NCBI RefSeq assembly: GCF_008014695.1
Contig: NZ_VOXE01000003.1
Span: 372,001-436,000 of the forward strand
DNA from: Chryseobacterium sp.
GTDB lineage: Bacteria; Bacteroidota; Bacteroidia; Flavobacteriales; Weeksellaceae
Reading direction: 5' to 3'
DNA length: 64,000 nt
Positions 1 through 64,000 of this stretch are shown in pieces (within the stretch, counting starts at the first letter, position 1; every line of letters starts with the position of its first letter). The notes under the pieces were generated by a model that saw only the letters and a list, made by a program, of their open reading frames with translations, was not told the DNA's origin and searched no databases. A program made the translations under genes and the position numbers.

Positions 1-208
1 TGGCGTCTTTATCAAAACCCGCTGCCAAACCTACCGGATTTTTGAATTTGAGGCCGAAAACTTCCCTTTCCAGCCGCTTGTCTTCTATGGGTTTCGGAAG
101 AAAGACCTTAGTTAGGAACGGAAATTTTTTTAGCATTGAAAAAGTAAAATGATGAACTTCTTCAGGATCGAATTTGAAAAGAATCGGACGGATAATGCTT
201 TTGTACAT
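1..208 (-). CDS. pyrD: Dihydroorotate dehydrogenase (quinone), 5' part, runs off the window
   Basis: The first 69 codons of a gene that continues past the left edge. The translation begins [20 protein letters not shown], an N-terminal helical membrane-association segment typical of class 2 enzymes. It reaches [13 protein letters not shown], the signature that opens the FMN-binding barrel. Class 2 PyrD oxidises dihydroorotate to orotate at the inner membrane and passes electrons to quinone (pyrimidine synthesis). The ATG at 206-208 is preceded by a TAAATTTGC -7 box at 222-230. The gene is divergent from the small exported protein at 305. The family call rests on the N-terminal region only. Confidence 0.9.
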
Positions 209-221
209 GGAAAAAAGTTTA

Positions 222-230
222 GCAAATTTA
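222..230 (-). promoter_or_regulatory. -7 box of pyrD
   Basis: TAAATTTGC on the minus strand fits the Bacteroidota -7 consensus TAnnTTTG. It lies 13 bases upstream of the pyrD ATG. Confidence 0.55.
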
Positions 231-304
231 AGGAATTTTACATCTCCTGAAAAAAACAATTTGCGTGGTTTGAAAATTTGCTTAGTTTTAGAAAAAAAAT
301 AATC

Positions 305-784
305 ATGAAGAAAATTTTATTGTTTACGGTACTTTTTGGGGTACAGAGTGTTTTTTCGCAGGTCACCATGGAGAAGAACAGATTGGTGAAAGATGGTCAG
401 ACTTATAAAATGTCACAGTACAATGACGTCTTTAAAAATCCTGAGGCGGCAACCCTTTTTAAAAAAGCCCGAACCAATGCCACTGTTGGGCAGATTTTTG
501 CCTACACCGGTGGTTTTGCCATCGGATTTGGAATTATTCCTGCACTTAGCGGAAAGAAACAGGAAGTAAGAAACGGAATTGTTTATGAAAATCAGCCTTC
601 GAAAGGCTGGACTGTAGTAGGCATTGGAGCAGGATTGGTAGGAATCGGCATTCCTTTTGCCATTGCCGCAAACAAAAATGCAGAAAAAGCGATGGCTCTG
701 GAGAACGGTGAAGCAACAGCGTTCCAACCTTATTTTAAACTGGAAACTGCCGGAAACGGATTGGCTTTAAGCTATAATTTTTAA
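305..784 (+). CDS. Small exported hypothetical protein with two glycine-rich hydrophobic segments
   Basis: 159 residues starting [19 protein letters not shown], a clear signal peptide ending in SQ. The TTG nine codons upstream is not needed, and the ATG at 305 starts exactly at the signal peptide. The mature protein has two hydrophobic glycine-rich stretches (around [20 protein letters not shown] and [19 protein letters not shown]), which could be membrane helices or a helical hairpin. It ends ALSYNF; an aromatic C-terminus is common in outer-membrane proteins. No characterised family was recognised. A hairpin terminator follows at 800-826. Cell-envelope location is inferred; function is unknown. 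Confidence 0.75.
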
Positions 785-799
785 GAAAGCACATCAAAC

Positions 800-826
800 A
801 GACGGGACGCGGTTCCTGTCTTTTTT
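800..826 (+). terminator. Rho-independent terminator after the small exported protein
   Basis: AGACGGGA pairs with TCCTGTCT (8 bp, one G-U) around a 6-base loop, followed by a run of T. The following 160 bases up to the next hairpin show nothing recognisable. Confidence 0.7.
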
Positions 827-985
827 ATATAAACCGGAAAGCATATAAAAAGAAGGAATTTCCAAAACTGCCGGAACCCCTGCTGCCACAGCTTAAATTT
901 CACTTCAACGATCTTGCGGAGTTCTTCTGCGCGAAATTCGGCTCAAATTTTCAAACAAAATATCACTTCATCTATAAGAAAGAAT

Positions 986-1009
986 AAGGGCTTGTATTAC
1001 CAAGCCCTT
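986..1009 (-). terminator. Terminator of the GLPGLI/small-peptide operon
   Basis: AAGGGCTTG and CAAGCCCTT form a 9-bp stem around a 6-base loop, directly beyond the stop codon at 1014. The minus-strand downstream side is T-rich. Confidence 0.6.
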
Positions 1010-1013
1010 TATT

Positions 1014-1301
1014 TTATACTCCAGAACTTCCGGTTCCACAATGTTCTTCAACGCTAGTATTCACAATCCAAGCTAAATCCCTGTTAAACCCAACAGTTCC
1101 TTCATCATAGGTTGTACCATACCATTCAGTTACGGTTCCGCCACATGGCAATGTAAAGGTTACGCTGTAAATGCCAGGTTTAAATACAACAAATTTTTCA
1201 CTTTCTTGCGTTACTGCTTTTTCATCCATTCTAACATCAGATGATTTTGCATACACTAATGAGCCTACGATTGTAGCGCTAACAAAAAAAAGTTTTTTCA
1301 T
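1014..1301 (-). CDS. Small exported peptide, unknown function
   Basis: 95 residues beginning MKKLFFVSATIVGSLVYA, a signal peptide. The longer frame starting at 1367 would add 22 unlikely residues and overlap the upstream gene, so the ATG at 1301 is chosen. The mature part has two cysteines (in LPCGGT and EEHCG) that could form a disulfide, and ends GTGSSGV. No family recognised. It lies 44 bases after the GLPGLI gene and shares that gene's low G+C, so the two probably form one operon ended by the hairpin at 986-1009. The line at 1321-1380 has only 9 G/C in 60 bases, unlike neighbouring glyS. Confidence 0.65.
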   Translation of the reverse strand: MKKLFFVSATIVGSLVYAKSSDVRMDEKAVTQESEKFVVFKPGIYSVTFTLPCGGTVTEWYGTTYDEGTVGFNRDLAWIVNTSVEEHCGTGSSGV

Positions 1302-1345
1302 GATAATTAAATTTAAAATTAGTAAATATTTTAAAATAATGTCTT

Positions 1346-2116
1346 TTAATCTAAAAAAACATTCCAATTATTAATACGTTTTGTTATTCTGTTTTTAATT
1401 TCTCGGTTAAGAGTATTGTTTTGAAAGGGATCAGTAATATATTGTTCTCTAATCTTTAAAAATTGGTCTTTATTATTCAGTTTAATTACAGCAACATCGT
1501 TGATAGGATCGATCGGTTTATCTGTTTTTGAAATTGAAATAGCTGAAAATTCAATGGTTTTATTACGATTGTAAACTTCAACTATTAATCCGGGCAATCC
1601 TTTGAAACGGAATGGACCATCAGGAATAGGAATAACCGGAGCATACCATGCATAATAAACATCACTCTCTGTTTTTACTTTTGCTAAATTACATTCCAAC
1701 CCTAAAATTTCTTTCTTTCCTTCAACAAGCTCCCAATTGAGTTTACTTTCTTTAAAAATGTAGTGATATCTACCCAAAGGTATGGTTGAAATTATATTTT
1801 CCTTCTCCCGTAAAACATTGTGTCTTATTTTGGGGATAGATGGAAGATTTGTAACATTTAGATTTTTAGAATTTATAGAAAGAGCCTGTTCATCCAGATA
1901 TTTATAATAATCAACCATTTGAGGATTAAAGTATATTGATGTCTCGTTATTTGCTAAAAGAATCATATCCCCTTCTATAATACTAGATTTATTAAGAGAA
2001 TCTCCTACATATTTCATTCTGTAGATTACTTCTAATTCTGCAATGTGTTTATTTTGTGCTTCTATGTTAACTAGATAAAAAACAAACATGAAGCTTAATA
2101 TTACTTTTATATTCAT
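1346..2116 (-). CDS. GLPGLI family exported protein
   Basis: 256 residues with an N-terminal signal sequence (MNIKVILSFMFVFYLVNIEAQ). The family-defining string FKGLPGLIVEV sits near residue 170. The GLPGLI family is almost confined to Bacteroidota; its molecular role is not established, and members are exported, often near outer-membrane receptors or proteases. A -7 box TATCTTTG at 2133-2140 precedes the ATG by 16 bases. The gene is clearly AT-richer than glyS (sampled lines 1441 and 1921 have 15 and 18 G/C per 60, against 23 in line 2701), suggesting recent acquisition with the small peptide downstream. Confidence 0.9.
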   Translation of the reverse strand: MNIKVILSFMFVFYLVNIEAQNKHIAELEVIYRMKYVGDSLNKSSIIEGDMILLANNETSIYFNPQMVDYYKYLDEQALSINSKNLNVTNLPSIPKIRHNVLREKENIISTIPLGRYHYIFKESKLNWELVEGKKEILGLECNLAKVKTESDVYYAWYAPVIPIPDGPFRFKGLPGLIVEVYNRNKTIEFSAISISKTDKPIDPINDVAVIKLNNKDQFLKIREQYITDPFQNNTLNREIKNRITKRINNWNVFLD

Positions 2117-2132
2117 ATAGATAGTATTATAT

Positions 2133-2140
2133 CAAAGATA
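2133..2140 (-). promoter_or_regulatory. -7 box of the GLPGLI operon
   Basis: TATCTTTG on the minus strand matches TAnnTTTG exactly, 16 bases upstream of the ATG at 2116. Confidence 0.5.
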
Positions 2141-2245
2141 AAATTATACATATAAAAAGATATTAGAGTTTGTTGTTAAGCTAAAAATAGCAAGTTACAA
2201 AATGAAGATGATTTAGTTAGGGTTTTAAATCACCATTAATTTCCC

Positions 2246-2253
2246 TATTTTTG
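2246..2253 (+). promoter_or_regulatory. -7 box of glyS
   Basis: TATTTTTG, followed by CA, lies 18 bases before the glyS ATG. No convincing -33 TTG is seen at the usual distance. Confidence 0.55.
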
Positions 2254-2271
2254 CACAAATTCAAAATTAAG

Positions 2272-3813
2272 ATGGCTAAACAGGAAGATGTTTTCAAAAA
2301 ACTCATTTCACATGCGAAAGAATATGGCTTTATTTTTCCCTCAAGTGAAATTTACGACGGACTTTCGGCAATTTACGATTACGGACAGAACGGGGTAGAA
2401 CTGAAAAACAACATCAAACAGTACTGGTGGAAAGCAATGGTGCAGCTTAACGAGAATATTGTGGGCATCGATACTGCAATTTTTATGCACCCGACCATCT
2501 GGAAAGCTTCCGGCCATGTTGATGCCTTCAACGATCCTTTGATCGATAATAAGGATTCGAAAAAACGTTTCAGAGCCGATGTTCTGATCGAAGATTACTG
2601 CGCTAAACTGGAAGAAAAAGCCCAGAAAGAAATTGATAAAGCCGCCAAAAGATTCGGCGAGGCTTTCGATAAAAATGAATTTGAGACGACCAACGGCCGT
2701 GTTGTAGAATACCGTGAAAAACAGAAAACCATTCTTACCAGAATGGCGAAATCTCTGGAAGCTGAAGATCTTGACGATGTAAAAGCTTTGATTGAAGAAC
2801 TGGAAATCGCCGATCCCGATACCGGTTCTAAAAACTGGACGGATGTCCGTCAGTTCAACCTCATGTTCGGAACAAAATTGGGTGCATCGGCCGATACTGC
2901 GACTGATTTATACCTGCGTCCGGAAACCGCTCAGGGAATTTTTGTAAACTTTTTAAATGTTCAGAAAACCTCGCGTCATAAACTGCCCTTCGGGATTGCC
3001 CAGATTGGTAAGGCCTTCAGGAATGAAATCGTTGCAAGACAGTTTATCTTCAGGATGCGCGAATTCGAACAGATGGAAATGCAGTTTTTTGTTCCGCCAG
3101 GAACTGAACTCGGTTTTTATGAAGAATGGAAACAGAAACGCCTGAACTGGCATTTGGCTTTAGGTTTGGGTGACGACAACTATAAATTCCACGACCACGA
3201 AAAACTTGCGCATTACGCCAATGCTGCCGCAGATATTGAATTTAAGTTCCCTTTCGGGTTTAAGGAACTGGAAGGAATTCACTCCAGAACCGATTTCGAC
3301 TTGAGTGCTCATGAGAAATTCTCCGGTCGTAAACTGCAGTATTTCGATGCGGAAAGAAATGAAAATTATGTTCCGTATGTGGTGGAAACTTCGGTTGGTT
3401 TAGACCGATTATTCCTCGCGATTTTTGCAAATTCCCTGAAAGATGAGGTGCTGGATGACGGTTCCGAAAGAACGGTTCTTTCCCTTCCGCCGGCTTTGGC
3501 ACCTGTAAAAGCCGCTATTTTGCCGTTAATGAAAAAAGACGGACTTGGCGAATACGGCGAAAAGATCTTCAACGAGCTGAAATATGATTTCAACATGATT
3601 TACGAAGATAAAGACAGCATCGGGAAACGTTACCGTCGTCAGGATGCGATCGGAACGCCTTTCTGTATCACGATAGATCATGATTCCTTAGCCGATGATA
3701 CGGTCACTTTAAGAGACCGCGACACGATGAAGCAGGAAAGAGTTGCTGTTTCAGATTTACGCAGGATTATCGATGAGAAAACGAATTTCAGAAATCTGCT
3801 TTCAAAAATCTAA
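2272..3813 (+). CDS. glyS: Glycyl-tRNA synthetase (homodimeric type)
   Basis: 513 residues of a class II aminoacyl-tRNA synthetase that charges tRNA-Gly in the cytosol. The eukaryote/archaea-like alpha2 form is recognised by YGFIFPSSEIYDGL at the N-terminus, the LRPETAQGIF motif near residue 220, motif 2 in the GKAFRNEI region, and an anticodon-binding domain from about residue 400. The start is the ATG at 2272 (MAKQEDVFKKL); an in-frame codon 21 bases upstream lies inside the -7 box and is not used. Single-gene unit with its own promoter and a terminator at 3831-3862. Confidence 0.97.
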   Translation: MAKQEDVFKKLISHAKEYGFIFPSSEIYDGLSAIYDYGQNGVELKNNIKQYWWKAMVQLNENIVGIDTAIFMHPTIWKASGHVDAFNDPLIDNKDSKKRFRADVLIEDYCAKLEEKAQKEIDKAAKRFGEAFDKNEFETTNGRVVEYREKQKTILTRMAKSLEAEDLDDVKALIEELEIADPDTGSKNWTDVRQFNLMFGTKLGASADTATDLYLRPETAQGIFVNFLNVQKTSRHKLPFGIAQIGKAFRNEIVARQFIFRMREFEQMEMQFFVPPGTELGFYEEWKQKRLNWHLALGLGDDNYKFHDHEKLAHYANAAADIEFKFPFGFKELEGIHSRTDFDLSAHEKFSGRKLQYFDAERNENYVPYVVETSVGLDRLFLAIFANSLKDEVLDDGSERTVLSLPPALAPVKAAILPLMKKDGLGEYGEKIFNELKYDFNMIYEDKDSIGKRYRRQDAIGTPFCITIDHDSLADDTVTLRDRDTMKQERVAVSDLRRIIDEKTNFRNLLSKI

Positions 3814-3830
3814 TTTTTTAAATAGTATAT

Positions 3831-3862
3831 AAAAAGTTTCGGAGCAGTCCGGAACTTTTTTA
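3831..3862 (+). terminator. Terminator of glyS, T-tract merges with the next promoter
   Basis: AAAAAGTTTCGG pairs with CCGGAACTTTTT (12 bp, one G-U) around AGCAGT. The T-run continues into TATTTTTG, the -7 box of the next gene. Confidence 0.8.
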
Positions 3863-3868
3863 TTTTTG
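3861..3868 (+). promoter_or_regulatory. -7 box of the YdeI-like gene
   Basis: TATTTTTG followed by CA, 32 bases upstream of the ATG at 3901. It is contiguous with the glyS terminator T-tract. Confidence 0.5.
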
Positions 3869-3900
3869 CATGAACGCAGTTCTCCTTCAAATTTAAAAAT

Positions 3901-4515
3901 ATGGCAGCAACAGACTCAAGAATCGACACTTATATTGAAAATTCGCAGGATTTTGTGAAACCGGTCTTAACTTATCTTCGTGAAATCATCCATGAAGCCT
4001 GCCCGGAAGTGGAAGAGGGTTGGAAGTGGAGCTTTCCGCATTTTATGTACAAAGGGAAGATCCTGTGTTCTCTTGCCGCTTTCAAACAGTACTGCAGCAT
4101 GGGATTCTGGCTTCATTCGGAAATGAAAACCATAAAGGAATTTGAAACGAATGTGGAAACAAGCGGAATGTTCAGTTTGGGGAAAATAACGTCAGTTGAA
4201 GATCTGCCATCAAAACCTCAGCTGAAGGCGGCTATTAAAGAAGCCATGGAATTAACGGATATGGGTGTTAAAATGAAGAAGGCTCCGGTTTCAAAAACCG
4301 AAATTGAAATTCCGGCAGATTTTACCGAAGCGCTTGAAAAGAATACTAAGGCGCAGCAATTCTTTACTAAAGCATCTGCGTCATTCCGGAAGGAGTATAT
4401 TCTCTGGATTACCGGTGCCAAAACCGAAGCAACAAGAATCAAACGCATGGAACAGGCGCTGGAATGGATTGCCGAAGGAAAAGGACGCAACTGGAAATAT
4501 GAAAAAAATAAGTGA
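3901..4515 (+). CDS. DUF1801 / YdeI (OmdA) domain protein
   Basis: 204 residues. The N-terminal 110 residues have the DUF1801 (YdhG-like) fold signature, with WKWSFPHFMYKGKILCSLAAFKQYCSMGFW split around residues 41-70. The C-terminal part (IPADFTEAL to ALEWIAEGKGRN) is the YdeI/OmpD-associated OmdA domain, with the typical KEYILWI and R-x-KR motifs. Members are soluble and some are linked to stress or bacteriocin tolerance, but biochemical function is unknown. It stands alone, convergent with sufS. The 84 bases between them hold only a weak AACTGTT/AACAGTT inverted repeat (about 4546-4580). Confidence 0.85.
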   Translation: MAATDSRIDTYIENSQDFVKPVLTYLREIIHEACPEVEEGWKWSFPHFMYKGKILCSLAAFKQYCSMGFWLHSEMKTIKEFETNVETSGMFSLGKITSVEDLPSKPQLKAAIKEAMELTDMGVKMKKAPVSKTEIEIPADFTEALEKNTKAQQFFTKASASFRKEYILWITGAKTEATRIKRMEQALEWIAEGKGRNWKYEKNK

Positions 4516-4599
4516 AAACGTCTTACTTCATCAATTCGGTTTGATTGAACTGTTGTCTTTTATACACTGTAAAACAGTTTTCGTTTTCCCGATTAAAAA

Positions 4600-5820
4600 T
4601 TAAAGCAGCATTTTCTGCGCTTTTTTTACGCCGTTCACCAGAATGTCGATCTCTTCCATCGTATTGTACACCGCAAAACTCGCACGCACGGTTCCTGCAA
4701 TATTAAAGAAATCCATGATGGGCTGCGTGCAGTGATGACCGGTTCTTACTGCGATTCCGAGTTTATCCAGAATCATTCCTACATCTGAAGCAATCCCGAT
4801 GCTCGCGATGTTAAAGGAAACTACACCGGTTCTGTGCGCCTTTTCACCGTAAATTTTAAGGTTTTCTATTTCGAGTAGCTGTTTCTGAGCGTACTCAAGC
4901 AGTGCGTTTTCGTGGTTCTGAATGTTTTCGTGACCAATTCCTTCGATGAAGTCTATTGCGGCTCCCAAAGCGATGTTTCCACCAACATTGGGCGTACCCG
5001 CTTCGAATTTGAAAGGCAGATCTGCGTAAGTGGTTTTGTCGAAAGAACAGGTGGCGATCATCTCACCACCGCCGTGGAAAGGCTGTATTTTTCTGAGGAT
5101 TTCTTCTTTTCCGTACAGAACGCCGGTTCCCATTGGTGCGTACATTTTGTGGCCGGAAAAAATGAAAAAATCACAGTCCATTTTCTGTACATCGATTTTG
5201 AAATGCGGAATTGACTGTGCACCGTCGATAACAATGATGGCGTCTGAATTTTTTCTCGTTTTCGAAATAATCTCTTCCACAGGATTTACAACGCCCAGGG
5301 CATTCGAAACCTGATTAACGGACACGATTCTGGTTTTTTCAGATAAATTTCCATCCAGAAAATCGAGCTGAAGAATGCCGTTCTCATCCATAGGGATCAC
5401 TTTGAGTTTTGCGCCGGTTCTTTCGCACAGCATTTGCCACGGAACGATGTTGGAATGGTGCTCCAGATAGGAAATAATGATTTCGTCTCCTGATTTGATG
5501 CCGGAAGTGAGTGCATACGCCAGAAGATTGATGCCTTCGGTTGTTCCTTTTGTAAAAATAACTTCGAAATCATTTTCGGCATTGATGAATTTCTGGATTT
5601 TTTTCCTTGAAAGTTCCATTTCCTCGGTTGCAAGTTGGCTTAGCGTATGGATGCCGCGGTGAACATTCGCATTGATTTCGGTATAATATTTCTGCCATGA
5701 TTCCATAACCGAAACGGGTTTTTGGGAAGTCGCGGCATTATCAAGATAAACCAGAGGTTTGCCGTTGATTTGTCTGTTAAGGATGGGAAACTGACTGCGG
5801 ATATTTTGAAGGTCGAACAT
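4600..5820 (-). CDS. sufS: Cysteine desulfurase, SufS type
   Basis: 406 residues, the normal length for a class V PLP-dependent aminotransferase-fold desulfurase. Landmarks: HHSN (121-124), cofactor-contacting D199 in IDGAQ, the Schiff-base lysine K225 in FSGHKMYAP, and the catalytic persulfide cysteine C364 in RTGHHCTQP. The short loop around C364 and that motif mark the SufS rather than the IscS group. It releases sulfur from cysteine for Fe-S cluster assembly with SufBCD, which are not in this window. Preceded by its own -7 box at 5841-5848, 20 bases from the ATG. Confidence 0.96.
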   Translation of the reverse strand: MFDLQNIRSQFPILNRQINGKPLVYLDNAATSQKPVSVMESWQKYYTEINANVHRGIHTLSQLATEEMELSRKKIQKFINAENDFEVIFTKGTTEGINLLAYALTSGIKSGDEIIISYLEHHSNIVPWQMLCERTGAKLKVIPMDENGILQLDFLDGNLSEKTRIVSVNQVSNALGVVNPVEEIISKTRKNSDAIIVIDGAQSIPHFKIDVQKMDCDFFIFSGHKMYAPMGTGVLYGKEEILRKIQPFHGGGEMIATCSFDKTTYADLPFKFEAGTPNVGGNIALGAAIDFIEGIGHENIQNHENALLEYAQKQLLEIENLKIYGEKAHRTGVVSFNIASIGIASDVGMILDKLGIAVRTGHHCTQPIMDFFNIAGTVRASFAVYNTMEEIDILVNGVKKAQKMLL

Positions 5821-5840
5821 TGCAATTATTTAGAATGGTT

Positions 5841-5848
5841 CAAATTTA
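5841..5848 (-). promoter_or_regulatory. -7 box of sufS
   Basis: TAAATTTG on the minus strand, 20 bases before the sufS ATG. The leader contains TTCTAAATAATT, vaguely Fur-like, which is too weak to call. Confidence 0.5.
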
Positions 5849-5924
5849 CGGAAATTATAAGGAAAAGTTAGAAAGTCAGCTGTCGCTTTTATCAATAAGT
5901 ATAAACCGATACGGCTATAATGAA

Positions 5925-5955
5925 AATTTCCCGCCAACTCAGTTGACGGGAAATT
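5925..5955 (-). terminator. Terminator of prs-rplY
   Basis: Two 15-base arms (AATTTCCCG...) meet almost without a loop. The single mismatch is a G-U pair when read as minus-strand RNA, and the stem is followed by TTTTCATT on that strand. Confidence 0.75.
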
Positions 5956-5977
5956 ATATAGAATGTTTTCTTTAAAA

Positions 5978-6616
5978 TTATTCTGCAGATGCTGCTTCAG
6001 CTGCTGGAGCTTCACCTTCAGCCGGAGCTGGAGTTTCTTCATCATCTTCAATCGCTGCACCGCCCTTCATTGCAGTTCTGGACATCTTAACAGCTACTAC
6101 AACTGCGTTGTCCGGATGCATGAAAGTAAAGTCTTTGGTTTCGATATCGCCAACATACAGTTTGCTTCCGATTTTCAGTGGAGTTACATCTACCACGATT
6201 TCATCCGGTAAATTAGCCGGAAGTGCCTTCAGTTTAAGTTTTCTGAAAGACTGTCTCAGTGCACCACCTGCAACAACCCCTTTAGATCGGCCTGTAAGTC
6301 TTACCGGAACTTCCATTACCACAGGTTTGTCTTCTGCCAGTTGGAAGAAGTCTGCGTGAAGGATTTTGTCCGTTAGTGGGTGGAACTGGATGTCCTGAAG
6401 AACGGCAGGAATGGTTTGTCCGTCAACCTCAATAGATACCGTGTGTGCTTCAGGAGTATATACCAAACCTTTGAAAGATTTTTCTTCAGCAGAAAAATTT
6501 AGGGTTTCAGTACCTCCGTAAACAACACAAGGAACTAATTCAGCATCACGTAAAGCTTTAGTAGACTTTTTGCCCACGCTTTCTCTTTTTGTACCTTGAA
6601 TTGTAATTGATTTCAT
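5978..6616 (-). CDS. rplY: 50S ribosomal protein L25 (CTC family)
   Basis: 212 residues. Starts [23 protein letters not shown], the 5S rRNA-binding domain of L25, followed from about residue 100 by the beta-rich TL5/CTC C-terminal domain. The end is an acidic, alanine/proline-rich tail ([12 protein letters not shown]...) common in this phylum. It binds 5S rRNA in the large subunit. It sits 46 bases downstream of prs, an arrangement found widely in bacteria. Its own -7 box lies in that gap (6643-6651), so it is probably transcribed both from prs and on its own. Confidence 0.96.
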
Positions 6617-6642
6617 TATAGTTATATAAAAATTTTAAGGGT

Positions 6643-6651
6643 GCAAATATA
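6643..6651 (-). promoter_or_regulatory. -7 box of rplY
   Basis: TATATTTGC on the minus strand, inside the prs-rplY gap and 26 bases before the rplY ATG. Confidence 0.5.
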
Positions 6652-6662
6652 TAAAATATTTT

Positions 6663-7601
6663 CTAGATAATAAATTTGTCGCTGATGGATTTGTGCTCGT
6701 GTACCATTTTCATCACATCGGCAAAGAGTGAAGCGCACGAAAGAACTTTTATTTTCGGGGTGAGTTCGGTTTTCACCGGAATGGTATCCGTAACAATTAC
6801 TTCTGAAAGTTTTGAATTCTGGATGTTATCGTAGGCTTTACCGGAAAGTACCCCATGGGTGGCCATCGCGCGGACACTTTTTGCGCCGTTTGCCATCAAA
6901 ATGTCGGCTGCTTTACACAATGTTCCGGCCGTATCGATCATATCATCGATCAGGATGACATTTTTCCCTTCCACATCACCAATAAGGAACATTTCCTCAA
7001 TCACATTGGCTTTTTTTCTTTCTTTATAACAAATCACTACCTCTGCACCCAAATGTCCGGCGTAATTCTTCGCACGTTTCGCGCCGCCCATATCCGGAGA
7101 GGCAATGGTAAGATTGTCTAAATTTAAAGACTGAATGTATTCAATAAAAATGGTGGATGCATAAAGATGATCAACAGGAATTTCGAAAAACCCCTGAATC
7201 TGGTCTGCGTGAAGATCCATCGTCATAATTCTTGTTGCACCGGCTGCGGTAAGAAGGTTGGCAACCAATTTGGCTCCGATCGGTGCTCTTGGCTGGTCTT
7301 TTCTGTCCTGTCTTGCCAAACCGTAATAAGGAAGTACAACTGTAATGCTTTTTGCTGAAGCTCTTTTTGAGGCATCAATCATCAGCAGTAATTCCAGTAA
7401 ATTGTCTGCAGGAGGAAATGTAGAGGCAATTAAAAAAACCCTGCCACCTCTCACCGACTGGTCCAGAACGGGCTCGAATTCGCCGTCGCTGAATTCCTGG
7501 AAATTGATTTTCCCCATTTCCTGCCCGTAATGAAGGGCGATTTTTTCCGCTAAAACCTTGCTTGTTCGCGTGGAAAACAGATAACTTGCTTGCTCAGACA
7601 T
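6663..7601 (-). CDS. prs: Ribose-phosphate pyrophosphokinase (PRPP synthetase)
   Basis: 312 residues, full length for class I PRPP synthetase. It makes PRPP from ribose-5-phosphate and ATP for purine, pyrimidine, His, Trp and NAD synthesis. Visible motifs: FSDGEFEPVL (ATP-binding region), the flexible loop PYYGLARQDRKDQPR, MDLHADQIQGFF, and the PRPP-binding loop VILIDDMIDTAGTL. The ATG is 18 bases from a TAAATTTGC -7 box. First gene of prs-rplY. Confidence 0.97.
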   Translation of the reverse strand: MSEQASYLFSTRTSKVLAEKIALHYGQEMGKINFQEFSDGEFEPVLDQSVRGGRVFLIASTFPPADNLLELLLMIDASKRASAKSITVVLPYYGLARQDRKDQPRAPIGAKLVANLLTAAGATRIMTMDLHADQIQGFFEIPVDHLYASTIFIEYIQSLNLDNLTIASPDMGGAKRAKNYAGHLGAEVVICYKERKKANVIEEMFLIGDVEGKNVILIDDMIDTAGTLCKAADILMANGAKSVRAMATHGVLSGKAYDNIQNSKLSEVIVTDTIPVKTELTPKIKVLSCASLFADVMKMVHEHKSISDKFII

Positions 7602-7619
7602 TTTTACTTTTTTAGATGT

Positions 7620-7628
7620 GCAAATTTA
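7620..7628 (-). promoter_or_regulatory. -7 box of prs
   Basis: TAAATTTGC on the minus strand, 18 bases before the prs ATG at 7601. Confidence 0.55.
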
Positions 7629-7691
7629 AAAAAATAAAACCACGTGCAGAATCAGGAAGGCCATTATTTTAAAAGAGAGGAATGAACTTTT

Positions 7692-8156
7692 TTATTTGGT
7701 GGAAGCATGGTGCTCCAACTGCTGTTGGAAATAAACCGCGAGTGTTTTCCGCTCGGCAGCAGACAAATTTGCTTTCGGATGATACGCAATATAGCCCGGG
7801 AGAGGCATCTCTTTTTCCTGAATGGTCTTTACCGCATTTTCCAGCATGTCTTTTTTAAGATCAGCATTATAGTTGCCCCATTCAGAAAAATTCAGGTGTT
7901 CCCGGCCTTCTTTAATATGATGGTTAACCGACCAAGAAATCGGCGCTATATACGCATAATCCGGATAAACGGTCTCATTGGAATGACAGTCGTAACAGGA
8001 AGTTTTAAGGATTCGGGTAATATTTTGTGGAGTTTGGTTCACCTCCACGAAATTGAGTTTATTGTCAATTGGTTTCAGGGTTCTGTCCAACGGAATAAAC
8101 TGAATAAGTGCAAACAGGATTAAAAGCCCGAAAACAATTTTTATAAAAGTCTTCAT
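7692..8156 (-). CDS. Haem-binding domain protein (single CxxCH), membrane-anchored
   Basis: 154 residues: an N-terminal hydrophobic anchor (FIKIVFGLLILFALIQFIP), then the covalent haem motif CYDCH in LKTSCYDCHSNETVYP. The layout matches the small Haem_bd family common in Bacteroidota, where the domain faces the periplasm. The MPLPGY segment may supply the axial methionine. It starts 3 bases after the stop of the Ig-like lipoprotein, so the two are co-transcribed. Electron-transfer or haem-sensing role is inferred only from the motif. Confidence 0.85.
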   Translation of the reverse strand: MKTFIKIVFGLLILFALIQFIPLDRTLKPIDNKLNFVEVNQTPQNITRILKTSCYDCHSNETVYPDYAYIAPISWSVNHHIKEGREHLNFSEWGNYNADLKKDMLENAVKTIQEKEMPLPGYIAYHPKANLSAAERKTLAVYFQQQLEHHASTK

Positions 8157-8159
8157 GAT

Positions 8160-9884
8160 TTATTTTTTCTCGGGAGTAAGAATTGAATTCCCCCCTTTAA
8201 CTTCTCCCAATTCTCGTGGAGCAGTCTTTTGCGGAATTGTTTGTGAAGGTTGAGAGGCAGTGTCGAGTGTTCTTTTATCGGTAAGATCCCAGTCTTCTTT
8301 TATTTCCCAAAGTGCCTTAATGTTTATTTTTTTGTAGAAAATATAAGCGTCTTCGGCGAAAATACGGTTTTTGAAATCGGCTTCATCCCAATAACCGTTT
8401 CCGTTATTATCCACCAGAATTCTGACAAAATAATCGCCGGGTTTCAGAATGTTGAACTTCACTTCAGCAGCATCGGTAAATTTGCTGTACATGATTTTTT
8501 CGTCTGGACTCAGGAGTTGGAGCCAGAATTTTTGGGCCGGCTTATTGATAAGGTTAAGGGAGAGGCTGCCAAAATTTTCCACTTTATCCAACTCAAAATC
8601 GAAGCGGTAAGGTCTGGCCGTGCTCTCATAAAATGAAGAAACACTGCCTTTCGGTACGGTCAGCTGGTATTTTTTTCCGGCTTTGAAATCTGCATTCACC
8701 CAAATCTGATACGGATTTTCCGCAGAAATCCTGGCTGTAAAAGATTCGGTGGTTAAACTGTCGCTTTTCAGGATCCATTTCTCAGGTTCAATCTTATTAA
8801 TGATGTAGTTGGAAACGAAACGGAAATCTTTAAAAGGCTCCAGCAAATTGCCGTCCTGATTGCTGATGGACATTTCGTTCTTCGTGTTGTAGCGGTAAAA
8901 AAGGGAAACGGTATCTTTTTTTCCGTCTGCATCGTAGCTGAATTTCAGGTTCTCATTGTTTTCCAGACCTACTTTCTGGTCTTTTGCATCAAACCAGATC
9001 CGTACAGAATCCGATTTCGGAGCATGGGTCACTTTATAGTCTTTCAGCTGATCATTGATCGAAAGCACCTTCAGATCCTGCGGATTCCCTTCAAAAGTCA
9101 TGAGAATTCCGCCCGGAATTTCTTTCATTTCATTGTATTTCAGGGCTTTTTTGGAAGGATAGGTTTTAATATTGAGTCCGGAAATGGATTTTTCGAGCAC
9201 AACGGTTTCTTTCTGGAAACCTATATTTTCTTTTCCGGGATCATACACCGAATTTTCGTTATCATCCACAAAGGCCAGAATGGTATAGCTTCCGGGAGAA
9301 AGATAATTGAGTTCATAATACCCGTCATCATCTACTTTGGTAATATAATACGGCTTTTGGCGGTAATCTGCCGAATCGCTTTGTTTATATAGTCCTACCA
9401 CCATATTTTTTTTAGTGGTGTTTTCTTTTATTTTCAGGGCGTCCTTCACTTCGCCGCTGATGTAGAGGTCGTCGATCTTATCTCCTGTAGAAAATGCAAA
9501 ATTAAAGTAAGGAACCGTATTTCCTTCATTCTGGTCTGCAATGGCGTTTCCGAAATTGAAATTATAAGTGGTATTGGCCTGAAGCGTATCTTCCCACTCG
9601 ATCAGCACATATTTATTGGCCAGTCCTGCAGGTAAAATTTTTGTGATTTTTTTGATCGGAGGTGAAATGATGAGGTTCTTGGATACCTCTTTCAGCGTTA
9701 CATATTCATTAAAATCGAGTCGTAATTGCCTGATGTTCTGCGGCACATTAATCCGCGTAGTATCGATATTTGAACCTAAGAGTTTTGGAGCCAGCGTATC
9801 TTTGTCGCCGCCGATTGGCGAGCCCACCCGCGCACAGGAAAGCAACAGAAGGTTGAGGACAAGGAGAAAAAAAAGCTTCTTCAT
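8160..9884 (-). CDS. Large Ig-like (Big_5) domain lipoprotein
   Basis: 574 residues. The start is set at ATG 9884 (MKKLFFLLVLNLLLLSCARVG), giving a lipobox LLSC immediately after a signal peptide. A further ATG five codons upstream lies in the promoter. The sequence opens with IGGDKDTLAPKLL and an N-terminal Big_5 Ig-like domain (LDFNEYVTLKEVSKNLIISPP). Later parts contain carboxypeptidase-regulatory-like beta strands (YISGEVKDAL..., GSYTILAFVDDNENSVYDPG). Such proteins are surface or periplasmic lipoproteins of unknown role. Its -7 box lies in the 27-base gap to the upstream lipoprotein gene, and it leads an operon with the haem-binding protein. Confidence 0.85.
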   Translation of the reverse strand: MKKLFFLLVLNLLLLSCARVGSPIGGDKDTLAPKLLGSNIDTTRINVPQNIRQLRLDFNEYVTLKEVSKNLIISPPIKKITKILPAGLANKYVLIEWEDTLQANTTYNFNFGNAIADQNEGNTVPYFNFAFSTGDKIDDLYISGEVKDALKIKENTTKKNMVVGLYKQSDSADYRQKPYYITKVDDDGYYELNYLSPGSYTILAFVDDNENSVYDPGKENIGFQKETVVLEKSISGLNIKTYPSKKALKYNEMKEIPGGILMTFEGNPQDLKVLSINDQLKDYKVTHAPKSDSVRIWFDAKDQKVGLENNENLKFSYDADGKKDTVSLFYRYNTKNEMSISNQDGNLLEPFKDFRFVSNYIINKIEPEKWILKSDSLTTESFTARISAENPYQIWVNADFKAGKKYQLTVPKGSVSSFYESTARPYRFDFELDKVENFGSLSLNLINKPAQKFWLQLLSPDEKIMYSKFTDAAEVKFNILKPGDYFVRILVDNNGNGYWDEADFKNRIFAEDAYIFYKKINIKALWEIKEDWDLTDKRTLDTASQPSQTIPQKTAPRELGEVKGGNSILTPEKK

Positions 9885-9898
9885 GGCTGGATTTTGCA

Positions 9899-9906
9899 CA
9901 AATTTA
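9899..9906 (-). promoter_or_regulatory. -7 box of the Ig-like lipoprotein gene
   Basis: TAAATTTG on the minus strand, 14 bases before the ATG at 9884, implying a very short leader. Confidence 0.45.
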
Positions 9907-9911
9907 AATAA

Positions 9912-11174
9912 TTATTCACCAAAAGCGCTATCCTCTTTCAAAGTACCGTTTGCAGGTCCGTCTTTGCCTTTGTCCATGACTTTATTGAATTTATCCGCTT
10001 CCGGCGGGAAGTTTTCGAAAACCCCGGAAAGGGAAAGTGCCGTATATACCCGCTGCGAATATTTATTTCCGATGGCAATGATGGTAACATTGGATTTCAG
10101 CAGATGCGCAAACACCGAATTTGTCCCGTGCCACCAACCGTTGTGATATGTAAGTTTTTCGCCGTTATCAAAAATTTTCATGCGGAAACCAAGCCCATAG
10201 TTGTTCACTCCCGGTCTCTCATTGCTGTGTGGACTGAAAACCATCTCCATCAATTCCGGTTTCAGGAAATGCTTGGCATAAAGCGCTTTCGAGAAATTCA
10301 GCAGGTCTCTTGGGGTCGTATACACGTTTTTGTCCCCATAAATAAGATCGAGTCGGTCCAGCGGATATTCCCGCGGTCCGCGCTGGTAAAAAGATTTCGC
10401 AGCGGTGAGGGTATCTTTTTCCTGAAAAATGTAGGTATTCTTCATTTTTAAAGGTCGGAAAACCATCTGCTGCATTGCTTCCGGAAATGGGGTTTTCGTC
10501 ACTTTTTCAATGATTAAAGCCAGAAGTGCAAAGTTTGTATTACAGTACATAAAGCCGGTATCGGTATTGCGGGAGAGTTCCGGTTTGTAGCGGATGAGCA
10601 TATTCATCACATCCTGGTTGCTCAGGAATTTTTTGCTAAGTTCCGAAGGCTTCGGATTAATCTTCTCGATAAAATATTCGTATTTCGGAAGACCGCTGCG
10701 CTGACTTAAAAGGGTGAAAACCGTTACATCGGGATATGGAAACTGCGGAAAAAATTTGGTAAGCGGGTCATCCAACTTCAGTTTGCCTGCTTCCACAAGT
10801 TTCATGGCGGCCATTGCGGTAAGGGTCTTGCTTACAGAAGCAACATGCAGCGGAGTGTTTTCAGTAATGGGGTTTTGATCGCCTTCCTGCGCAAAACCGC
10901 GGTAACTTTCATACAGAATTTCGTCGCCTTTGGCTACCAGAAAGCCCCCCCAAAGATCACCCTTTTCCCAGACGTTGGTATAATATCGGTCGAGAACCGC
11001 AACTACAGAGTCTTTATTTTCTAATTGGTTGTCTTTTCTTTTAAAAATATCATCCAGTTCAATATTGCCAAAATTCGGGAGGCCGGTTTTCTGTTCTTCG
11101 GTTTGGTTTTCCTCTTTTTTGCAGGAAAACAAACCTAAACAAACCACTAAGAGTACTAAAATCTGCTGCTTCAT
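9912..11174 (-). CDS. Serine hydrolase of the beta-lactamase / class C PBP fold, lipoprotein
   Basis: 420 residues. A signal peptide ends in a lipobox (LGLFSC, C18), so it is predicted to be a lipoprotein. Catalytic landmarks of Pfam Beta-lactamase: SVSK (113-116) as the SxxK motif, YCN (210-212) as the YxN motif, and HNGWWHGTNS near residue 350 in the KTG position. The family includes esterases, D-aminopeptidases and PBP4*-like enzymes; the substrate cannot be read from sequence. Followed by the Ig-like lipoprotein gene, which has its own promoter. The WW in the KTG-equivalent loop is frequent in esterase-like members. Confidence 0.88.
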   Translation of the reverse strand: MKQQILVLLVVCLGLFSCKKEENQTEEQKTGLPNFGNIELDDIFKRKDNQLENKDSVVAVLDRYYTNVWEKGDLWGGFLVAKGDEILYESYRGFAQEGDQNPITENTPLHVASVSKTLTAMAAMKLVEAGKLKLDDPLTKFFPQFPYPDVTVFTLLSQRSGLPKYEYFIEKINPKPSELSKKFLSNQDVMNMLIRYKPELSRNTDTGFMYCNTNFALLALIIEKVTKTPFPEAMQQMVFRPLKMKNTYIFQEKDTLTAAKSFYQRGPREYPLDRLDLIYGDKNVYTTPRDLLNFSKALYAKHFLKPELMEMVFSPHSNERPGVNNYGLGFRMKIFDNGEKLTYHNGWWHGTNSVFAHLLKSNVTIIAIGNKYSQRVYTALSLSGVFENFPPEADKFNKVMDKGKDGPANGTLKEDSAFGE

Positions 11175-11285
11175 CTATCTTTTTGAAATTCAGACGGCAA
11201 TTTATGAATTAATACAAAGTGAAATGGACAGCGATTATGATTTAAGAGAATTTTAACAAATTCAGACTGAATCCATATCGTGCAA

Positions 11286-12215
11286 TTATGAAAAAGATGC
11301 TGCTATTTTATCCACAATGATCTGCGCGAGTTTTTCTTTGCTTTGGTGGGTCCAGCCCGCGATATGGGGAGTCACAATTGTTTTTTCGGAATTCAGGAGG
11401 TATTGGAGGTCTTCATTTTTTGTCTCCAGCTTTTCAAAAGAAGCTTTTTCATATTCGAGGACATCCAGGGCGGCACCTCTTATTTTGCCGGCTTTGATGG
11501 CTTCAACTAAAGCCTTCGTGTTTACGTTTTTTCCGCGGGCGGTATTGATGAAGTAAAAGTCTTTTTTCATTTCTGAAATAAAGGTTTCATCAACAATATA
11601 ATGGGTTTCCGCCGTAAGCGGAATGTGAAGGCTCAGGATATCGGCTTCGGCTTTCAGATCTTCAAGAGTAACCTGCGTGGCAAATTCATCGGAAAGATTG
11701 GATTTGATGTCATGAAAGATAACTTTTACTCCAAACCCGCAAAGGCGTTTTGCAACAGCTTTTCCCATATTTCCGTAACCAATAATGCCAAATGTTTTTC
11801 CAAAAAGTTCGTCGCCGCGGTTTTCTTCACGCTTCCAGATGCCGTTTTTCACTTCGTTGGAGGCGATGAAAAGCCGATTCATTAAAATAAGCAGCATTCC
11901 GATAACATGTTCTGCCACAGAATCACGGTTGCCTTCGGGCGAATTGATCAGGGTGATACTTAACTCAGCAGCAGTTTCCACATCAATATTTTCCATTCCC
12001 GCGCCAACCCGCCCAATAAAGCGGAGGTTTTTCGCATGTTCCAGAAAGTTCCGGTCGAGCGGGATCCGGCTGCGGATGATGATGCCGTCGTAATTTCTGA
12101 TTTTATTCAGGATCTCCTCATATGTTGAGATGAAATCTTCTTCCAGATGAAACCCTTTTGCAGAAAGCTGTTCTGTAATGAGGGGATGGTTTTTATCGAG
12201 CTGGAGAATTTTCAT
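11286..12215 (-). CDS. D-2-hydroxyacid dehydrogenase (SerA-like)
   Basis: 309 residues with the two-domain D-isomer-specific NAD-dependent dehydrogenase layout. Visible: the NAD-binding motif GIIGYGNMG, the catalytic arginine in NTARG, and the catalytic histidine in VTPHIAGWT. There is no C-terminal ACT regulatory domain, unlike canonical SerA, so 3-phosphoglycerate dehydrogenase activity is possible but unproven. It lies 4 bases after the thioesterase stop and is the last gene of an HU-CCDC81/thioesterase/dehydrogenase operon. A 13-base palindrome ATTCAGACTGAAT (11260-11272) follows the stop. Confidence 0.9.
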   Translation of the reverse strand: MKILQLDKNHPLITEQLSAKGFHLEEDFISTYEEILNKIRNYDGIIIRSRIPLDRNFLEHAKNLRFIGRVGAGMENIDVETAAELSITLINSPEGNRDSVAEHVIGMLLILMNRLFIASNEVKNGIWKREENRGDELFGKTFGIIGYGNMGKAVAKRLCGFGVKVIFHDIKSNLSDEFATQVTLEDLKAEADILSLHIPLTAETHYIVDETFISEMKKDFYFINTARGKNVNTKALVEAIKAGKIRGAALDVLEYEKASFEKLETKNEDLQYLLNSEKTIVTPHIAGWTHQSKEKLAQIIVDKIAASFS

Positions 12216-12219
12216 TTTT

Positions 12220-12738
12220 TTACGACTCCTGAAAAAGTTTTTTCAGTTCCACCGAATCGGCGGCCTTCATTCGTCCGGAAAGGATCAGGGAAAGTTCTTT
12301 TCTTCTTAAAGCCGCATCGAACCTTGATTTTTCTTCTTCGGTTTCCGGTTCCATCTTGGGAATCGGGATGGGGCGGTTGAATTCATCCACCGCTACAAAA
12401 GTGTAAATTCCTTCATTCGTGTGGATTTTTTTCTGGTTAATCGGGTCATCGAGCCATACATCCACATAAATTTCCATGGAGGTCGAAAAAGCGCGCGAAA
12501 CCTTGGATTCCAGCACTACAATTCCGCCTTCCGGAATAGGATAATTGAAGGAAACATGGTTTACGGATGCCGTTACTACACGTCTTTCGCAATGTCTTGC
12601 AGCAGAGATTGAGGCACAGCGGTCCATTTTCGCGAGAAGTTCACCACCGAAGAGATTCCTTAGTGAATTGGTTTCGTTCGGAAGAACGATATTCGTCATT
12701 ATTGTGAGCGATTCACTCGCTTTTTTGCTTTGCGCCAT
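12220..12738 (-). CDS. Acyl-CoA thioesterase (hotdog fold)
   Basis: 172 residues. The hotdog core begins MTNIVLPNETNSLRNLFGGELLAKMD, with the catalytic-site NxLRNLFGGELL pattern of the BACH/YciA group, and continues through VTASVNHVSFNYPIPEGG. It hydrolyses acyl-CoA to free acid and CoA. The ATG at 12738 (MAQSKKASES) is preferred; an alternative ATG at 12780 would lengthen the overlap with the upstream gene from 40 to 82 bases. Either way it overlaps the HU-CCDC81 gene, implying translational coupling. Confidence 0.9.
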   Translation of the reverse strand: MAQSKKASESLTIMTNIVLPNETNSLRNLFGGELLAKMDRCASISAARHCERRVVTASVNHVSFNYPIPEGGIVVLESKVSRAFSTSMEIYVDVWLDDPINQKKIHTNEGIYTFVAVDEFNRPIPIPKMEPETEEEKSRFDAALRRKELSLILSGRMKAADSVELKKLFQES

Positions 12739-13484
12739 TTGCTTTTTGGGTATTTTCTGGTGGACTTTTTCGGAGTCCATTTTTTGAGAGGAACAACTGC
12801 TGCGGCAGTTTTAATTGAATCTGCCTTTAAAGAATCCGCCAAGGTTGGTTTTACTTTTGTCTGCGCAGAATCTTTTTTAATAATTTTCTTTTCCTTTGGA
12901 ACTGCGGGGAAAGATTTTTTACCGAACAGCATTTCAGGCTGATAAATCCCTACATATACCATTCCCGAAACCGGGATTGCCAGAAGTAAGATCCATAACA
13001 ACGCGCTGCTGAAGCGGTATTTTTTAGCAGGATTTTCCTCAGTTTTCACTTGTTGGATGCCCGGTTTTTTCCTTAAATCGTTCAGGTTGATTTCTTCCAG
13101 TCCGTAAAAATCAGAGTTTTCTGCTGCGATCCGGTTGCCGATAAACTGAACGGATTCTCCTGAAATTTTAAATTCTCCAAAATTTTCGATGGTGAAATTT
13201 TCTCCCTCATTGATTTTGTTTTTCCAGAAATCGGTCTGCTGTTTAAGCTCTGCAAGAGCAGATTCCACCGAAATGTTTTTTTGAACCGCCAAAAATCGGG
13301 CAAACTCATCATTCTGAATCTCATAATCGGCAAGAAAAGTAATTTTTTTGCCTGGCGGAAGCAGTGTTCTGCTTTCCTGGTTCAGCACGGCAGCAGCATT
13401 TTCAGCAGCAAAACTGCCGAAGCCTGAAAGCGTGGCTTTTCCGTTTTTGGTCAGATATTCAAGAAGGTAATTGGAAATGATCAT
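12699..13484 (-). CDS. HU-CCDC81 domain membrane protein with basic C-terminal tail
   Basis: 261 residues. Two tandem N-terminal HU-CCDC81-like domains occupy roughly residues 1-135 (MIISNYLLEYLTKNGKATLSGFG and FWKNKINEGENFTIENFGEF), followed by one transmembrane helix (SSALLWILLLAIPVSGMVYVG, split at residues 160-180) and a low-complexity lysine/arginine tail ending KAKKRVNRSQ. Relatives in Bacteroidota usually end in a SPOR peptidoglycan-binding domain; none is present here. The ATG at 13484 is chosen; the frame extends to a TTG inside the promoter. Its -7 box ends only 5 bases before the ATG. Confidence 0.8.
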   Translation of the reverse strand: MIISNYLLEYLTKNGKATLSGFGSFAAENAAAVLNQESRTLLPPGKKITFLADYEIQNDEFARFLAVQKNISVESALAELKQQTDFWKNKINEGENFTIENFGEFKISGESVQFIGNRIAAENSDFYGLEEINLNDLRKKPGIQQVKTEENPAKKYRFSSALLWILLLAIPVSGMVYVGIYQPEMLFGKKSFPAVPKEKKIIKKDSAQTKVKPTLADSLKADSIKTAAAVVPLKKWTPKKSTRKYPKSKWRKAKKRVNRSQ

Positions 13485-13489
13485 TTGCC

Positions 13490-13498
13490 GCAAATTTA
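13490..13498 (-). promoter_or_regulatory. -7 box of the HU-CCDC81 operon, almost at the start codon
   Basis: TAAATTTGC on the minus strand; only 5 bases separate it from the ATG at 13484, implying a leaderless or near-leaderless mRNA. Confidence 0.45.
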
Positions 13499-13571
13499 TA
13501 ATTTTTTACTGACTTTTATAAAGCCAGCGGTTTTTTAAAAAAATCAGCTCTAATTCTCCTTAATTTCCGGA

Positions 13572-15674
13572 TTATTTGAACAGCACACTTACTCCAAACA
13601 GGAAATTAAAGCCTGCCTGCGAAAAATAATAGGGAGACTCATCATAAACATACCCGTTATTCACATATTTTTTATCGAAAACATTATTCACGAGAAGTTT
13701 AAAATCAACAACAGTTCTTTTTAGGTTTAAAGTGTATTTTGCATTGAAATCGGTCAGGAAATATTCCGGCAATTTTAAATTTTCATTCTTCGTATTATCC
13801 AGATATTGGCTTCCGACAAACTGATTCTGCAGACCGATACTGAAATTCTTCGCCGGAGCAAAACTGATGAGCGCATTCGCAATGATTTCCGGGGAGAAGG
13901 AAATTGGCGTGTTGCCGAGATTCTGCAGCCCCTGATTTTCGGTTCTGAAATCGGTATTTTCATTTTTACTTAAGGTCAGATTCCCCGAAAGATTCCATTT
14001 TTCCGAAAGTTTCGCCAATGCGCCCAATTCAAGTCCAAGACGGTAACTCTTCCCGGAATTCTCCCGGATAAATTCTCCGATATTGTTAATTTTTCCGTTT
14101 AAAACCAGCTGGTTGACATAATTCATGTAGTAACCGTTGGCGGTGAAAGAGAAATTTCCGAGTGTTTTTTCAATTCCGGCTTCGAAATCGTGCAGTTTTT
14201 CGGCCTGAGTTTCGGGGTTCGCAAAAAGATCATCGCGGTTCGGTTCGCGGTGAGCGTGCGCATAGGAGAGGAAAAGTTTCCCTGAATTTATTTTGTAGTT
14301 AAAACCCACTTTCGGATTGAAGAAAAGCCAGTTTTTATCGAGGTTCGCTCCTTCGCCGTCGCCCTGCATGAGGATTTCGGTATTATAACTGATGTTTCGG
14401 AGCTGCAAATCGCCAAAAAATTCAAATTTATTCACGGTGAAAATTGCTTTTGCAAAACCTGCGGTTTCATTTTTTACGGATTGGTTTCGGTAATATTCAT
14501 GTTCCGAAATCTGCGGATAAAAAACGCCGGAAACATTTCCGAAATGTCTGCCGAAATAACGGTTGGCTACCAATCCGAAATTGAGATCCAGATTGTTTAA
14601 TTTTCCGTAAAGTGTGGTCAAACCGCCGTAAAAATCATTGTTGAGCCATTTTTTCCGGATAAAGTCTGCATATTCATCAGTACCTTGATTCGGCAAGTTG
14701 TACTGCAAAAATTCGGCACCCTGCTTATAATTTTCGTAGTAACCTTTTCCTTTGGTATAGTGGAAAGTGGTTTCAAGATTCCAGTTGGCGCTTAAGTTCT
14801 GCTCCCACAATAGCTGATAGTGATTTTGCCGGTAATTATCGGTTTCGTTATCATAGAAATCAACAATATTTTCCCAGTTTTCATCATAAATAGCGCCGGA
14901 ATAATTGAATTTCGGGTTGGTTTCCCAAGTGGCTTTGTCGATGCCGTTCCATGCCTGGTACGTTTTTTCCTTTCCGCCAAAAGCGATAATGCGGATTTTG
15001 GTTTTATTTTCCTCAAAAAGAGCAGTAAAATTATAGGAATCAAGATCTGCCGAAGCCCGGTCGATATATCCGTCAGAATGAATTTTCGTGTAACGGCCCA
15101 TCACACTAAGGCGGTTGTTCCAGAATTTTCCGCTTCCTACTTCCGCAGAATATTTGTAGGTGTTGAAGGAACCCAGTGAATTATCAGATTTCAGATAAAA
15201 TTTTTCATCGGGGTTTTTGGAAATCACGTTGACGCTGGCTCCAAAAGCGGAAACGCCGTTCGATGAAGTTCCGACGCCTCGCTGAATGACGATCTGTGAG
15301 GCAGAACTCGTTAAATCGGGAACATCTACAAAAAAAGTTCCCTGCGATTCAGCATCATTATGAGGAACACCGTTCATCATGACATTAATTCCATTCCCGC
15401 CTACTCCCCGAATCCGGAATCCGGTGTATCCAACGCCGTTTCCGGCATCGGAAGTGGAAATAACGGAAGTCCGGTTTTTCAGCAGAATTGGTAAATCCTG
15501 CCCCAGATTTTTAGTGCCTAAATCCTTTTCAACGTTGATGATTTCTTTTGAAACCGGCAGCCTTTTCGTGAAATTTACACTTTCAATTTCGCGAATTTTT
15601 GCGGTATCCTGAGGCAAATTCTGCGCACAGATGAGCGGACTTACGCAAAGTCCTAAAATAACAAATCCTTTCAT
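13572..15674 (-). CDS. TonB-dependent outer-membrane receptor, probable thiamine transporter
   Basis: 700 residues: a signal peptide (MKGFVILGLCVSPLICAQ), a plug domain (RVGG-type GYTGFRIRGVGGNGINVMMNG near residues 80-100, then QIVIQRGVGTSSNGVSAFG), and a 22-strand type barrel ending in an aromatic-rich strand (FNFLFGVSVLFK). It moves a large or scarce substrate across the outer membrane using TonB energy. Substrate evidence is regulatory: a TPP riboswitch (15747-15815) lies in its leader, as in the OMthi thiamine receptors known in Bacteroidota. No N-terminal carboxypeptidase-like extension and no partner SusD gene. Confidence 0.92.
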   Translation of the reverse strand: MKGFVILGLCVSPLICAQNLPQDTAKIREIESVNFTKRLPVSKEIINVEKDLGTKNLGQDLPILLKNRTSVISTSDAGNGVGYTGFRIRGVGGNGINVMMNGVPHNDAESQGTFFVDVPDLTSSASQIVIQRGVGTSSNGVSAFGASVNVISKNPDEKFYLKSDNSLGSFNTYKYSAEVGSGKFWNNRLSVMGRYTKIHSDGYIDRASADLDSYNFTALFEENKTKIRIIAFGGKEKTYQAWNGIDKATWETNPKFNYSGAIYDENWENIVDFYDNETDNYRQNHYQLLWEQNLSANWNLETTFHYTKGKGYYENYKQGAEFLQYNLPNQGTDEYADFIRKKWLNNDFYGGLTTLYGKLNNLDLNFGLVANRYFGRHFGNVSGVFYPQISEHEYYRNQSVKNETAGFAKAIFTVNKFEFFGDLQLRNISYNTEILMQGDGEGANLDKNWLFFNPKVGFNYKINSGKLFLSYAHAHREPNRDDLFANPETQAEKLHDFEAGIEKTLGNFSFTANGYYMNYVNQLVLNGKINNIGEFIRENSGKSYRLGLELGALAKLSEKWNLSGNLTLSKNENTDFRTENQGLQNLGNTPISFSPEIIANALISFAPAKNFSIGLQNQFVGSQYLDNTKNENLKLPEYFLTDFNAKYTLNLKRTVVDFKLLVNNVFDKKYVNNGYVYDESPYYFSQAGFNFLFGVSVLFK

Positions 15675-15692
15675 TCTTTTAATTTTTAAGAT

Positions 15693-15709
15693 TAATTGAA
15701 TAAAAGGGG
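15693..15709 (-). promoter_or_regulatory. CCCCTTTT segment complementary to the 5' strand of the riboswitch
   Basis: On the minus strand CCCCTTTT lies about 30 bases before the receptor ATG. It is the exact complement of AAAGGGG at the 5' edge of the TPP aptamer. Pairing would break aptamer helix P2, so this is a candidate expression platform. Inference only. Confidence 0.35.
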
Positions 15710-15746
15710 AACGAAAAAAAATTATACAATAAATCAGTCCGAAGAC

Positions 15747-15815
15747 CGCTCCCTAAACAGCATTACCTGTTCCAGGTTCATTGGGTATAATCTCAGCTTT
15801 TCACAGCACCCCTTT
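15747..15815 (-). ncRNA. TPP riboswitch (THI element)
   Basis: Read on the minus strand the leader contains GGGGTGCTG, then CTGAGATTATACCC, then GAACCTGGAACAGGTAATGCTG, broken only by short linkers, and TAGGGAGCG. These are the conserved blocks of the thiamine-pyrophosphate riboswitch (P2: GGGG with ACCC; P4: ACCTG with CAGGT). A UUCG-capped 5-bp hairpin (CGGTC/GACTG) and an 8-base T-run follow. A TATTTTTGC -7 box lies just upstream. In this phylum these elements shut off thiamine synthesis and uptake genes when TPP is plentiful. Confidence 0.93.
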
Positions 15816-15826
15816 AATTTCTGATG

Positions 15827-15835
15827 GCAAAAATA
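15827..15835 (-). promoter_or_regulatory. -7 box for the riboswitch and receptor transcript
   Basis: TATTTTTGC on the minus strand, 11 bases upstream of the first conserved aptamer base and directly after the WG-repeat gene stop. Confidence 0.6.
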
Positions 15836-15846
15836 CAAATTTTAAA

Positions 15847-16602
15847 TCAATAACCTTTATTTTGGAGATCAATAAAGTAATAGTTTTTGCCGTCCTGGGT
15901 CACTTCAAAAAGGCGGGCGAGCTTCCATGCAAAATTTCTTTTGATATCTGAATAAATGAAAGGCACAATGACCCGGTTATTTACATCAATAATTCCGAAT
16001 CGGTTGTCTCGGGATGCAATGATCATTGGATTTTTAAGGTCGTCGCCTTCCAGAATATGAAGATAATCATACTGCGGATAAATCTGATACTGACGGTAAT
16101 CCGCAGCATTTACAAATTTGGAATCTTCAATGATTCCGTAATAATTTCCGAGGACAAAAGCATGAAAAAGCTGTGCCTTGAATTCCGGTTTGCATTTTCC
16201 CAAATCGCTGTCTTTGAACTGATAGACTCTTTTTCCGTTCTCATCGATTCTGAAATCTGTTCCGTTCAGCCGCACTGATGCGTATTTTTTGGATCCGAAT
16301 TTCTGAACTTTCTCGTTCGGAGAATTCAGCAGGTTGCAGTCTTCCGCAAAGAACCCGACATTGCTGTATTCCGGTTTGATGACCATTTTTCCTTTCTGGT
16401 TTACAAAACCGAATTTTCCTTCAATCTTCTGTGGAATCAGCGCCGGAATAGAGTCGTTGATCTTCGCCAGGTCCGGATTGGTTTTAGGAGCAGTTGTTTT
16501 CTGCACGGGTTTTTTTACAGCAGCCGTTTTTCTTACCGTTGCTTTCTGTGCTGAAAACAGTAGGGTGAAACTTAAAAAGATAAAAATCAGGACATTCTTC
16601 AT
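15847..16602 (-). CDS. WG-repeat protein, exported
   Basis: 251 residues with a signal peptide (MKNVLIFIFLSFTLLFSAQ), a basic linker (residues 20-45), then WG-type beta repeats: GKFGFVNQKGKMVIKPEYSNV near residue 62, a degenerate middle copy, and NRFGIIDVNNRVIVPFIYSDI near residue 205. WG repeats form beta-propeller-like or solenoid surfaces with no fixed function. It lies upstream of the TPP-regulated receptor but is separated by that receptor's promoter, so no functional link is claimed. Confidence 0.8.
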   Translation of the reverse strand: MKNVLIFIFLSFTLLFSAQKATVRKTAAVKKPVQKTTAPKTNPDLAKINDSIPALIPQKIEGKFGFVNQKGKMVIKPEYSNVGFFAEDCNLLNSPNEKVQKFGSKKYASVRLNGTDFRIDENGKRVYQFKDSDLGKCKPEFKAQLFHAFVLGNYYGIIEDSKFVNAADYRQYQIYPQYDYLHILEGDDLKNPMIIASRDNRFGIIDVNNRVIVPFIYSDIKRNFAWKLARLFEVTQDGKNYYFIDLQNKGY

Positions 16603-16744
16603 AACCGCCGGTTTGCAAAATTTCTGCCAAAATTAAGTTTTTTTCATTTAGTCAAAAACTCAGTCCGCGGTAGAAATAGATGCGCTTCATTATATTTATA
16701 CTTATTCTAAATGATTTTAATCGGTAAGAAACCTAAAAAATTCG

Positions 16745-16752
16745 TATTTTTG
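16745..16752 (+). promoter_or_regulatory. -7 box of aconitase
   Basis: TATTTTTG 33 bases before the ATG at 16786. Confidence 0.5.
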
Positions 16753-16785
16753 AACTTCTAAATTTTGAATTAAAAACGAACAGAT

Positions 16786-19062
16786 ATGACTTTCGACATC
16801 GACATGATCAAAAAAGTGTATGAGCGTTATCCTGAAAGAGTTGCAGCAGCAAGAGCAGCCGTGGGAAAACCATTGACACTTTCAGAAAAAATTCTTTATA
16901 CCCACCTTTGGGAAGGCAATGCCACACAATCTTACGAAAGAGGAAATTCTTATGTAGATTTTGCTCCGGATCGTGTAGCGATGCAGGATGCAACAGCGCA
17001 AATGGCACTTCTGCAGTTTATGCAGGCCGGAAAATCTAAGGTTGCGGTTCCTTCAACTGCTCATGCCGATCACCTGATTCAGGCGAGAGTTGGAGCTGAG
17101 GCAGATTTACAGGAAGGAATCAATAAAAATTCAGAAGTTTTCAATTTTTTAAGTTCAGTTTGCGATAAATACGGAATCGGTTTCTGGAAACCAGGCGCAG
17201 GAATCATTCATCAGGTAGTTTTGGAAAATTATGCTTTTCCAGGCGGAATGATGATTGGAACTGACTCTCACACGGTAAATGCAGGAGGTTTAGGAATGGT
17301 CGCCATCGGAGTTGGTGGTGCAGATGCGGTAGATGTAATGGCCGGAATGGCGTGGGAACTTAAAATGCCGAAATTAATCGGTGTAAAATTAACCGGAAAA
17401 CTGAATGGATGGACGTCTGCAAAAGATGTTATTCTTAAAGTTGCCGGAATCCTGACCGTAAAAGGCGGAACCGGATGTATTGTTGAATATTTCGGAGAAG
17501 GGGCAAAAAATCTTTCTGCAACAGGAAAAGGAACTATTTCCAATATGGGTGCTGAAATCGGGGCAACAACTTCGACCTTCGGATATGATGATTCCATGAG
17601 AAGATATTTAGCGGCAACCGGAAGACAGGATGTTGTGGAAGCTGCCGATAAAATAGCTGAACATTTAACAGGTGACCATGAAGTTTATGAAAATCCTGAA
17701 ATGTATTTCGATCAGGTAATTGAAATCAATCTTGACGAACTGGCGCCGCATTTGAACGGACCTTTTACTCCCGATTTGGCGACTCCGGTTTCTGAATTCA
17801 GAGCAAAAGCTGAAGCGAACGGATGGCCGCTTGACGTGGAATGGGCTTTAATCGGTTCGTGTACGAATTCTTCTTACGAAGATTTGTCCAGAGCTGCTTC
17901 TATTGTTGAAGATGCAGTGGCAAAAGGCGTGAAGCCAAAAGCGATATTAGGAATCAATCCAGGCTCTGAGCAGGTGAAATTTACCGCAGAAAGAGATGGA
18001 TTCATGGATTCCTTCAGGAAATTTGAATCTGCAAGAATCTTTACAAATGCCTGCGGACCTTGTATAGGACAGTGGGACAGAGAAGGTGCTGAAAAAGGAG
18101 AAAAAAACTCCATCATTCACTCTTTCAACAGAAATTTTGCAAAAAGAGCCGACGGAAACCCAAATACACACGCTTTTGTAGCGTCTCCGGAAATGGTGGC
18201 CGCAGTAGCAATCTCAGGAAGACTTGATTTTAATCCGATCACCGATACATTAACCAATCAAAACGGGGAACAGATCAGACTGAACGAACCGAAAGGTTTT
18301 GAACTTCCTGAAAAAGGTTTTGCGGTGGATGATAACGGTTATCAGGCACCTTCAGCAGACGGTTCTCATGTTCAGGTTGCGGTGAGCCCGACTTCGGACA
18401 GACTCCAGTTACTCGAGCCTTTCCAGCCTTGGGACGAACAAAATATTACCGGAGCAAGAGTTTTGATCAAAGCGTTCGGAAAATGTACGACCGACCATAT
18501 TTCAATGGCAGGTCCGTGGCTGAAATACAGAGGTCATTTGGATAATATCTCAAACAACATGCTGATCGGCGCCATAAACGCTTACAACATGGAAACCAAT
18601 AAAGTGAAAAATACACTGACCGGTGAATACAGCGAAGTTCCGAAAGTGGCGAGAGCTTATAAAGCAGCCGGAATTCCTACGATCGTAGTTGGAGACCAGA
18701 ATTACGGTGAAGGTTCTTCACGAGAACATGCCGCCATGGAACCGAGACATCTTGGTGTGAAGGCTGTTCTCGTAAAATCTTTCGCAAGGATTCACGAGAC
18801 CAATCTTAAAAAACAGGGAATGTTGGGTCTGACTTTCCAGAACGAAGCAGATTACGACAAGTTCAGAGAAGATGATACGGTGAATTTCCTTGATTTGGAT
18901 CAGTTTGCCCCGGGAAAACCACTGACTTTGGAATTGGTTCACTCCGACGGTACAAAAGAACTTATTTTGGTAAACCACACGTATAACACGCAGCAAATTG
19001 AATGGTTTAAAGCAGGTTCAGCCTTAAATCTGATTGCAGCTGAAGCGGCAAGAAACGCATAA
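16786..19062 (+). CDS. Aconitate hydratase (mitochondrial-type)
   Basis: 758 residues, the size of mitochondrial-type aconitase rather than AcnA (about 890) or AcnB. It interconverts citrate and isocitrate in the TCA cycle with a [4Fe-4S] cluster. Cluster cysteines lie in [10 protein letters not shown] (near residue 360) and [10 protein letters not shown] (near residue 425). Substrate-site motifs include [13 protein letters not shown] and [17 protein letters not shown]. Single-gene unit, -7 box at 16745-16752, strong terminator at 19078-19108. Confidence 0.96.
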
Positions 19063-19077
19063 CACTGTGAAATTTCA

Positions 19078-19108
19078 AAAAACCGTTCAGGAAACTGAAC
19101 GGTTTTTT
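19078..19108 (+). terminator. Terminator of aconitase
   Basis: AAAAACCGTTCAG and CTGAACGGTTTTT form a 13-bp stem capped by a GAAA tetraloop, followed by T. Confidence 0.9.
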
Positions 19109-19178
19109 TATGATCAGTAACGAAAATAATTTTTTACCGTCTTATTAAATCCCTGCATTTGTAAATTAAAAAAACATT

Positions 19179-21302
19179 ATGAAAAGAGCACTTTCAGTCA
19201 TCTCAATTTTTGCATTTCTCCATAGCAATGCACAGCAGAAACCCACTCCGGATAAAGAAACAAAAATAGAGGCAGTTACCATTACCAAAGTAAAAAAGGC
19301 GGTTGAACAGAAGGCAGACAGAACTATTTTTGATTTTTCCGAACAGCCGAATTTGAATTCCGGCAGTGTAATGGAAGGTATTAAAAAACTTCCCGGTCTG
19401 ATTGTTTCCGATGTTGCAGGAATGCTGTATCAGGGAAAAATGCTGGACGTGTATTTGGATGGAAGGCCGCTGAATATTTCCAGCAATGAACTCAATGCTT
19501 TTTTGGAAGGGATGCCCGCAAATTCTGTAGAACGCGTGGAAGTAATTACGCAACCCGGTGCAGAATTTCCTGCAACATCAGGCGGCGCAATTATTAATAT
19601 CATCACGAGTAAGACCGCAAAAAATTATTTAACTGCAACCTATTCCGGGAATTACAATTTTACAAAATATGATAAATGGAGGCACCGCACCAATAATTCG
19701 GTGAGTTTGAATGCCAGAAATAAATTATTTGGATGGCAGCTCAATTTTGGACAGAATTATCGCGAAAGCATGTTAAATGCCACACAGGATGACCTTGCTG
19801 AAAGCAATGCTGACCGGATTATTCGTGGATATTTTGCAAAAAGCGCGTTCACTTTTGAATTGGGACAGGACCGGCTCTTGTTGAATTATGATATTTACCA
19901 TAATAATAACGATATCACGACCTTCAGTTCGGGTACCTTTTTGAACAATAGTTATCAATCCACAGATCTTACGAGCACCTTGAGCAACCGTCATGAAGCG
20001 GTGGCCACCTATCAAAAAAGATTTGCGGATAAATCCCAGAAACTCGATTTTAAATTTTCCTATTCAAATTCAAATTCCGGTTTCACCCAAAATAATTTGG
20101 ACGCCAACCGTACCGTCTTAGATAATTCATCGGATATGGATGTGTATAATTTTAAAGTGGATTATTCGCAGCCTCTGAATATTTTGAACGAAGGAAAAGT
20201 AGCTTTTGGTGGAATGTTCGACCGGCAGAACTTTGATACAAAAGCACAGGATATTACCAACCTGGATTATCAACGCCAGAATGTAGCGACGTATTTAGAA
20301 TTTCAGACCAAATATAAAAAATTCGATTTCATTCTTGGAACGCGGGCTGAAGATTATGATATCAGCGGTATCACCTATAATCAGCAGGAAAACCGCTATG
20401 AAGAACTTACCCCGTTTAAAAAATTCAAGTTTTTCCCGAACGCCAGTATGCAGTACAATTTGGTTCCTCAGGTGTATTTTTCCCTGAATTATAACAAAAA
20501 AATTACATTACCCAGCATTTCTGTCCTGAATCCCAACAACAACACCTACCAGAATCCCAACTCATCCATCACCGGAAATCCCGAAGTGCGGCCAACTATT
20601 TTCGATAATTACGAGGCAAAAATAAGTGCGTTTGATTATGCGTTTGTCGGATACAATGTGAGCGTAGCGAAAGATCAGGTCGTGCAGAAAATCACCAGAA
20701 GTGGTGATGTGATTTCTACTTCGCAGGTAAATGTTTCTGAAATGAAGATTCACAACTTCAATATTGGTTTGCCAATACCTTACATGATTTTTAATACGAG
20801 CATCAAAGAGATGTTGAAGTTTGACTTCAACCCCGATAAAATCAATTACCTTTATGTTTATGCAGGATATCAGATTCATCAGCTTCCCGATATTGAGACC
20901 AATGGATTCTGGATTTTCAGTCTGAATTCTCAGATCATTCTTCCTAAGGAAATTAAGTTTGTAGCCAACTTTAATTACCTCACTCCCAAAGCAAGTTATT
21001 TTTATCTGGTGGCCGATAAACCTTTTAACAATTCGCTGAACCTTAATTTTTCAAAAAAATTCATGAAAGATAAGCTGACGGTTTCACTTTATGCAGATGA
21101 TATTCTGAATTCCCAGAAAATGGCCGTGCATTCGGTGGTACAGCAGCCCTTCGTTTATCTTTCAAGCAAAAACGATTCCCGCAGATTCGGGATTTCCATC
21201 AACTATAAAATTCCGACAAAAAATAACTTAGCGAAGGAAGATCCCAATCTTTTGAATAAGGATAAAAAAGAAGAGTCAGCAGGGGAGATTACCCCTCCTT
21301 AA
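19179..21302 (+). CDS. Outer-membrane beta-barrel receptor (OMP_b-brl_3 family)
   Basis: 707 residues: a signal peptide (MKRALSVISIFAFLHSNAQ), a short plug-like region (GSVMEGIKKLPGLIVSDV..., VERVEVITQPGAEFPATSGGAIINIIT) and a long barrel matching the TonB-dependent-receptor-like outer membrane beta-barrel family. The usual N-terminal carboxypeptidase-regulatory domain is absent, as in short members. The C-terminus (residues 680-707) is a charged KEDPNLLNKDKKEES tail rather than an aromatic end strand, which is odd for a barrel. Substrate unknown. The region before the ATG carries TGCATTTG, a one-base variant of the -7 box. Confidence 0.85.
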   Translation: MKRALSVISIFAFLHSNAQQKPTPDKETKIEAVTITKVKKAVEQKADRTIFDFSEQPNLNSGSVMEGIKKLPGLIVSDVAGMLYQGKMLDVYLDGRPLNISSNELNAFLEGMPANSVERVEVITQPGAEFPATSGGAIINIITSKTAKNYLTATYSGNYNFTKYDKWRHRTNNSVSLNARNKLFGWQLNFGQNYRESMLNATQDDLAESNADRIIRGYFAKSAFTFELGQDRLLLNYDIYHNNNDITTFSSGTFLNNSYQSTDLTSTLSNRHEAVATYQKRFADKSQKLDFKFSYSNSNSGFTQNNLDANRTVLDNSSDMDVYNFKVDYSQPLNILNEGKVAFGGMFDRQNFDTKAQDITNLDYQRQNVATYLEFQTKYKKFDFILGTRAEDYDISGITYNQQENRYEELTPFKKFKFFPNASMQYNLVPQVYFSLNYNKKITLPSISVLNPNNNTYQNPNSSITGNPEVRPTIFDNYEAKISAFDYAFVGYNVSVAKDQVVQKITRSGDVISTSQVNVSEMKIHNFNIGLPIPYMIFNTSIKEMLKFDFNPDKINYLYVYAGYQIHQLPDIETNGFWIFSLNSQIILPKEIKFVANFNYLTPKASYFYLVADKPFNNSLNLNFSKKFMKDKLTVSLYADDILNSQKMAVHSVVQQPFVYLSSKNDSRRFGISINYKIPTKNNLAKEDPNLLNKDKKEESAGEITPP

Positions 21303-21343
21303 TAGTAAGAAGGAAGCTTCGGCTGTAAGTTTTGCGGAGTAAA

Positions 21344-21449
21344 TCAGTTTTCGCATGCTTCCCACACCGGATCATTTTCCGGAACCGGTGCTACAAGTTC
21401 TATTTTAAGGTCGGTTACTTGATAAAATAAATTCCAGTTTACAGGCATG
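21344..21449 (-). pseudogene. Displaced, decayed 3' end of the RluA-type pseudouridine synthase gene
   Basis: The minus strand encodes NLFYQVTDLKIELVAP... ending ENDPVWEACEN and a stop. This aligns with the C-terminus of the intact gene at 21837-22514 (ending QDDPVWKACEE). DNA identity continues upstream through AAACTGGAATT, but one extra base shifts the frame, so it cannot be the end of a working gene. It is separated from the intact copy by a 21-bp repeat array and about 390 bases. What is seen is the homology; that this is the original gene end pushed aside by an insertion is inference. Confidence 0.75.
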
Positions 21450-21476
21450 CAGAGATTCCTACGGAATGACAGATGC

Positions 21477-21685
21477 CTTCAGAAGTCATTGCCCAACTTC
21501 AGAAATCATTGCGCAAGGGTTGGAATTGATTCCGTAACCTTTAGAAATGGTCCGGCAACAGTGAGAAATGGTCCGGCAACAGTAAGAAATGGTTCGGCAA
21601 CCTCAGGAAATGGTTCGGCAACAGTAAGAAATGGTCCGGCAACGTGCAGAAATGGTCCGGCAACCTTTAGAAATGGTCCGGCAAC
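21477..21685. repeat. Tandem array of a 21-bp unit (seven clean and three degenerate copies)
   Basis: Seven consecutive units at 21539-21685 each consist of 4 variable bases plus the 17-base block AGAAATGGTCCGGCAAC, with only G/A and C/T variants. Three degenerate units (21477-21538, blocks such as AGAAGTCATTGCCCAAC) precede them. The spacing is exactly 21 bases in the clean part, two turns of B-DNA, so every block faces the same side. Units are direct, not inverted, and spacers are only 4 bases, so it is not a CRISPR array. Confidence 0.95.
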
Positions 21686-21787
21686 ATTGCCCGTCCATTT
21701 CTACAATCGATTATTCATCATTCTTGTCGATTGCTTATTATATTTATACTTAAATACAATTAATAATGTGAAATCCTAAAAATTTAA

Positions 21788-21802
21788 TCCCGAAGCGCGG
21801 GA
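21788..21802 (-). terminator. Probable terminator of the rluA-panB operon
   Basis: TCCCG/CGGGA stem with a 5-base loop, flanked by AAATTT on both sides; T-rich on the minus-strand downstream side. Weak but well placed. Confidence 0.4.
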
Positions 21803-21836
21803 AATTTTTGTGTTTTTATCGAACAGAATCACCGTA

Positions 21837-22514
21837 TTATTCTTCACACGCTTTCCACACGGGATCATCCTGAGGAACCGGTGCTACAATTTCCGTTTTC
21901 TCGTTGGTTACAGGATGAATGAATTCCAGTTTTCGGGCGTGAAGGTGAATTCCGCCATTGGGATTAGAGCGCGCGGCGCCGTATTTCAAATCTCCTTTTA
22001 TCGGAACGCCGATTTTGGACAGCTGCGCCCGGATCTGGTGATGACGCCCCGTTTCCAGATCGATTTCCAGAAGATGAAAATTATCAAGGGTTTTGATGAG
22101 CTGATAGTTCAGGATAGATTCCTTTGCGCCTTCGGTGACTTTTATAAAAACCGTGGCTTTGTTTGTTTTTTCATTTTTCTGAAGATAATGAACCAGCCTT
22201 CCGCTGTGTGGAATCATCTCTTTGGCCACTACCGCCCAGTACGTTTTTTTGATCTCACGGTTTTTCACCATCTGAGTCAGACGCGAAAGTGCTTTCGAGG
22301 TTTTGGCGTAAATCACAAGCCCTGAAGTAGGTCTGTCGATACGGTGAACGAGGCCGAGAAAAACATTTCCGGGCTTATGGTCTCTTTTTTTGATGAAATC
22401 TTTGAGCAGATCCAGTAAAGAAGCATCACCAGTCTTGTCGCCCTGAACGAGTTGTCCTGTTTTTTTATTGATCACAAGAAGATGGTTGTCTTCAAAAACA
22501 ATTTGATCCTGCAT
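21837..22514 (-). CDS. RluA-family pseudouridine synthase
   Basis: 225 residues, a compact RluA-group enzyme without an N-terminal S4 domain. The catalytic aspartate is D60 in LVHRIDRPTSG; other family motifs are GRHHQIRAQLSKIG and KYGA. It isomerises uridine to pseudouridine in rRNA or tRNA; the target site cannot be told. It lies 3 bases after the small membrane protein gene and is the last gene of panB-membrane protein-rluA. Its 3' end has a second, decayed copy at 21344-21449. Confidence 0.92.
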   Translation of the reverse strand: MQDQIVFEDNHLLVINKKTGQLVQGDKTGDASLLDLLKDFIKKRDHKPGNVFLGLVHRIDRPTSGLVIYAKTSKALSRLTQMVKNREIKKTYWAVVAKEMIPHSGRLVHYLQKNEKTNKATVFIKVTEGAKESILNYQLIKTLDNFHLLEIDLETGRHHQIRAQLSKIGVPIKGDLKYGAARSNPNGGIHLHARKLEFIHPVTNEKTEIVAPVPQDDPVWKACEE

Positions 22515-22517
22515 GAA

Positions 22518-22844
22518 TTAATTTCTGACCTGTCGCGGTCTGTTGAAGATGGAAAGGATCACGCCGCCAAAAAGGCCTGCGGTTTTCAGGAAACCTAAAT
22601 TCAAGCTCTCCGGAAGCAATGCTCCCACCACACAGAATGCGGCAGCAAGATACATTGGGTACTGCATTTTAGGGTTGGCTAAAGCCGGTGCCTGAAAAAA
22701 GAAACTGGCTCCGATCAGGATATAAAATACCCGCTGATAAAGAAGGTTATTAATCTCCGGAGAGAAAAGGTTAAACCAGCCTACGACAAGGCAGACCAGC
22801 GCGGCAATGGATAAAATACCCTGTATGGATTGTGTGTTTTTCAT
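22518..22844 (-). CDS. Small hypothetical integral membrane protein
   Basis: 108 residues, three to four hydrophobic helices (SIQGILSIAALVCLVVGW, VFYILIGASFFF, MYLAAAFCVVGALL, FLKTAGLFGGVILSIF), short basic C-terminus. No family recognised. Its ATG shares one base with the panB stop codon (TGATG) and it ends 3 bases before the pseudouridine synthase, so it sits inside a tight operon. Role unknown. Confidence 0.8.
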   Translation of the reverse strand: MKNTQSIQGILSIAALVCLVVGWFNLFSPEINNLLYQRVFYILIGASFFFQAPALANPKMQYPMYLAAAFCVVGALLPESLNLGFLKTAGLFGGVILSIFNRPRQVRN

Positions 22845-23659
22845 CAGTAACTTTCGTTTTGGTTAGGGAAATCGGCATTTTTTACATCTTTTACATACTG
22901 CGACACGGCTCCCGTAATTTCCGTATAAAGGTCGAGATATCTTCTTAAAAATTTCGGGGAAAAACCTTTGTTCATTCCCACCATATCGTGGTAAACAAGA
23001 ACCTGCCCGTCACAGTCGGGCCCGGCGCCGATTCCGATGGTTGGGATTGAAATGCTTTCAGAAACTTTTTTCGCCAAATCAGCAGGAATTTTCTCCAGAA
23101 CCAGCGCAAAACACCCCAGTTCTTCAAGAAGTTTGGCATCGCTCATTAATTTTTCAGCTTCCGCATCTTCTTTGGCTCTCACTTTATAGGTTCCGAACTG
23201 ATAAATGGACTGTGGGGTGAGCCCCAAATGTCCCATTACCGGAATTCCGGCGTTCACAATTTTGCGGATCGATTTTTCAATCTCGATACCACCTTCAATT
23301 TTAATGGCATGAGCGCCGCCTTCTTTCATCATCCGGACTGCAGACTCCAACGCTTTTTCAGAGTTGCTCTGGTACGTTCCGAACGGAAGATCTGCTACGA
23401 TCAAAGCCCTTTCAACACCGCGCACCACACATTGTGTGTGATAAATCATCTGATCCAGTGTAATCGGAAGTGTTGTGTCGAAACCAGCCATCACATTCGC
23501 TGCGGAATCGCCGATCAGAATGGAATCTACGCCGCCTGCATCCACCATTTTTGCAGTTGTAAAATCATATGCGGTAAGCATCGTGATTTTTACTTTGTCG
23601 AATTTCATTTTCCGCAAAGTTTCGGTGGTGATTTTTTTGAGTTCGGTATGAACAGACAT
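22844..23659 (-). CDS. panB: 3-methyl-2-oxobutanoate hydroxymethyltransferase
   Basis: 271 residues, standard length. PanB transfers a hydroxymethyl group from methylene-THF to alpha-ketoisovalerate, the first committed step of pantothenate/CoA synthesis. Recognised by [22 protein letters not shown]..., the metal-binding aspartates in [13 protein letters not shown] and VADLPFGTY, the catalytic glutamate in [11 protein letters not shown], and [15 protein letters not shown]. panC and panD are not nearby. First gene of the operon with the small membrane protein and the RluA enzyme. Confidence 0.96.
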
Positions 23660-23722
23660 ATTTTTTCCTTTTAAGCGGGTAAAGTTATGAAGAATAATTA
23701 GAAATGGGCGATAAAGATCAAA

Positions 23723-23782
23723 ACGCAGCTGCTGCGTAAATTCCCCAATGTTTTAATGGCTAATTTCTGCTGAAATGCAGAA
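23723..23782 (-). other. Two small hairpins between crp and panB
   Basis: ACGCAG/CTGCGT with a 3-base loop (23723-23737) and TTCTGC/GCAGAA with a 6-base loop (23765-23782), in the 186 bases between the Crp/Fnr gene and panB. They could be a crp terminator plus a panB leader structure; no known RNA family recognised. Confidence 0.35.
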
Positions 23783-23845
23783 GGATTTCAAGTTTTTACA
23801 CTTAAAAATGAATTGAATCTACAGAAAAAAATACATTTAAGATTC

Positions 23846-24559
23846 TTAGATAATCACGTGTCCCAATTTAATAAGGCGGTCGTGGTTCAGGATTTTAATG
23901 TTCCTGCCTTCCACTTCAATAAGCCCATCCTGCTTGAATTCAGAAATGAGTCGGATTGCGCTTTCGGTAGCGGTTCCAATAATGTTGGCGATCTCTTCGC
24001 GGGTCAGCGAAATTTTTATGAAACCTTCTGGATCTGTGCCGAGTTTCTGTTCGAGCAGAAGTAAAATTTCGGCAAGTCGTTCCCGAACTGTTTTTTGGGC
24101 CAGAAAGGTAACGGTATTCGAGGATTCGCCCAGTTCAAAAGCGATTTTCTGCAGCATGGCGAAGGAAAGTTTCGGATCTACTTCCAGCAAATGAAGAAAG
24201 ATTTCAGATGGCAGAAACGTGGCTTCCACATCATTCATGGCTTCGGCTTTTGCCTGGAAGTTTTCGCCACAGAGCAGCGAGCGGTAACCGATGAGGTCGC
24301 CTTCCTTTATAAACCTCAGGATCTGTTCTTTACCGTAAACCCCCTGTTTTGAAAGCTTTGCGGTGCCCTTTCTGAGGAAAAAAACACCTTTCGGAACTTC
24401 CCCGTCTTCAAAAATGGTATCACCTTTGTGAAATTTCAGGATGTGTTTTGCGGAAAGATATTTGTTAAAATCTTCCGGAGACAGCATTTCTCTGAAGGAT
24501 TCTTCGTTAAAAGCACGATGCAGATTTTCTTCGATGAGGGTTTGTTTTTCGAAAGACAT
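23846..24559 (-). CDS. Crp/Fnr family transcription regulator
   Basis: 237 residues from the ATG at 24559 (MSFEKQTLIEENLHRAF); the longer frame runs into the promoter. An N-terminal cyclic-nucleotide-binding-like barrel covers about residues 30-145 (GDTIFEDGEVPKGVFFLRKGTAKL). The C-terminal winged HTH is around 165-225 (LTREEIANIIGTATESAIRLIS). The N-terminal cysteine cluster of true Fnr is missing, so it is not an Fe-S oxygen sensor of that type. The recognition helix has ExxxR rather than ExxSR. It is divergent from ccoI and has a dyad TGATAAATGTCA directly after its own -7 box. A role in controlling the cbb3 genes is inferred. Confidence 0.9.
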   Translation of the reverse strand: MSFEKQTLIEENLHRAFNEESFREMLSPEDFNKYLSAKHILKFHKGDTIFEDGEVPKGVFFLRKGTAKLSKQGVYGKEQILRFIKEGDLIGYRSLLCGENFQAKAEAMNDVEATFLPSEIFLHLLEVDPKLSFAMLQKIAFELGESSNTVTFLAQKTVRERLAEILLLLEQKLGTDPEGFIKISLTREEIANIIGTATESAIRLISEFKQDGLIEVEGRNIKILNHDRLIKLGHVII

Positions 24560-24563
24560 TTTA

Positions 24564-24575
24564 TGACATTTATCA
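24564..24575. promoter_or_regulatory. Candidate Crp/Fnr-type operator between crp and ccoI
   Basis: TGATAAATGTCA (minus-strand reading), a TGA-N6-TCA dyad. It touches the downstream edge of the crp -7 box (repressing position) and is centred about 54 bases upstream of the centre of the ccoI -7 box (activating position). It matches the site before ccoS at 10 of 12 bases. Confidence 0.5.
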
Positions 24576-24584
24576 GCAAAAATA
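24576..24584 (-). promoter_or_regulatory. Promoter of the Crp/Fnr gene
   Basis: TATTTTTGC on the minus strand, with TTG 20 bases upstream as a -33 element, 16 bases before the ATG at 24559. Confidence 0.6.
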
Positions 24585-24619
24585 GAGATTTTAAACCCCC
24601 GGCACAAATTTATTTATCA

Positions 24620-24628
24620 TAATTTTGC
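24620..24628 (+). promoter_or_regulatory. -7 box of ccoI
   Basis: TAATTTTGC, 19 bases before the TTG start of ccoI. Confidence 0.55.
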
Positions 24629-24647
24629 AGGACAAATACCCGAAAAG

Positions 24648-27035
24648 TTGTCAGAAAACTGTTTTCATTGCGGTCAGATTATTGATAAAGAAAGGATTCT
24701 TTTTGAGGAAAAAATCTTTTGCTGCACAGGCTGTAAATCGGTTTTCGAAATCCTGAACAGCCACGATCTCGGAAATTTTTACGAACTCAACAAAAATTCC
24801 GGAATCCGGCCAAACCACGAGAACACATCTCAGTTTGATTATCTTGATACGCCTGAAATTTTCACCAAAGTCACCGATTTCTCCGAAGGGAATACCACGC
24901 TGGTCACTTTTAAAATCCCGGTCATTCACTGTTCATCGTGTATTTGGCTTTTAGAGAGTCTTCATACGCTGCATAAAAGCATCCACTATTCTCAGGTGAA
25001 TTTTACGCGGAAAACAGTGCAGATTTCGTTCACCCATGAAGAACTGAAACTCAGCGATCTGGCGAAATTCCTGACCAATTTAGGTTACAAACCCGTCATT
25101 AATCTCGAAACTGCTGAAAAAAAGGAGGATTTTTTAGACAAAACCCTGCTCATTAAACTGGCAATTGCTGGTTTTGCCTTCGGAAACGGAATGTTTTTTT
25201 CTTATCCCGAGTACACCAATGATGTATTGGGAACCAATGATTATTACTGGGATCATTACAAACATCTTTTCCGGTTTATCATGTTTCTGCTTGCCACTCC
25301 GGTAGTTTTTTATTCTGCGTCCGACTATTTCAGGTCCGCCTGGTTCGGGCTGAAAAATAAGATTGTAAATATTGATGTCCCGATTGTCCTTGGGATTCTG
25401 GTGCTTTACGGCCGAAGCATTTATGAAGTAGTCACTGATTACGGCGCAGGATACTTCGATACGCTTTGCGGACTGCTTTTCTTCATGCTGATGGGGAAAG
25501 TGTTCCAGAAAAGGACGTACAGCGCCCTTTCATACGACCGGGATTACAAATCTTTCTACCCGATAGCGGTAACTAAAGTCGATTTCGATGGAAAACAGGA
25601 AAACATTGTCCTGTCGGATTTAAAAATCGGAGACCGGATTATGGTAAGAAACCAGGAAATTATCCCTGTTGATGCCATTTTGATAAAAGGGGAAGGAAAT
25701 ATCGACAACAGTTTTATTACAGGCGAAAGCGCTTCGATCCCGAAAAAAGCAGGAGACAAAATTTTCGCTGGCGGAAAGCAGCTCGGTTCGGCGCTGGAAC
25801 TTGAAGTGATTAAAACGGTCAATCAGAGTTATCTGACCCAGCTTTGGAACAAAGAGGCCTTCAGGAAATACGATACGGGACTGGATACTTTAACCAACGA
25901 AATTTCAAAATATTTCACTTTCATTATTTTAGGAATCACGCTGATTGCCGGACTTTACTGGGGAAGGACTGATTCCGAAAAAATGTTCCAGGTGATCTCA
26001 GCGATTCTGATTATTGCCTGTCCGTGTGCACTGGCGCTTTCTGCACCGTTCACTTTCGGGCATGTAATGCGGATTCTGGGTCGGAACAAATTTTATGTAA
26101 AGGATACTTTAACCATTGAGAAAATTTCAAAAAGTGAAGTCCTTGTCTTTGATAAAACCGGTACGATCACACATCATAAAAAATCAGATATCCGGTATGA
26201 AGGCGCAGAAATTGATGATTTTGACCTGGAAAACCTGAAAAGTCTGTTTAAAAACTCCAATCATCCGCTTTCCAAATCGCTCTACGAGTTTTCGGAAACG
26301 GAAGATGGATATTTCCCGGCTGAAGATTTCCGGGAAATTCCCGGGAAAGGTTATGAAGCCAAAGTGAGGGGTAATTTATACCGGATCGGGTCTGCTAAGC
26401 TGGTTGGTCAGAAATCCCAAAATTTGGAAACCGCTGTTTACATCAGCAAAAATGATGAGTTTTTAGGCAAGTATATCTTTAAAAATGAATACCGGGAGGG
26501 GCTTAAACCGTTATTTAAAAGTCTCGCGCACTATAAAATCCATATTCTGAGCGGTGACAATGCTTCTGAAGAACAGTCGCTGAAGGACTTAATCCCAGAA
26601 CTCGAAGGAATGGCTTTCAATCAAAGTCCGGAGGATAAACTGAACTATATTAAAAAACTGCAGGACCAAAACCAAAGAGTAGCAATGCTGGGCGACGGAC
26701 TGAACGACGCCGGCGCGTTAAAACAAAGCAATGTTGGAATCGCCATTGCCGATGATACGAATTCCTTCACGCCGTCATCAGATGTAATTATGGCGGGAGA
26801 AAAACTCAGCGATCTTGAAAAATACCTGAAGTTTTGCAAAGATGCGATGACAATTGTTAAAATTACATTCGGGATCAGTTTTCTCTACAACATCGTGGGA
26901 CTTTCTTTTGCTGTAACAGGACATCTTTCGCCTCTTTTTGCGGCGATCATCATGCCGATGAGTTCTGTGACGGTGGTCGCATTTACCTCGATTGCGACGT
27001 GGTGGAGGAGTACAAAGTATTTTAAATTGATATGA
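24648..27035 (+). CDS. ccoI: Copper-transporting P1B-type ATPase, CcoI/FixI type
   Basis: 795 residues. An N-terminal cysteine-rich metal-binding region (CFHCG at 5-9, CCTGC at 25-29) is followed by an HMA-like domain with HCSSC (94-98). Membrane helices carry the ion motif CPC (458-460). The phosphorylation site is DKTGT (502-506) and the hinge is GDGLNDAGAL near residue 680. CcoI pumps Cu(I) for maturation of the cbb3 haem-copper centre. The start is TTG at 24648: no ATG exists between the -7 box and this codon, and MSENCFHCGQ is the expected N-terminus. A separate transcription unit ahead of ccoS. Confidence 0.93.
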   Translation: MSENCFHCGQIIDKERILFEEKIFCCTGCKSVFEILNSHDLGNFYELNKNSGIRPNHENTSQFDYLDTPEIFTKVTDFSEGNTTLVTFKIPVIHCSSCIWLLESLHTLHKSIHYSQVNFTRKTVQISFTHEELKLSDLAKFLTNLGYKPVINLETAEKKEDFLDKTLLIKLAIAGFAFGNGMFFSYPEYTNDVLGTNDYYWDHYKHLFRFIMFLLATPVVFYSASDYFRSAWFGLKNKIVNIDVPIVLGILVLYGRSIYEVVTDYGAGYFDTLCGLLFFMLMGKVFQKRTYSALSYDRDYKSFYPIAVTKVDFDGKQENIVLSDLKIGDRIMVRNQEIIPVDAILIKGEGNIDNSFITGESASIPKKAGDKIFAGGKQLGSALELEVIKTVNQSYLTQLWNKEAFRKYDTGLDTLTNEISKYFTFIILGITLIAGLYWGRTDSEKMFQVISAILIIACPCALALSAPFTFGHVMRILGRNKFYVKDTLTIEKISKSEVLVFDKTGTITHHKKSDIRYEGAEIDDFDLENLKSLFKNSNHPLSKSLYEFSETEDGYFPAEDFREIPGKGYEAKVRGNLYRIGSAKLVGQKSQNLETAVYISKNDEFLGKYIFKNEYREGLKPLFKSLAHYKIHILSGDNASEEQSLKDLIPELEGMAFNQSPEDKLNYIKKLQDQNQRVAMLGDGLNDAGALKQSNVGIAIADDTNSFTPSSDVIMAGEKLSDLEKYLKFCKDAMTIVKITFGISFLYNIVGLSFAVTGHLSPLFAAIIMPMSSVTVVAFTSIATWWRSTKYFKLI

Positions 27036-27171
27036 GCGCGCATCCGGGAAAAATATTTTCAAAAAATGCATTTGGTGATTACGATTTTACAAAGCTTTAA
27101 AAAACACGCTGTTATCCCTCTGAAAGGGCATTATTTAGAAATATTTTAAATTGACAAAATTTACCGGATGG

Positions 27172-27183
27172 TGATGAATATCA
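27172..27183. promoter_or_regulatory. Candidate Crp/Fnr-type operator before ccoS
   Basis: TGATGAATATCA contains a perfect TGAT-N4-ATCA dyad, the core of Fnr boxes. It is centred about 44 bases upstream of the centre of the ccoS -7 box, one helical turn closer than the related site before ccoI. Confidence 0.5.
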
Positions 27184-27217
27184 TTATTTTTGATTAAATT
27201 TGGAGCGTTTTATACCT

Positions 27218-27226
27218 TAAATTTGC
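27218..27226 (+). promoter_or_regulatory. -7 box of the ccoS-NO-Q-P operon
   Basis: TAAATTTGC; only 6 bases separate it from the ccoS ATG, so the mRNA would be leaderless or nearly so. Confidence 0.55.
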
Positions 27227-27232
27227 ATAGAA

Positions 27233-27433
27233 ATGGATATCCTGTATTTAATGATTCTCTGCAGTGTTTCTTTAGCTGTAGTTTTCCTGATCATTTTTAT
27301 AGTCAATGCAAAGAAAGGGCAGTTTGATGATGATGAATCTCCTGCTGTACGGATACTCCTGGATTCTGAAATTATTAAAGAGGAATCTGAAAAAGAAAAA
27401 ACAAAAAAATTAGAAGAAAAAGTGATTAGTTAA
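27233..27433 (+). CDS. ccoS: cbb3 oxidase assembly protein CcoS
   Basis: 66 residues: one transmembrane helix (LYLMILCSVSLAVVFLIIFIV) followed by the family's short acidic motif (NAKKGQFDDDESPAVRILLD) and a charged tail. CcoS is needed to insert haem and copper into CcoN. It precedes ccoNO by a single base (stop at 27433, ATG at 27435), which implies translational coupling. Confidence 0.92.
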   Translation: MDILYLMILCSVSLAVVFLIIFIVNAKKGQFDDDESPAVRILLDSEIIKEESEKEKTKKLEEKVIS

Positions 27434-27434
27434 T

Positions 27435-29714
27435 ATGGAAACACAAAAGTTTAGTTATGACAATAGTATAGTGCGTGCGTTTCTTTATGCAACCGTAGTC
27501 TTCGGGCTTTTAGGTTTTTTATTGGGACTTACCGCCGCATTAATGCTTTTCTATCCAGAACTTCCGGAATTTTTCTTTGGAACGGATGATGCAACCATCA
27601 ACAGTTTACAGAGCGGGAATTTGCAGGGGTTAATCAATACGCAGGGTGCTTTCGGCTTCGGTAGAATCCGGATGCTTCACACCAGTATGGTTATTTTTGC
27701 CTTTGTAGCCAACGGATTTTTTGCGGGAGCTTATTATTCCACCCAAAGACTGCTGAAAACCAGAATGTGGAGCGATACACTTTCGTGGATTCATTTCTGG
27801 GGATGGCAGTTAATGATCGTTTCCGTTGTTATCACTTTTTTAATGGGAATCAACACTTCCAAAGAATATGCTGAGCACGAATGGCCAATTGATATTCTAA
27901 TCGCCGTTGTCTGGATTATTTTCGGAGTGAATATGATCGGTACCATCGCTATCAGAAGAGTGCGCCATTTATATGTCGCCATCTGGTTCTACATGGGAAC
28001 ATGGGTTGCCGTTGCAATGCTTCATATTTTCAATAATCTGGAAGTTCCTGTATCTTTCACCGGTTGGAAATCTTATTCAGCTTATGCGGGAGTAAAAGAT
28101 GCTTTGGTTCAGTGGTGGTATGGTCACAACGCGGTTGCGTTTGTTTTAACGACACCAATCCTTGGACTGATGTATTATTTCATGCCGAAAGCTGCCGACA
28201 GACCTGTATTTTCCTATAAACTGTCTATTATTCACTTCTGGTCCCTCATCTTTGTTTATATTTGGGCAGGACCTCACCATTTACAATATACTGCGATTCC
28301 GGGATGGGCTCAGGCGCTTGCTACCGGTTTCTCCATCATGCTGATTGCTCCGTCGTGGGGTGGGATGCTGAATGGTCTTCTAACATTAAGAGGAGCCTGG
28401 GATAAAGTCCGCGAAAATCCGGTGCTTAAATTCTTTGTTGTGGCACTTACATGTTACGGAATGGCGACTTTCGAAGGACCCCTTCTGGCAACAAAATCAT
28501 TGAATAAAATTGGTCACTTTACCGACTGGGTAATTGGGCACGTTCATATTGGAGCGCTCGGATGGAATGGTTTCATGACCTTCGGGATGATCTATTACCT
28601 ACTTCCAATCCTTTGGAGAACGAAACTATGGTCTGTAAAATTGGCAAACTGGCATTTCTGGCTGGGAACTTTGGGAATTATTTTCTACGCTGTTCCTTTA
28701 TATATCGCTGGATTTACCCAAGGTTTGATGTGGAAACAGTTTAACCCGGACGGAACTTTATACTACAAAAACTGGTTGGATATTCTTACTGCTATCCTTC
28801 CATATTACTGGATGAGGTTTGCAGGAGGCCTTCTCTACATCAGTGGTGCTATACTGATGGTCGTAAACGTTATTGCGACAGTTAGACAGGGCTCTTTCCA
28901 GAAAGAAGTTCCTGCAGAAGCACCTGCTTTGGCAAACGTTTCTAAGAAAAGAAAGGAAGGAGAAGGTTTCCACCTTTGGTTGGAAAGAACGCCTTTGATT
29001 TTAACCATTCTTTCATTTGTAGCAGTGGCAATCGGGGGTTTTATTGAAATTGTTCCGACACTGACAATCAAGGAAAATGTTCCTACAATTGCTGCAGTGA
29101 AGCCCTATTCACCTTTGGAGCTGGAAGGTAGAGATCTGTACATCAGAGAAGGTTGTAACGCCTGTCACTCGCAGATGATCCGGCCTTTCCGTGACGAAGT
29201 AGTAAGATTCAACGGTAAAAATGGTCAGTATTCCAAAGCCGGAGAATTTATTTATGACCGTCCGTTCCTTTGGGGTTCAAAAAGAACCGGACCCGATTTG
29301 CACAGAGAGGGGGGTAAAAACCCGAGTTCATGGCATTACAAACACATGCTGAATCCAAGAGTTACATCTGCAGGTTCCATTATGCCTCGTTATCCTTGGT
29401 TGATTGCAAATGATTTGGACAGAAGCAATATGAAAGCTAAATTGAATTTGCTGAAAAACACTTTTGATGTTCCTTATACGAAAGCAGAAATTGATTCGGC
29501 AGACCAGTGGGCAGACAACCAGGCCACTCATATTGTAAAACAGATCTTCTCTGAAGCTGCCGATGTAAAACAGGCATATGCTGAGAGAAAGGCAACGGAA
29601 GGTGCCAATTTTACTCCGCTTGAAAAGAAAGAAATCATTGCACTGATCTCTTATCTGCAGAGGCTTGGTACCGATATTAAAACGACTGAAATAAAAACTG
29701 CGAGCACTCAATAA
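27435..29714 (+). CDS. ccoN: cbb3 cytochrome c oxidase, fused CcoN-CcoO subunit
   Basis: 759 residues. Residues 1 to about 490 are CcoN, the 12-helix catalytic subunit: a low-spin haem ligand H82 (RMLHTSM), CuB histidines H231 (WWYGHNAVAF), H281 and H282 (GPHHLQYT), and haem ligands H369 and H371 (GHVHIGALGWNG). From about residue 510 follows CcoO: one helix and a mono-haem cytochrome c domain with CNACH (574-578). Fusion of N and O is the normal form in Bacteroidota. The enzyme reduces O2 to water with high affinity and pumps protons under microaerobic conditions. Confidence 0.96.
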   Translation: METQKFSYDNSIVRAFLYATVVFGLLGFLLGLTAALMLFYPELPEFFFGTDDATINSLQSGNLQGLINTQGAFGFGRIRMLHTSMVIFAFVANGFFAGAYYSTQRLLKTRMWSDTLSWIHFWGWQLMIVSVVITFLMGINTSKEYAEHEWPIDILIAVVWIIFGVNMIGTIAIRRVRHLYVAIWFYMGTWVAVAMLHIFNNLEVPVSFTGWKSYSAYAGVKDALVQWWYGHNAVAFVLTTPILGLMYYFMPKAADRPVFSYKLSIIHFWSLIFVYIWAGPHHLQYTAIPGWAQALATGFSIMLIAPSWGGMLNGLLTLRGAWDKVRENPVLKFFVVALTCYGMATFEGPLLATKSLNKIGHFTDWVIGHVHIGALGWNGFMTFGMIYYLLPILWRTKLWSVKLANWHFWLGTLGIIFYAVPLYIAGFTQGLMWKQFNPDGTLYYKNWLDILTAILPYYWMRFAGGLLYISGAILMVVNVIATVRQGSFQKEVPAEAPALANVSKKRKEGEGFHLWLERTPLILTILSFVAVAIGGFIEIVPTLTIKENVPTIAAVKPYSPLELEGRDLYIREGCNACHSQMIRPFRDEVVRFNGKNGQYSKAGEFIYDRPFLWGSKRTGPDLHREGGKNPSSWHYKHMLNPRVTSAGSIMPRYPWLIANDLDRSNMKAKLNLLKNTFDVPYTKAEIDSADQWADNQATHIVKQIFSEAADVKQAYAERKATEGANFTPLEKKEIIALISYLQRLGTDIKTTEIKTASTQ

Positions 29715-29730
29715 TTTTAAAGTTATTATC

Positions 29731-29925
29731 ATGATCCCCCAAAGTTTTAAAGACATTTTATCAAACGGCGAAAATGTTGGTTTTTACCAAACATTGTCGA
29801 TGCTGATCTTTCTGATTTTTTTCCTCGGAATTATCATCTACGTTTTTTCCCGGTCTAAAAAACATTATGACGAGGAAGCAAATGCTCCTTTAGACGATGA
29901 TCATACAGAAGAAAATAAACTTTAA
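29731..29925 (+). CDS. ccoQ: CcoQ-like small subunit of cbb3 oxidase
   Basis: 64 residues with a single transmembrane helix (TLSMLIFLIFFLGIIIYVFSRSKKH) and an acidic C-terminal tail (DDDHTEENKL). Position between CcoNO and CcoP, together with size and topology, identifies it as the CcoQ/FixQ stabilising subunit; sequence similarity in this family is low. Confidence 0.82.
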   Translation: MIPQSFKDILSNGENVGFYQTLSMLIFLIFFLGIIIYVFSRSKKHYDEEANAPLDDDHTEENKL

Positions 29926-29945
29926 TTTTTTTAATTAAAACTATC

Positions 29946-30824
29946 ATGAAACAAAGAACCCCCGTTTACGTAACCATCGCAATCATACTGGTGATCCTTT
30001 TCATCTTGTATTATATGTTTGTTCAGAATTCTTCTTTCATTGCATCGCCATATTTTTGGGGAACGGTAATCATTACCGTAATTCTGGCCATGATCCAGAA
30101 TGCGCTTGGAGATTTGATCGAGAATGACCGATTCAAAAAACTAACGGATCTTGAGAAAGCGGAATATATTAAAGAGAAAAACACGCCTTATTTTAAAAGA
30201 CTGTACGAAAGTGCTTTCAAGAAACAAACGGCTACAGAAGAAAAAGATATCCTTATCGATCATGGTTTCGACGGGATTATGGAACTGGACAATCAGTTGC
30301 CGAAGTGGTGGCTTGGCTTATTTTGGTTCGGAGTGGCATATTGTGTGATTTATATGACCTCCTATTTCCTGACGGATTTTGCCCATCAGAAACAGGAATA
30401 TGATGAAGAATATGTTGCGCAGACAGCTTCCGTTGCTGAATACATGAAAAATGTTCCGCAGGCTACTATTGAAACTGCAGAATTTAAGGAAGACGAAGTG
30501 GAAGCAGGGAAAATCGTGTTCCAGACCAACTGTATCTCCTGTCACGGAGAAGGTGGTAAAGGAGGCATTGGACCGAATCTTACAGATAAATTCTGGATCA
30601 ACCAGCCAGAAAAGACCCTTTTCAAAAATGTATTCTATATGGTTGAGAACGGTTCCCCAAATAATCCTGCGATGCAGCCTTGGGGAAAAAACGGAGTGGT
30701 TTCAGGTAACGAGATTCAGCAGGTTGCAGCCTATGTTTACCACATCAATCAGGAACAGCCTCCTATTACACCAGCTCAGGGTGGTGCGGCTCCTCAGGGA
30801 ACCGAAGCCAAATGGGAGAAATAA
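29946..30824 (+). CDS. ccoP: cbb3 oxidase cytochrome c subunit CcoP (mono-haem)
   Basis: 292 residues. Two N-terminal helices, then the CcoP N-terminal domain motif (FDGIMELDNQLPKWWLGLFWFG) leading into a third helix. The soluble cytochrome domain has a single CISCH (196-200) and a probable axial methionine in NPAMQPWG. Proteobacterial CcoP has two haems; one is usual in Bacteroidota. It passes electrons to CcoO. A hairpin follows at 30848-30897 before ccoG. Confidence 0.94.
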   Translation: MKQRTPVYVTIAIILVILFILYYMFVQNSSFIASPYFWGTVIITVILAMIQNALGDLIENDRFKKLTDLEKAEYIKEKNTPYFKRLYESAFKKQTATEEKDILIDHGFDGIMELDNQLPKWWLGLFWFGVAYCVIYMTSYFLTDFAHQKQEYDEEYVAQTASVAEYMKNVPQATIETAEFKEDEVEAGKIVFQTNCISCHGEGGKGGIGPNLTDKFWINQPEKTLFKNVFYMVENGSPNNPAMQPWGKNGVVSGNEIQQVAAYVYHINQEQPPITPAQGGAAPQGTEAKWEK

Positions 30825-30847
30825 AAATTTAAAAACAAATAAACTTG

Positions 30848-30897
30848 AAAACATAATGTGTTATTTTAGAAATTAAGATAACAGGTTATGTTTTTTT
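30848..30897 (+). terminator. Terminator or attenuator between ccoP and ccoG
   Basis: AAAACATAA..TGTTAT pairs with ATAACA..TTATGTTTT (9 + 6 bp with a 2x2 internal loop and a 13-base loop), followed by a 7-base T-run. Only 17 bases remain to the ccoG start, and no separate -7 box is evident there, so partial read-through is likely. Confidence 0.65.
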
Positions 30898-30913
30898 GGT
30901 AAAATACATATCG

Positions 30914-32365
30914 ATGACTGAAGAAGAAAATGTTTTCAGAGGAGGGCAAGGACAGGTTATAGAAGCAGAAACGTTCCGGGATTCCGTTGGCACCATGGAG
31001 CAGTCCGGTAAACGGAAGTGGGTATTCCCAAGAAAACCGAGCGGAAGATATACCGACTACAGAACAATTGTTGCGGTGGTGTTGCTGGCTTTATTTTTTG
31101 GTTTACCTTTTTTAAAGATCAATGGCAATCCTGCACTTCTCATCAACGTGCTCGACCGGCACTTTTTTATATTCGGGCAGCCTTTTTACCCTCAGGATTT
31201 CTTTATTCTGGCTCTGGGAGCCATAACTTCCATCATATTCATCATTCTTTTCACTGTTGTTTTCGGAAGGATATTTTGTGGGTGGGTCTGTCCCCAGACT
31301 ATTTTTCTTGAAATGGTCTTCCGTAAAATCGAATATCTGATTGAAGGAGACCGGAATAAGCAGATGAGACTTGACAGGCAGGAATGGAATACCGAGAAGA
31401 TCTGGAAACGCAGTCTTAAATGGTCTGTTTTCGTGATTATTTCCCTGGTTATTACGCACTGGATGTTTATGTACATCGTGGGGCATGAAGAAGTCTTTAA
31501 AATGGTTCATGAGGGACCTTTCAACAACTTCAAGAGTTTTCTGGCGATGATCCTCTTTTCGGCTGCTTTTTACTTCACTTTCGCCTGGTTCCGGGAGCAG
31601 GTCTGCACAATGGTGTGTCCGTACGGAAGATTACAGGGAGTTCTCATCGATAAACAGACCATCAACGTTTATTATGATTTCAAAAGAGGCGAGAACCGCT
31701 CAAAATGGAGAAAAGGAGAAGACAGAAAAGCGAATGGAAAAGGCGACTGTATCGATTGTCACCAGTGCGTGGTCGTGTGCCCAACCGGAATTGACATCCG
31801 AGACGGTCAGCAGCTCGAGTGTGTAAACTGTACGGCGTGTATTGACGCGTGCGACGAAGTAATGATCAAAACAGGCTTGCCGCCTGGATTGATTCGCTAC
31901 GCAACCGAACAGGAAATTGAAGAGGAAACGCCGTTTAAATTTACTGGAAGGATGAAAGCCTACACGGTGGTATTGGTGCTTATGGTTGGTTTTTTAGGAT
32001 TTTTGCTTAATAACAGAGGTTCTATGGAAGCCAAATTCATAAAACCCGCAGGATCTTCATTTTTTGTGAGAGACGGTAAGATCAGCAATACTTATAATTA
32101 TACCTTTCTAAACAAATCCAACAGCGATCAGGTGGTCTCCATTAAGATCATAGAACCTGCTCATGGTGAAATCTCCCTGAGTGGCAGCGGTAAGATTATT
32201 TTGAAAAAAGATGAAATGACGAAAGGAACCGTTAATGTAAGTTTTCCTGAAAAAGAAATGAAGCTCTCTAAACAAAATGTGAAAATCGGGGTGTATGACC
32301 AGAAGGGAGAACTTTTAGATACCTTTGAAACATATTTCGAAGGTCCGTTTAAACTGCAATTTTAG
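30914..32365 (+). CDS. ccoG: cbb3 oxidase accessory ferredoxin CcoG
   Basis: 483 residues from the ATG at 30914 (MTEEENVFRGG); the TTG at 30896 belongs to the hairpin region. Several helices carry the CGWVCPQT and CTMVCPYGR motifs. They are followed by two 4Fe-4S binding motifs, CIDCHQCVVVCP (cysteines 279, 282, 285, 289) and CVNCTACIDAC (303, 306, 309, 313). A C-terminal Ig-like periplasmic domain extends from about 380. CcoG reduces Cu(II) for delivery to CcoN. Followed after 4 bases by the FixH-like gene. Confidence 0.95.
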   Translation: MTEEENVFRGGQGQVIEAETFRDSVGTMEQSGKRKWVFPRKPSGRYTDYRTIVAVVLLALFFGLPFLKINGNPALLINVLDRHFFIFGQPFYPQDFFILALGAITSIIFIILFTVVFGRIFCGWVCPQTIFLEMVFRKIEYLIEGDRNKQMRLDRQEWNTEKIWKRSLKWSVFVIISLVITHWMFMYIVGHEEVFKMVHEGPFNNFKSFLAMILFSAAFYFTFAWFREQVCTMVCPYGRLQGVLIDKQTINVYYDFKRGENRSKWRKGEDRKANGKGDCIDCHQCVVVCPTGIDIRDGQQLECVNCTACIDACDEVMIKTGLPPGLIRYATEQEIEEETPFKFTGRMKAYTVVLVLMVGFLGFLLNNRGSMEAKFIKPAGSSFFVRDGKISNTYNYTFLNKSNSDQVVSIKIIEPAHGEISLSGSGKIILKKDEMTKGTVNVSFPEKEMKLSKQNVKIGVYDQKGELLDTFETYFEGPFKLQF

Positions 32366-32369
32366 AAAT

Positions 32370-32825
32370 ATGTTTAAAAAATTCAGCTGGGGTCATGGTA
32401 TTATCCTCGCACTCGGCTTATTTATAGCGTTTATTTTATTCCTGATTTTTTTCTTTGCCAATGGGATGAAGAATTCTGAACTGGTCTCCGATAATTATTA
32501 TCAGGATGAACTCGCGTATCAGGAAGTGATTGATGCCAAACACAATGCGGAGAAAATATCAGTAAAGCCTGCTTACAGCCAGCTTCCTGAAGGAATCAGG
32601 ATTACTTTCCCGGAAAGCATCAAAGTAGATGGCCAAAAAGTAAGTTTTACCCTTTTCAGAACAGATGATTCCAACCTTGATCTGAAAAAGGAGGTAACCC
32701 TGAATGCGCAGAAATCATTCCTGATTCCCAAAAAGGTAATTTTTTCAGGTTCTTATACCCTGAAAGTCCGGTGGTACGAAAATAAGAAACCTTATCAACT
32801 CGATTACGACGTTCTATGGAAATAA
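32370..32825 (+). CDS. ccoH: FixH family protein
   Basis: 151 residues from the ATG at 32370, 4 bases after the ccoG stop; the frame extends upstream inside ccoG but is not used. One N-terminal helix (GIILALGLFIAFILFLIFFF) and a periplasmic domain with the family motif SDNYYQDELAYQEVIDAKHNA. FixH/CcoH helps assemble or stabilise the cbb3 complex. The C-terminal codons overlap the next gene by 10 bases. Confidence 0.9.
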   Translation: MFKKFSWGHGIILALGLFIAFILFLIFFFANGMKNSELVSDNYYQDELAYQEVIDAKHNAEKISVKPAYSQLPEGIRITFPESIKVDGQKVSFTLFRTDDSNLDLKKEVTLNAQKSFLIPKKVIFSGSYTLKVRWYENKKPYQLDYDVLWK

Positions 32826-33559
32826 CACTCATTCTTTCAGCATTGGTTTTGGGATTTGCTTCCGGTTTCCACTGCATCGGAATGTGTGGTCCTATCGCTC
32901 TTTCATTGGGTCTTACCAAAAAGCAGGCGGCCAATTTTTATCTTCAGAATCTTACCTACCAGTTCGGCAGAATTGCAACGTATTCCTTTTTGGGAGCTTT
33001 GTTAGGAGTCGTTGGTAAAGGGTTTGCCTTAGCTGGCTTTCAGCAGTATTTAACAATAGCTGTTGGAGTTCTCCTGATTGTAATGGCTCTTTTCTCTTTT
33101 GGAGGAAAAGATTTTGCCTCAAAAATCCCTTTTCTATCTACATTTTTATTCAAAGTAAAGATGAATCTGGGTAAACTGCTCCGCAAAGCAGATTACCAGT
33201 CTCGTTTTGCGACCGGAATTTTAAACGGATTTCTGCCCTGCGGAATGGTGTATATGGCCTTAACTGCGAGTCTGGCTTCCGGAGGAATTTGGGAAGGTGC
33301 CGTTTTCATGGCTCTTTTCGGCCTCGGAACTTTACCTTTTATGTTTGCGGTGGTTCTGGCCGGAAGTCTTGTGACTCAGGCTTTCAGGATCAAGGTGCTG
33401 AAATTCGTTCCGGTAATGATGATTATTCTAGGCGGACTTATTATTCTTCGGGGCCTGCAGATCGGTATTCCTTACATTTCTCCACAAAAAGAAGTTTTAC
33501 AGGTCATCCATAACGATTCCGCGGAGCATCATCAGGGAAATCATGCCACCTGTCATTAA
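32816..33559 (+). CDS. Sulfite exporter TauE/SafE (DsbD_2-like) membrane protein
   Basis: 247 residues, six or more helices. The N-terminal motif GFHCIGMCGPIALSLG and the inner repeat LNGFLPCGMVYMAL carry paired cysteines typical of the CcdA/DsbD_2-like branch found next to cbb3 genes. The C-terminus is histidine-rich (EHHQGNHATCH), which could bind copper. Probably a copper or redox transporter for oxidase assembly; this is inferred from position and motifs. It overlaps the FixH gene by 10 bases and ends at a symmetric terminator. Confidence 0.85.
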   Translation: MEITLILSALVLGFASGFHCIGMCGPIALSLGLTKKQAANFYLQNLTYQFGRIATYSFLGALLGVVGKGFALAGFQQYLTIAVGVLLIVMALFSFGGKDFASKIPFLSTFLFKVKMNLGKLLRKADYQSRFATGILNGFLPCGMVYMALTASLASGGIWEGAVFMALFGLGTLPFMFAVVLAGSLVTQAFRIKVLKFVPVMMIILGGLIILRGLQIGIPYISPQKEVLQVIHNDSAEHHQGNHATCH

Positions 33560-33562
33560 TAG

Positions 33563-33590
33563 AAAACCACTGAATTTCAGTGGTTTTTTA
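33563..33590. terminator. Symmetric terminator after the cbb3 operon
   Basis: AAAACCACTG and CAGTGGTTTT form a 10-bp stem with a 5-base loop and T-runs on both strands. It lies 17 bases from the stop of the displaced serS 3' fragment, as expected if it once ended serS as well. Confidence 0.85.
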
Positions 33591-33604
33591 TGCGCTGTTA
33601 AAGC

Positions 33605-33668
33605 TTAATTAATAAAGTCATATTGTTCGTAAACTGCGATTTTTGCAGAAATTTATTGGCGTTTTCTG
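33605..33668 (-). pseudogene. Displaced, decayed 3' end of serS
   Basis: The minus strand encodes ISAKIAVYEQYDFIN and a stop, matching the C-terminus of SerS at 34850-36118 (IPAKIAAYTKFDVIN). DNA similarity continues a little further upstream (GAAAA...TAAA) but with one base fewer, so the frame breaks. The acyltransferase gene lies between the two copies. Interpretation as the original serS end left behind after an insertion is inference; the homology is visible directly. Confidence 0.75.
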
Positions 33669-33676
33669 TATATTTG
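33669..33676 (+). promoter_or_regulatory. -7 box of the acyltransferase gene
   Basis: TATATTTG, 61 bases before the ATG. A TTTTG 23 bases upstream could be the -33 element and lies inside the old serS fragment. Confidence 0.4.
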
Positions 33677-33737
33677 AAAATGCGGTAAATAAATACCGGA
33701 ACAAATCAATTTTTACAACCAAGCTGTAAATTAATTA

Positions 33738-34808
33738 ATGAAGTATTTAAAAGGACTGGATACCTTAAGAGCATTGGCGGCTTTTATTGTTGTATTTGAC
33801 CATTTGGAATTAATTAAACAATCCAATAAATTGTACAATCTTGTAGATCACCCGACAGTAATTTATCCTGATGGTCATTTATCGGTTATGCTTTTTTTTG
33901 TGATAAGTGGTTTTTTAATTACCTATCTTTTATTGGTTGAGAAAGAAAAATACGGCACAGTTAGTATTAAAAATTTTTATATAAGAAGAATTTTAAGAAT
34001 ATGGCCTCTATATTACATGGTCCTGTTCCTTTCCTATGTTATTTTTCAGCCCGATTATTCCTTATTGAGAATTATTTTACCTACTCTTATTTTGCCAAAT
34101 ATTGCTTACGCCTTTAATGAAGTTTGGGACGTGAGCCCTCAAATATGGTCTATTGGAGCAGAGGAGCAGTTTTATATTTTCTGGCCTGTCATTTTTCTTT
34201 TCATCATTAAAAAAAAGACAGTACAATATTTTCTTCTCTTGATCATAGGTCTCACAATTTTACCCTATTTTCTCAAATTTGTAAACCTGATATTTATTAA
34301 CAGCAATGAGGTTTATAACGTAATTACGAGGTTTTTCTATGGAACAAAGTTTAACAGTCTTATTATGGGCGCTCTTTCTGGCTTCATCTACTTTAAGAAT
34401 AGATACAGAACTGGCTTTCAGAAATATAATTGGCTCAAAATAGCAATTACCTTCCTCCCATTTGTGCTGTGGTTTTTTCAGTTCAGATTAAACCATTTAA
34501 ATGATGATTTTTATTCCTTACTATTTTCATTTTCTGTCTTTCAGATCGTCGGCAATTCAAAAATAAAAATTGATAATCCTGTAACGAAATTTCTGGGCAG
34601 AATTTCTTACGGTATCTATCTTTACCATTGGATTATTATTGTATTTTTAGTGAAATATATTCCAAGAACAGATAATGTCGCGCTGTATAATTTGATCTTA
34701 TACTTTTCCGCAATTTCAATTACGGTTATAATCTCCTGGTTATCATTCGTTACGTATGAGAGATATTTTCTCAATATGAAAAAGAAGTATGAAATGCACA
34801 AACCGTAA
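33738..34808 (+). CDS. Acyltransferase family membrane protein (OafA/YrhL type)
   Basis: 356 residues, about ten helices, Acyl_transf_3 family. Family landmarks: GLDTLRALAAFIVVFDHL with the catalytic-type histidine, FFVISGFLITYLLL, the RRILRIWPLYY arginine motif, and WSIGAEEQFYIFWP. These enzymes O-acetylate surface sugars such as LPS O-antigen or capsule. The gene is strikingly AT-rich: lines 33961 and 34261 have 12 and 17 G/C per 60, against 26 in line 35041 of serS. It lies between two copies of the serS 3' end, which strongly suggests acquisition from outside. Confidence 0.92.
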   Translation: MKYLKGLDTLRALAAFIVVFDHLELIKQSNKLYNLVDHPTVIYPDGHLSVMLFFVISGFLITYLLLVEKEKYGTVSIKNFYIRRILRIWPLYYMVLFLSYVIFQPDYSLLRIILPTLILPNIAYAFNEVWDVSPQIWSIGAEEQFYIFWPVIFLFIIKKKTVQYFLLLIIGLTILPYFLKFVNLIFINSNEVYNVITRFFYGTKFNSLIMGALSGFIYFKNRYRTGFQKYNWLKIAITFLPFVLWFFQFRLNHLNDDFYSLLFSFSVFQIVGNSKIKIDNPVTKFLGRISYGIYLYHWIIIVFLVKYIPRTDNVALYNLILYFSAISITVIISWLSFVTYERYFLNMKKKYEMHKP

Positions 34809-34849
34809 TGGGAAAGAATTCACAACTGCTGATAAATGATAACTTCGCT

Positions 34850-36118
34850 TTAATTAATCACGTCAAATTTTGTGTAGGCTGCAATTTTTGCAGGAATTTT
34901 AATCCCATTTTCGGTTTGATTATTTTCCAAAAGTGCGGCCATAATTCTCGGTAAAGCCAAAGCAGAGCCGTTCAGGGTATGAACGAGCTGTGTTTTTCCG
35001 TCGCTTTTAAATCTGCATTTCAAACGGTTTGCCTGAAATGTTTCGAAATTGGAAACAGAAGAAACTTCCAGCCATTTTTCCTGAGCAGCGCTCCAAACCT
35101 CAAAATCGTAAGTCATGGATGAAGTGAAGCCCATATCTCCTCCACAAAGCCTTAAAACCCGGAAAGGCAGTTCAAGGTCTGTTAAAAGTGATTTAACGTG
35201 CTCAACCATCTCTTCGAGGGCGGCATAAGAGTTTTCGGGCTTTTCCAGCCTTACAATTTCCACTTTTTCGAATTGGTGGAGTCTGTTCAAACCACGAACG
35301 TGAGCGCCGTAGCTTCCGGCTTCCCGTCGGTAACATTGGGAAAATGCGGTATTTTTTATAGGGAGGTCTTTTTCGTCGAGCAAAACATCGCGGTATAAAT
35401 TCGTTACGGGAACTTCCGCCGTCGGAATCAGATACAGATTGTCTTCATTTGCAAAATACATCTGTCCTTCTTTGTCCGGAAGCTGCCCGGTTCCGTACCC
35501 TGAAGCTTCATTTACCACATGCGGCGGATTGACTTCCAGATAACCTGCATCGGTGTTTTTATCCAAAAAATACTGAACCAAAGACCGCTGCAGCCGCGCT
35601 CCTTTTCCGAAATAAACCGGAAAACCTGCTCCGGCAATTTTAACGCCGAGTTCAAAATCAATTAAACTGTATTTTTTTGCGAGGTCCCAGTGCGGAATGG
35701 CGCCTTCGCCCAAACCTTCCACATCGTGAGACTGAAAGATGATTTCATTATCTTCTGCTGCAGTTCCTGCCACTACCTTTTCATGAGGGATATTCGGAAT
35801 AAGGTAAAGGATTTCCAGCAGTTTTGCTTCAGCATCCTTTAATTTTTGCTGAAGTTCCTGGGCATTTTCCTTGAATTCTGCTGTCTTTGATTTAGCAGCT
35901 TCGGCTTCCTCTTTTTTACCTTCCTTCATCAGAATACCGATTTCTTTCGAAATTTTATTCATCTCCGCCAGATTCTGGTCAAGGGCGAACTGGTATTTTT
36001 TTCTTTCATCATCAACTTCGATGGCGTTATCCACCAAATCCAGCTGCTTGAAATTCCTCTTGTTTAGACCCTGCAGAACGCGGTCTTTGTTTTCGCGCAA
36101 AAAATTAACCTGTAACAT
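34850..36118 (-). CDS. serS: Seryl-tRNA synthetase
   Basis: 422 residues, standard size. An N-terminal helical arm (MLQVNFLRENKDRVLQGLNKRNF, then a coiled coil rich in K and E to about residue 105) binds the tRNA-Ser long arm. The class II core has motif 2 FSQCYRREAGSYG...RGLNRLHQFEKVEI and motif 3 near the end (NGSALALPRIMAALLEN). It charges tRNA-Ser, and tRNA-Sec where present. No terminator is seen in the 41 bases to the convergent acyltransferase stop. A decayed second 3' end with a good terminator lies 1.2 kb further on. Confidence 0.97.
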   Translation of the reverse strand: MLQVNFLRENKDRVLQGLNKRNFKQLDLVDNAIEVDDERKKYQFALDQNLAEMNKISKEIGILMKEGKKEEAEAAKSKTAEFKENAQELQQKLKDAEAKLLEILYLIPNIPHEKVVAGTAAEDNEIIFQSHDVEGLGEGAIPHWDLAKKYSLIDFELGVKIAGAGFPVYFGKGARLQRSLVQYFLDKNTDAGYLEVNPPHVVNEASGYGTGQLPDKEGQMYFANEDNLYLIPTAEVPVTNLYRDVLLDEKDLPIKNTAFSQCYRREAGSYGAHVRGLNRLHQFEKVEIVRLEKPENSYAALEEMVEHVKSLLTDLELPFRVLRLCGGDMGFTSSMTYDFEVWSAAQEKWLEVSSVSNFETFQANRLKCRFKSDGKTQLVHTLNGSALALPRIMAALLENNQTENGIKIPAKIAAYTKFDVIN

Positions 36119-36178
36119 CGTAAAATAATTGATAATTGATATATGAAGTCCGAACGCTCTGTCGGCCAGTAAAGTGTG

Positions 36179-36187
36179 GCAAATTTA
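36179..36187 (-). promoter_or_regulatory. -7 box of serS
   Basis: TAAATTTGC on the minus strand, giving a leader of about 55 bases to the ATG at 36118. Confidence 0.5.
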
Positions 36188-36214
36188 CAATTTTAAAATT
36201 TCCCGAACCGAAAT

Positions 36215-36712
36215 TTATTTCTGGATTTTAATGATATTGGGTGCTCCCTCTACTTTCGTGAAAGACAGAACACCGTTATACCAGACTTTTGAAATCTGAA
36301 AAAGTGTTGATGAGAAATGATATTGAAGAGTGAGGGTATCATTCGTGATGACCTGAGTGGAATCATTGATTTTTTTGGTAAGATTCAGGGCGATTTTTGA
36401 TTCGTAGGTTTTGGAATCGGCGGTGGAGTCAATTCTTATTCTTCTCGCTCCTGCAATATATTCCAGATAACTGTGGAGGTCGGCATCTTTTTTAATGCTG
36501 AAAGGGGCCGGTGCGTTGTCGGTAAGCCCGTTGATATCGTTCATCGCCACATTGATGTATGCCCCGGGGAGAGTCGCATCAAGCATATCAGTTCCTGCAG
36601 AGTCAATGTACAGTTGAAGCGTCTGATCGATCCGCTGAATATCATCATCATTTCCTCGGCAGGAAAGCAGCAAAAAAAGGACGGTGCAGAAACCAAAAAA
36701 AGCATTTTTCAT
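36215..36712 (-). CDS. Hypothetical lipoprotein at the end of the polysaccharide operon
   Basis: 165 residues with a signal peptide and lipobox (CTVLFLLLSCRGND, cysteine near residue 18). The rest is a soluble beta-rich domain with no recognised family. It begins 15 bases after the flippase stop, so it is co-transcribed with the surface-sugar genes; whether it works with them is unknown. Confidence 0.8.
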   Translation of the reverse strand: MKNAFFGFCTVLFLLLSCRGNDDDIQRIDQTLQLYIDSAGTDMLDATLPGAYINVAMNDINGLTDNAPAPFSIKKDADLHSYLEYIAGARRIRIDSTADSKTYESKIALNLTKKINDSTQVITNDTLTLQYHFSSTLFQISKVWYNGVLSFTKVEGAPNIIKIQK

Positions 36713-36727
36713 AAAAACAAAGATAAT

Positions 36728-37975
36728 TTATTTTAAAGATTTCAGATACTGCAGGAACGCGAAAAGCAACAGTACCCCGGAAATTAACATGCTTACCGTC
36801 AAACTTAAAGCCATTCCCCTGATTCCTGCTTCCGGAACCAAAAACCAGGAAAAGAGCAATAAACAAAACAGCGTGAAAGCCGAAACCGCAGTATTGATCT
36901 TCATTTTTCCAACGGCGGAAAGCATATTTCCATAAAGATTCCGCAAAAGCATGTTGAAACAGAAACCGGCCAATAACAAGGCGAAAATCAGTGAATTATC
37001 CGTATATTTTGCACTGAAAAAAAGATGCAGAATATCTTCCCTCCAGAGAAAACCAACGGCGAAAATGATAATCGTGAGCGGAATAAAAATCCTGTAATAA
37101 TTGGAAATATACCGCTTCAGGAAGTTTTTGTCCTTATAGTTCCGTGCCAAAGAAGGGAAATCGCTTTGCATAAAAGTCAAGGCGAGAAAAGTGATATTGG
37201 CCGGAATCAGAATGGCCACTTTGTAATTTGCCACCGCATTTTCATTGGTGAGGAAACTCAGAAAAAGAACATCAGCAGAAAAAAGCATATCCGATAGCAA
37301 CGCGGTTGCAGAGGCGTGAAGCCCGTAATTCCAGATTTCCTTTTTCTTAAAACTAAAAATTTCGTTTGAATAATCGAATAAGTCTTTTCTGTACCAAAAG
37401 AAGCAGAGAAAAGGGGTTGCTGCCATCGCGATAAGGTATCCGTGCAGTCCGCAAAAATAAGAAAGCGTAAGAAGAAGGATGAGTCCTGAAATATTCACAA
37501 AATTGCTGACGCGTGCAAAGCCTCTGTTGTTGCCGTTAATTCTGAGATCCGACTGAATGTGGTTGAGAAAGAAGAAGCCAGCGAGCCGCACTCCAAAAAA
37601 AAGAAACATCAGCAGAATATCTTCATACTTTTTTATGAAGAAAAAACTCACAGCCAGAAAAACAATACTCAGTAACATCTGATAACGGAATCCCGTAACC
37701 AGCAGGTATTTGGAGAGTGCTTTTTTGCCGGAAGACTCCTCGGCCAGCGAACCGAAACGCAGCAAACTTTGCTGGCTTCCGAAGCCGCTGAACGGAGCAA
37801 AAATGGCAAACACAGATGCCACAATGCTCACCACGCCAAATTCATTTTCCGGCAGAAGGCGGATAATAAATAATGACCCCAGAAACGCACAGAGTTTTGC
37901 AATCAGAAGCGAAAGGAAGACGTGTTGACCCTTGTTCTGTATAAAGCTTCGCAAAAATTCCTGCAGGTTTTTCAC
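36728..37975 (-). CDS. Polysaccharide flippase (Wzx/MATE-like, polysaccharide biosynthesis protein family)
   Basis: 415 residues, about 12 helices, with the N-terminal family pattern FIQNKGQHVFLSLLIAKLCAFLGSLFIIRLLPENEFGVVSI (split over residues 11-50). It flips lipid-linked glycans across the inner membrane. The start codon is GTG at 37975, immediately after the stop codon of the asparagine-synthase-like gene (TAAGTG, zero-base gap), a clear sign of coupling. Confidence 0.88.
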   Translation of the reverse strand: MKNLQEFLRSFIQNKGQHVFLSLLIAKLCAFLGSLFIIRLLPENEFGVVSIVASVFAIFAPFSGFGSQQSLLRFGSLAEESSGKKALSKYLLVTGFRYQMLLSIVFLAVSFFFIKKYEDILLMFLFFGVRLAGFFFLNHIQSDLRINGNNRGFARVSNFVNISGLILLLTLSYFCGLHGYLIAMAATPFLCFFWYRKDLFDYSNEIFSFKKKEIWNYGLHASATALLSDMLFSADVLFLSFLTNENAVANYKVAILIPANITFLALTFMQSDFPSLARNYKDKNFLKRYISNYYRIFIPLTIIIFAVGFLWREDILHLFFSAKYTDNSLIFALLLAGFCFNMLLRNLYGNMLSAVGKMKINTAVSAFTLFCLLLFSWFLVPEAGIRGMALSLTVSMLISGVLLLFAFLQYLKSLK

Positions 37976-39646
37976 TTAAAAATAGAGTTTAAATACCGAT
38001 AAAATATTTACAGCCTGGGATTTTGAATAAAAATCAGGAGAATCGAAAAGTACCAGAAGGTCTGCTGATAATTCAGGATAGGCCTGCACGCGATGAAGAT
38101 TTTCCTCAAAATATTTCTGATAATATTTCTGAATTTCGTTATCCTGATCAAAATAGTACTGATAAGGATACATGCTCGATTTTTGAGGGGTCTTAAGGAT
38201 TTTATCGTGTACGATTTTAAAACCTCTTTTCACCACCTGATCACCAAATGCTGTTTTCCATTTAGCATCCGGTTTCATTAGCGTGCGTTCCCACCGGTAT
38301 TTTGTAGCTTCAGGACAATGCTTTGCAATCCAGTCTAAATAAAAACGTTGCTTAAATTTCCATTTTTCGGGGATCGAAATGGCCATTTTCAACATTTCCT
38401 TCGTCATGAAAGGTGATGTTTGATATGCGTATTGCTGAATTACTTGCGCTCCTAAGACCGTTTTATTGCACGCAACATTCCTGAGATAAAATAATTCTTC
38501 CGATTCGTATAAATTTTTGGCATCGTCAAATGAAGTTCCGACTTTCGATAAAAAACTCCTGTTGATTATTAGTTTTTCTCCCTCAGGTTTGCGCCGGTAA
38601 GGAACTAAATTGAATCCGCCCAATATTCCGTCGCCTATTGCTCCGCCATGAACGATTTTAAAATCGGTCTCAGCCAGCCTTTCAAAAGCATAATTCACGT
38701 GTATTCCACCTGTGTAAAGACCACATCCTTCAGATATTTCGGTTAGTTTATCGATTTCTTTCAGGTAGCTGCCTCCATCTAATGGCTGAAATTCATATTT
38801 TATTTGGAAATCTTTGGCAATTTTTCTGGATATTTTTTCATCAAGATAGGAGGACTGTGAAAAACAGAAAGCGGTGTCAGGTTTTTTATTCATTTTAACG
38901 GCGTACAGCATTGCCGTTCTGCTGTCCAAACCGCCACTGATCAATGCAAAATGTTTTGATCTGTACTCGTCATCTTTACGATATTCAGCCTTGATATTTT
39001 CAGCAAACAGTTCATGGATTTCTTGGATAGCTTTTTCCTTGGAAAGAGCCCAATATGATATGTTTTCAAGAGAAAAATATCCTTTTTCTTTTATAGAGTG
39101 ATTTTCGAGGTCTATTTCTATATAATGTCCATCCAGAACTTTGAATACATCGCGGATTGGGGTAGCGTTTTCGAGCATGCTACCAAAACTAAGCAACTGA
39201 TAAATATTCTGAATGTCAGGAGTGGGATTTATCCCAGTAGTTTTCAGACTAGTACTCAGCCGTACGAGATTGCTGTCAATGAAAATTACATTATTTGTTT
39301 TGGCATAAAATACCCTTTGGGTAGCGGTTGGGTTGGTAAATACAAAAATCCTTTTTCTTACTTTATCCCAGATATATCCGCGAAATTCGCCTTCCAGTTC
39401 ATTGATGCACTTTTCCTTTTTTTCAGTATAAAATTTTAGAAACAATAAACTAAAATCGTTGAAATAGTACTCTTCGAGTAATTTTTTTTTGTTGAGGATG
39501 ACGCCTTCAACAGCCATTTCAACTCCGTCATTTTCCACCAAGAATGAATCATAATTTTCAGCTGAAAATAAGGTCTTTACTTTTTTATCTTTTATTTTTA
39601 AAGAAAATCCTGAATTCATTTGGTTGTCATTTAGCATACTGTGCAT
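37976..39646 (-). CDS. Asparagine-synthase-like ATP-pyrophosphatase protein in a glycan operon
   Basis: 556 residues. The C-terminal domain has the PP-loop SGGLDSR (237-243) of the asparagine synthase/N-type ATP pyrophosphatase group. The N-terminal part resembles the glutaminase fold (ELEGEFRGYIWDKVRKRIFVFTNP) but lacks the obligatory N-terminal catalytic cysteine, so it cannot use glutamine the usual way. Such proteins recur in surface-glycan clusters, possibly adding an amide to a sugar acid; that is inference. The start is uncertain: ATG at 39646, 39637 or 39619, the first two overlapping the methyltransferase end by 16 or 7 bases. Confidence 0.82.
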   Translation of the reverse strand: MHSMLNDNQMNSGFSLKIKDKKVKTLFSAENYDSFLVENDGVEMAVEGVILNKKKLLEEYYFNDFSLLFLKFYTEKKEKCINELEGEFRGYIWDKVRKRIFVFTNPTATQRVFYAKTNNVIFIDSNLVRLSTSLKTTGINPTPDIQNIYQLLSFGSMLENATPIRDVFKVLDGHYIEIDLENHSIKEKGYFSLENISYWALSKEKAIQEIHELFAENIKAEYRKDDEYRSKHFALISGGLDSRTAMLYAVKMNKKPDTAFCFSQSSYLDEKISRKIAKDFQIKYEFQPLDGGSYLKEIDKLTEISEGCGLYTGGIHVNYAFERLAETDFKIVHGGAIGDGILGGFNLVPYRRKPEGEKLIINRSFLSKVGTSFDDAKNLYESEELFYLRNVACNKTVLGAQVIQQYAYQTSPFMTKEMLKMAISIPEKWKFKQRFYLDWIAKHCPEATKYRWERTLMKPDAKWKTAFGDQVVKRGFKIVHDKILKTPQKSSMYPYQYYFDQDNEIQKYYQKYFEENLHRVQAYPELSADLLVLFDSPDFYSKSQAVNILSVFKLYF

Positions 39647-40452
39647 TCAAATAAGGCATTGTAAGAATTTTCATTCTGGCTGAGAACCAGAGTTTTCCCG
39701 TAATTGAAATTGTCAAGAATATCCAGAATATCAGACTCTGAATGACCTGTGGACTCTAAAGCTTCGCTGTTAATCTCAATTAATAACTTTGGAGAAAACA
39801 TCCTGAGAATATTCGTCATGCCTTGGAGTGCTTTAAATTCCCCTCCTTCAATATCCATTTTAATGAAATCTATGCGTGTTATCTCATTTTCAGTGGCGTA
39901 GTCATCAAGACTCAGCGCAGAAACTTTTAATGTTGAAGTGAAATTTTTTAGATAAGCTGAAGCCATGCCCAAATTCCTTTCATTTTCATTGTACTTAATT
40001 TCTAACGTTGATTTCCGGTCTGAAATGGCCAGATTTTCGGTAATAATATTACGGAAATTATTCGTCTTCACATGCTTCTCGAGAATCTTATAGTTTGGTA
40101 AATAGGCCTCGAACGCATAAATTTTTCCGCGTTCACCTAAAACCACTGATGCATTCAGGGAGAACAATCCTATATTCGCACCTATATCAATAAAAACATC
40201 GCCTTTCCTGAGAGTCTGATAAAGAAAATCAATTTCCGGCTTTTCATAATCGCCTAGGAAATAAATCTGCTGCTGAATCCAGTCTTCCAGATCCAGATTT
40301 AACTTTATGGAATTCCTGTAGAGTATCTGCTTCCGAACATTCTTAAAAAGGTGATACGGACTGAAAAGATGCTGGTGAAACCCAAAATACTTCTTCCTGA
40401 AATAACCGATTTTAAAAATGTTCCGCCAAAAATTCGCTATAATATTTCTCAT
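39631..40452 (-). CDS. FkbM family methyltransferase
   Basis: 273 residues. The SAM-binding motif FIDIGANIGLFS (87-98), the acidic loop YAFEAYLPNY, and IDFIKMDIEGGEFKALQGM define the FkbM family, which O-methylates sugars or small molecules. Its ATG overlaps the end of the glycosyltransferase gene by 4 bases, and its end overlaps the asparagine-synthase-like gene. Likely modifies the glycan made by this operon. Confidence 0.9.
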   Translation of the reverse strand: MRNIIANFWRNIFKIGYFRKKYFGFHQHLFSPYHLFKNVRKQILYRNSIKLNLDLEDWIQQQIYFLGDYEKPEIDFLYQTLRKGDVFIDIGANIGLFSLNASVVLGERGKIYAFEAYLPNYKILEKHVKTNNFRNIITENLAISDRKSTLEIKYNENERNLGMASAYLKNFTSTLKVSALSLDDYATENEITRIDFIKMDIEGGEFKALQGMTNILRMFSPKLLIEINSEALESTGHSESDILDILDNFNYGKTLVLSQNENSYNALFECTVC

Positions 40453-41600
40453 GACAGATTTTGATTTACAGGATTCTTCAAAACCTCATCATAAACAGCG
40501 GTGAAAGCTTTCCCGATACTCTGTTTCGAAAAATTTTCAAGAACAAAATCCCTTAAATTAGTGGGATTCTGAAACATCGCCTGGTCTTTAATGAAAGATT
40601 CCATACTGGTATACAGTTCAGATTCATTGTTTTTCTCAATTAAAATACCGAAACCGGGTTTTACGAATTCAGGAACTCCGCCTACATTCGTCGCAATTAC
40701 AGGTTTTCCGCATGCATAGGATTCCAGAATAACGCATCCCTGCGTTTCATTCTCACTGAAAAGAATGAAACAGTCAGACTGTTGCATTTTTTCAGCCACC
40801 TCCTGGTAAGAAATGGCATCAAACACGTTAATATAGTGGTCGGCTTTTCGTCTGTGAACAAGCTTCCGAAGAGTTTCCGTATCGCCATCGCCACCTATTT
40901 CCAGTTTGACCGCGTATCCGTTTTCGTGTAATTTTATAACGGTTTCTATAATTTTGTCAGGCTTTTTTCGGGGAATTAAACTCGACAAATGAAGAAAATT
41001 AATTTCGGACTCCCTTTCTTTGTTGGCGATCGTAAAAACCTCTGTATCAACCACATTTGAAATTACTTTCATAGGGGAAATAATTCCTAGTTTTTTCAAT
41101 CCAGATTTTAGATTTTCGCTGACCGGCAGGACATATGAGGCCTGGTTGGCGATAAATGCCGCGGTTTTTTTTATGATGGCCGAAGTTTTAGGATGGTTTT
41201 CGGTCTGAAGTGATGTCCAGTGTTCCGTGATAACGAAAGGAATCTTGTATCTTTTTTTGAGATAAACAGCAAAAAGCATCGAATTGTGCAAAACATTTGC
41301 ATGAACAAGTTCCGGTCTCTGCATTTTTGAAAATCCTTTTTTATATGCATTCATTCTTCGAAAGAAATTCAGGATCGGATTTCCGGTGTTTTTATAGTAA
41401 ACAATTAAAGTACGGATGTCATTAATACTCTGATCGTCAAAAAGATAAATTTCCTGCTGGTTGAAGTCGCCCATGGCATGAAGGATTTCCACATCCTGAA
41501 GTTTTGAGACCGCTTCGGCATGGCGCTGCACAAAATTGCCGTTTGTAGGCTCCAGTTTATTGGGAAACCATGACGAGATGAAAAGTATTTTTTTTCTCAA
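40449..41600 (-). CDS. Glycosyltransferase family 4
   Basis: 383 residues, GT-B fold. N-terminal ILFISSWFPNKLEPTNGNFVQRH is the acceptor-domain start typical of GT4. The donor-binding motif E-x7-E is E285 and E293 in ENETQGCVILESYACGKPVIA. It transfers a sugar from a nucleotide donor. The start is TTG at 41600; there is no upstream ATG in frame and the N-terminal beta strand would otherwise be lost. First gene of a five-gene operon (GT4, FkbM, Asn-synthase-like, flippase, lipoprotein). Confidence 0.9.
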   Translation of the reverse strand: MRKKILFISSWFPNKLEPTNGNFVQRHAEAVSKLQDVEILHAMGDFNQQEIYLFDDQSINDIRTLIVYYKNTGNPILNFFRRMNAYKKGFSKMQRPELVHANVLHNSMLFAVYLKKRYKIPFVITEHWTSLQTENHPKTSAIIKKTAAFIANQASYVLPVSENLKSGLKKLGIISPMKVISNVVDTEVFTIANKERESEINFLHLSSLIPRKKPDKIIETVIKLHENGYAVKLEIGGDGDTETLRKLVHRRKADHYINVFDAISYQEVAEKMQQSDCFILFSENETQGCVILESYACGKPVIATNVGGVPEFVKPGFGILIEKNNESELYTSMESFIKDQAMFQNPTNLRDFVLENFSKQSIGKAFTAVYDEVLKNPVNQNLS

Positions 41601-41616
41601 AATCTATTTGTAATAT

Positions 41617-41624
41617 TATCTTTG
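41617..41624 (+). promoter_or_regulatory. -7 box of the 41650 methyltransferase gene
   Basis: TATCTTTG, 25 bases before the ATG, in the 49-base gap between divergent genes. Confidence 0.45.
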
Positions 41625-41649
41625 TTGGAACTTACATTCCCATATCAAT

Positions 41650-42459
41650 ATGCAGTCTAAATTTAAAAAATTCCTGTCATTTATTTCCGGTATTTCTCGT
41701 CGCCCCAGCTTAATCAATTTGGTGACCAACAGCAATGAGGTATTGAAGAGGAACTTTTTACAAAAATACCCTAATATTTTATTTTTGCCCCAAATAGAAA
41801 TAAAAGATTTAGCTGATAAGCCGCTAACGGAAAAGATAGAGAGTTTTTTACTCGACGGCAGTTCCCTGATCACAGATCTGCATTTACTCATGACACTAGC
41901 CAACAGAGAAAACTGCAGAAGTTATCTTGAAATCGGCACATGGAGGGGCGAAAGTGCCTACAATGTTGCTAAAATCCTTGATGAATGTGTTACCGTAAAT
42001 CTTTCGGCTCAGGAAATGAAGGAAATGGGCTGGAATCCGAAATATGCAGAACAGCACGGAATCCTCTCCGGAAAAAATCCGGGAATTCAACATTTGGAGG
42101 CCAATACAAAAGAGTTTGATTTCAGTTCACTGCAGAAAAAATATGACCTGATCTTTATCGACGGCGACCATTCGTATGAAATGGTCCTAAATGATACCAG
42201 AAAAGTCTTTACAGATCTCGTACACGAAAATTCCGTGGTGGTATGGCACGATTATGCGTATAATCCGCAAAAAGTGCGTTATGAAGTGTTTAAAGCTATT
42301 TTGGACGGCGTTGGGAAACAAAACCTATCATTCCTTTACCATCCAAAAAATACGATATGCGCAGTTTTCTATAAAGGAGATATACCGTCTTCTGTTTTTG
42401 ATGAAATGGAAATGCCCACTAAAATATTTGAAATTTCTGTGGAAGAGAAATCCTTTTAA
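41650..42459 (+). CDS. SAM-dependent methyltransferase (Methyltransf_24 type)
   Basis: 269 residues. Motif I YLEIGTWRGESA (92-103) and motif IV YDLIFIDGDHSYE (DGDH at 171-174) place it in the class I Methyltransf_24 group, often found in glycan clusters. Divergent from the glycosyltransferase operon and probably part of the same surface-sugar locus. Its TAA overlaps the stop of the convergent gene (TTAA). Confidence 0.87.
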   Translation: MQSKFKKFLSFISGISRRPSLINLVTNSNEVLKRNFLQKYPNILFLPQIEIKDLADKPLTEKIESFLLDGSSLITDLHLLMTLANRENCRSYLEIGTWRGESAYNVAKILDECVTVNLSAQEMKEMGWNPKYAEQHGILSGKNPGIQHLEANTKEFDFSSLQKKYDLIFIDGDHSYEMVLNDTRKVFTDLVHENSVVVWHDYAYNPQKVRYEVFKAILDGVGKQNLSFLYHPKNTICAVFYKGDIPSSVFDEMEMPTKIFEISVEEKSF

Positions 42460-42947
42460 TCAACGTAAATTCCGGCCCAGCTTTTTTTCAGGGGCAGCAT
42501 AAAATCACTTAAAAAAGCGACATACGTGTTTTTTGAAAAGTCAAACACTTCGATATCAGTAGAAATCAGACCCTCTTTCAGGCTTTTTCTGAAATCCTGA
42601 AGCTTCATCGTTTTTATTTCACCATTTTCCACGAAGCTGGCTTTCATACGGTCGAAAAGTCCCAGTTCGAATTCCTGATCAATTGCTCTCATCACGCCGC
42701 CTAAAGCATCAATAGAACAGCCTGACGCGGCTTCTTTTTCCTCATCTACGCAGACTACGATGAACTGATTCTTTTCAATTTTGAATGAAGAGGAGAGGGG
42801 TTTGCCATGTGCAGCCCAGGTGGCGAGAAAATCGTAGAGTTTTTCGGTTATTTTCCGGCTTTCTTTTGGAGTGAACGGGCGAGAAGCCGGGTAAATAATT
42901 ACGCGGTAATCGCTTGTTTCAACTATAGAGGATTCTTCAATTTTCAT
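42456..42947 (-). CDS. Small conserved protein of the family often labelled ABC transporter ATPase
   Basis: 163 residues, soluble. No Walker A or B motif is visible, so the database label often given to this flavobacterial family is not supported. Conserved-looking features are DYRVIIYPASRPFTPKES, TWAAHGKPLSSSF, FIVVCVDEE and EAASGCSIDALGGV, the last with a cysteine in a GCSID motif that might be catalytic or redox-active. It is the last gene downstream of the two Fe-S proteins, across an 82-base gap that contains an imperfect inverted repeat. Confidence 0.7.
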   Translation of the reverse strand: MKIEESSIVETSDYRVIIYPASRPFTPKESRKITEKLYDFLATWAAHGKPLSSSFKIEKNQFIVVCVDEEKEAASGCSIDALGGVMRAIDQEFELGLFDRMKASFVENGEIKTMKLQDFRKSLKEGLISTDIEVFDFSKNTYVAFLSDFMLPLKKSWAGIYVD

Positions 42948-42961
42948 TTTAATTAGATTTT

Positions 42962-43028
42962 AGATACTAGACCCAAGATTCAAGACCGAACATTTAATCT
43001 ATTGTCTCGGATCTGATATCTGGTGTCT
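42962..43028. repeat. Imperfect inverted repeat between the Fe-S gene and the 163-residue gene
   Basis: Two 25-base arms (42962-42986 and 43004-43028) match at about 18 positions around a 17-base loop. The arms are themselves built of AGAT/AAGA-like short words. It resembles an intergenic REP-like element. Confidence 0.5.
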
Positions 43029-43029
43029 T

Positions 43030-43815
43030 TTATAAATCGTCTGCTTCCGCTAGAAGCTCAACAATATCCTTAACGGCAACTTCGGTATTTTTATTGAAAT
43101 GCTTCACACCGTCGGTCATCATGGTATTGCAGAACGGGCAGCCGGTAGCAATGATATTGGGTGATTCAGCCAAAGCCTCCTCGGTTCTTTCCACATTGAT
43201 GTCTTTATTGCCTTTTTCCGGTTCCTTGAACATCTGTGCGCCTCCGGCTCCGCAACATAAACCGTTGGTTTTGCAGCGTTTCATTTCTACAAGTTCGGCA
43301 TCAAGTTTTTCCAGGAGCATTCTCGGAGCTTCGTATTCGTCGTTCCCTCTACCAAGATAACAAGGGTCGTGGAAGGTTATTTTTTTTCCCTTGAAACTTC
43401 CGCCTTCAATTTTCAGACGCCCTTCTTCCATGAGCTGTTTCAAGAACTGCGTGTGGTGAATGACTTCGTAATTTCCGCCCAAGTTCGGATATTCGTTTTT
43501 CAAAGTATTAAAACAGTGCGGACAGGCCGTAACGATTTTTTTTACTTCGTAGGCATTCAGAATTTCGATGTTGGTTAAAGCCATCATCTGGAAGACGAAT
43601 TCGTTTCCTGCGCGTTTAGCGGGATCTCCGGTGCAGCTTTCTTCAGGTCCTAAAACCGCAAATTCCACATTAATCTTATTCAGTATTTTGCAGAAAGCGC
43701 GTGTAATTTTTTTTGCGCGGTCGTCGAAACTGCCGGCGCAGCCTACCCAAAACAGGACTTCGGGAGATTTTCCTTCGGCAGCATAATCTGCCATTGTTTT
43801 TATAGTGAAATCCAT
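43030..43815 (-). CDS. Fe-S / CCG-domain protein (HdrB/LutA/GlpC-like)
   Basis: 261 residues with two cysteine-rich CCG-type domains: WVGCAGSFDDRA and ACPHCFNTL in the first half, HDPCYLGRGN, LCCGAGGAQMF and GCPFCNTMM in the second. These bind an unusual Fe-S centre in heterodisulfide-reductase, lactate-oxidation and glycerol-3-phosphate dehydrogenase complexes. It follows the membrane Fe-S protein gene by 74 bases, and together they look like a split membrane oxidoreductase. Substrate unknown. Confidence 0.88.
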   Translation of the reverse strand: MDFTIKTMADYAAEGKSPEVLFWVGCAGSFDDRAKKITRAFCKILNKINVEFAVLGPEESCTGDPAKRAGNEFVFQMMALTNIEILNAYEVKKIVTACPHCFNTLKNEYPNLGGNYEVIHHTQFLKQLMEEGRLKIEGGSFKGKKITFHDPCYLGRGNDEYEAPRMLLEKLDAELVEMKRCKTNGLCCGAGGAQMFKEPEKGNKDINVERTEEALAESPNIIATGCPFCNTMMTDGVKHFNKNTEVAVKDIVELLAEADDL

Positions 43816-43837
43816 TTTTATAATTTACCTCATTATC

Positions 43838-43891
43838 AATGTAACAGTTTATCAAAGGTTTGGCAAATGCTACATTGGCAGATATTACATT
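43838..43891. repeat. Short inverted repeat between the two Fe-S genes
   Basis: AATGTAA (43838-43844) and TTACATT (43885-43891) are perfect arms 40 bases apart, with related words (CTACATTGG) inside. A weak structure of unknown role. Confidence 0.3.
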
Positions 43892-45221
43892 AATTTTCCG
43901 TTGCCCACTTGAGCCGGTCGGCCTGGTTATACTGCCACGGTGCGGCATTGTTTTCAACGTTCGTCATCATCAGATTGAGTTCCTGCGGCGCTGCGGATTG
44001 CTCCATGACCAAGAATCTCCGCATTTCAACAATGATTGACAGCGGATCAATCAGAACCGGACAGGCTTCTACGCATGCGTTGCACGTGGTGCAGGCCCAA
44101 AGTTCCTCTCTCTGGATATGGTCATCAAGAAGTTTTTTGCCGTCGTCTACAAATTTTCCGTTTTTATTGATGTTTTGCGCCACTTCTTCAATCCGGTCAC
44201 GTGTGTCCATCATGATTTTACGAGGAGAAAGCTTTTTGCCGGTAATATTGGCCGGACAAACAGCGGTACATCTTCCGCATTCTGTGCATGAATAGGCGTT
44301 GAGCAGCTGAACCTGATTCAGATCAAAAATATCATTTGCCCCGAATTTATCAGGGACCGCGTTAGGATCAGCTTCCGGCGGCGCAGCATAAGGATCGGCA
44401 TTGGGATCCATCATGAGTTTTATTTCAGCGGTTACAGAAGCCAGATTGTTGAATTTTCCCTTCGGCTGGAGATTCGCAAACCAGGTATTCGGGAAAGCGA
44501 GTATAATGTGAAGGTGTTTTGAATAATACAGGTAATTCATGAAGAAGAGAATCCCGATAAAGTGAAACCACCAGGCGCCTCTTTCCATAAATTCGAGTGT
44601 CCCTTCACTGAAGTTTTGAAACAAAGGGGAAAAAAGGTTTGATGACACCGGAAAACTTCCGTGTGCCGCTAAAACACCTTTTTGCTGAAGTGCCCAGTCG
44701 GACGCATTCATGGTGAAAAAAGCAACCATCAGAGCAAATTCTATAATTAGGATCCAGTTGGCATCGTTTTTTGGCCAACCGAAAAGTTCCTTCATATTGA
44801 GCCTCTTTACGCCATAAAAATTTCTACGGATAAAGAAAAGAACCACTGCAATGATTACCAAAGCAGCCAGAATTTCTAAAGTAGCGGTAAAAAACCCGTA
44901 AAAAGCATTTCCGAAGATTCCGGCAAGAAAACGGTGCGTTCCGAAGATTCCGTCAACAATGATTTCGAGCAGTTCAATATTGATGATGACAAAACCTACA
45001 TATACAAAAATGTGTAAAATGCCTGCAATAGGGCGTTTTGTCATTTTGCTCTGTCCCAGAGCGACTTTGCCCATCGTCTTCCATCGTTCTGCGGGCTGGT
45101 CGGTCCGGTCGATTTTTTTTCCAAGACGGATGTTCCTGTAAATTTCTTTTAAACTTTTAAAAAAAAGTCCGAAACCCACAATAAGGGCAATGAAGAAAAT
45201 AATATTGTCAATATATTGCAT
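43890..45221 (-). CDS. Membrane-bound Fe-S electron-transfer protein (HdrE/HdrC-like fusion)
   Basis: 443 residues. The N-terminal half has about five helices (residues 5-240) like a NarI/HdrE-type haem or quinone module. The C-terminal half has two 4Fe-4S motifs: C312, C315, C318, C322 (CTECGRCTAVCP) and C377, C380, C383, C387 (CTTCNACVEACP). With the CCG protein downstream it likely passes electrons between a cytosolic donor and the quinone pool. It starts 14 bases after the MlaD stop. Confidence 0.88.
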   Translation of the reverse strand: MQYIDNIIFFIALIVGFGLFFKSLKEIYRNIRLGKKIDRTDQPAERWKTMGKVALGQSKMTKRPIAGILHIFVYVGFVIINIELLEIIVDGIFGTHRFLAGIFGNAFYGFFTATLEILAALVIIAVVLFFIRRNFYGVKRLNMKELFGWPKNDANWILIIEFALMVAFFTMNASDWALQQKGVLAAHGSFPVSSNLFSPLFQNFSEGTLEFMERGAWWFHFIGILFFMNYLYYSKHLHIILAFPNTWFANLQPKGKFNNLASVTAEIKLMMDPNADPYAAPPEADPNAVPDKFGANDIFDLNQVQLLNAYSCTECGRCTAVCPANITGKKLSPRKIMMDTRDRIEEVAQNINKNGKFVDDGKKLLDDHIQREELWACTTCNACVEACPVLIDPLSIIVEMRRFLVMEQSAAPQELNLMMTNVENNAAPWQYNQADRLKWATEN

Positions 45222-45235
45222 ATTGAAAGAGGTTT

Positions 45236-46192
45236 TTAGTCTTTAGGCGTGCTGTTTTTCCCGAATACCGAGAAGTTAAGATAGCGTTTCGGGTTGGCTT
45301 TTAGATCCAGGATCAGGCTGTTGAGGTTTGAAGAGGATTCATTAAGATTCCGGTACAGTTCCTCATCTTTCGCAAGCTTCCCGAGAGAACCTTCCCCGTT
45401 TTGAATTCCTGAAATAACGCCGTTCAGTTTGTCAGCAGTGGTGCTTAACTTATCAATGGTATTATTTAGTTTTTTTACATCCACCTCATCGGCAACTCTT
45501 CCATATTTATCAATGGCTGTTTTAGCGCTGATTGTGGCTAAATTGGCATTGTCGAGCATTTTCTGAATCCGGGGATCGTTGTTGGCGATTAAAGCGTTGG
45601 TTTGGCGTGAAGTTCCTTCAAAAGCTGCAACAGTGCGGTTTAAATTCGTCAGCAATGCGCGGATTTCTGCTCTGTTTTTTTCGTCAAGAATCTGGTTGGT
45701 GCTTGTCATTACCGAATCTACTTTCAACAAAACGCCCTGAAGCTGATCCTTGACAGGCTCTACCTGTTTCGAAATGTTGCTGAGCATGGAAAGTTTATAA
45801 TTTCCGGACAAAGTATCGCCGTCTTTTGCTTCAGCGCCGCCATAAGCCAGATTGATTCTTATTTCTTTGGCAGACATAATTCCGGGCTCGAAAATCTCAA
45901 CCGTCGATTTTTTGGCAAATTCAAAATCATTGTCAACAGAAATCTGAACTACAAAATGAATCCTTCCGTCCTTTTGAGTGATCGGGATGATTTTATCAAC
46001 CTGACCAACCCTTAAACCATTGATCGATACTTTGCTGGAAGGTTCCAGACCTTCAACATTTTCATATTTTGCAAAGAAAATATTATCGGTTGTAAAAAGG
46101 CTCTTGCCTTTCATAAACTGAAATAATACGACAAATCCTATGATGGCTATAAGGGCAATACCGCCCGCTTTTATTTCTTTACTGAATTTCAC
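45236..46192 (-). CDS. MlaD (MCE) family protein
   Basis: 318 residues. An N-terminal anchor helix (MKFSKEIKAGGIALIAIIGFVVLFQF) is followed by one MCE domain (FAKYENVEGLEPSSKVSINGLRVGQV) and a long helical C-terminal region with leucine/asparagine heptads. It carries phospholipid or other lipid between membranes with MlaE/MlaF, whose genes are at 57436-59006. The GTG at 46192 is chosen as start: the longer frame begins with a TTG that lies inside the -7 box TATATTTGC. First gene of an operon with the Fe-S proteins. Confidence 0.88.
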   Translation of the reverse strand: MKFSKEIKAGGIALIAIIGFVVLFQFMKGKSLFTTDNIFFAKYENVEGLEPSSKVSINGLRVGQVDKIIPITQKDGRIHFVVQISVDNDFEFAKKSTVEIFEPGIMSAKEIRINLAYGGAEAKDGDTLSGNYKLSMLSNISKQVEPVKDQLQGVLLKVDSVMTSTNQILDEKNRAEIRALLTNLNRTVAAFEGTSRQTNALIANNDPRIQKMLDNANLATISAKTAIDKYGRVADEVDVKKLNNTIDKLSTTADKLNGVISGIQNGEGSLGKLAKDEELYRNLNESSSNLNSLILDLKANPKRYLNFSVFGKNSTPKD

Positions 46193-46212
46193 TTTGCTTT
46201 TTATTTTAATGA

Positions 46213-46221
46213 GCAAATATA
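46213..46221 (-). promoter_or_regulatory. -7 box of the MlaD operon
   Basis: TATATTTGC on the minus strand, 20 bases before the GTG at 46192. It overlaps the alternative TTG codon and so decides the start. Confidence 0.55.
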
Positions 46222-46263
46222 ATACTTTTTAATTCAATACTTTCTCTGCGGAATGGAGTTAAA

Positions 46264-46293
46264 AAATAAAAGCGACAGATAACTGCCGCTTTT
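46264..46293 (-). terminator. Terminator of the PpiD-like gene
   Basis: As minus-strand RNA AAAAGCGGCAG pairs with CTGTCGCTTTT (11 bp, one G-U), followed by A and six T. Confidence 0.8.
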
Positions 46294-46315
46294 AATAATT
46301 TATATGTTTCCTGTG

Positions 46316-48469
46316 TTACTGCTGGGTCGGACCAACATTCCACACTTCAATTCGGTAATCTTCGATTTTTGAATTGTCCTGAAGACTTTTCATAAACTGC
46401 TGACCGAACATCTGCGAATTCTGCTGCGTGATGCCCTGTGCAATCTGCTTGATGTCTCCCGGCTGTTTGTTTACGGTTTCAGATTTTTTCAAAACAACGT
46501 ATACGCCCGTCATTCCTTCTACAGGATTTGACAATTTGCCTTTAGCAACTCCAAAAGCAGCTCCGGCAACTTTCGGCTCCATAGCTCCTGCTAAAGAAGG
46601 ATTCAGAAGATTAACCTGCGCAGACTGTTTAACTGTTGCGAATAATTTTGCGATTTGATCAAGACTCGTCGCTTTTGCAGCAGCTATTTTTTCTGAAATC
46701 TTTTTGGCAGCCAGCTGGTTTTTCACAATTGGCTCTATCTGGTCTCTTACCGATTCCGGGTCAGCAAGGCCTCTTTCCTGTTTTCCGTTAAGGAAAGCAA
46801 CAATTTTGTCTCCCGTACCTTCAACAGTAAAGAACTCAGTATCATTTTTCTCTCTTTTTTTATCGAAAGCCCATGAAATGATTTCTTCATCTTTATCGGT
46901 TCCTAAGCCTTGCAGTTTTCCGTCGAAACGTTTTACTGATTTAGGGTTTGAGAATGCATAGTTCCCTTTTTTGGCAATATTTACAAAATCATTGAACGAT
47001 TTTCCCTGAACCTGCTGAATGAATCTTCTCGCGTTTCTGTCAACGGTAGCTTCTGTCTGGTCTGAAGGCTTAATGGTTTTTACAAGGTTGGCAACTTTAT
47101 AAGTCATTGCACCTGCTTTTTTATCTTCAATATTGATGATGTGGTAACCAAATTGGGTCTCCACAACATCAGTTGCCCCTTTGCCATTGTTTTTCAGGAA
47201 GGCAAGAAATTCCGGCACGAAAGGAGTTTCAGGAGTTGTCCAGCCTACGCTTCCGCCCTGCTGCGCAGAACCCGGATCCGATGAATATTTTAAAAATTCT
47301 GTAAATCTGCTTGGATCAGCTTTAACAATTGCTCCAATAGAATCTGCAAGTTTTTTTGCTTCTTCCTTACTTCTGGTTTCACTGGCACCGGCCTGGTTTC
47401 CTTTGTAAGAAACTAAAATATGTCTCGACAAAGTAGAGTCTGAAGTTTTCTTATCTAAAAGTTTAGAAACCACATAGAAATTTTGTTCTTTATATGGTCC
47501 GAAAACCTGCCCAACAGCTGCAGTTGGAACCTGCGCCTGAATGGCTTGTGGCAATTGATTTGGGCTGTAATACTGGTTGTTGAAAGGCATGTCAGAATTC
47601 AAAGTAACGAACATCGAGTCGTTCGCGGTATTCTGAAAGTTTTCTTTTCCTTCGCTTGCTTCAGTTCCTTCAGCAAACAGTTTGTTAATTTCTTTCAGCG
47701 CTGCAGCATCATCTGCCGCACTTGGCTGTGCCGGAAAATAAACAAGACCTAGATTTCTGCTTGGCTCTGTTTTATACATTACCGGATGCAGGTCGATATA
47801 ATTTTTCAGATCTTCGGTAGTAACCTTAATTGGATTTTTCTGAAGATAAGTGGTGTAATCCACTTTCACAAAATCGATGTCTGCAAGCTGATCTCTCTGC
47901 TTCATCATTTCTTCTGCTTCTTTTTTTCCGGTAGTAATTCCGGTGGAGATATTGGCAAAAACCTGTCTTGCCATCATTCTGTATTCAATGGCTTTCCTGG
48001 TCTTCATCCACTGGTTATAGGATTCTGCGTTTCCGCTTTTCTGAAGTTCCTCTACCTGTTTTTTGATTTCCTGAAGTTTGAAATTGCCTTTCTCGTCAAA
48101 ATTCTGCTTGTTTTGGGCAAACATAGGATCATACTGAAGCTGATTCCAGAACAGATCATCATTCATCTCCATACCCATTTTTTCAAACTGCTGCTGGATG
48201 AGTTTCGACTGTACCAACATTTGCCAAGCCTGTTCTTCAAGACCTGTTGATGGTTGACCCTGTTGCTGAGCCTGCTGCTGCATGATGAAGAGTTGATCGT
48301 TATATTCTTCTCTTGTAATTTTTTCTCCGTTTACTTTTCCAAGAACATCTGGATTCTTTCCAAATACCTTGTCAATACTTGCCGGATTTACCAAAAACGC
48401 CAAAAGCGCAATTGCAATTGCTCCCATCAAAAGCCAAGGACGCTTTCTAATTTCTCCTAAAATTGCCAT
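46316..48469 (-). CDS. Peptidylprolyl isomerase, SurA/PpiD-like periplasmic foldase
   Basis: 717 residues. One N-terminal membrane anchor (RPWLLMGAIAIALLAFLV), then a SurA_N-like helical chaperone region, and a parvulin rotamase domain near residues 345-450 (SRHILVSYKGNQAGASET..., SSDPGSAQQGGSVGWTTPETPFVPEFLAFL, QFGYHIINIEDKK). A second, degenerate parvulin-like region follows. PpiD-type proteins help outer-membrane and exported proteins fold as they leave SecYEG. Single-gene unit with its own terminator. Upstream TATTTTCGC is a near-consensus -7 box. Confidence 0.93.
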   Translation of the reverse strand: MAILGEIRKRPWLLMGAIAIALLAFLVNPASIDKVFGKNPDVLGKVNGEKITREEYNDQLFIMQQQAQQQGQPSTGLEEQAWQMLVQSKLIQQQFEKMGMEMNDDLFWNQLQYDPMFAQNKQNFDEKGNFKLQEIKKQVEELQKSGNAESYNQWMKTRKAIEYRMMARQVFANISTGITTGKKEAEEMMKQRDQLADIDFVKVDYTTYLQKNPIKVTTEDLKNYIDLHPVMYKTEPSRNLGLVYFPAQPSAADDAAALKEINKLFAEGTEASEGKENFQNTANDSMFVTLNSDMPFNNQYYSPNQLPQAIQAQVPTAAVGQVFGPYKEQNFYVVSKLLDKKTSDSTLSRHILVSYKGNQAGASETRSKEEAKKLADSIGAIVKADPSRFTEFLKYSSDPGSAQQGGSVGWTTPETPFVPEFLAFLKNNGKGATDVVETQFGYHIINIEDKKAGAMTYKVANLVKTIKPSDQTEATVDRNARRFIQQVQGKSFNDFVNIAKKGNYAFSNPKSVKRFDGKLQGLGTDKDEEIISWAFDKKREKNDTEFFTVEGTGDKIVAFLNGKQERGLADPESVRDQIEPIVKNQLAAKKISEKIAAAKATSLDQIAKLFATVKQSAQVNLLNPSLAGAMEPKVAGAAFGVAKGKLSNPVEGMTGVYVVLKKSETVNKQPGDIKQIAQGITQQNSQMFGQQFMKSLQDNSKIEDYRIEVWNVGPTQQ

Positions 48470-48673
48470 TTGTATATAATTTTATCAGTTTGCGAAAATA
48501 CACATTTTTAACAGATTAAGAAAAATTTTAAAGATTTATCTAAAATTATTGTTTAAAATGGAAATTTTGTCTAATTTTTTCCGTGGCATAAAGCTTGCGA
48601 AATTAGTAATGCCTTTATTTTAAAGCAATTTTCAAATCGTTTTCTGAGAATTGCCGGTTAACCCTTTAATTAA

Positions 48674-48690
48674 AATGACAAATTGTCATT
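48674..48690. promoter_or_regulatory. Perfect 17-bp palindrome before lon, candidate operator
   Basis: AATGACAAATTGTCATT: 8-base arms around a single central base, ending 10 bases before the lon ATG. Its position suggests repression of lon by an unidentified dimeric regulator, or a 5' hairpin covering the start. Confidence 0.45.
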
Positions 48691-48700
48691 CCAAAATATT

Positions 48701-51103
48701 ATGACAGAATTTGAAGACATCAGTTTTGATGAAATTATTAATGACGGTTTCAGCATTGTTGCCGAAGAAATCAATCTTGATGATATGCATCAGTCCTTGA
48801 ATGATGAGCAGACTGTGTTCCCTATTTTACCCGTAAGAAATATGGTCATGTTTCCAAAAGTTGTAATTCCGATTACAGCAGGCAGAACAATGTCCATTAA
48901 ACTTCTTGAAGATGCTCAGAACAACAATGAGCTTATCGGTATTCTAAGCCAGAATAATTCAGAAATTGAGAATCCTACTGAAAAGGACCTTTATCAGGTG
49001 GGTACTTTAGCGAAAATTATCAAGATTATTAAACTTCCCGAGGGGAATGTGACCGCTATTACAAAAGGTTATCAGCGTTTTAAAATCAAGAATTTTACTG
49101 CCTCGAAACCTTATTTTAAAGCAGAAATTACAAAGCTTAAAGACACTTCGACCAAAAAGAAGGAAGAATATATTGCGCTTCTGGAGAACATCAAAGATAT
49201 GGCGCTGAAAATCATTGAGCTGGATCCGAATATTCCGAATGCCGCCAACTTCGCGGTTAAAAACATGAATGATAATGAGGATCTTCTGAATTTCATCTGC
49301 ACCAATGCAAATTTCACCTCGTTGGACAAACAGATGCTTCTGGAGGAAAAAAGCCTCTTGGTGCGTGCGGAGAAGTGTTATGAACTGATGCATGAAGATT
49401 ACCGCAAACTGGATCTGCGGAATCAGATTCATCAGAAAACCAACCGCGAACTTGATAAAAGCCAGCGGGAATATTTTCTGAATCAGCAGATCAGAACAAT
49501 TCAGGAAGAACTGGGCGGCGGCCCCGAATCGGATGTGGAGGAACTTCTTTTGAAAGCAAAAACCATTAAATGGAATGAAGAAGTGGAAATCCACTTCCAG
49601 AAGGAGGTCGGAAGGCTTCAGAGACAGAATCCCAATTCTCCCGATTATAATGTTCAGCGCAATTACCTAGATTTTTTCACCGATCTGCCCTGGGAAACAT
49701 ATTCCAGAGATGTTTTCGACATCAGTAAAGCCGAAAAAGTTCTGGATAAAGCCCACTTTGGTCTGGAAGACATCAAGAAAAGAATTCTAGAACACATGGC
49801 GGTTCTGAAACTTAAGAACAATATGAAATCTCCAATTTTATGTCTGGTAGGCCCTCCCGGAGTTGGAAAAACTTCTTTGGGAAAATCAGTTGCGGATGCA
49901 CTCGGACGGAAATATGTGCGCGTTTCGTTGGGTGGTCTTCACGACGAATCTGAGATCCGCGGACACCGGAAAACCTATATCGGAGCAATGGCTGGAAGGA
50001 TTTTGCAATCGGTAAAAAAATCCGGGACCTCTAATCCGGTCATCGTTCTGGATGAAATCGATAAAATCGGGCAGGGCGTAAATGGCGACCCGAGTTCTGC
50101 ATTATTGGAAGTTTTGGATCCTGAACAGAACAGCGCATTTTACGACAACTTTTTGGAAATGGGCTACGATCTTTCGAAAGTCATGTTCATCGCAACCGCA
50201 AATTCTCTTACCAATGTTCAGAGACCACTTCTGGACCGTATGGAAATCATTGAAATAGCAGGATACACTCTCGAAGAAAAAGTGGAGATTGCCAAAAGAC
50301 ATTTAATAAAGAAGCAGCAGGAAGAAAACGGTCTGGATTCAAAATCTTTCAGACTCGGAAATCCTGAACTTAAACATATCATTGATGCGCATACCTCCGA
50401 AAGCGGCGTTCGAGGTTTGGAAAAACAGATTGCGGCCATTGCAAGATGGGTGGCGCTTCAAACCGCAATGGAAAAAGAATATGATCCAAAGATCACCATT
50501 AATAAAGTGGATGAAATCCTTGGGGTTCCGCGGCCGAAAGGTTTATCTGAAATTACAGGCGTTCCCGGAGTGGTAACAGGCTTGGCGTGGACTCAGGTGG
50601 GCGGCGATATTCTTTTTATCGAAAGTATTCTGAGTGAGGGAAAAGGAAATCTCACGATGACCGGAAATCTCGGAACGGTGATGAAGGAATCGGCCACAAT
50701 CGCTTTGGAATACATCAAAGCGAAACACGATGAACTTGGAATTTCAGCTGAGGATATCCAGAAAAAAAACATCCATGTTCACGTTCCGGAAGGAGCAACA
50801 CCGAAAGACGGCCCATCTGCAGGAATCGCGATGCTCACGTCAATTGTTTCGAGCTTCAAAAATAAAAAAGTGAAATCGCATCTCGCGATGACCGGCGAAA
50901 TTACCCTGCGCGGAAAAGTGCTTCCGGTTGGCGGAATTAAAGAAAAACTGCTCGCCGCCGCCCGCGCCGGAATCACACACATTATCCTCTGCGAAGCCAA
51001 CCGCAAAGATGTCGATGAAATCAAGAAAGATTACCTTAAAAATTTAAAAATCAGTTATGTAGAAAGAATGGAAGAAGTGGTTGAACTGGCCATTGAAAAA
51101 TAA
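48701..51103 (+). CDS. lon: Lon protease (endopeptidase La)
   Basis: 800 residues from the ATG at 48701; six extra codons upstream begin with TTG inside the palindrome and are not used. The N-terminal LON substrate-binding domain (FPILPVRNMVMFPKVVIPI) is followed by a coiled-coil linker, the AAA+ module with Walker A GPPGVGKTS (about 384) and Walker B VIVLDEIDKI, and a protease domain with catalytic S706 (DGPSAGIAM) and K749 (GGIKEKLLAA). An ATP-dependent protease that removes damaged and regulatory proteins. Terminator at 51124-51156. Confidence 0.97.
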   Translation: MTEFEDISFDEIINDGFSIVAEEINLDDMHQSLNDEQTVFPILPVRNMVMFPKVVIPITAGRTMSIKLLEDAQNNNELIGILSQNNSEIENPTEKDLYQVGTLAKIIKIIKLPEGNVTAITKGYQRFKIKNFTASKPYFKAEITKLKDTSTKKKEEYIALLENIKDMALKIIELDPNIPNAANFAVKNMNDNEDLLNFICTNANFTSLDKQMLLEEKSLLVRAEKCYELMHEDYRKLDLRNQIHQKTNRELDKSQREYFLNQQIRTIQEELGGGPESDVEELLLKAKTIKWNEEVEIHFQKEVGRLQRQNPNSPDYNVQRNYLDFFTDLPWETYSRDVFDISKAEKVLDKAHFGLEDIKKRILEHMAVLKLKNNMKSPILCLVGPPGVGKTSLGKSVADALGRKYVRVSLGGLHDESEIRGHRKTYIGAMAGRILQSVKKSGTSNPVIVLDEIDKIGQGVNGDPSSALLEVLDPEQNSAFYDNFLEMGYDLSKVMFIATANSLTNVQRPLLDRMEIIEIAGYTLEEKVEIAKRHLIKKQQEENGLDSKSFRLGNPELKHIIDAHTSESGVRGLEKQIAAIARWVALQTAMEKEYDPKITINKVDEILGVPRPKGLSEITGVPGVVTGLAWTQVGGDILFIESILSEGKGNLTMTGNLGTVMKESATIALEYIKAKHDELGISAEDIQKKNIHVHVPEGATPKDGPSAGIAMLTSIVSSFKNKKVKSHLAMTGEITLRGKVLPVGGIKEKLLAAARAGITHIILCEANRKDVDEIKKDYLKNLKISYVERMEEVVELAIEK

Positions 51104-51123
51104 AAATTAATATTTTTTTATAC

Positions 51124-51156
51124 AAGTCCTTCATTTTTTTGAAGGACTTTTTTTAT
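51124..51156 (+). terminator. Terminator of lon
   Basis: AAGTCCTTCA and TGAAGGACTT form a 10-bp stem with a T6 loop, followed by a long T-run. Confidence 0.9.
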
Positions 51157-51188
51157 CTTTAGGTTACTAATTTTAAAAAACAAAACTC

Positions 51189-51569
51189 ATGAAAATTGTA
51201 AAACTCATTTTATTTACCCTCTTTGGGCTGATGTTTGTGAACGCCGGATTAGACAAATTTTTCCACTACATGCCTATGCCGGCGGATATGCCTGAAGAAA
51301 TGAAAAAAGTTGGAGCTGCCTTTATGGAGATTCCGTGGCTCATGCCTCTTGTCGGGGCAATGGAACTCACAGGCGGCCTGCTTGCTATTTATCCGAAGAC
51401 CAGAACTTTAGGTGCAATTGTCCTTCTGCCAATTATGGTGGGGATTTTAGCTCAAAATTTCACAGTAGCTCCCTCAGGCGCCGGGATCGGTATAGCAATG
51501 GTGCTTTTTATCATCGACCTTTGGATTTTGTTCGATAACAAGCAAAAACTCAATGCAATTTTTAGCTGA
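51189..51569 (+). CDS. DoxX family membrane protein
   Basis: 126 residues, four helices. The N-terminal helix with LMFVNAGLDKFFHYMP, the MELTGGLLAIYPKTRTLGAIVLLPIM segment and the final DLWILFDNK match DoxX-like proteins. Members form or support redox or respiratory membrane complexes; the role here is unknown. Own terminator at 51598-51629. Confidence 0.82.
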   Translation: MKIVKLILFTLFGLMFVNAGLDKFFHYMPMPADMPEEMKKVGAAFMEIPWLMPLVGAMELTGGLLAIYPKTRTLGAIVLLPIMVGILAQNFTVAPSGAGIGIAMVLFIIDLWILFDNKQKLNAIFS

Positions 51570-51597
51570 AAAAGATTTTTGATGTTGTTTTTGCCAG

Positions 51598-51629
51598 TAT
51601 TCCTGAAATTTTTTCAGGAATATTTTTTT
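51598..51629 (+). terminator. Terminator of the DoxX gene
   Basis: TATTCCTGAAA and TTTCAGGAATA form an 11-bp stem with a 3-base loop, followed by T7. Confidence 0.9.
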
Positions 51630-51755
51630 ACAAAATTTTGAAATTCAACAGGTTGCATTGCAAATTCACTTTACAGAAAACTTAAAAGTCCTTTACAAAA
51701 GTTACAGAAGATTCATGCGGAAATTTGATTCAACAAATCCATAAAAATTTACGTT

Positions 51756-52667
51756 ATGAAAAATTTAAATTCAAAAGCAGTATTGGGCTTCCTGATCCTT
51801 ACTACAGTTTTTTCCTGTAAAAAAGGGGAGTATGCGGGGACCGCTTCGGAAAATTTTTTGGCTGCCGATAGTGCCGTCTCCGTTTCAGACAGTATCTCTT
51901 CAGTTGCAACGATGCAGGTGAAAGACAAACAGTTCATTAAAACAGCCGATGTGAGTATGGAAGTGAAGGATGTGTATGATGCCACTGTAGCCATTGAAAA
52001 ATCGCTTCAGGAACTGGGAGGATTTGTGACCTCTAGCCGGCTGAATTCGCAGATCATGTCTGAAGAAACCTTTAGCACTTCCGACGAAAATGCGGTGCTG
52101 GTTCGGAAATTCCAGACCGAAAATTCGATGCAGGTTCGGGTTCCGACTGAAAAACTCGGAGCACTGCTACAGTTCATCAATGATAGGAAGATATTTCTGA
52201 ATTCGAGGGTGATCCTGGCTGAAGATGTGACTTCCAACATCAAACTGGCTGAACTGGAAAGCCAAAGGACCGCAAAAACGCAGGAAAACATCTCTAAAAT
52301 TAAAACCAACGCGCAAAAGGTTGAATTGAGCGACCAAAACATGAGCGAAGGAAACTACCAAAAAGTGGCAGGTTTGGAGATGACAGACCAGTTAAAATAC
52401 AGCACGGTTGACATTCATTTGAAGGAGCCCGCATTAAGAACCGCTGAAATCGCTGTTACGAACACTGTGAATATGGACAATAAATACAAATTCAATTTTC
52501 TGTATGACTTGAAAAATGCAACGGTTGAAGGTTTTAATCTGATCCAGAAAATAATCATCGGCCTGGCTTCCATTTGGCCGCTTTTGCTGATTGCCGGATT
52601 TCTTTTCTATTTTTTAAGAAAGAGAAAACAGGCTGTAAAATTTCATGAAATAAGTAAGCAGAAGTAG
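51756..52667 (+). CDS. DUF4349 lipoprotein
   Basis: 303 residues. A lipobox (LTTVFSCKKG) follows the signal peptide. The DUF4349 domain covers most of the protein (FIKTADVSMEVKDVYDATVAIEKSLQELGGFV, residues 61-92; MQVRVPTEKLGALLQFI), a central coiled coil lies near residues 165-205, and a C-terminal membrane helix (IIIGLASIWPLLLIAGFLFYFL) is followed by a basic tail. The architecture, anchored at both ends, is typical of the family; function unknown. Confidence 0.87.
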   Translation: MKNLNSKAVLGFLILTTVFSCKKGEYAGTASENFLAADSAVSVSDSISSVATMQVKDKQFIKTADVSMEVKDVYDATVAIEKSLQELGGFVTSSRLNSQIMSEETFSTSDENAVLVRKFQTENSMQVRVPTEKLGALLQFINDRKIFLNSRVILAEDVTSNIKLAELESQRTAKTQENISKIKTNAQKVELSDQNMSEGNYQKVAGLEMTDQLKYSTVDIHLKEPALRTAEIAVTNTVNMDNKYKFNFLYDLKNATVEGFNLIQKIIIGLASIWPLLLIAGFLFYFLRKRKQAVKFHEISKQK

Positions 52668-52732
52668 TTTTCTGCAAGTTTCAATATCTACACGTTGATT
52701 CTGCATATTTAGAAAACTTCATATGACTTCAG

Positions 52733-52762
52733 CCTCCGGAATTTTCCGGAGGTTTTATTTTT
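52733..52762 (+). terminator. Terminator of the DUF4349 gene, T-tract merges with the pgi promoter
   Basis: CCTCCGGAA and TTCCGGAGG form a 9-bp GC-rich stem; the T-tract TTTTATTTTT contains the first -7 box of pgi. Confidence 0.85.
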
Positions 52763-52774
52763 GCGTAAATTTGC
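52756..52774 (+). promoter_or_regulatory. Two tandem -7 boxes of pgi
   Basis: TATTTTTGC (52756-52764) and TAAATTTGC (52766-52774) stand 10 bases apart, start to start, about one helical turn. Either could serve pgi (ATG 52817). Confidence 0.5.
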
Positions 52775-52816
52775 AACCTCAAAACAGTCTTTTCCTGGCT
52801 GAATTAAAAGAATGTT

Positions 52817-54457
52817 ATGCTGCCAAAAATAAACCCTACCCAAACCAACGCCTGGAAGGCCCTGAAGGCCCATTTTTCGCAGAATGATTTTGAGCTGCGT
52901 TCCCTTTTTCAATACAATTCCGACCGATTCAGTCAGTTTTCTGTGAAAAGAAAAGATTATCTTTTTGATTTTTCTAAAAATCTGATTGATGATAAAACGT
53001 TTGGATTACTCCAGAATTTAGCGGTTGAATGCGGCGTGCGACCTGCCATCGAAGCCATGTTTTCAGGAGAAAAGATCAATGAAACGGAAGACAGGGCGGT
53101 GCTTCACACGGCTTTACGGGATTTTTCGGACCGTGAAATTCTTGTGGACGAAGAAAACATCAAACCAGCCATCAAAAAAGTGCTGGGTCAGATGAAAGCC
53201 TTCTCCGAAAAAGTGATTTCGGGACAGCATAAAGGGTTTTCGGGCCAAGAAATTACCGATGTTGTGAACATCGGCATCGGCGGATCTGATCTGGGACCTG
53301 TCATGGTCTGTTCTGCGTTGAAACATTTCAAAACCCGACTGAATGTCCATTTCGTTTCGAATGTCGACGGAAACCATATCGCTGAAACGTTGAAAAATCT
53401 GAACCCTGAAACGACGCTTTTCATCATCGCTTCAAAAACATTCACGACTCAGGAAACCATGACCAATGCAGAATCTGCAAAATCCTGGTTCCTGAAAAAC
53501 GGCAAACAGGAAGAGGTGGCGAAACATTTCGTAGCACTTTCGACGAATACCGAAGCGGTGAAGAAATTCGGAATTGCTGAAGAGAATATTTTTGAATTCT
53601 GGGACTGGGTTGGCGGAAGATATTCGCTTTGGAGCGCAATAGGGCTGAGCATTGTTCTGTCCGTTGGCTACGATAATTTCGAACAGCTGCTGAAAGGGGC
53701 ACATGAGACCGATATACATTTCCGAACTGCGGATTTCACGGAAAATGTTCCCGTTTTAATGGCACTTCTGGGAATCTGGTACCGAAATTTCTATGAAGCC
53801 GGAACGTATGCAGTTTTACCCTACTCACAATACCTCGACCGTTTTCCCGCCTATCTGCAGCAGGGTGATATGGAAAGCAACGGAAAATGTGCAGACCGAA
53901 ACGGAAATTTTGTAGAATATGAAACCGGTCCTGTAATTTGGGGAGAACCCGGAACCAATGGTCAGCACGCATTTTATCAGTTGATCCATCAGGGGACAGA
54001 ACTCATTCCCGCGGATTTTATCGCTTTTGTGAAGTCGCCGAATCAGATTTCGGATCATCAGGAAAAATTACTGGCCAATTTCTTTGCGCAGACCGAAGCT
54101 CTGGCATTCGGCAAAACCCCTGTGGAAGCACGCGAAGAACTGGTACAGTCCGGGAAATCGGAAGAAGAAGTAAAACGCCTCTGCAACTTCAAGGTTTTTC
54201 ACGGAAATACCCCTACAAATTCTCTTTTAATCAATGAATTGACTCCATTTACGTTGGGGCAGCTGATTGCACTTTATGAACATAAAATTTTTGTGCAGGG
54301 CATCATCTGGAATGTTTTCAGCTTTGACCAGTTTGGGGTTGAACTCGGTAAAGTTTTGGCAGGTAAAATTCTGCCGGAACTTGAAACAAGCGGAAAAGTA
54401 AAGTCACATGATTCTTCCACCAACGGTTTGATGAACTATTTTAAAGAGAATCAGTAA
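52817..54457 (+). CDS. pgi: Glucose-6-phosphate isomerase
   Basis: 546 residues, full length. It interconverts glucose-6-P and fructose-6-P. Visible: [13 protein letters not shown], the SIS-fold phosphate-binding segment [13 protein letters not shown], the PGI signature [25 protein letters not shown], and the [18 protein letters not shown] signature with a catalytic histidine. The ATG at 52817 is used; an ATG five bases upstream is out of frame. Its stop codon is part of the folD -7 box. Confidence 0.97.
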
Positions 54458-54463
54458 ATTTGC
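54455..54463 (+). promoter_or_regulatory. -7 box of folD, built on the pgi stop codon
   Basis: TAAATTTGC begins with the TAA stop of pgi and lies 23 bases before the folD ATG. Confidence 0.5.
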
Positions 54464-54486
54464 AAATAATCTAAAGTAAAAATAAA

Positions 54487-55371
54487 ATGGCAAGAATTCT
54501 GGACGGGCTGAAAGTTTCAAAAGAAATCAAAAAAGAAATCAGGGCAGACGTAGATAAAATTCTGGAAGGAAACAGGAGGCCGCCTCATTTGGTAGCGATT
54601 TTAGTGGGCAGCAACGGCGCAAGTATGTCGTATGTCAACAACAAAATCCGCGACTGTAAAGAAGTAGGTTTCAGATCTTCTTTGGTGAAATTTCCGAACA
54701 CCGTTTCTGAGTCTGAGCTTCTGGAAAAAATTGATGAACTGAACAGGTCGAAAGAGGTAGATGGGTTTATTGTTCAGCTGCCTTTGCCTAAACAGATCGA
54801 TCAGGAAAAAATCATCATGGCCATTGACCCCAGAAAGGATGTAGATGGTTTTCACCCCGAAAATTTCGGAAAAATGGCGCTGGAAATGGACACGTTCCTT
54901 CCGGCAACCCCTTTCGGAATCCTGACTCTTTTGGAAAGATACCAGATCGATACGAAAGGAAAACACTGTGTGATCATCGGCAGAAGCCGCATCGTAGGAA
55001 AACCGATGAGCATTCTGATGGGAAGAAAAGATTTTCCCGGCAATTCTACAGTGACGCTCACGCATTCCTACACTCCGCATATTGAAGAATTTACAAAAAA
55101 TGCCGACATTGTGATCACGGCTTTGGGCGATCCGAATTTCCTGAAAGGCGATATGATTAAAAAGGGCGCCATTGTGATTGATGTGGGAATTACGAGAATT
55201 GAGGACCAGTCCGAAAAAGGATATAAATTGGTAGGCGATGTAGATTTTGAAAGCTGCAGCGAAAAAGCGGAAGCCATTACCCCGGTTCCGGGCGGAGTGG
55301 GTCCGATGACTCGGGCAATGCTTATGAAAAACACAATTTTAGCCTATAAAACTTCAGTATATAATGACTAA
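54487..55371 (+). CDS. folD: Methylenetetrahydrofolate dehydrogenase / cyclohydrolase
   Basis: 294 residues. It converts 5,10-methylene-THF to 10-formyl-THF via methenyl-THF, feeding purine synthesis. Motifs: VGSNGASMSYVNNKIRDCKEVG with the catalytic lysine in YVxxK, GFIVQLPLPKQI, the NADP-site GRSRIVGKPM, and PVPGGVGPMTRAML at the C-terminus. queE starts inside its last codons (8-base overlap). Confidence 0.96.
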   Translation: MARILDGLKVSKEIKKEIRADVDKILEGNRRPPHLVAILVGSNGASMSYVNNKIRDCKEVGFRSSLVKFPNTVSESELLEKIDELNRSKEVDGFIVQLPLPKQIDQEKIIMAIDPRKDVDGFHPENFGKMALEMDTFLPATPFGILTLLERYQIDTKGKHCVIIGRSRIVGKPMSILMGRKDFPGNSTVTLTHSYTPHIEEFTKNADIVITALGDPNFLKGDMIKKGAIVIDVGITRIEDQSEKGYKLVGDVDFESCSEKAEAITPVPGGVGPMTRAMLMKNTILAYKTSVYND

Positions 55372-55996
55372 AGAAGAAGAAAATATTTTATTGCAACAAG
55401 GTAAAATGCTCCCGGTGATGGAGCATTTTTACACTTTGCAGGGCGAAGGTGCACACACCGGAAGAGCCGCGTACTTCATCCGTCTTGGCGGCTGTGATGT
55501 CGGCTGTCATTGGTGCGATGTGAAGGAAAGCTGGGATCCCAATCTTCATCCGCTGATGGATGCTGTGGAAATCGCTGAAACTGCCGCAAAATCCTGTAAA
55601 ACAGTGGTATTGACCGGTGGAGAACCGCTGATGTGGAACCTCAACATTTTAACCTCGAAACTGAAGGAACTCGGTTGCCAGATTCACATTGAGACTTCAG
55701 GAGCATACGAAATGAGCGGAATTCTGGACTGGATCACCCTTTCTCCAAAGAAAACCGGTCTGCCGAAAGAATCTATTTATTCAAAAGCCAGCGAACTGAA
55801 GGTCATTGTCTTCAATAACAATGATTTAAAATTTGCTGAGGAACAGGCAGCGAAGGTTTCAGAAAACTGTAAGCTTTATCTGCAGAGCGAGTGGAGTAAA
55901 AGAGACGAAATTTATCCGAAAATCACCGATTTTATATTGGCAAATCCAAAATGGCAGGCCTCTGTGCAGACCCATAAATATTTGAATATTCCTTAA
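55364..55996 (+). CDS. queE: 7-carboxy-7-deazaguanine synthase
   Basis: 210 residues, radical SAM enzyme of queuosine synthesis. The cluster motif is CDVGCHWC (C44, C48, C51, the CxxxCxxC form) preceded by FYTLQGEGAHTGRAAYFIRLGG. The SAM-binding TGGEPLMW follows. It turns carboxytetrahydropterin into carboxydeazaguanine. queC, queD and queF are not nearby. Overlaps folD by 8 bases, so it is translated from the same message. Confidence 0.95.
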   Translation: MTKEEENILLQQGKMLPVMEHFYTLQGEGAHTGRAAYFIRLGGCDVGCHWCDVKESWDPNLHPLMDAVEIAETAAKSCKTVVLTGGEPLMWNLNILTSKLKELGCQIHIETSGAYEMSGILDWITLSPKKTGLPKESIYSKASELKVIVFNNNDLKFAEEQAAKVSENCKLYLQSEWSKRDEIYPKITDFILANPKWQASVQTHKYLNIP

Positions 55997-56028
55997 ATTG
56001 TGCTACATTAGCTTTCATAAATTTTTTT

Positions 56029-57396
56029 ATGCAAAGAATCCGCTATTCCCGGTATTTCAAATCACTTTTCATTCTTCTTGATGTCTTGATTGTTGCGGGA
56101 GTTCTGGTGTTTTATTTTTCCCGGAATCACGGACTGAAACTGGAGCAAGAACAGTGGGAGCAAAATGCGATTTCACTTATTTTACTTATTTTTTTCTGGA
56201 TTCTTTTAAGCGGTCGCACCAAACTCTACAGCATTCCGCGGAACCTGACTTATACATTGTATGTTGAAAGGCTACTTACCCATATTCTGATTTTTATTTT
56301 TGGTCTGATTCTTTTCGCAAAGGTTAGTGATAATGAATTTCTGAAGCAGGATCGCTATATTATAGCCCTTTCACTTTTTCTGGTCTTGAGTTTACTGAAA
56401 TCCTTTATTTTCTTTTCTTTAAAGTACATCAGAAGTCGTGGTTTAAATTACCGGAACGTGATGTTTTTGCAGGAAAACCAGTCTGCCGAAATTCTGAAGA
56501 ATATATTGACAGAAAGGAAAGATTACGGTTTCCGGATTTTTAATTATCCAAATAAAGAGTTCACCATTAACGAACTAATTGCTTTCTGGAAAGATAATGG
56601 GATTCACACGCTTTTTTTACCCACCGAAACAAGTTTGGATGCGACTTTCGAAAATGAGATTTTTCAGGCGGCAGAGATTCATAAAGTAAGACTCTCTTTG
56701 ATTCCCAACTTCATCCAGAATAATTTTTTTTCATTTGATCTGGGTTATATCGAAACACAGCCGGTCCTGACCCAAACCAAATATCCACTTGATTTTTTCA
56801 CGAATTATATTTTAAAAAGAGGATTCGATATGTTTTTTTCGGCGCTGATTTTGATCGGAGTTTGCAGCTGGCTTTTTCCGCTTATAGCATTGCTCATTAA
56901 AATGGACAGCAAAGGGCCTGTGTTGTTTGTGCAGAATAGATATGGCTATCACGATGAGATTTTCAGGTGCTTTAAATTCAGAACCATGGTTGTGAATGAC
57001 CACTCATCAACCCAAACCACTTTGGAAAATGACGTGAGGATTACCAAAATAGGAAAAATCTTAAGGAAAACGAGTCTTGATGAAATGCCTCAGTTCATCA
57101 ATGTTTTAATGGGAGAAATGTCAGTTGTAGGACCAAGGCCGCACATGCTTCTTGTGGATGAATTTTACAAACCAAAAATCGGACGTTACACCTTACGGAG
57201 TTTTGTAAAACCGGGCATTACCGGATTGGCTCAGGTAAACGGTTTGCGGGGCGATCATGGAGACATGAAAATTCAGATGCACAAACGGATTCTGGCCGAT
57301 ACATTTTATGTGAGAAACTGGACTTTCGTGCTGGATTTTGTCATTATCATGAAAACCTTTTTTCTGTTAATCGGCGGAGACAATAACGCAAAATAA
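56029..57396 (+). CDS. Undecaprenyl-phosphate sugar phosphotransferase (WbaP/WcaJ-like)
   Basis: 455 residues: four N-terminal helices, a CoA-binding-like middle domain (about 130-250), and the C-terminal bacterial sugar transferase catalytic domain (KRGFDMFFSALILIGV, KMDSKGPVLFVQNRYG, FKFRTM, GKILRKTSLDEMPQFINVLMGEMSVVGPRP split over residues 344-372). It starts glycan assembly by moving a sugar phosphate onto undecaprenyl phosphate, and may prime the polysaccharide whose genes lie at 36-42 kb. Confidence 0.93.
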   Translation: MQRIRYSRYFKSLFILLDVLIVAGVLVFYFSRNHGLKLEQEQWEQNAISLILLIFFWILLSGRTKLYSIPRNLTYTLYVERLLTHILIFIFGLILFAKVSDNEFLKQDRYIIALSLFLVLSLLKSFIFFSLKYIRSRGLNYRNVMFLQENQSAEILKNILTERKDYGFRIFNYPNKEFTINELIAFWKDNGIHTLFLPTETSLDATFENEIFQAAEIHKVRLSLIPNFIQNNFFSFDLGYIETQPVLTQTKYPLDFFTNYILKRGFDMFFSALILIGVCSWLFPLIALLIKMDSKGPVLFVQNRYGYHDEIFRCFKFRTMVVNDHSSTQTTLENDVRITKIGKILRKTSLDEMPQFINVLMGEMSVVGPRPHMLLVDEFYKPKIGRYTLRSFVKPGITGLAQVNGLRGDHGDMKIQMHKRILADTFYVRNWTFVLDFVIIMKTFFLLIGGDNNAK

Positions 57397-57435
57397 ATAG
57401 AAAACAATAATTAAAAAAAAGACTAATTTAGCAGA

Positions 57436-58188
57436 ATGTTAAAAGAACTTTTTACCCGAATAGGGGAGTATATTATTCTCCTGGGTAAGATCATAAAAAG
57501 ACCCCAGAAAGTTTCAGTGTTTTTAAAAATGCTGATGCGGGAAATCAATGATTTGGGCGTAAATTCCTTCGGATTGGTAATATTTACCTCAATTTTCGTA
57601 GGCGCTGTAGTGGCCATTCAAATGTTTAACAACTTCAAGGCATCGTCCTTTCCGATTCCCACTTCGTTTGTGGGTTATGCGACAAAAGCAGTGCTTGTCT
57701 TGGAATTCTCACCCACCATCATCAGTCTGATTCTGGCCGGAAAAGTGGGTTCCTACATTGCTTCGAGCATTGGAACGATGAGGGTTACCGAACAAATTGA
57801 TGCACTGGATATAATGGGCGTAAATTCGCCGAATTTTTTAATCTTGCCAAAAATCATTGCCTGTTTAATTTTCAATCCTTTGCTTATCGCCATCAGTATT
57901 GTTTTCGGAATCGGAGGAGGTTATCTGGCCGGAATGCTTACCGGAAGCTGGTCGAAGGCCGATTACATCAACGGTATCCAAATGTTTATGCCGAATCTTT
58001 TCGTGATTTATGCCTTTGCCAAAACCATTGTTTTTGCATTTCTGATTGCTTCGATACCCGCATATTTCGGTTATAACGTTAAAGGCGGATCACTGGAAGT
58101 GGGTAGGGCTTCTACTCAGGCCGTGGTTTGGACGATGGTTTTCATTATTCTGTCTGAACTAATATTAACCCAACTAATTTTAAGCTGA
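57436..58188 (+). CDS. MlaE family ABC transporter permease
   Basis: 250 residues, about five helices. Family motif GVNSFGLVIFTSIFVGAVVAIQM near residue 40, and the EQIDALDIMGVNSPNFLILPKIIAC segment characteristic of MlaE/TGD1 permeases. It forms a lipid transporter with the ATPase next door and an MCE protein (MlaD at 45236-46192). Shares one base with the next gene (TGATG). Confidence 0.94.
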   Translation: MLKELFTRIGEYIILLGKIIKRPQKVSVFLKMLMREINDLGVNSFGLVIFTSIFVGAVVAIQMFNNFKASSFPIPTSFVGYATKAVLVLEFSPTIISLILAGKVGSYIASSIGTMRVTEQIDALDIMGVNSPNFLILPKIIACLIFNPLLIAISIVFGIGGGYLAGMLTGSWSKADYINGIQMFMPNLFVIYAFAKTIVFAFLIASIPAYFGYNVKGGSLEVGRASTQAVVWTMVFIILSELILTQLILS

Positions 58189-59006
58189 TGATTGAGGTAA
58201 AAGATTTAAGAAAAAGCTTTGATGAGGTTGAGGTATTAAAAGGCATCACAACTACTTTGGAATCGGGGAAAGTCAATCTGATTATCGGACAAAGTGGTTC
58301 GGGAAAAACCGTTTTCGTTAAAAGTCTCCTAAATGTTTACCAACCCACTTCAGGAGAAATTCTTTTTGACGGCCGCGACATTAATAAAATGGGGCGTGAC
58401 GAAAAGCAGACACTCCGTGCAGAAATTGGGATGGTTTTTCAGGGAAGTGCGCTTTTTGATTCAATGACGGTGGAAGAAAACATTATGTTTCCACTGGATA
58501 TGTTTACCAACCTCACGTTTCGGGAGAAAAAGAGAAGGGTTTTCGATGTTGTAGGAAGAGTTCACCTGGATAAAGCGAACCGAAAATTCCCGTCAGAACT
58601 TTCGGGTGGGATGCAGAAGAGGGTCGCAATCGCGCGTGCCATCGTAAACAATCCAAAATACCTGTTCTGTGATGAACCCAATTCGGGTCTGGATCCTTAT
58701 ACGGCCAATATTATTGATGATCTGCTGCTGGAAATAACCCAGGAATACAACACCACCACGATCATCAATACTCATGATATGAATTCAGTAATGACCATTG
58801 GCGAAAAAATTGTCTATTTGCGGATGGGAATCAAGGAATGGGAAGGAAATAAGGATATCCTGATTAATGCCGGCAATAAAAACCTTATCGATTTCGTTTA
58901 TTCTTCGGAATTGTTTAAGGAATTAAGAGAATATTTTCTCGAGACCAACAAAACATCTATTGATAATATTATAACTAAACCCCCAGAAAATGATAAAACT
59001 TTTTAG
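58188..59006 (+). CDS. MlaF-type ABC transporter ATP-binding protein
   Basis: 272 residues. Walker A GQSGSGKTV, Q-loop VFQGSALFDSMTV, signature LSGGMQKRVAIARA, Walker B YLFCDEPNSGLDP, H-loop INTHDMNS. The GMVFQGSALFDS segment is typical of MlaF. It powers lipid movement through MlaE. Its last 17 bases overlap the start of the beta-barrel gene. Confidence 0.95.
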   Translation: MIEVKDLRKSFDEVEVLKGITTTLESGKVNLIIGQSGSGKTVFVKSLLNVYQPTSGEILFDGRDINKMGRDEKQTLRAEIGMVFQGSALFDSMTVEENIMFPLDMFTNLTFREKKRRVFDVVGRVHLDKANRKFPSELSGGMQKRVAIARAIVNNPKYLFCDEPNSGLDPYTANIIDDLLLEITQEYNTTTIINTHDMNSVMTIGEKIVYLRMGIKEWEGNKDILINAGNKNLIDFVYSSELFKELREYFLETNKTSIDNIITKPPENDKTF

Positions 59007-59607
59007 CGCGCTTTTCATAGGACTCTCCGTCTTTTCAACTGCGCAGATTTCGGTGGCCGCAAAGGCAAATTTACTGTTCCCAACCAGTTCTTCTTCATGG
59101 AAAAACATTTCCGCTTCAGCAGTTGAAGCTTATGATAAGGACGGAAAGAATAATGTAGGTTTCAACGCAGGGTTGTCTGTGAAGATGAATATCCTCAGTT
59201 CTCTTTTCATCATGCCCGAAATTTACTACACGACTTTCAAGAATGAATTTACAGATCCGGTGAGTAACACAAAATTCGAAGCAAAAAGCAACAGAGTTGA
59301 TGTTCCGGTATTGGTAGGATACAAAGTGCTTGGCGATAATCTGGGTCTCTTTATCGGCCCGGTTGCCTCTTACAATCTTGCAGGAGATGACCAGTTCAAT
59401 GATTTCAAGGAAAATGCCCTGAAAGAATTTACTGTAGGTTTTCAGTTCGGTGCGCAGCTTCAGATCAAGGATTTTATCGTAAACGGAAGATATGAAGGCG
59501 CGTTCAGCAATGACCAGCGTGATTTCATCAACAAAAACACAAATCAGACGATCCGATACGACAGTCGCCCGAGTTTATTTATTGTTGGAGCTGGATATCA
59601 GTTCTAA
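58990..59607 (+). CDS. Outer-membrane beta-barrel protein (OMP_b-brl, PorT-like fold)
   Basis: 205 residues: a signal peptide (MIKLFSALFIGLSVFSTAQ), then alternating amphipathic strands with aromatic ends (IMPEIYYTTF, LGLFIGPVASYNL, FTVGFQFGAQLQI) and a C-terminal strand ending GAGYQF, typical for an eight-stranded barrel. It begins inside the MlaF gene and so is coupled to the lipid transporter, which suggests, without proof, that it is an outer-membrane partner. Confidence 0.87.
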   Translation: MIKLFSALFIGLSVFSTAQISVAAKANLLFPTSSSSWKNISASAVEAYDKDGKNNVGFNAGLSVKMNILSSLFIMPEIYYTTFKNEFTDPVSNTKFEAKSNRVDVPVLVGYKVLGDNLGLFIGPVASYNLAGDDQFNDFKENALKEFTVGFQFGAQLQIKDFIVNGRYEGAFSNDQRDFINKNTNQTIRYDSRPSLFIVGAGYQF

Positions 59608-59629
59608 AGATCAGAAATTCAGATATAAA

Positions 59630-59663
59630 AAAAGTTTATTGAAGCGATTCAATAAACTTTTCT
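59630..59663 (+). terminator. Terminator of the MlaE-MlaF-barrel operon
   Basis: AAAAGTTTATTGAA and TTCAATAAACTTTT form a 14-bp stem with a GCGA tetraloop. The symmetric A/T flanks also serve the convergent DUF6909 gene. Confidence 0.88.
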
Positions 59664-59697
59664 ATTTTGGTCCGAATCCTATTCCAGATTTTTCTCT

Positions 59698-61383
59698 CTA
59701 TTTTTCAGCGGCAACTTTCGCGCTTCCTAAAATCTTTTCCAGAATTTTAAGGGTGATGAGGTAGGTTGGTTTTACTCCTGTCAGTCCAAGTCCGCCCGAT
59801 GATAGGGTTGAGCCTGTTTCCAGGGGGTTATCAGACGCGTAATACGCATAACACACAAACAGGTCCTGGGAAATATGATGGCGGATTTTAGAAGCCACCT
59901 GAATCGCTTTCTGATAATGAGCGCCTTCCATTTCCAGCCCTATTGCTTTCCATGAGGTATCCATGAAATATTTGAGGATGTCCTTGTTCTGGAGTGAAGT
60001 TCCGAGCACCGTAATCATGGCGCCTTCGTAGGATTTCAGTTCTTCATCTTCAAAATCAGACAGTTTCAGTGCATTTTCAAAGGAGTAATTATCAGCAGTT
60101 CCTTCAAAAATGTGGGAGGTTGGGATCATGATGTCACCTTTTCCGCCTGTTAAAATACCGGCTTTTCCCATAATGGAAACCGATTTCACCTTCATGGTAT
60201 AAATTTCACCGTTGAAATCATACGGTCGCAGCAGTTCATCCATCACTTCATAAGCCTGTTCGCCAAAAGCATAGTCGAAAACCATGATCACATCATCTCC
60301 GGAGTACTTTATACCCGCAAATGGCGTATTTTTCAAATCGGTTTTGGATAAATCGATGATCTGCACATCAATATTGCTGCCGCTTTGGTCGTCAATGTAA
60401 ATCAGACCGGCATTTTGGGAATGTTCGAGTACTTTTTCCTGAAGGGCCTTTTTATTTGAAATATCCTGATACAGTTTGTAATCTACAGTTTTCGTGGTTT
60501 TCTTGCCGAGCGCGTCGTTGGCATACAGCATGTTTTTCACCGAATGCATGTTGGCTGAAATAATATGCAAAGGCCGCATGTGGAGATTGTTCTCTGCAAG
60601 TACCTCTTTTACTTTATTTGCCCATTTTTCTCCGAAAAAGTGATGTCCAACCCTTTCGCGAAGGATGGCGGAGAAATGAACTTCGCGTTCGCGGATCTTT
60701 TTAAAATCGTTAAAACTTTCGTTTCCGAGATAGTAAATAATCTTGAAAAGCCGGTCCGGATTTCCATCGTCACCAAAAGAGTTATATGCATTTAGGGTTT
60801 CATCGAAAGTCCTTCCTAAAAGGGATGAAAGGTGAATCAAGGCTACTTCTTTTTCCTTACGGCTGAACTGTTTTTCCCCTTTTGCCACTTCTTCAATGAT
60901 TTTCCAGGCGCGTGTAGGTCGGTCGTTTTCATCGGTGATGAACGCCAGATTGCGGATTTTGTCAGCTTCAATGTAAAGAAAGGTGAGGTGGGTCAGGATA
61001 TCATAGATTTCCGAACGGCCAAGCAGCACTTCAATGTTCATCTGGTGCTCATCGATTCTGTAGCAGTTTCTCCGTCTTTTTTTCGGCACAATTACTTCAA
61101 AACTTCCTTTTTCGAAACCTTCATCGGATGTGAGATGGATGAAAGAGCATTCTTCAATGCCTTCCGGAAGCCTGTCGAGGACATAAAGGAGCCCGTCCAG
61201 TTCAATTTTATTGGCGACACCCATTGTTCCGTAAATTTCAGGATTAATGGTCGTAAGCAGTGTTCTTAAACTTTCTCCGGAGATACCCGACGGTTTAAAA
61301 AAACCGCGATAGAAGAGATGACGCATGGAAACATACAGCCTTTCGATGGCTTCGGTGGTTTCTCTGGCCCTTGAATTTACCAT
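59698..61383 (-). CDS. DUF6909 family protein with a nucleosidase-like C-terminal half
   Basis: 561 residues, no signal peptide or helices, so cytosolic. The N-terminus MVNSRARETTEAIERLYVSMRHLFYR and overall length match the flavobacterial DUF6909 family, which has no assigned function. By eye the C-terminal half resembles the AMP nucleosidase/nucleoside phosphorylase fold: GKAGILTGGKGDIMIP (406-421), GLEMEGA (482-488, compare the ribose-binding EME motif) and ASDNPLETG (516-524, compare the catalytic SDxP motif). The N-terminal 350 residues match nothing recognised. Nucleotide-cleaving activity is a hypothesis. Confidence 0.75.
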   Translation of the reverse strand: MVNSRARETTEAIERLYVSMRHLFYRGFFKPSGISGESLRTLLTTINPEIYGTMGVANKIELDGLLYVLDRLPEGIEECSFIHLTSDEGFEKGSFEVIVPKKRRRNCYRIDEHQMNIEVLLGRSEIYDILTHLTFLYIEADKIRNLAFITDENDRPTRAWKIIEEVAKGEKQFSRKEKEVALIHLSSLLGRTFDETLNAYNSFGDDGNPDRLFKIIYYLGNESFNDFKKIREREVHFSAILRERVGHHFFGEKWANKVKEVLAENNLHMRPLHIISANMHSVKNMLYANDALGKKTTKTVDYKLYQDISNKKALQEKVLEHSQNAGLIYIDDQSGSNIDVQIIDLSKTDLKNTPFAGIKYSGDDVIMVFDYAFGEQAYEVMDELLRPYDFNGEIYTMKVKSVSIMGKAGILTGGKGDIMIPTSHIFEGTADNYSFENALKLSDFEDEELKSYEGAMITVLGTSLQNKDILKYFMDTSWKAIGLEMEGAHYQKAIQVASKIRHHISQDLFVCYAYYASDNPLETGSTLSSGGLGLTGVKPTYLITLKILEKILGSAKVAAEK

Positions 61384-61386
61384 AGA

Positions 61387-61406
61387 TTATCTTTTGGCAA
61401 AGATAA
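61387..61406. promoter_or_regulatory. Perfect inverted repeat over the DUF6909 promoter
   Basis: TTATCTTT and AAAGATAA are separated by TGGC. The repeat includes the -7 box TATCTTTG (minus strand, 61398-61405) and ends 3 bases before the ATG. Either an operator or a 5' hairpin. Confidence 0.45.
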
Positions 61407-61523
61407 TACATCTGTTTGAAATCTGATTAAACGGTAAATGAAGAAATTGTGTACTTGCAACTTTGTTTTCAATGTAATATAGAAAAAAGCAGTGTTAAAG
61501 ATATATTAAAGTGATTCATACAG

Positions 61524-61555
61524 TTTGTATCTACCATTAAAATTGAGTAAATTTG
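61524..61555 (+). promoter_or_regulatory. Complete -33/-7 promoter of superoxide dismutase
   Basis: TTTG (61524-61527), 20-base spacer, TAAATTTG (61548-61555), 27 bases before the ATG. The best full match to the Bacteroidota housekeeping promoter in this window. Confidence 0.65.
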
Positions 61556-61582
61556 AATCATAACATTTAAAATCAATAAATT

Positions 61583-62179
61583 ATGTCATTTGAATTACCA
61601 CAATTAAACTATGCTTATGACGCATTGGAACCAGCCATTGATGCAAGAACAATGGAAATTCACCATACAAAACACCATCAAGCATATATTGATAACTTAA
61701 ACAAAGCCATTGCAGGGACAGATCTGGAAGGGAAAACCATCGAAGAAATCTGCAAAACGGGAACCGATAAACCGGCAGTCCGCAACAACGGCGGCGGCCA
61801 TTTTAACCACACTCTTTTCTGGGAAATCCTAACTCCTGGCGGAAGCAAAGAACCGGTAGGAAATGTAAAAACTGCTATTGAGGCTTTTGGAGGTTTCGAG
61901 AAATTTAAAACTGATTTTTCTGAAGCGGCTAAAACCAGATTCGGTTCTGGCTGGGCCTGGCTGTGTAAGAAAGACGACGGCTCAGTTTCCGTTTGTTCTA
62001 CTCCGAATCAGGACAATCCATTGATGCCTGTTTCAGAATGCAAAGGAGTTCCTGTATTAGGACTCGATGTTTGGGAACATGCTTATTATTTAAATTACCA
62101 GAATAAAAGACCCGATTATGTTGCTGCATTTTTCGACCTGATCAATTGGGATAAAGTAGAAGAGAAGTTCAATAAATAA
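61583..62179 (+). CDS. Superoxide dismutase (Fe/Mn family)
   Basis: 198 residues. It converts superoxide to O2 and H2O2. Metal ligands H27 ([12 protein letters not shown]), H76 ([11 protein letters not shown]), D162 and H166 ([11 protein letters not shown]). Q143 in TPNQDNPL occupies the position of the second-shell glutamine of Mn-type enzymes, so Mn or cambialistic use is likely. No signal peptide, so cytosolic. Own full promoter; 20-bp symmetric terminator. Confidence 0.96.
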
Positions 62180-62195
62180 GAAACAAATAATATCT

Positions 62196-62238
62196 ATTAA
62201 AACAAAAGGTTCAGCATCGCTGAACCTTTTGTTTTAAT
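62196..62238. terminator. Bidirectional terminator between superoxide dismutase and DUF6146
   Basis: A perfect 20-bp stem (arms 62196-62215 and 62219-62238) with loop ATC and A/T-rich outer ends. Its right arm includes the stop codon of the convergent lipoprotein gene. Confidence 0.92.
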
Positions 62239-62650
62239 GTGCATCGGCACCACTTAAATTGTTCATCTTCAGGCCATATTTCCATTTAACATAAGCAAAA
62301 ACCTGATACAGTTTGTATTCGAAATTCAGGCCGTAGTTTTCATTCGGGTCATAATCGATGGAAGATTCAATGATGTTTGGATAGCGACCGGAATAATAAT
62401 ACGAATTCCATTCGCTTACCAGAAACCTGTTCTTCGTTTTCAGATAACTTTCGGTGTACTGATTTGCCGGTTTGGCTATCGCATTTAAAAAGTAGTCGTA
62501 CTGCGTGTCAATAACCTGTAAATCCCATTCGCCATCCTCAGATTTGGAGGGTTTCATTGAGGTATTGTTTTTATTTTTTTCGGGTGTGGTCTGTGACGAG
62601 CATGCTGCGGCAAATAAAACGAAAAGCAGCGTCAGGATAATATTTTTCAT
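62234..62650 (-). CDS. DUF6146 lipoprotein
   Basis: 138 residues with signal peptide and lipobox (LFAAACSSQ). The folded part starts WDLQVIDTQYDYFLNAIAKPANQYTESYLKTKN (residues 43-75), followed by RFLVSEWN, matching the DUF6146 family of Bacteroidota. It ends NNLSGADAH. Function unknown. The stop lies inside the shared terminator. Confidence 0.82.
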   Translation of the reverse strand: MKNIILTLLFVLFAAACSSQTTPEKNKNNTSMKPSKSEDGEWDLQVIDTQYDYFLNAIAKPANQYTESYLKTKNRFLVSEWNSYYYSGRYPNIIESSIDYDPNENYGLNFEYKLYQVFAYVKWKYGLKMNNLSGADAH

Positions 62651-62681
62651 TCTTTTTTATGTAAAGTTAGTAAAATAAAAA

Positions 62682-62706
62682 AACCGAAGACAGCATCTTC
62701 GGTTTA
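62682..62706 (-). terminator. Terminator of the endonuclease/phosphatase-fold gene
   Basis: AAACCGAAGA/TCTTCGGTTT, a 10-bp stem with a 5-base loop. On the minus strand it is followed by TTTTATTTT. Confidence 0.85.
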
Positions 62707-62721
62707 ATAAATATTTGATTT

Positions 62722-63924
62722 TTATTTGTTAGTTACATGTTCTTTCTGCACAACAGATACAGCCGGAAAGTGGTCACTGTATCCTCCCGTGTAGCGGTCG
62801 CCATCCCATGATCTGAACGGGTAGCCTTTCCACTGACCCTGTGAATTCACAAGGTACGAAGGAGCGAAAATTTCAGCTTTAAAAACAGAATAGGTTTTGG
62901 TGAGTTTTTCAGGAGAATAAAGGTTTTTTGAAACGATGATCTGGTCAAAAAGATTCGGTGCATCGCGGTATGCCAAAGAAGCAACACCGCCTTTATAAAG
63001 TTTCATCATCAGATTATAATAAGGAGATTTATCTGACAATTCGGAAGGGTCACCCACTGCACCGAGATATTTCTTAAGACTCGGACTCACCGGATCATCA
63101 TTGAAATCTCCCATGGCAAACAGTTTAATATTAGGATCTTCCGCGCGCAGTTTATCCATTTCTTCTTTCAAAGCCGTTGCTGCAGCGATACGTCTTGGCA
63201 GCGAACGAGCTTCACCACCACTTCTTGAAGGCCAGTGATTCATGAAAACTGCAATTTTTTCGCCGTCAAGAAGGCCTTTTACAACGAGGATATCCCGCGT
63301 GTAACTCCGTTTTCCTTCATCATCAAAAATTTTGAGTTCCTTTTTGTAAAATTCAGATACGGTGAATCTTTTTTTCTGGTAAATGATGGCAATATCAATC
63401 CCTCTCGCATCATAAGAGTTATAATGGATGATTCCGTAATTGCTTTTTGCCAGTAAAGGATGACTGATAAGATCTTCGATAACCTTTCTGTTTTCAACTT
63501 CAATTAAGCCTACAATGGCAGGATTGTCATTGGTGTACTGTCTCCCGAGTTCTGAAATCACTTTGGCTTCGTTCGCCAGTTTTTGGTTGTACTTTTCGGT
63601 ATTCCAGTTTTTAGCACTGTTTGCGGTGAAATCATCAGCCAGTATCTGGTACCGGATAACTTTTTTACCTTTTAAAAGCTCATCGCTCCAAGGACCCTTA
63701 TATTCCTCTGTAGTTTCGAGATATTTAATGGAATCAAGGGGGACACTTCTGTGGAAGGCCGGATTATTAACGTCTTTAGTACCGTCAATATAATCAGCGG
63801 AAGGAACCGTGTCCCATAAATTTTCAACATTCAGAAATGCGATAGTTGCTCTCTGTACCTGCTTTTGCTGAGAAAAACTGAACCCGAAAACAAACAGAAT
63901 GAATAAAGTCAAATATTTTTTCAT
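62722..63924 (-). CDS. Exported endonuclease/exonuclease/phosphatase-family protein
   Basis: 400 residues with a signal peptide (MKKYLTLFILFVFGFSFSQ). EEP-fold motifs: FLNVENLWD near residue 31, the metal-binding glutamate in VGLIEVENRKVI, MNHWPSR near residue 230, MGDFNDDP near 275 and YSDHFPAVS at the end. Such exported enzymes in Bacteroidota are probable extracellular nucleases or phosphodiesterases; substrate unknown. Downstream terminator at 62682-62706. The 76 bases from its start to the window edge contain TAATTTTA (minus), a one-base variant of the -7 box. Confidence 0.9.
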   Translation of the reverse strand: MKKYLTLFILFVFGFSFSQQKQVQRATIAFLNVENLWDTVPSADYIDGTKDVNNPAFHRSVPLDSIKYLETTEEYKGPWSDELLKGKKVIRYQILADDFTANSAKNWNTEKYNQKLANEAKVISELGRQYTNDNPAIVGLIEVENRKVIEDLISHPLLAKSNYGIIHYNSYDARGIDIAIIYQKKRFTVSEFYKKELKIFDDEGKRSYTRDILVVKGLLDGEKIAVFMNHWPSRSGGEARSLPRRIAAATALKEEMDKLRAEDPNIKLFAMGDFNDDPVSPSLKKYLGAVGDPSELSDKSPYYNLMMKLYKGGVASLAYRDAPNLFDQIIVSKNLYSPEKLTKTYSVFKAEIFAPSYLVNSQGQWKGYPFRSWDGDRYTGGYSDHFPAVSVVQKEHVTNK

Positions 63925-64000
63925 AGGAAATTTACATATTTTTAAGGGTGTAAAATTAGTAATTATTTCCGAGGCTTACACTTAAATCTATAAAAAGGAA

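Follow-up and report, generated by a model that had tools for sequence, protein, structure and literature searches.

The closest described relatives of the protein considered here are the AMP nucleosidases, which split AMP into adenine and ribose 5-phosphate, and the nucleoside phosphorylases of the same NP-I fold. Amn of E. coli and K. pneumoniae (EC 3.2.2.4; PDB 1t8r, 1t8s, 2guw) has a two-domain plan in which an N-terminal regulatory domain, AMNp_N (PF10423), precedes a C-terminal NP-I domain. AMP nucleosidases are hexamers in which the chains share active sites. The cryo-EM paper on Klebsiella Amn (PMC9584410) places R381, W383 and K436 in the active site, has H188 and Y189 extend into the active site of the neighbouring chain, and describes distant AMN homologues as conserving only M404, E405 and D428 of that site. 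The standard form in Bacteroidota is the AMN-like AMP nucleosidase (NCBIfam TIGR01721; PDB 1ybf, from B. thetaiotaomicron), a shorter NP-I protein of about 256-308 amino acids with no large N-terminal domain. The function of TIGR01721 is itself assigned by homology, and in a literature search no paper was apparent in which the activity of a member from Bacteroidota had been measured. DeoD-type purine nucleoside phosphorylases (1xe3) and uridine phosphorylases share this fold along almost their entire length and also lack an N-domain.

The gene under study lies in a window of 64,000 nucleotides, which is the whole stretch of DNA that was analysed. Its open reading frame (59698-61383) is exact, with an ATG start and a translation of 561 residues. 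The product belongs to Pfam family PF21850, DUF6909 (E 8.9e-61, two matched stretches), for which Pfam gives no function and a literature search found no paper naming either DUF6909 or PF21850. An NCBIfam scan of the 561-residue protein returned no match, and a PDB sequence search with the single protein or its profile found nothing related. We consider it probable that DUF6909 is a diverged two-domain nucleosidase replacing the standard AMP nucleosidase TIGR01721, with AMP as its most likely substrate. The basis for this proposal is the predicted fold, the conservation of motifs, the mutual exclusion with TIGR01721 and the fact that no second AMP nucleosidase was recognised in the genome; from these we infer that the protein is catalytic, that it hydrolyses and does not phosphorolyse, that AMP is its substrate and that the N-domain has a role. 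The features of the gene are as follows.

59698..61383, minus strand: DUF6909 gene, 561 amino acids plus stop (ORF call, translation, Pfam match)
60646..61383, minus strand: N-terminal domain, residues 1-246, predicted mostly helical with a few strands (AlphaFold2 of residues 1-250)
61051..61083, minus strand: KKRRRNCYRID, residues 101-111; R103, R109 and D111 invariant in 53/53 rows, R105 in 52/53
59701..60645, minus strand: predicted C-terminal NP-I (PNP_UDP_1-like) catalytic domain, residues 247-561 (AlphaFold2 model, Foldseek, VIA)
60631..60648, minus strand: GHHFFG, residues 246-251, start of the NP-I domain; H248 invariant in 53/53
60532..60567, minus strand: first NP-I strand and start of a helix, residues 273-284; H273, S276, N278, H280, S281 and N284 invariant
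60253..60276, minus strand: DYAFGEQA, residues 370-377, every position invariant in 53/53; aligned with NFGMGSP in AMN-like enzymes
60121..60168, minus strand: GKAGILTGGKGDIMIP, residues 406-421; pairs with AMN-like GKCGGL...GDLILP
60085..60105, minus strand: EGTADNY, residues 427-433; aligned with EGTSNDY in AMN-like enzymes
59980..60003, minus strand: GTSLQN[KR]D, residues 461-468, GTSLQN invariant in 53/53; region of AMN R381/W383
59920..59940, minus strand: GLEMEGA, residues 482-488, putative Met-Glu ribose/base site; M485/E486 equivalent to AMN M404/E405
59824..59838, minus strand: ASDNP, residues 516-520; D518 equivalent to AMN D428

By virtue of its predicted structure, the C-terminal part can be assigned to the NP-I enzymes. 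AlphaFold2, given the full protein and 36 aligned relatives, returned a model with pLDDT 89.5 and pTM 0.86. Foldseek matched this model to 334 PDB entries at E<=0.001 (best E 7e-8); within the best 50 of the 334, 49 are named NP-I enzymes and the remaining one, 3la8, carries no name, and among the matches listed are the AMP nucleosidases 2guw (Salmonella) and 1t8s (E. coli). The best VIA match is the DeoD phosphorylase 1xe3 (Z 19.4, 2.7 A, 213 of 234 residues, model residues 252-553), and the alignment with E. coli AMN 1t8r (Z 18.5, 3.7 A, 237 residues, model residues 247-559) is confined to the C-terminal domain. The model is that of a complete NP-I fold in residues ~247-559, in keeping with the nucleoside phosphorylase/AMP nucleosidase fold that the earlier note had suspected, and the motifs of the note are thus no coincidence. 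The same note had set the domain boundary at 340-350. Since the structural alignment covers residues 247-559 of the model, the NP-I domain would begin near residue 250 (247-252), about 100 residues earlier, so that the "N-terminal 350" residues of the note overlap the catalytic domain.

Sequence profiles point the same way. PF01048 of Pfam does not match the window's protein and matches 23 of the 36 family members weakly (best E 0.0015), and no other foreign Pfam family matches more than two of the 36. A profile of the C-terminal domain was searched against the 1275 ORFs of the fetched loci, many of which had been fetched for holding NP-I genes. When the 1148 non-DUF6909 ORFs were ranked, 18 of the best 20 were NP-I enzymes, where 1.1 were expected, and 15 of 20 with the 53-row C-domain profile; these counts are not independent, because the NP-I ORFs are related to each other.

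Conservation was read from alignment A1, which holds 36 of 127 DUF6909 sequences (126 ORFs and the window's own), and from a 53-row alignment in which these 36 rows are joined by 17 of 20 further loci, spanning the window's family and ten other families of genomes. The three motifs of the earlier note are indeed present and in the order of NP-I enzymes and AMP nucleosidases: AGILTGGKGDIMIP (residues 408-421), GLEMEGA (482-488) and ASDNP (516-520). Within them A408, G409, G413, K415, E484, M485, E486, G487, S517, D518 and P520 are identical in 53/53 relatives, and likewise invariant are G406, K407 and the whole D370-A377 block (53/53 rows). K or R directly follows GTSLQN in 52/53 rows. The note had named E485 as the ribose-site glutamate; residue 485 is methionine, and E486 takes that place. 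Together with D518, E486 would lie at the active site, where both sequence alignment and the fold match put it. As the profile alignment pairs it with GKCGG...GDLILP of AMN-like enzymes, the glycine-rich segment reads as the NP-I strand motif rather than as a nucleotide-binding loop of its own. At the start of the domain, GHHFFG with H248 is a possible counterpart of AMN H188/Y189, paired by position and by eye, and N278 is a by-eye candidate for the counterpart of AMN N205.

Comparison with the AMN-like enzymes shows both kinship and divergence. The motifs run in register (DYAFGEQA/NFGMGSP, GKAGIL..GKGDIMIP/GKCGGL..GDLILP, EGTADNY/EGTSNDY, GLEMEGA/AIDMETA and ASDNPL/VSDQPM), and DUF6909 thus shares with TIGR01721 enzymes a collinear set of GKxG...GD...P, EGT...Y, Met-Glu and SDxP. 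The residues M404, E405 and D428, in the Amn numbering of the cryo-EM paper, pair with M485, E486 and D518, all invariant in 53/53. Because of its fold and these three catalytic-site residues, DUF6909 is regarded as an NP-I enzyme. In contrast, R, W and K at the places aligned to AMN R381, W383 and K436 are not conserved in the 53 DUF6909 rows, in a part where the alignment is weak, whereas 23 Bacteroidota AMN-like proteins (alignment A2) keep these three in 23/23 and keep all the other listed AMN active-site residues except H188, which is Arg. With these three residues unmatched, the pockets of DUF6909 for phosphate and base would differ from those of AMN.

Whether DUF6909 stands closer to AMN or to PNP was also asked of the profiles, and the scores fail to discriminate. 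When profiles are compared with each other, the AMN-like family gives a weak match (probability 1.8%, a score reached by 4 of 200 column shuffles) and PNPs a slightly better one, and the best single profile matches are PNP-type; sequence therefore does not single out AMN. The TIGR01721 model (cut-off 307.2 bits) matches neither the window's protein nor any of 36 relatives. By the definitions of the AMN families DUF6909 falls outside them, and it is better described as working like an AMP nucleosidase. Two other variants on the NP-I theme were seen in the genomes. TIGR01721 matches of ~143-162 bits in frames of mostly 393-435 amino acids (family f37 and others) suggest a longer AMN-like variant in other parts of the phylum, with extra sequence outside the matched domain. 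A PNP_UDP_1 match inside a 1036-residue open frame (G088:C1:541550-542275) makes an NP-I domain part of a far longer polypeptide, which may be an effector.

No such relatives emerged for the N-terminal domain. Modelled alone, residues 1-250 give pLDDT 92.6; Foldseek found no PDB match for this model at E<=0.001, which does not show the fold to be new, and the best VIA score is Z 3.6, with no convincing PDB match. An AMNp_N domain (PF10423) was sought and rejected, there being no Pfam match in the window's protein and none among the families listed for the 36 members at E<=10. In this respect the earlier note, which had called the N-terminal part unlike known AMP nucleosidases, is borne out.

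The strongest functional clue is the phyletic pattern. DUF6909 is carried by 72/100 relatives, 43/296 genomes of the phylum sample and 39/396 of the class sample, and strong TIGR01721 matches by 8/100, 120/296 and 280/396, respectively; weak TIGR01721 matches (20-37 bits, in nine phylum-sample genomes, five of which carry DUF6909) were not scored as positive. Co-occurrence of DUF6909 with strong TIGR01721 in one genome was 0/100, 0/296 and 0/396 in these samples and 0/148 in family f22, against 17.4 (phylum), 27.6 (class) and 30.6 (f22) expected under independence, in counts that are confounded by phylogeny and inflated by relatedness and with Fisher tests that ignore phylogeny. Among relatives of at least 2.2 Mb and at least 90% completeness, thresholds chosen post hoc with the lists already seen, exactly one of the two genes is present in 66/66; of the remaining 34, 14 carry one gene and 20 neither.

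Within f22, 73 genomes carry DUF6909, 62 carry TIGR01721 and 13 carry neither; by genus (84 genera) the numbers are 43 and 37, and a single genus holds both states in different species. In this genus (g383), G773 and G870 differ from G839 in which gene they carry, as after a recent switch. Families f19, f22, f65 and f104 each contain both states, and because both states recur within several families, the switch between the two genes seems to be repeated. In a tree of 48 DUF6909 genes (the 53-row set after removal of duplicates), the f104 gene (L201, G436) nests among those of f3, with node support not above 0.9, and the other sampled genus of f104 carries TIGR01721; the position of the f104 gene inside the f3 genes hints at horizontal transfer of DUF6909 into f104. 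DUF6909 was absent from 14 control genomes (0/14) and its relatives were not confirmed in any viral contig, which fits the conservation in one phylum claimed by the earlier note, with other phyla represented by those controls only.

In a control sample of 60 genomes, a strong PNP gene (>150 bits) accompanies DUF6909 in 16/21 known carriers, so DUF6909 does not exclude NP-I genes generally. In the genome of the window itself there are two recognisable NP-I genes, which from their sequences we take to be DeoD-like and uridine-phosphorylase-like; AMNp_N was not found there and TIGR01721 gave no match. Because these NP-I genes are of the two phosphorylase types and AMNp_N and TIGR01721 are absent, DUF6909 is the only AMP nucleosidase candidate found in this genome. 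An apt gene for adenine recycling is present in it; in the sample of 50 genomes scanned for apt, 44 had the gene. In another DUF6909 genome, an apt-like match (G062:C20:18258-18749) is interrupted by six in-frame stops (four TGA, one TAG and one TAA) and is possibly a decayed copy.

The surroundings of the gene add little. An Fe/Mn superoxide dismutase gene (61583-62179) diverges from the DUF6909 gene, and the 199 bp between the two starts (61384-61582) could hold a shared regulatory region. On the other side lies a gene for an outer-membrane beta-barrel protein, convergent with DUF6909 and with its end at 59607. A promoter and terminator scan was not above shuffles, and Rfam and tRNA scans of the whole 64,000-nt window were empty. 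The nearest DUF6909 locus, in a Kaistella MAG, is 98% identical. Across families, gene order around DUF6909 is not conserved (20 loci and the window), and the gene is free-standing, as the earlier note had it. The order M23 peptidase, GH3, DUF6909 recurs in 5/21 loci (L190, L204, L206, L207 and L208), with both genes upstream of DUF6909, and MsrA is upstream of DUF6909 in four f22 loci. In-place replacement was considered and rejected, as the flanks of DUF6909 (20 loci and the window) have almost nothing in common with those of AMN-like genes (8 loci); the exceptions are L217, an AMN-like locus with an MsrA-like gene nearby, and L215, where there were some matches.

Taken with the complementary distribution, which suggests the same role as TIGR01721, AMP hydrolysis is the most economical function because presence of the two genes is either/or. 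Since the TIGR01721 match, AMNp_N and the R381, W383 and K436 residues are all absent, the substrate may be a different one. DUF6909 might then be an NP-I nucleosidase for IMP or GMP, MTA or SAH, another nucleotide or an alarmone-like compound that excludes TIGR01721 by chance or covers AMP in part. The loss of the three AMN residues, the invariant GTSLQN, DYAFGEQA and glycine-rich C-terminal loop peculiar to the family, and the unique N-domain would suit such a substrate, but the near-perfect either/or with TIGR01721 within one family, even one genus, and the coexistence of other purine NP-I genes with DUF6909 make this reading unlikely, if a reasonable one. A more elaborate and rather doubtful version combines a rebuilt phosphate/base pocket with an N-terminal sensor of a kind not described before, and cleavage of AMP or a related nucleotide would then occur only on a signal; the N-domain may in that case be a decayed NP-I protomer lending its basic patch of R103, R105 and R109 to the active site, a built-in pseudo-dimer. 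The only hint for the pseudo-dimer is structural, namely the weak VIA list of the N-domain model, mostly uridine phosphorylases (first half) or AMN at Z 2.0-3.6. The sequence tests do not support a decayed copy: 0/20 top N-profile matches are NP-I enzymes and 37/100 shuffles reach the N-versus-C score.

Other readings keep the fold and change the chemistry. The DeoD-type fold match is at least as good as that of AMN (Z 19.4 vs 18.5, tied within about 1) and the best single profile matches are PNP-type, as might be expected of a phosphorolytic enzyme; what DUF6909 excludes, however, is a nucleosidase and not PNP genes, and a phosphorylase is very unlikely. Several AMN residues are missing and no activity is known, which would suit an NP-I scaffold that has lost catalysis and serves in structure or regulation, yet M485, E486, S517 and D518 are invariant in 53/53, and such a scaffold is extremely improbable. 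NP-I effectors that destroy nucleotides as a defence against phages exist, and an NP-I fold with an extra domain resembles them. We give hardly any credence to such a role for DUF6909, as the PADLOC scan gave 0 families at E<=1, the gene is present in 72/100 relatives and was not confirmed in viral contigs, and no defence genes recur among the neighbours examined.

On the preferred reading, an AMP nucleosidase in function, DUF6909 would be a soluble two-domain protein. A purine nucleotide would be bound in its C-terminal NP-I domain, where M485 and E486 would contact base and ribose and D518 would lie near the base. The N-glycosidic bond would be hydrolysed, converting AMP to adenine and ribose 5-phosphate, and the adenine would be recycled by APRT. 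The family-specific N-domain probably either controls the activity or contributes the missing part of the active site. Some of the Bacteroidota would use DUF6909 instead of TIGR01721, the short AMP nucleosidase that is standard in the phylum. The earlier note had expected new biochemistry from a nucleotide-cleaving enzyme of this kind. The cleavage is retained in our proposal, and the novelty becomes less likely, as mutual exclusion with TIGR01721 points to the known AMP reaction; given the differences in the pocket the substrate may still be another one, and the N-domain may bring a new kind of regulation.

For the biology of these bacteria, the proposal provides a testable function for DUF6909, a core gene across Chryseobacterium and Kaistella relatives and present in several other Bacteroidota families. 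It would explain the apparent absence of an AMP nucleosidase from DUF6909 genomes. It would also offer a clean case of a central purine enzyme repeatedly displaced, even among the species of one genus, by a remote homologue that carries a new domain. If the enzyme is regulated, the N-domain would represent a new way of controlling adenylate levels.
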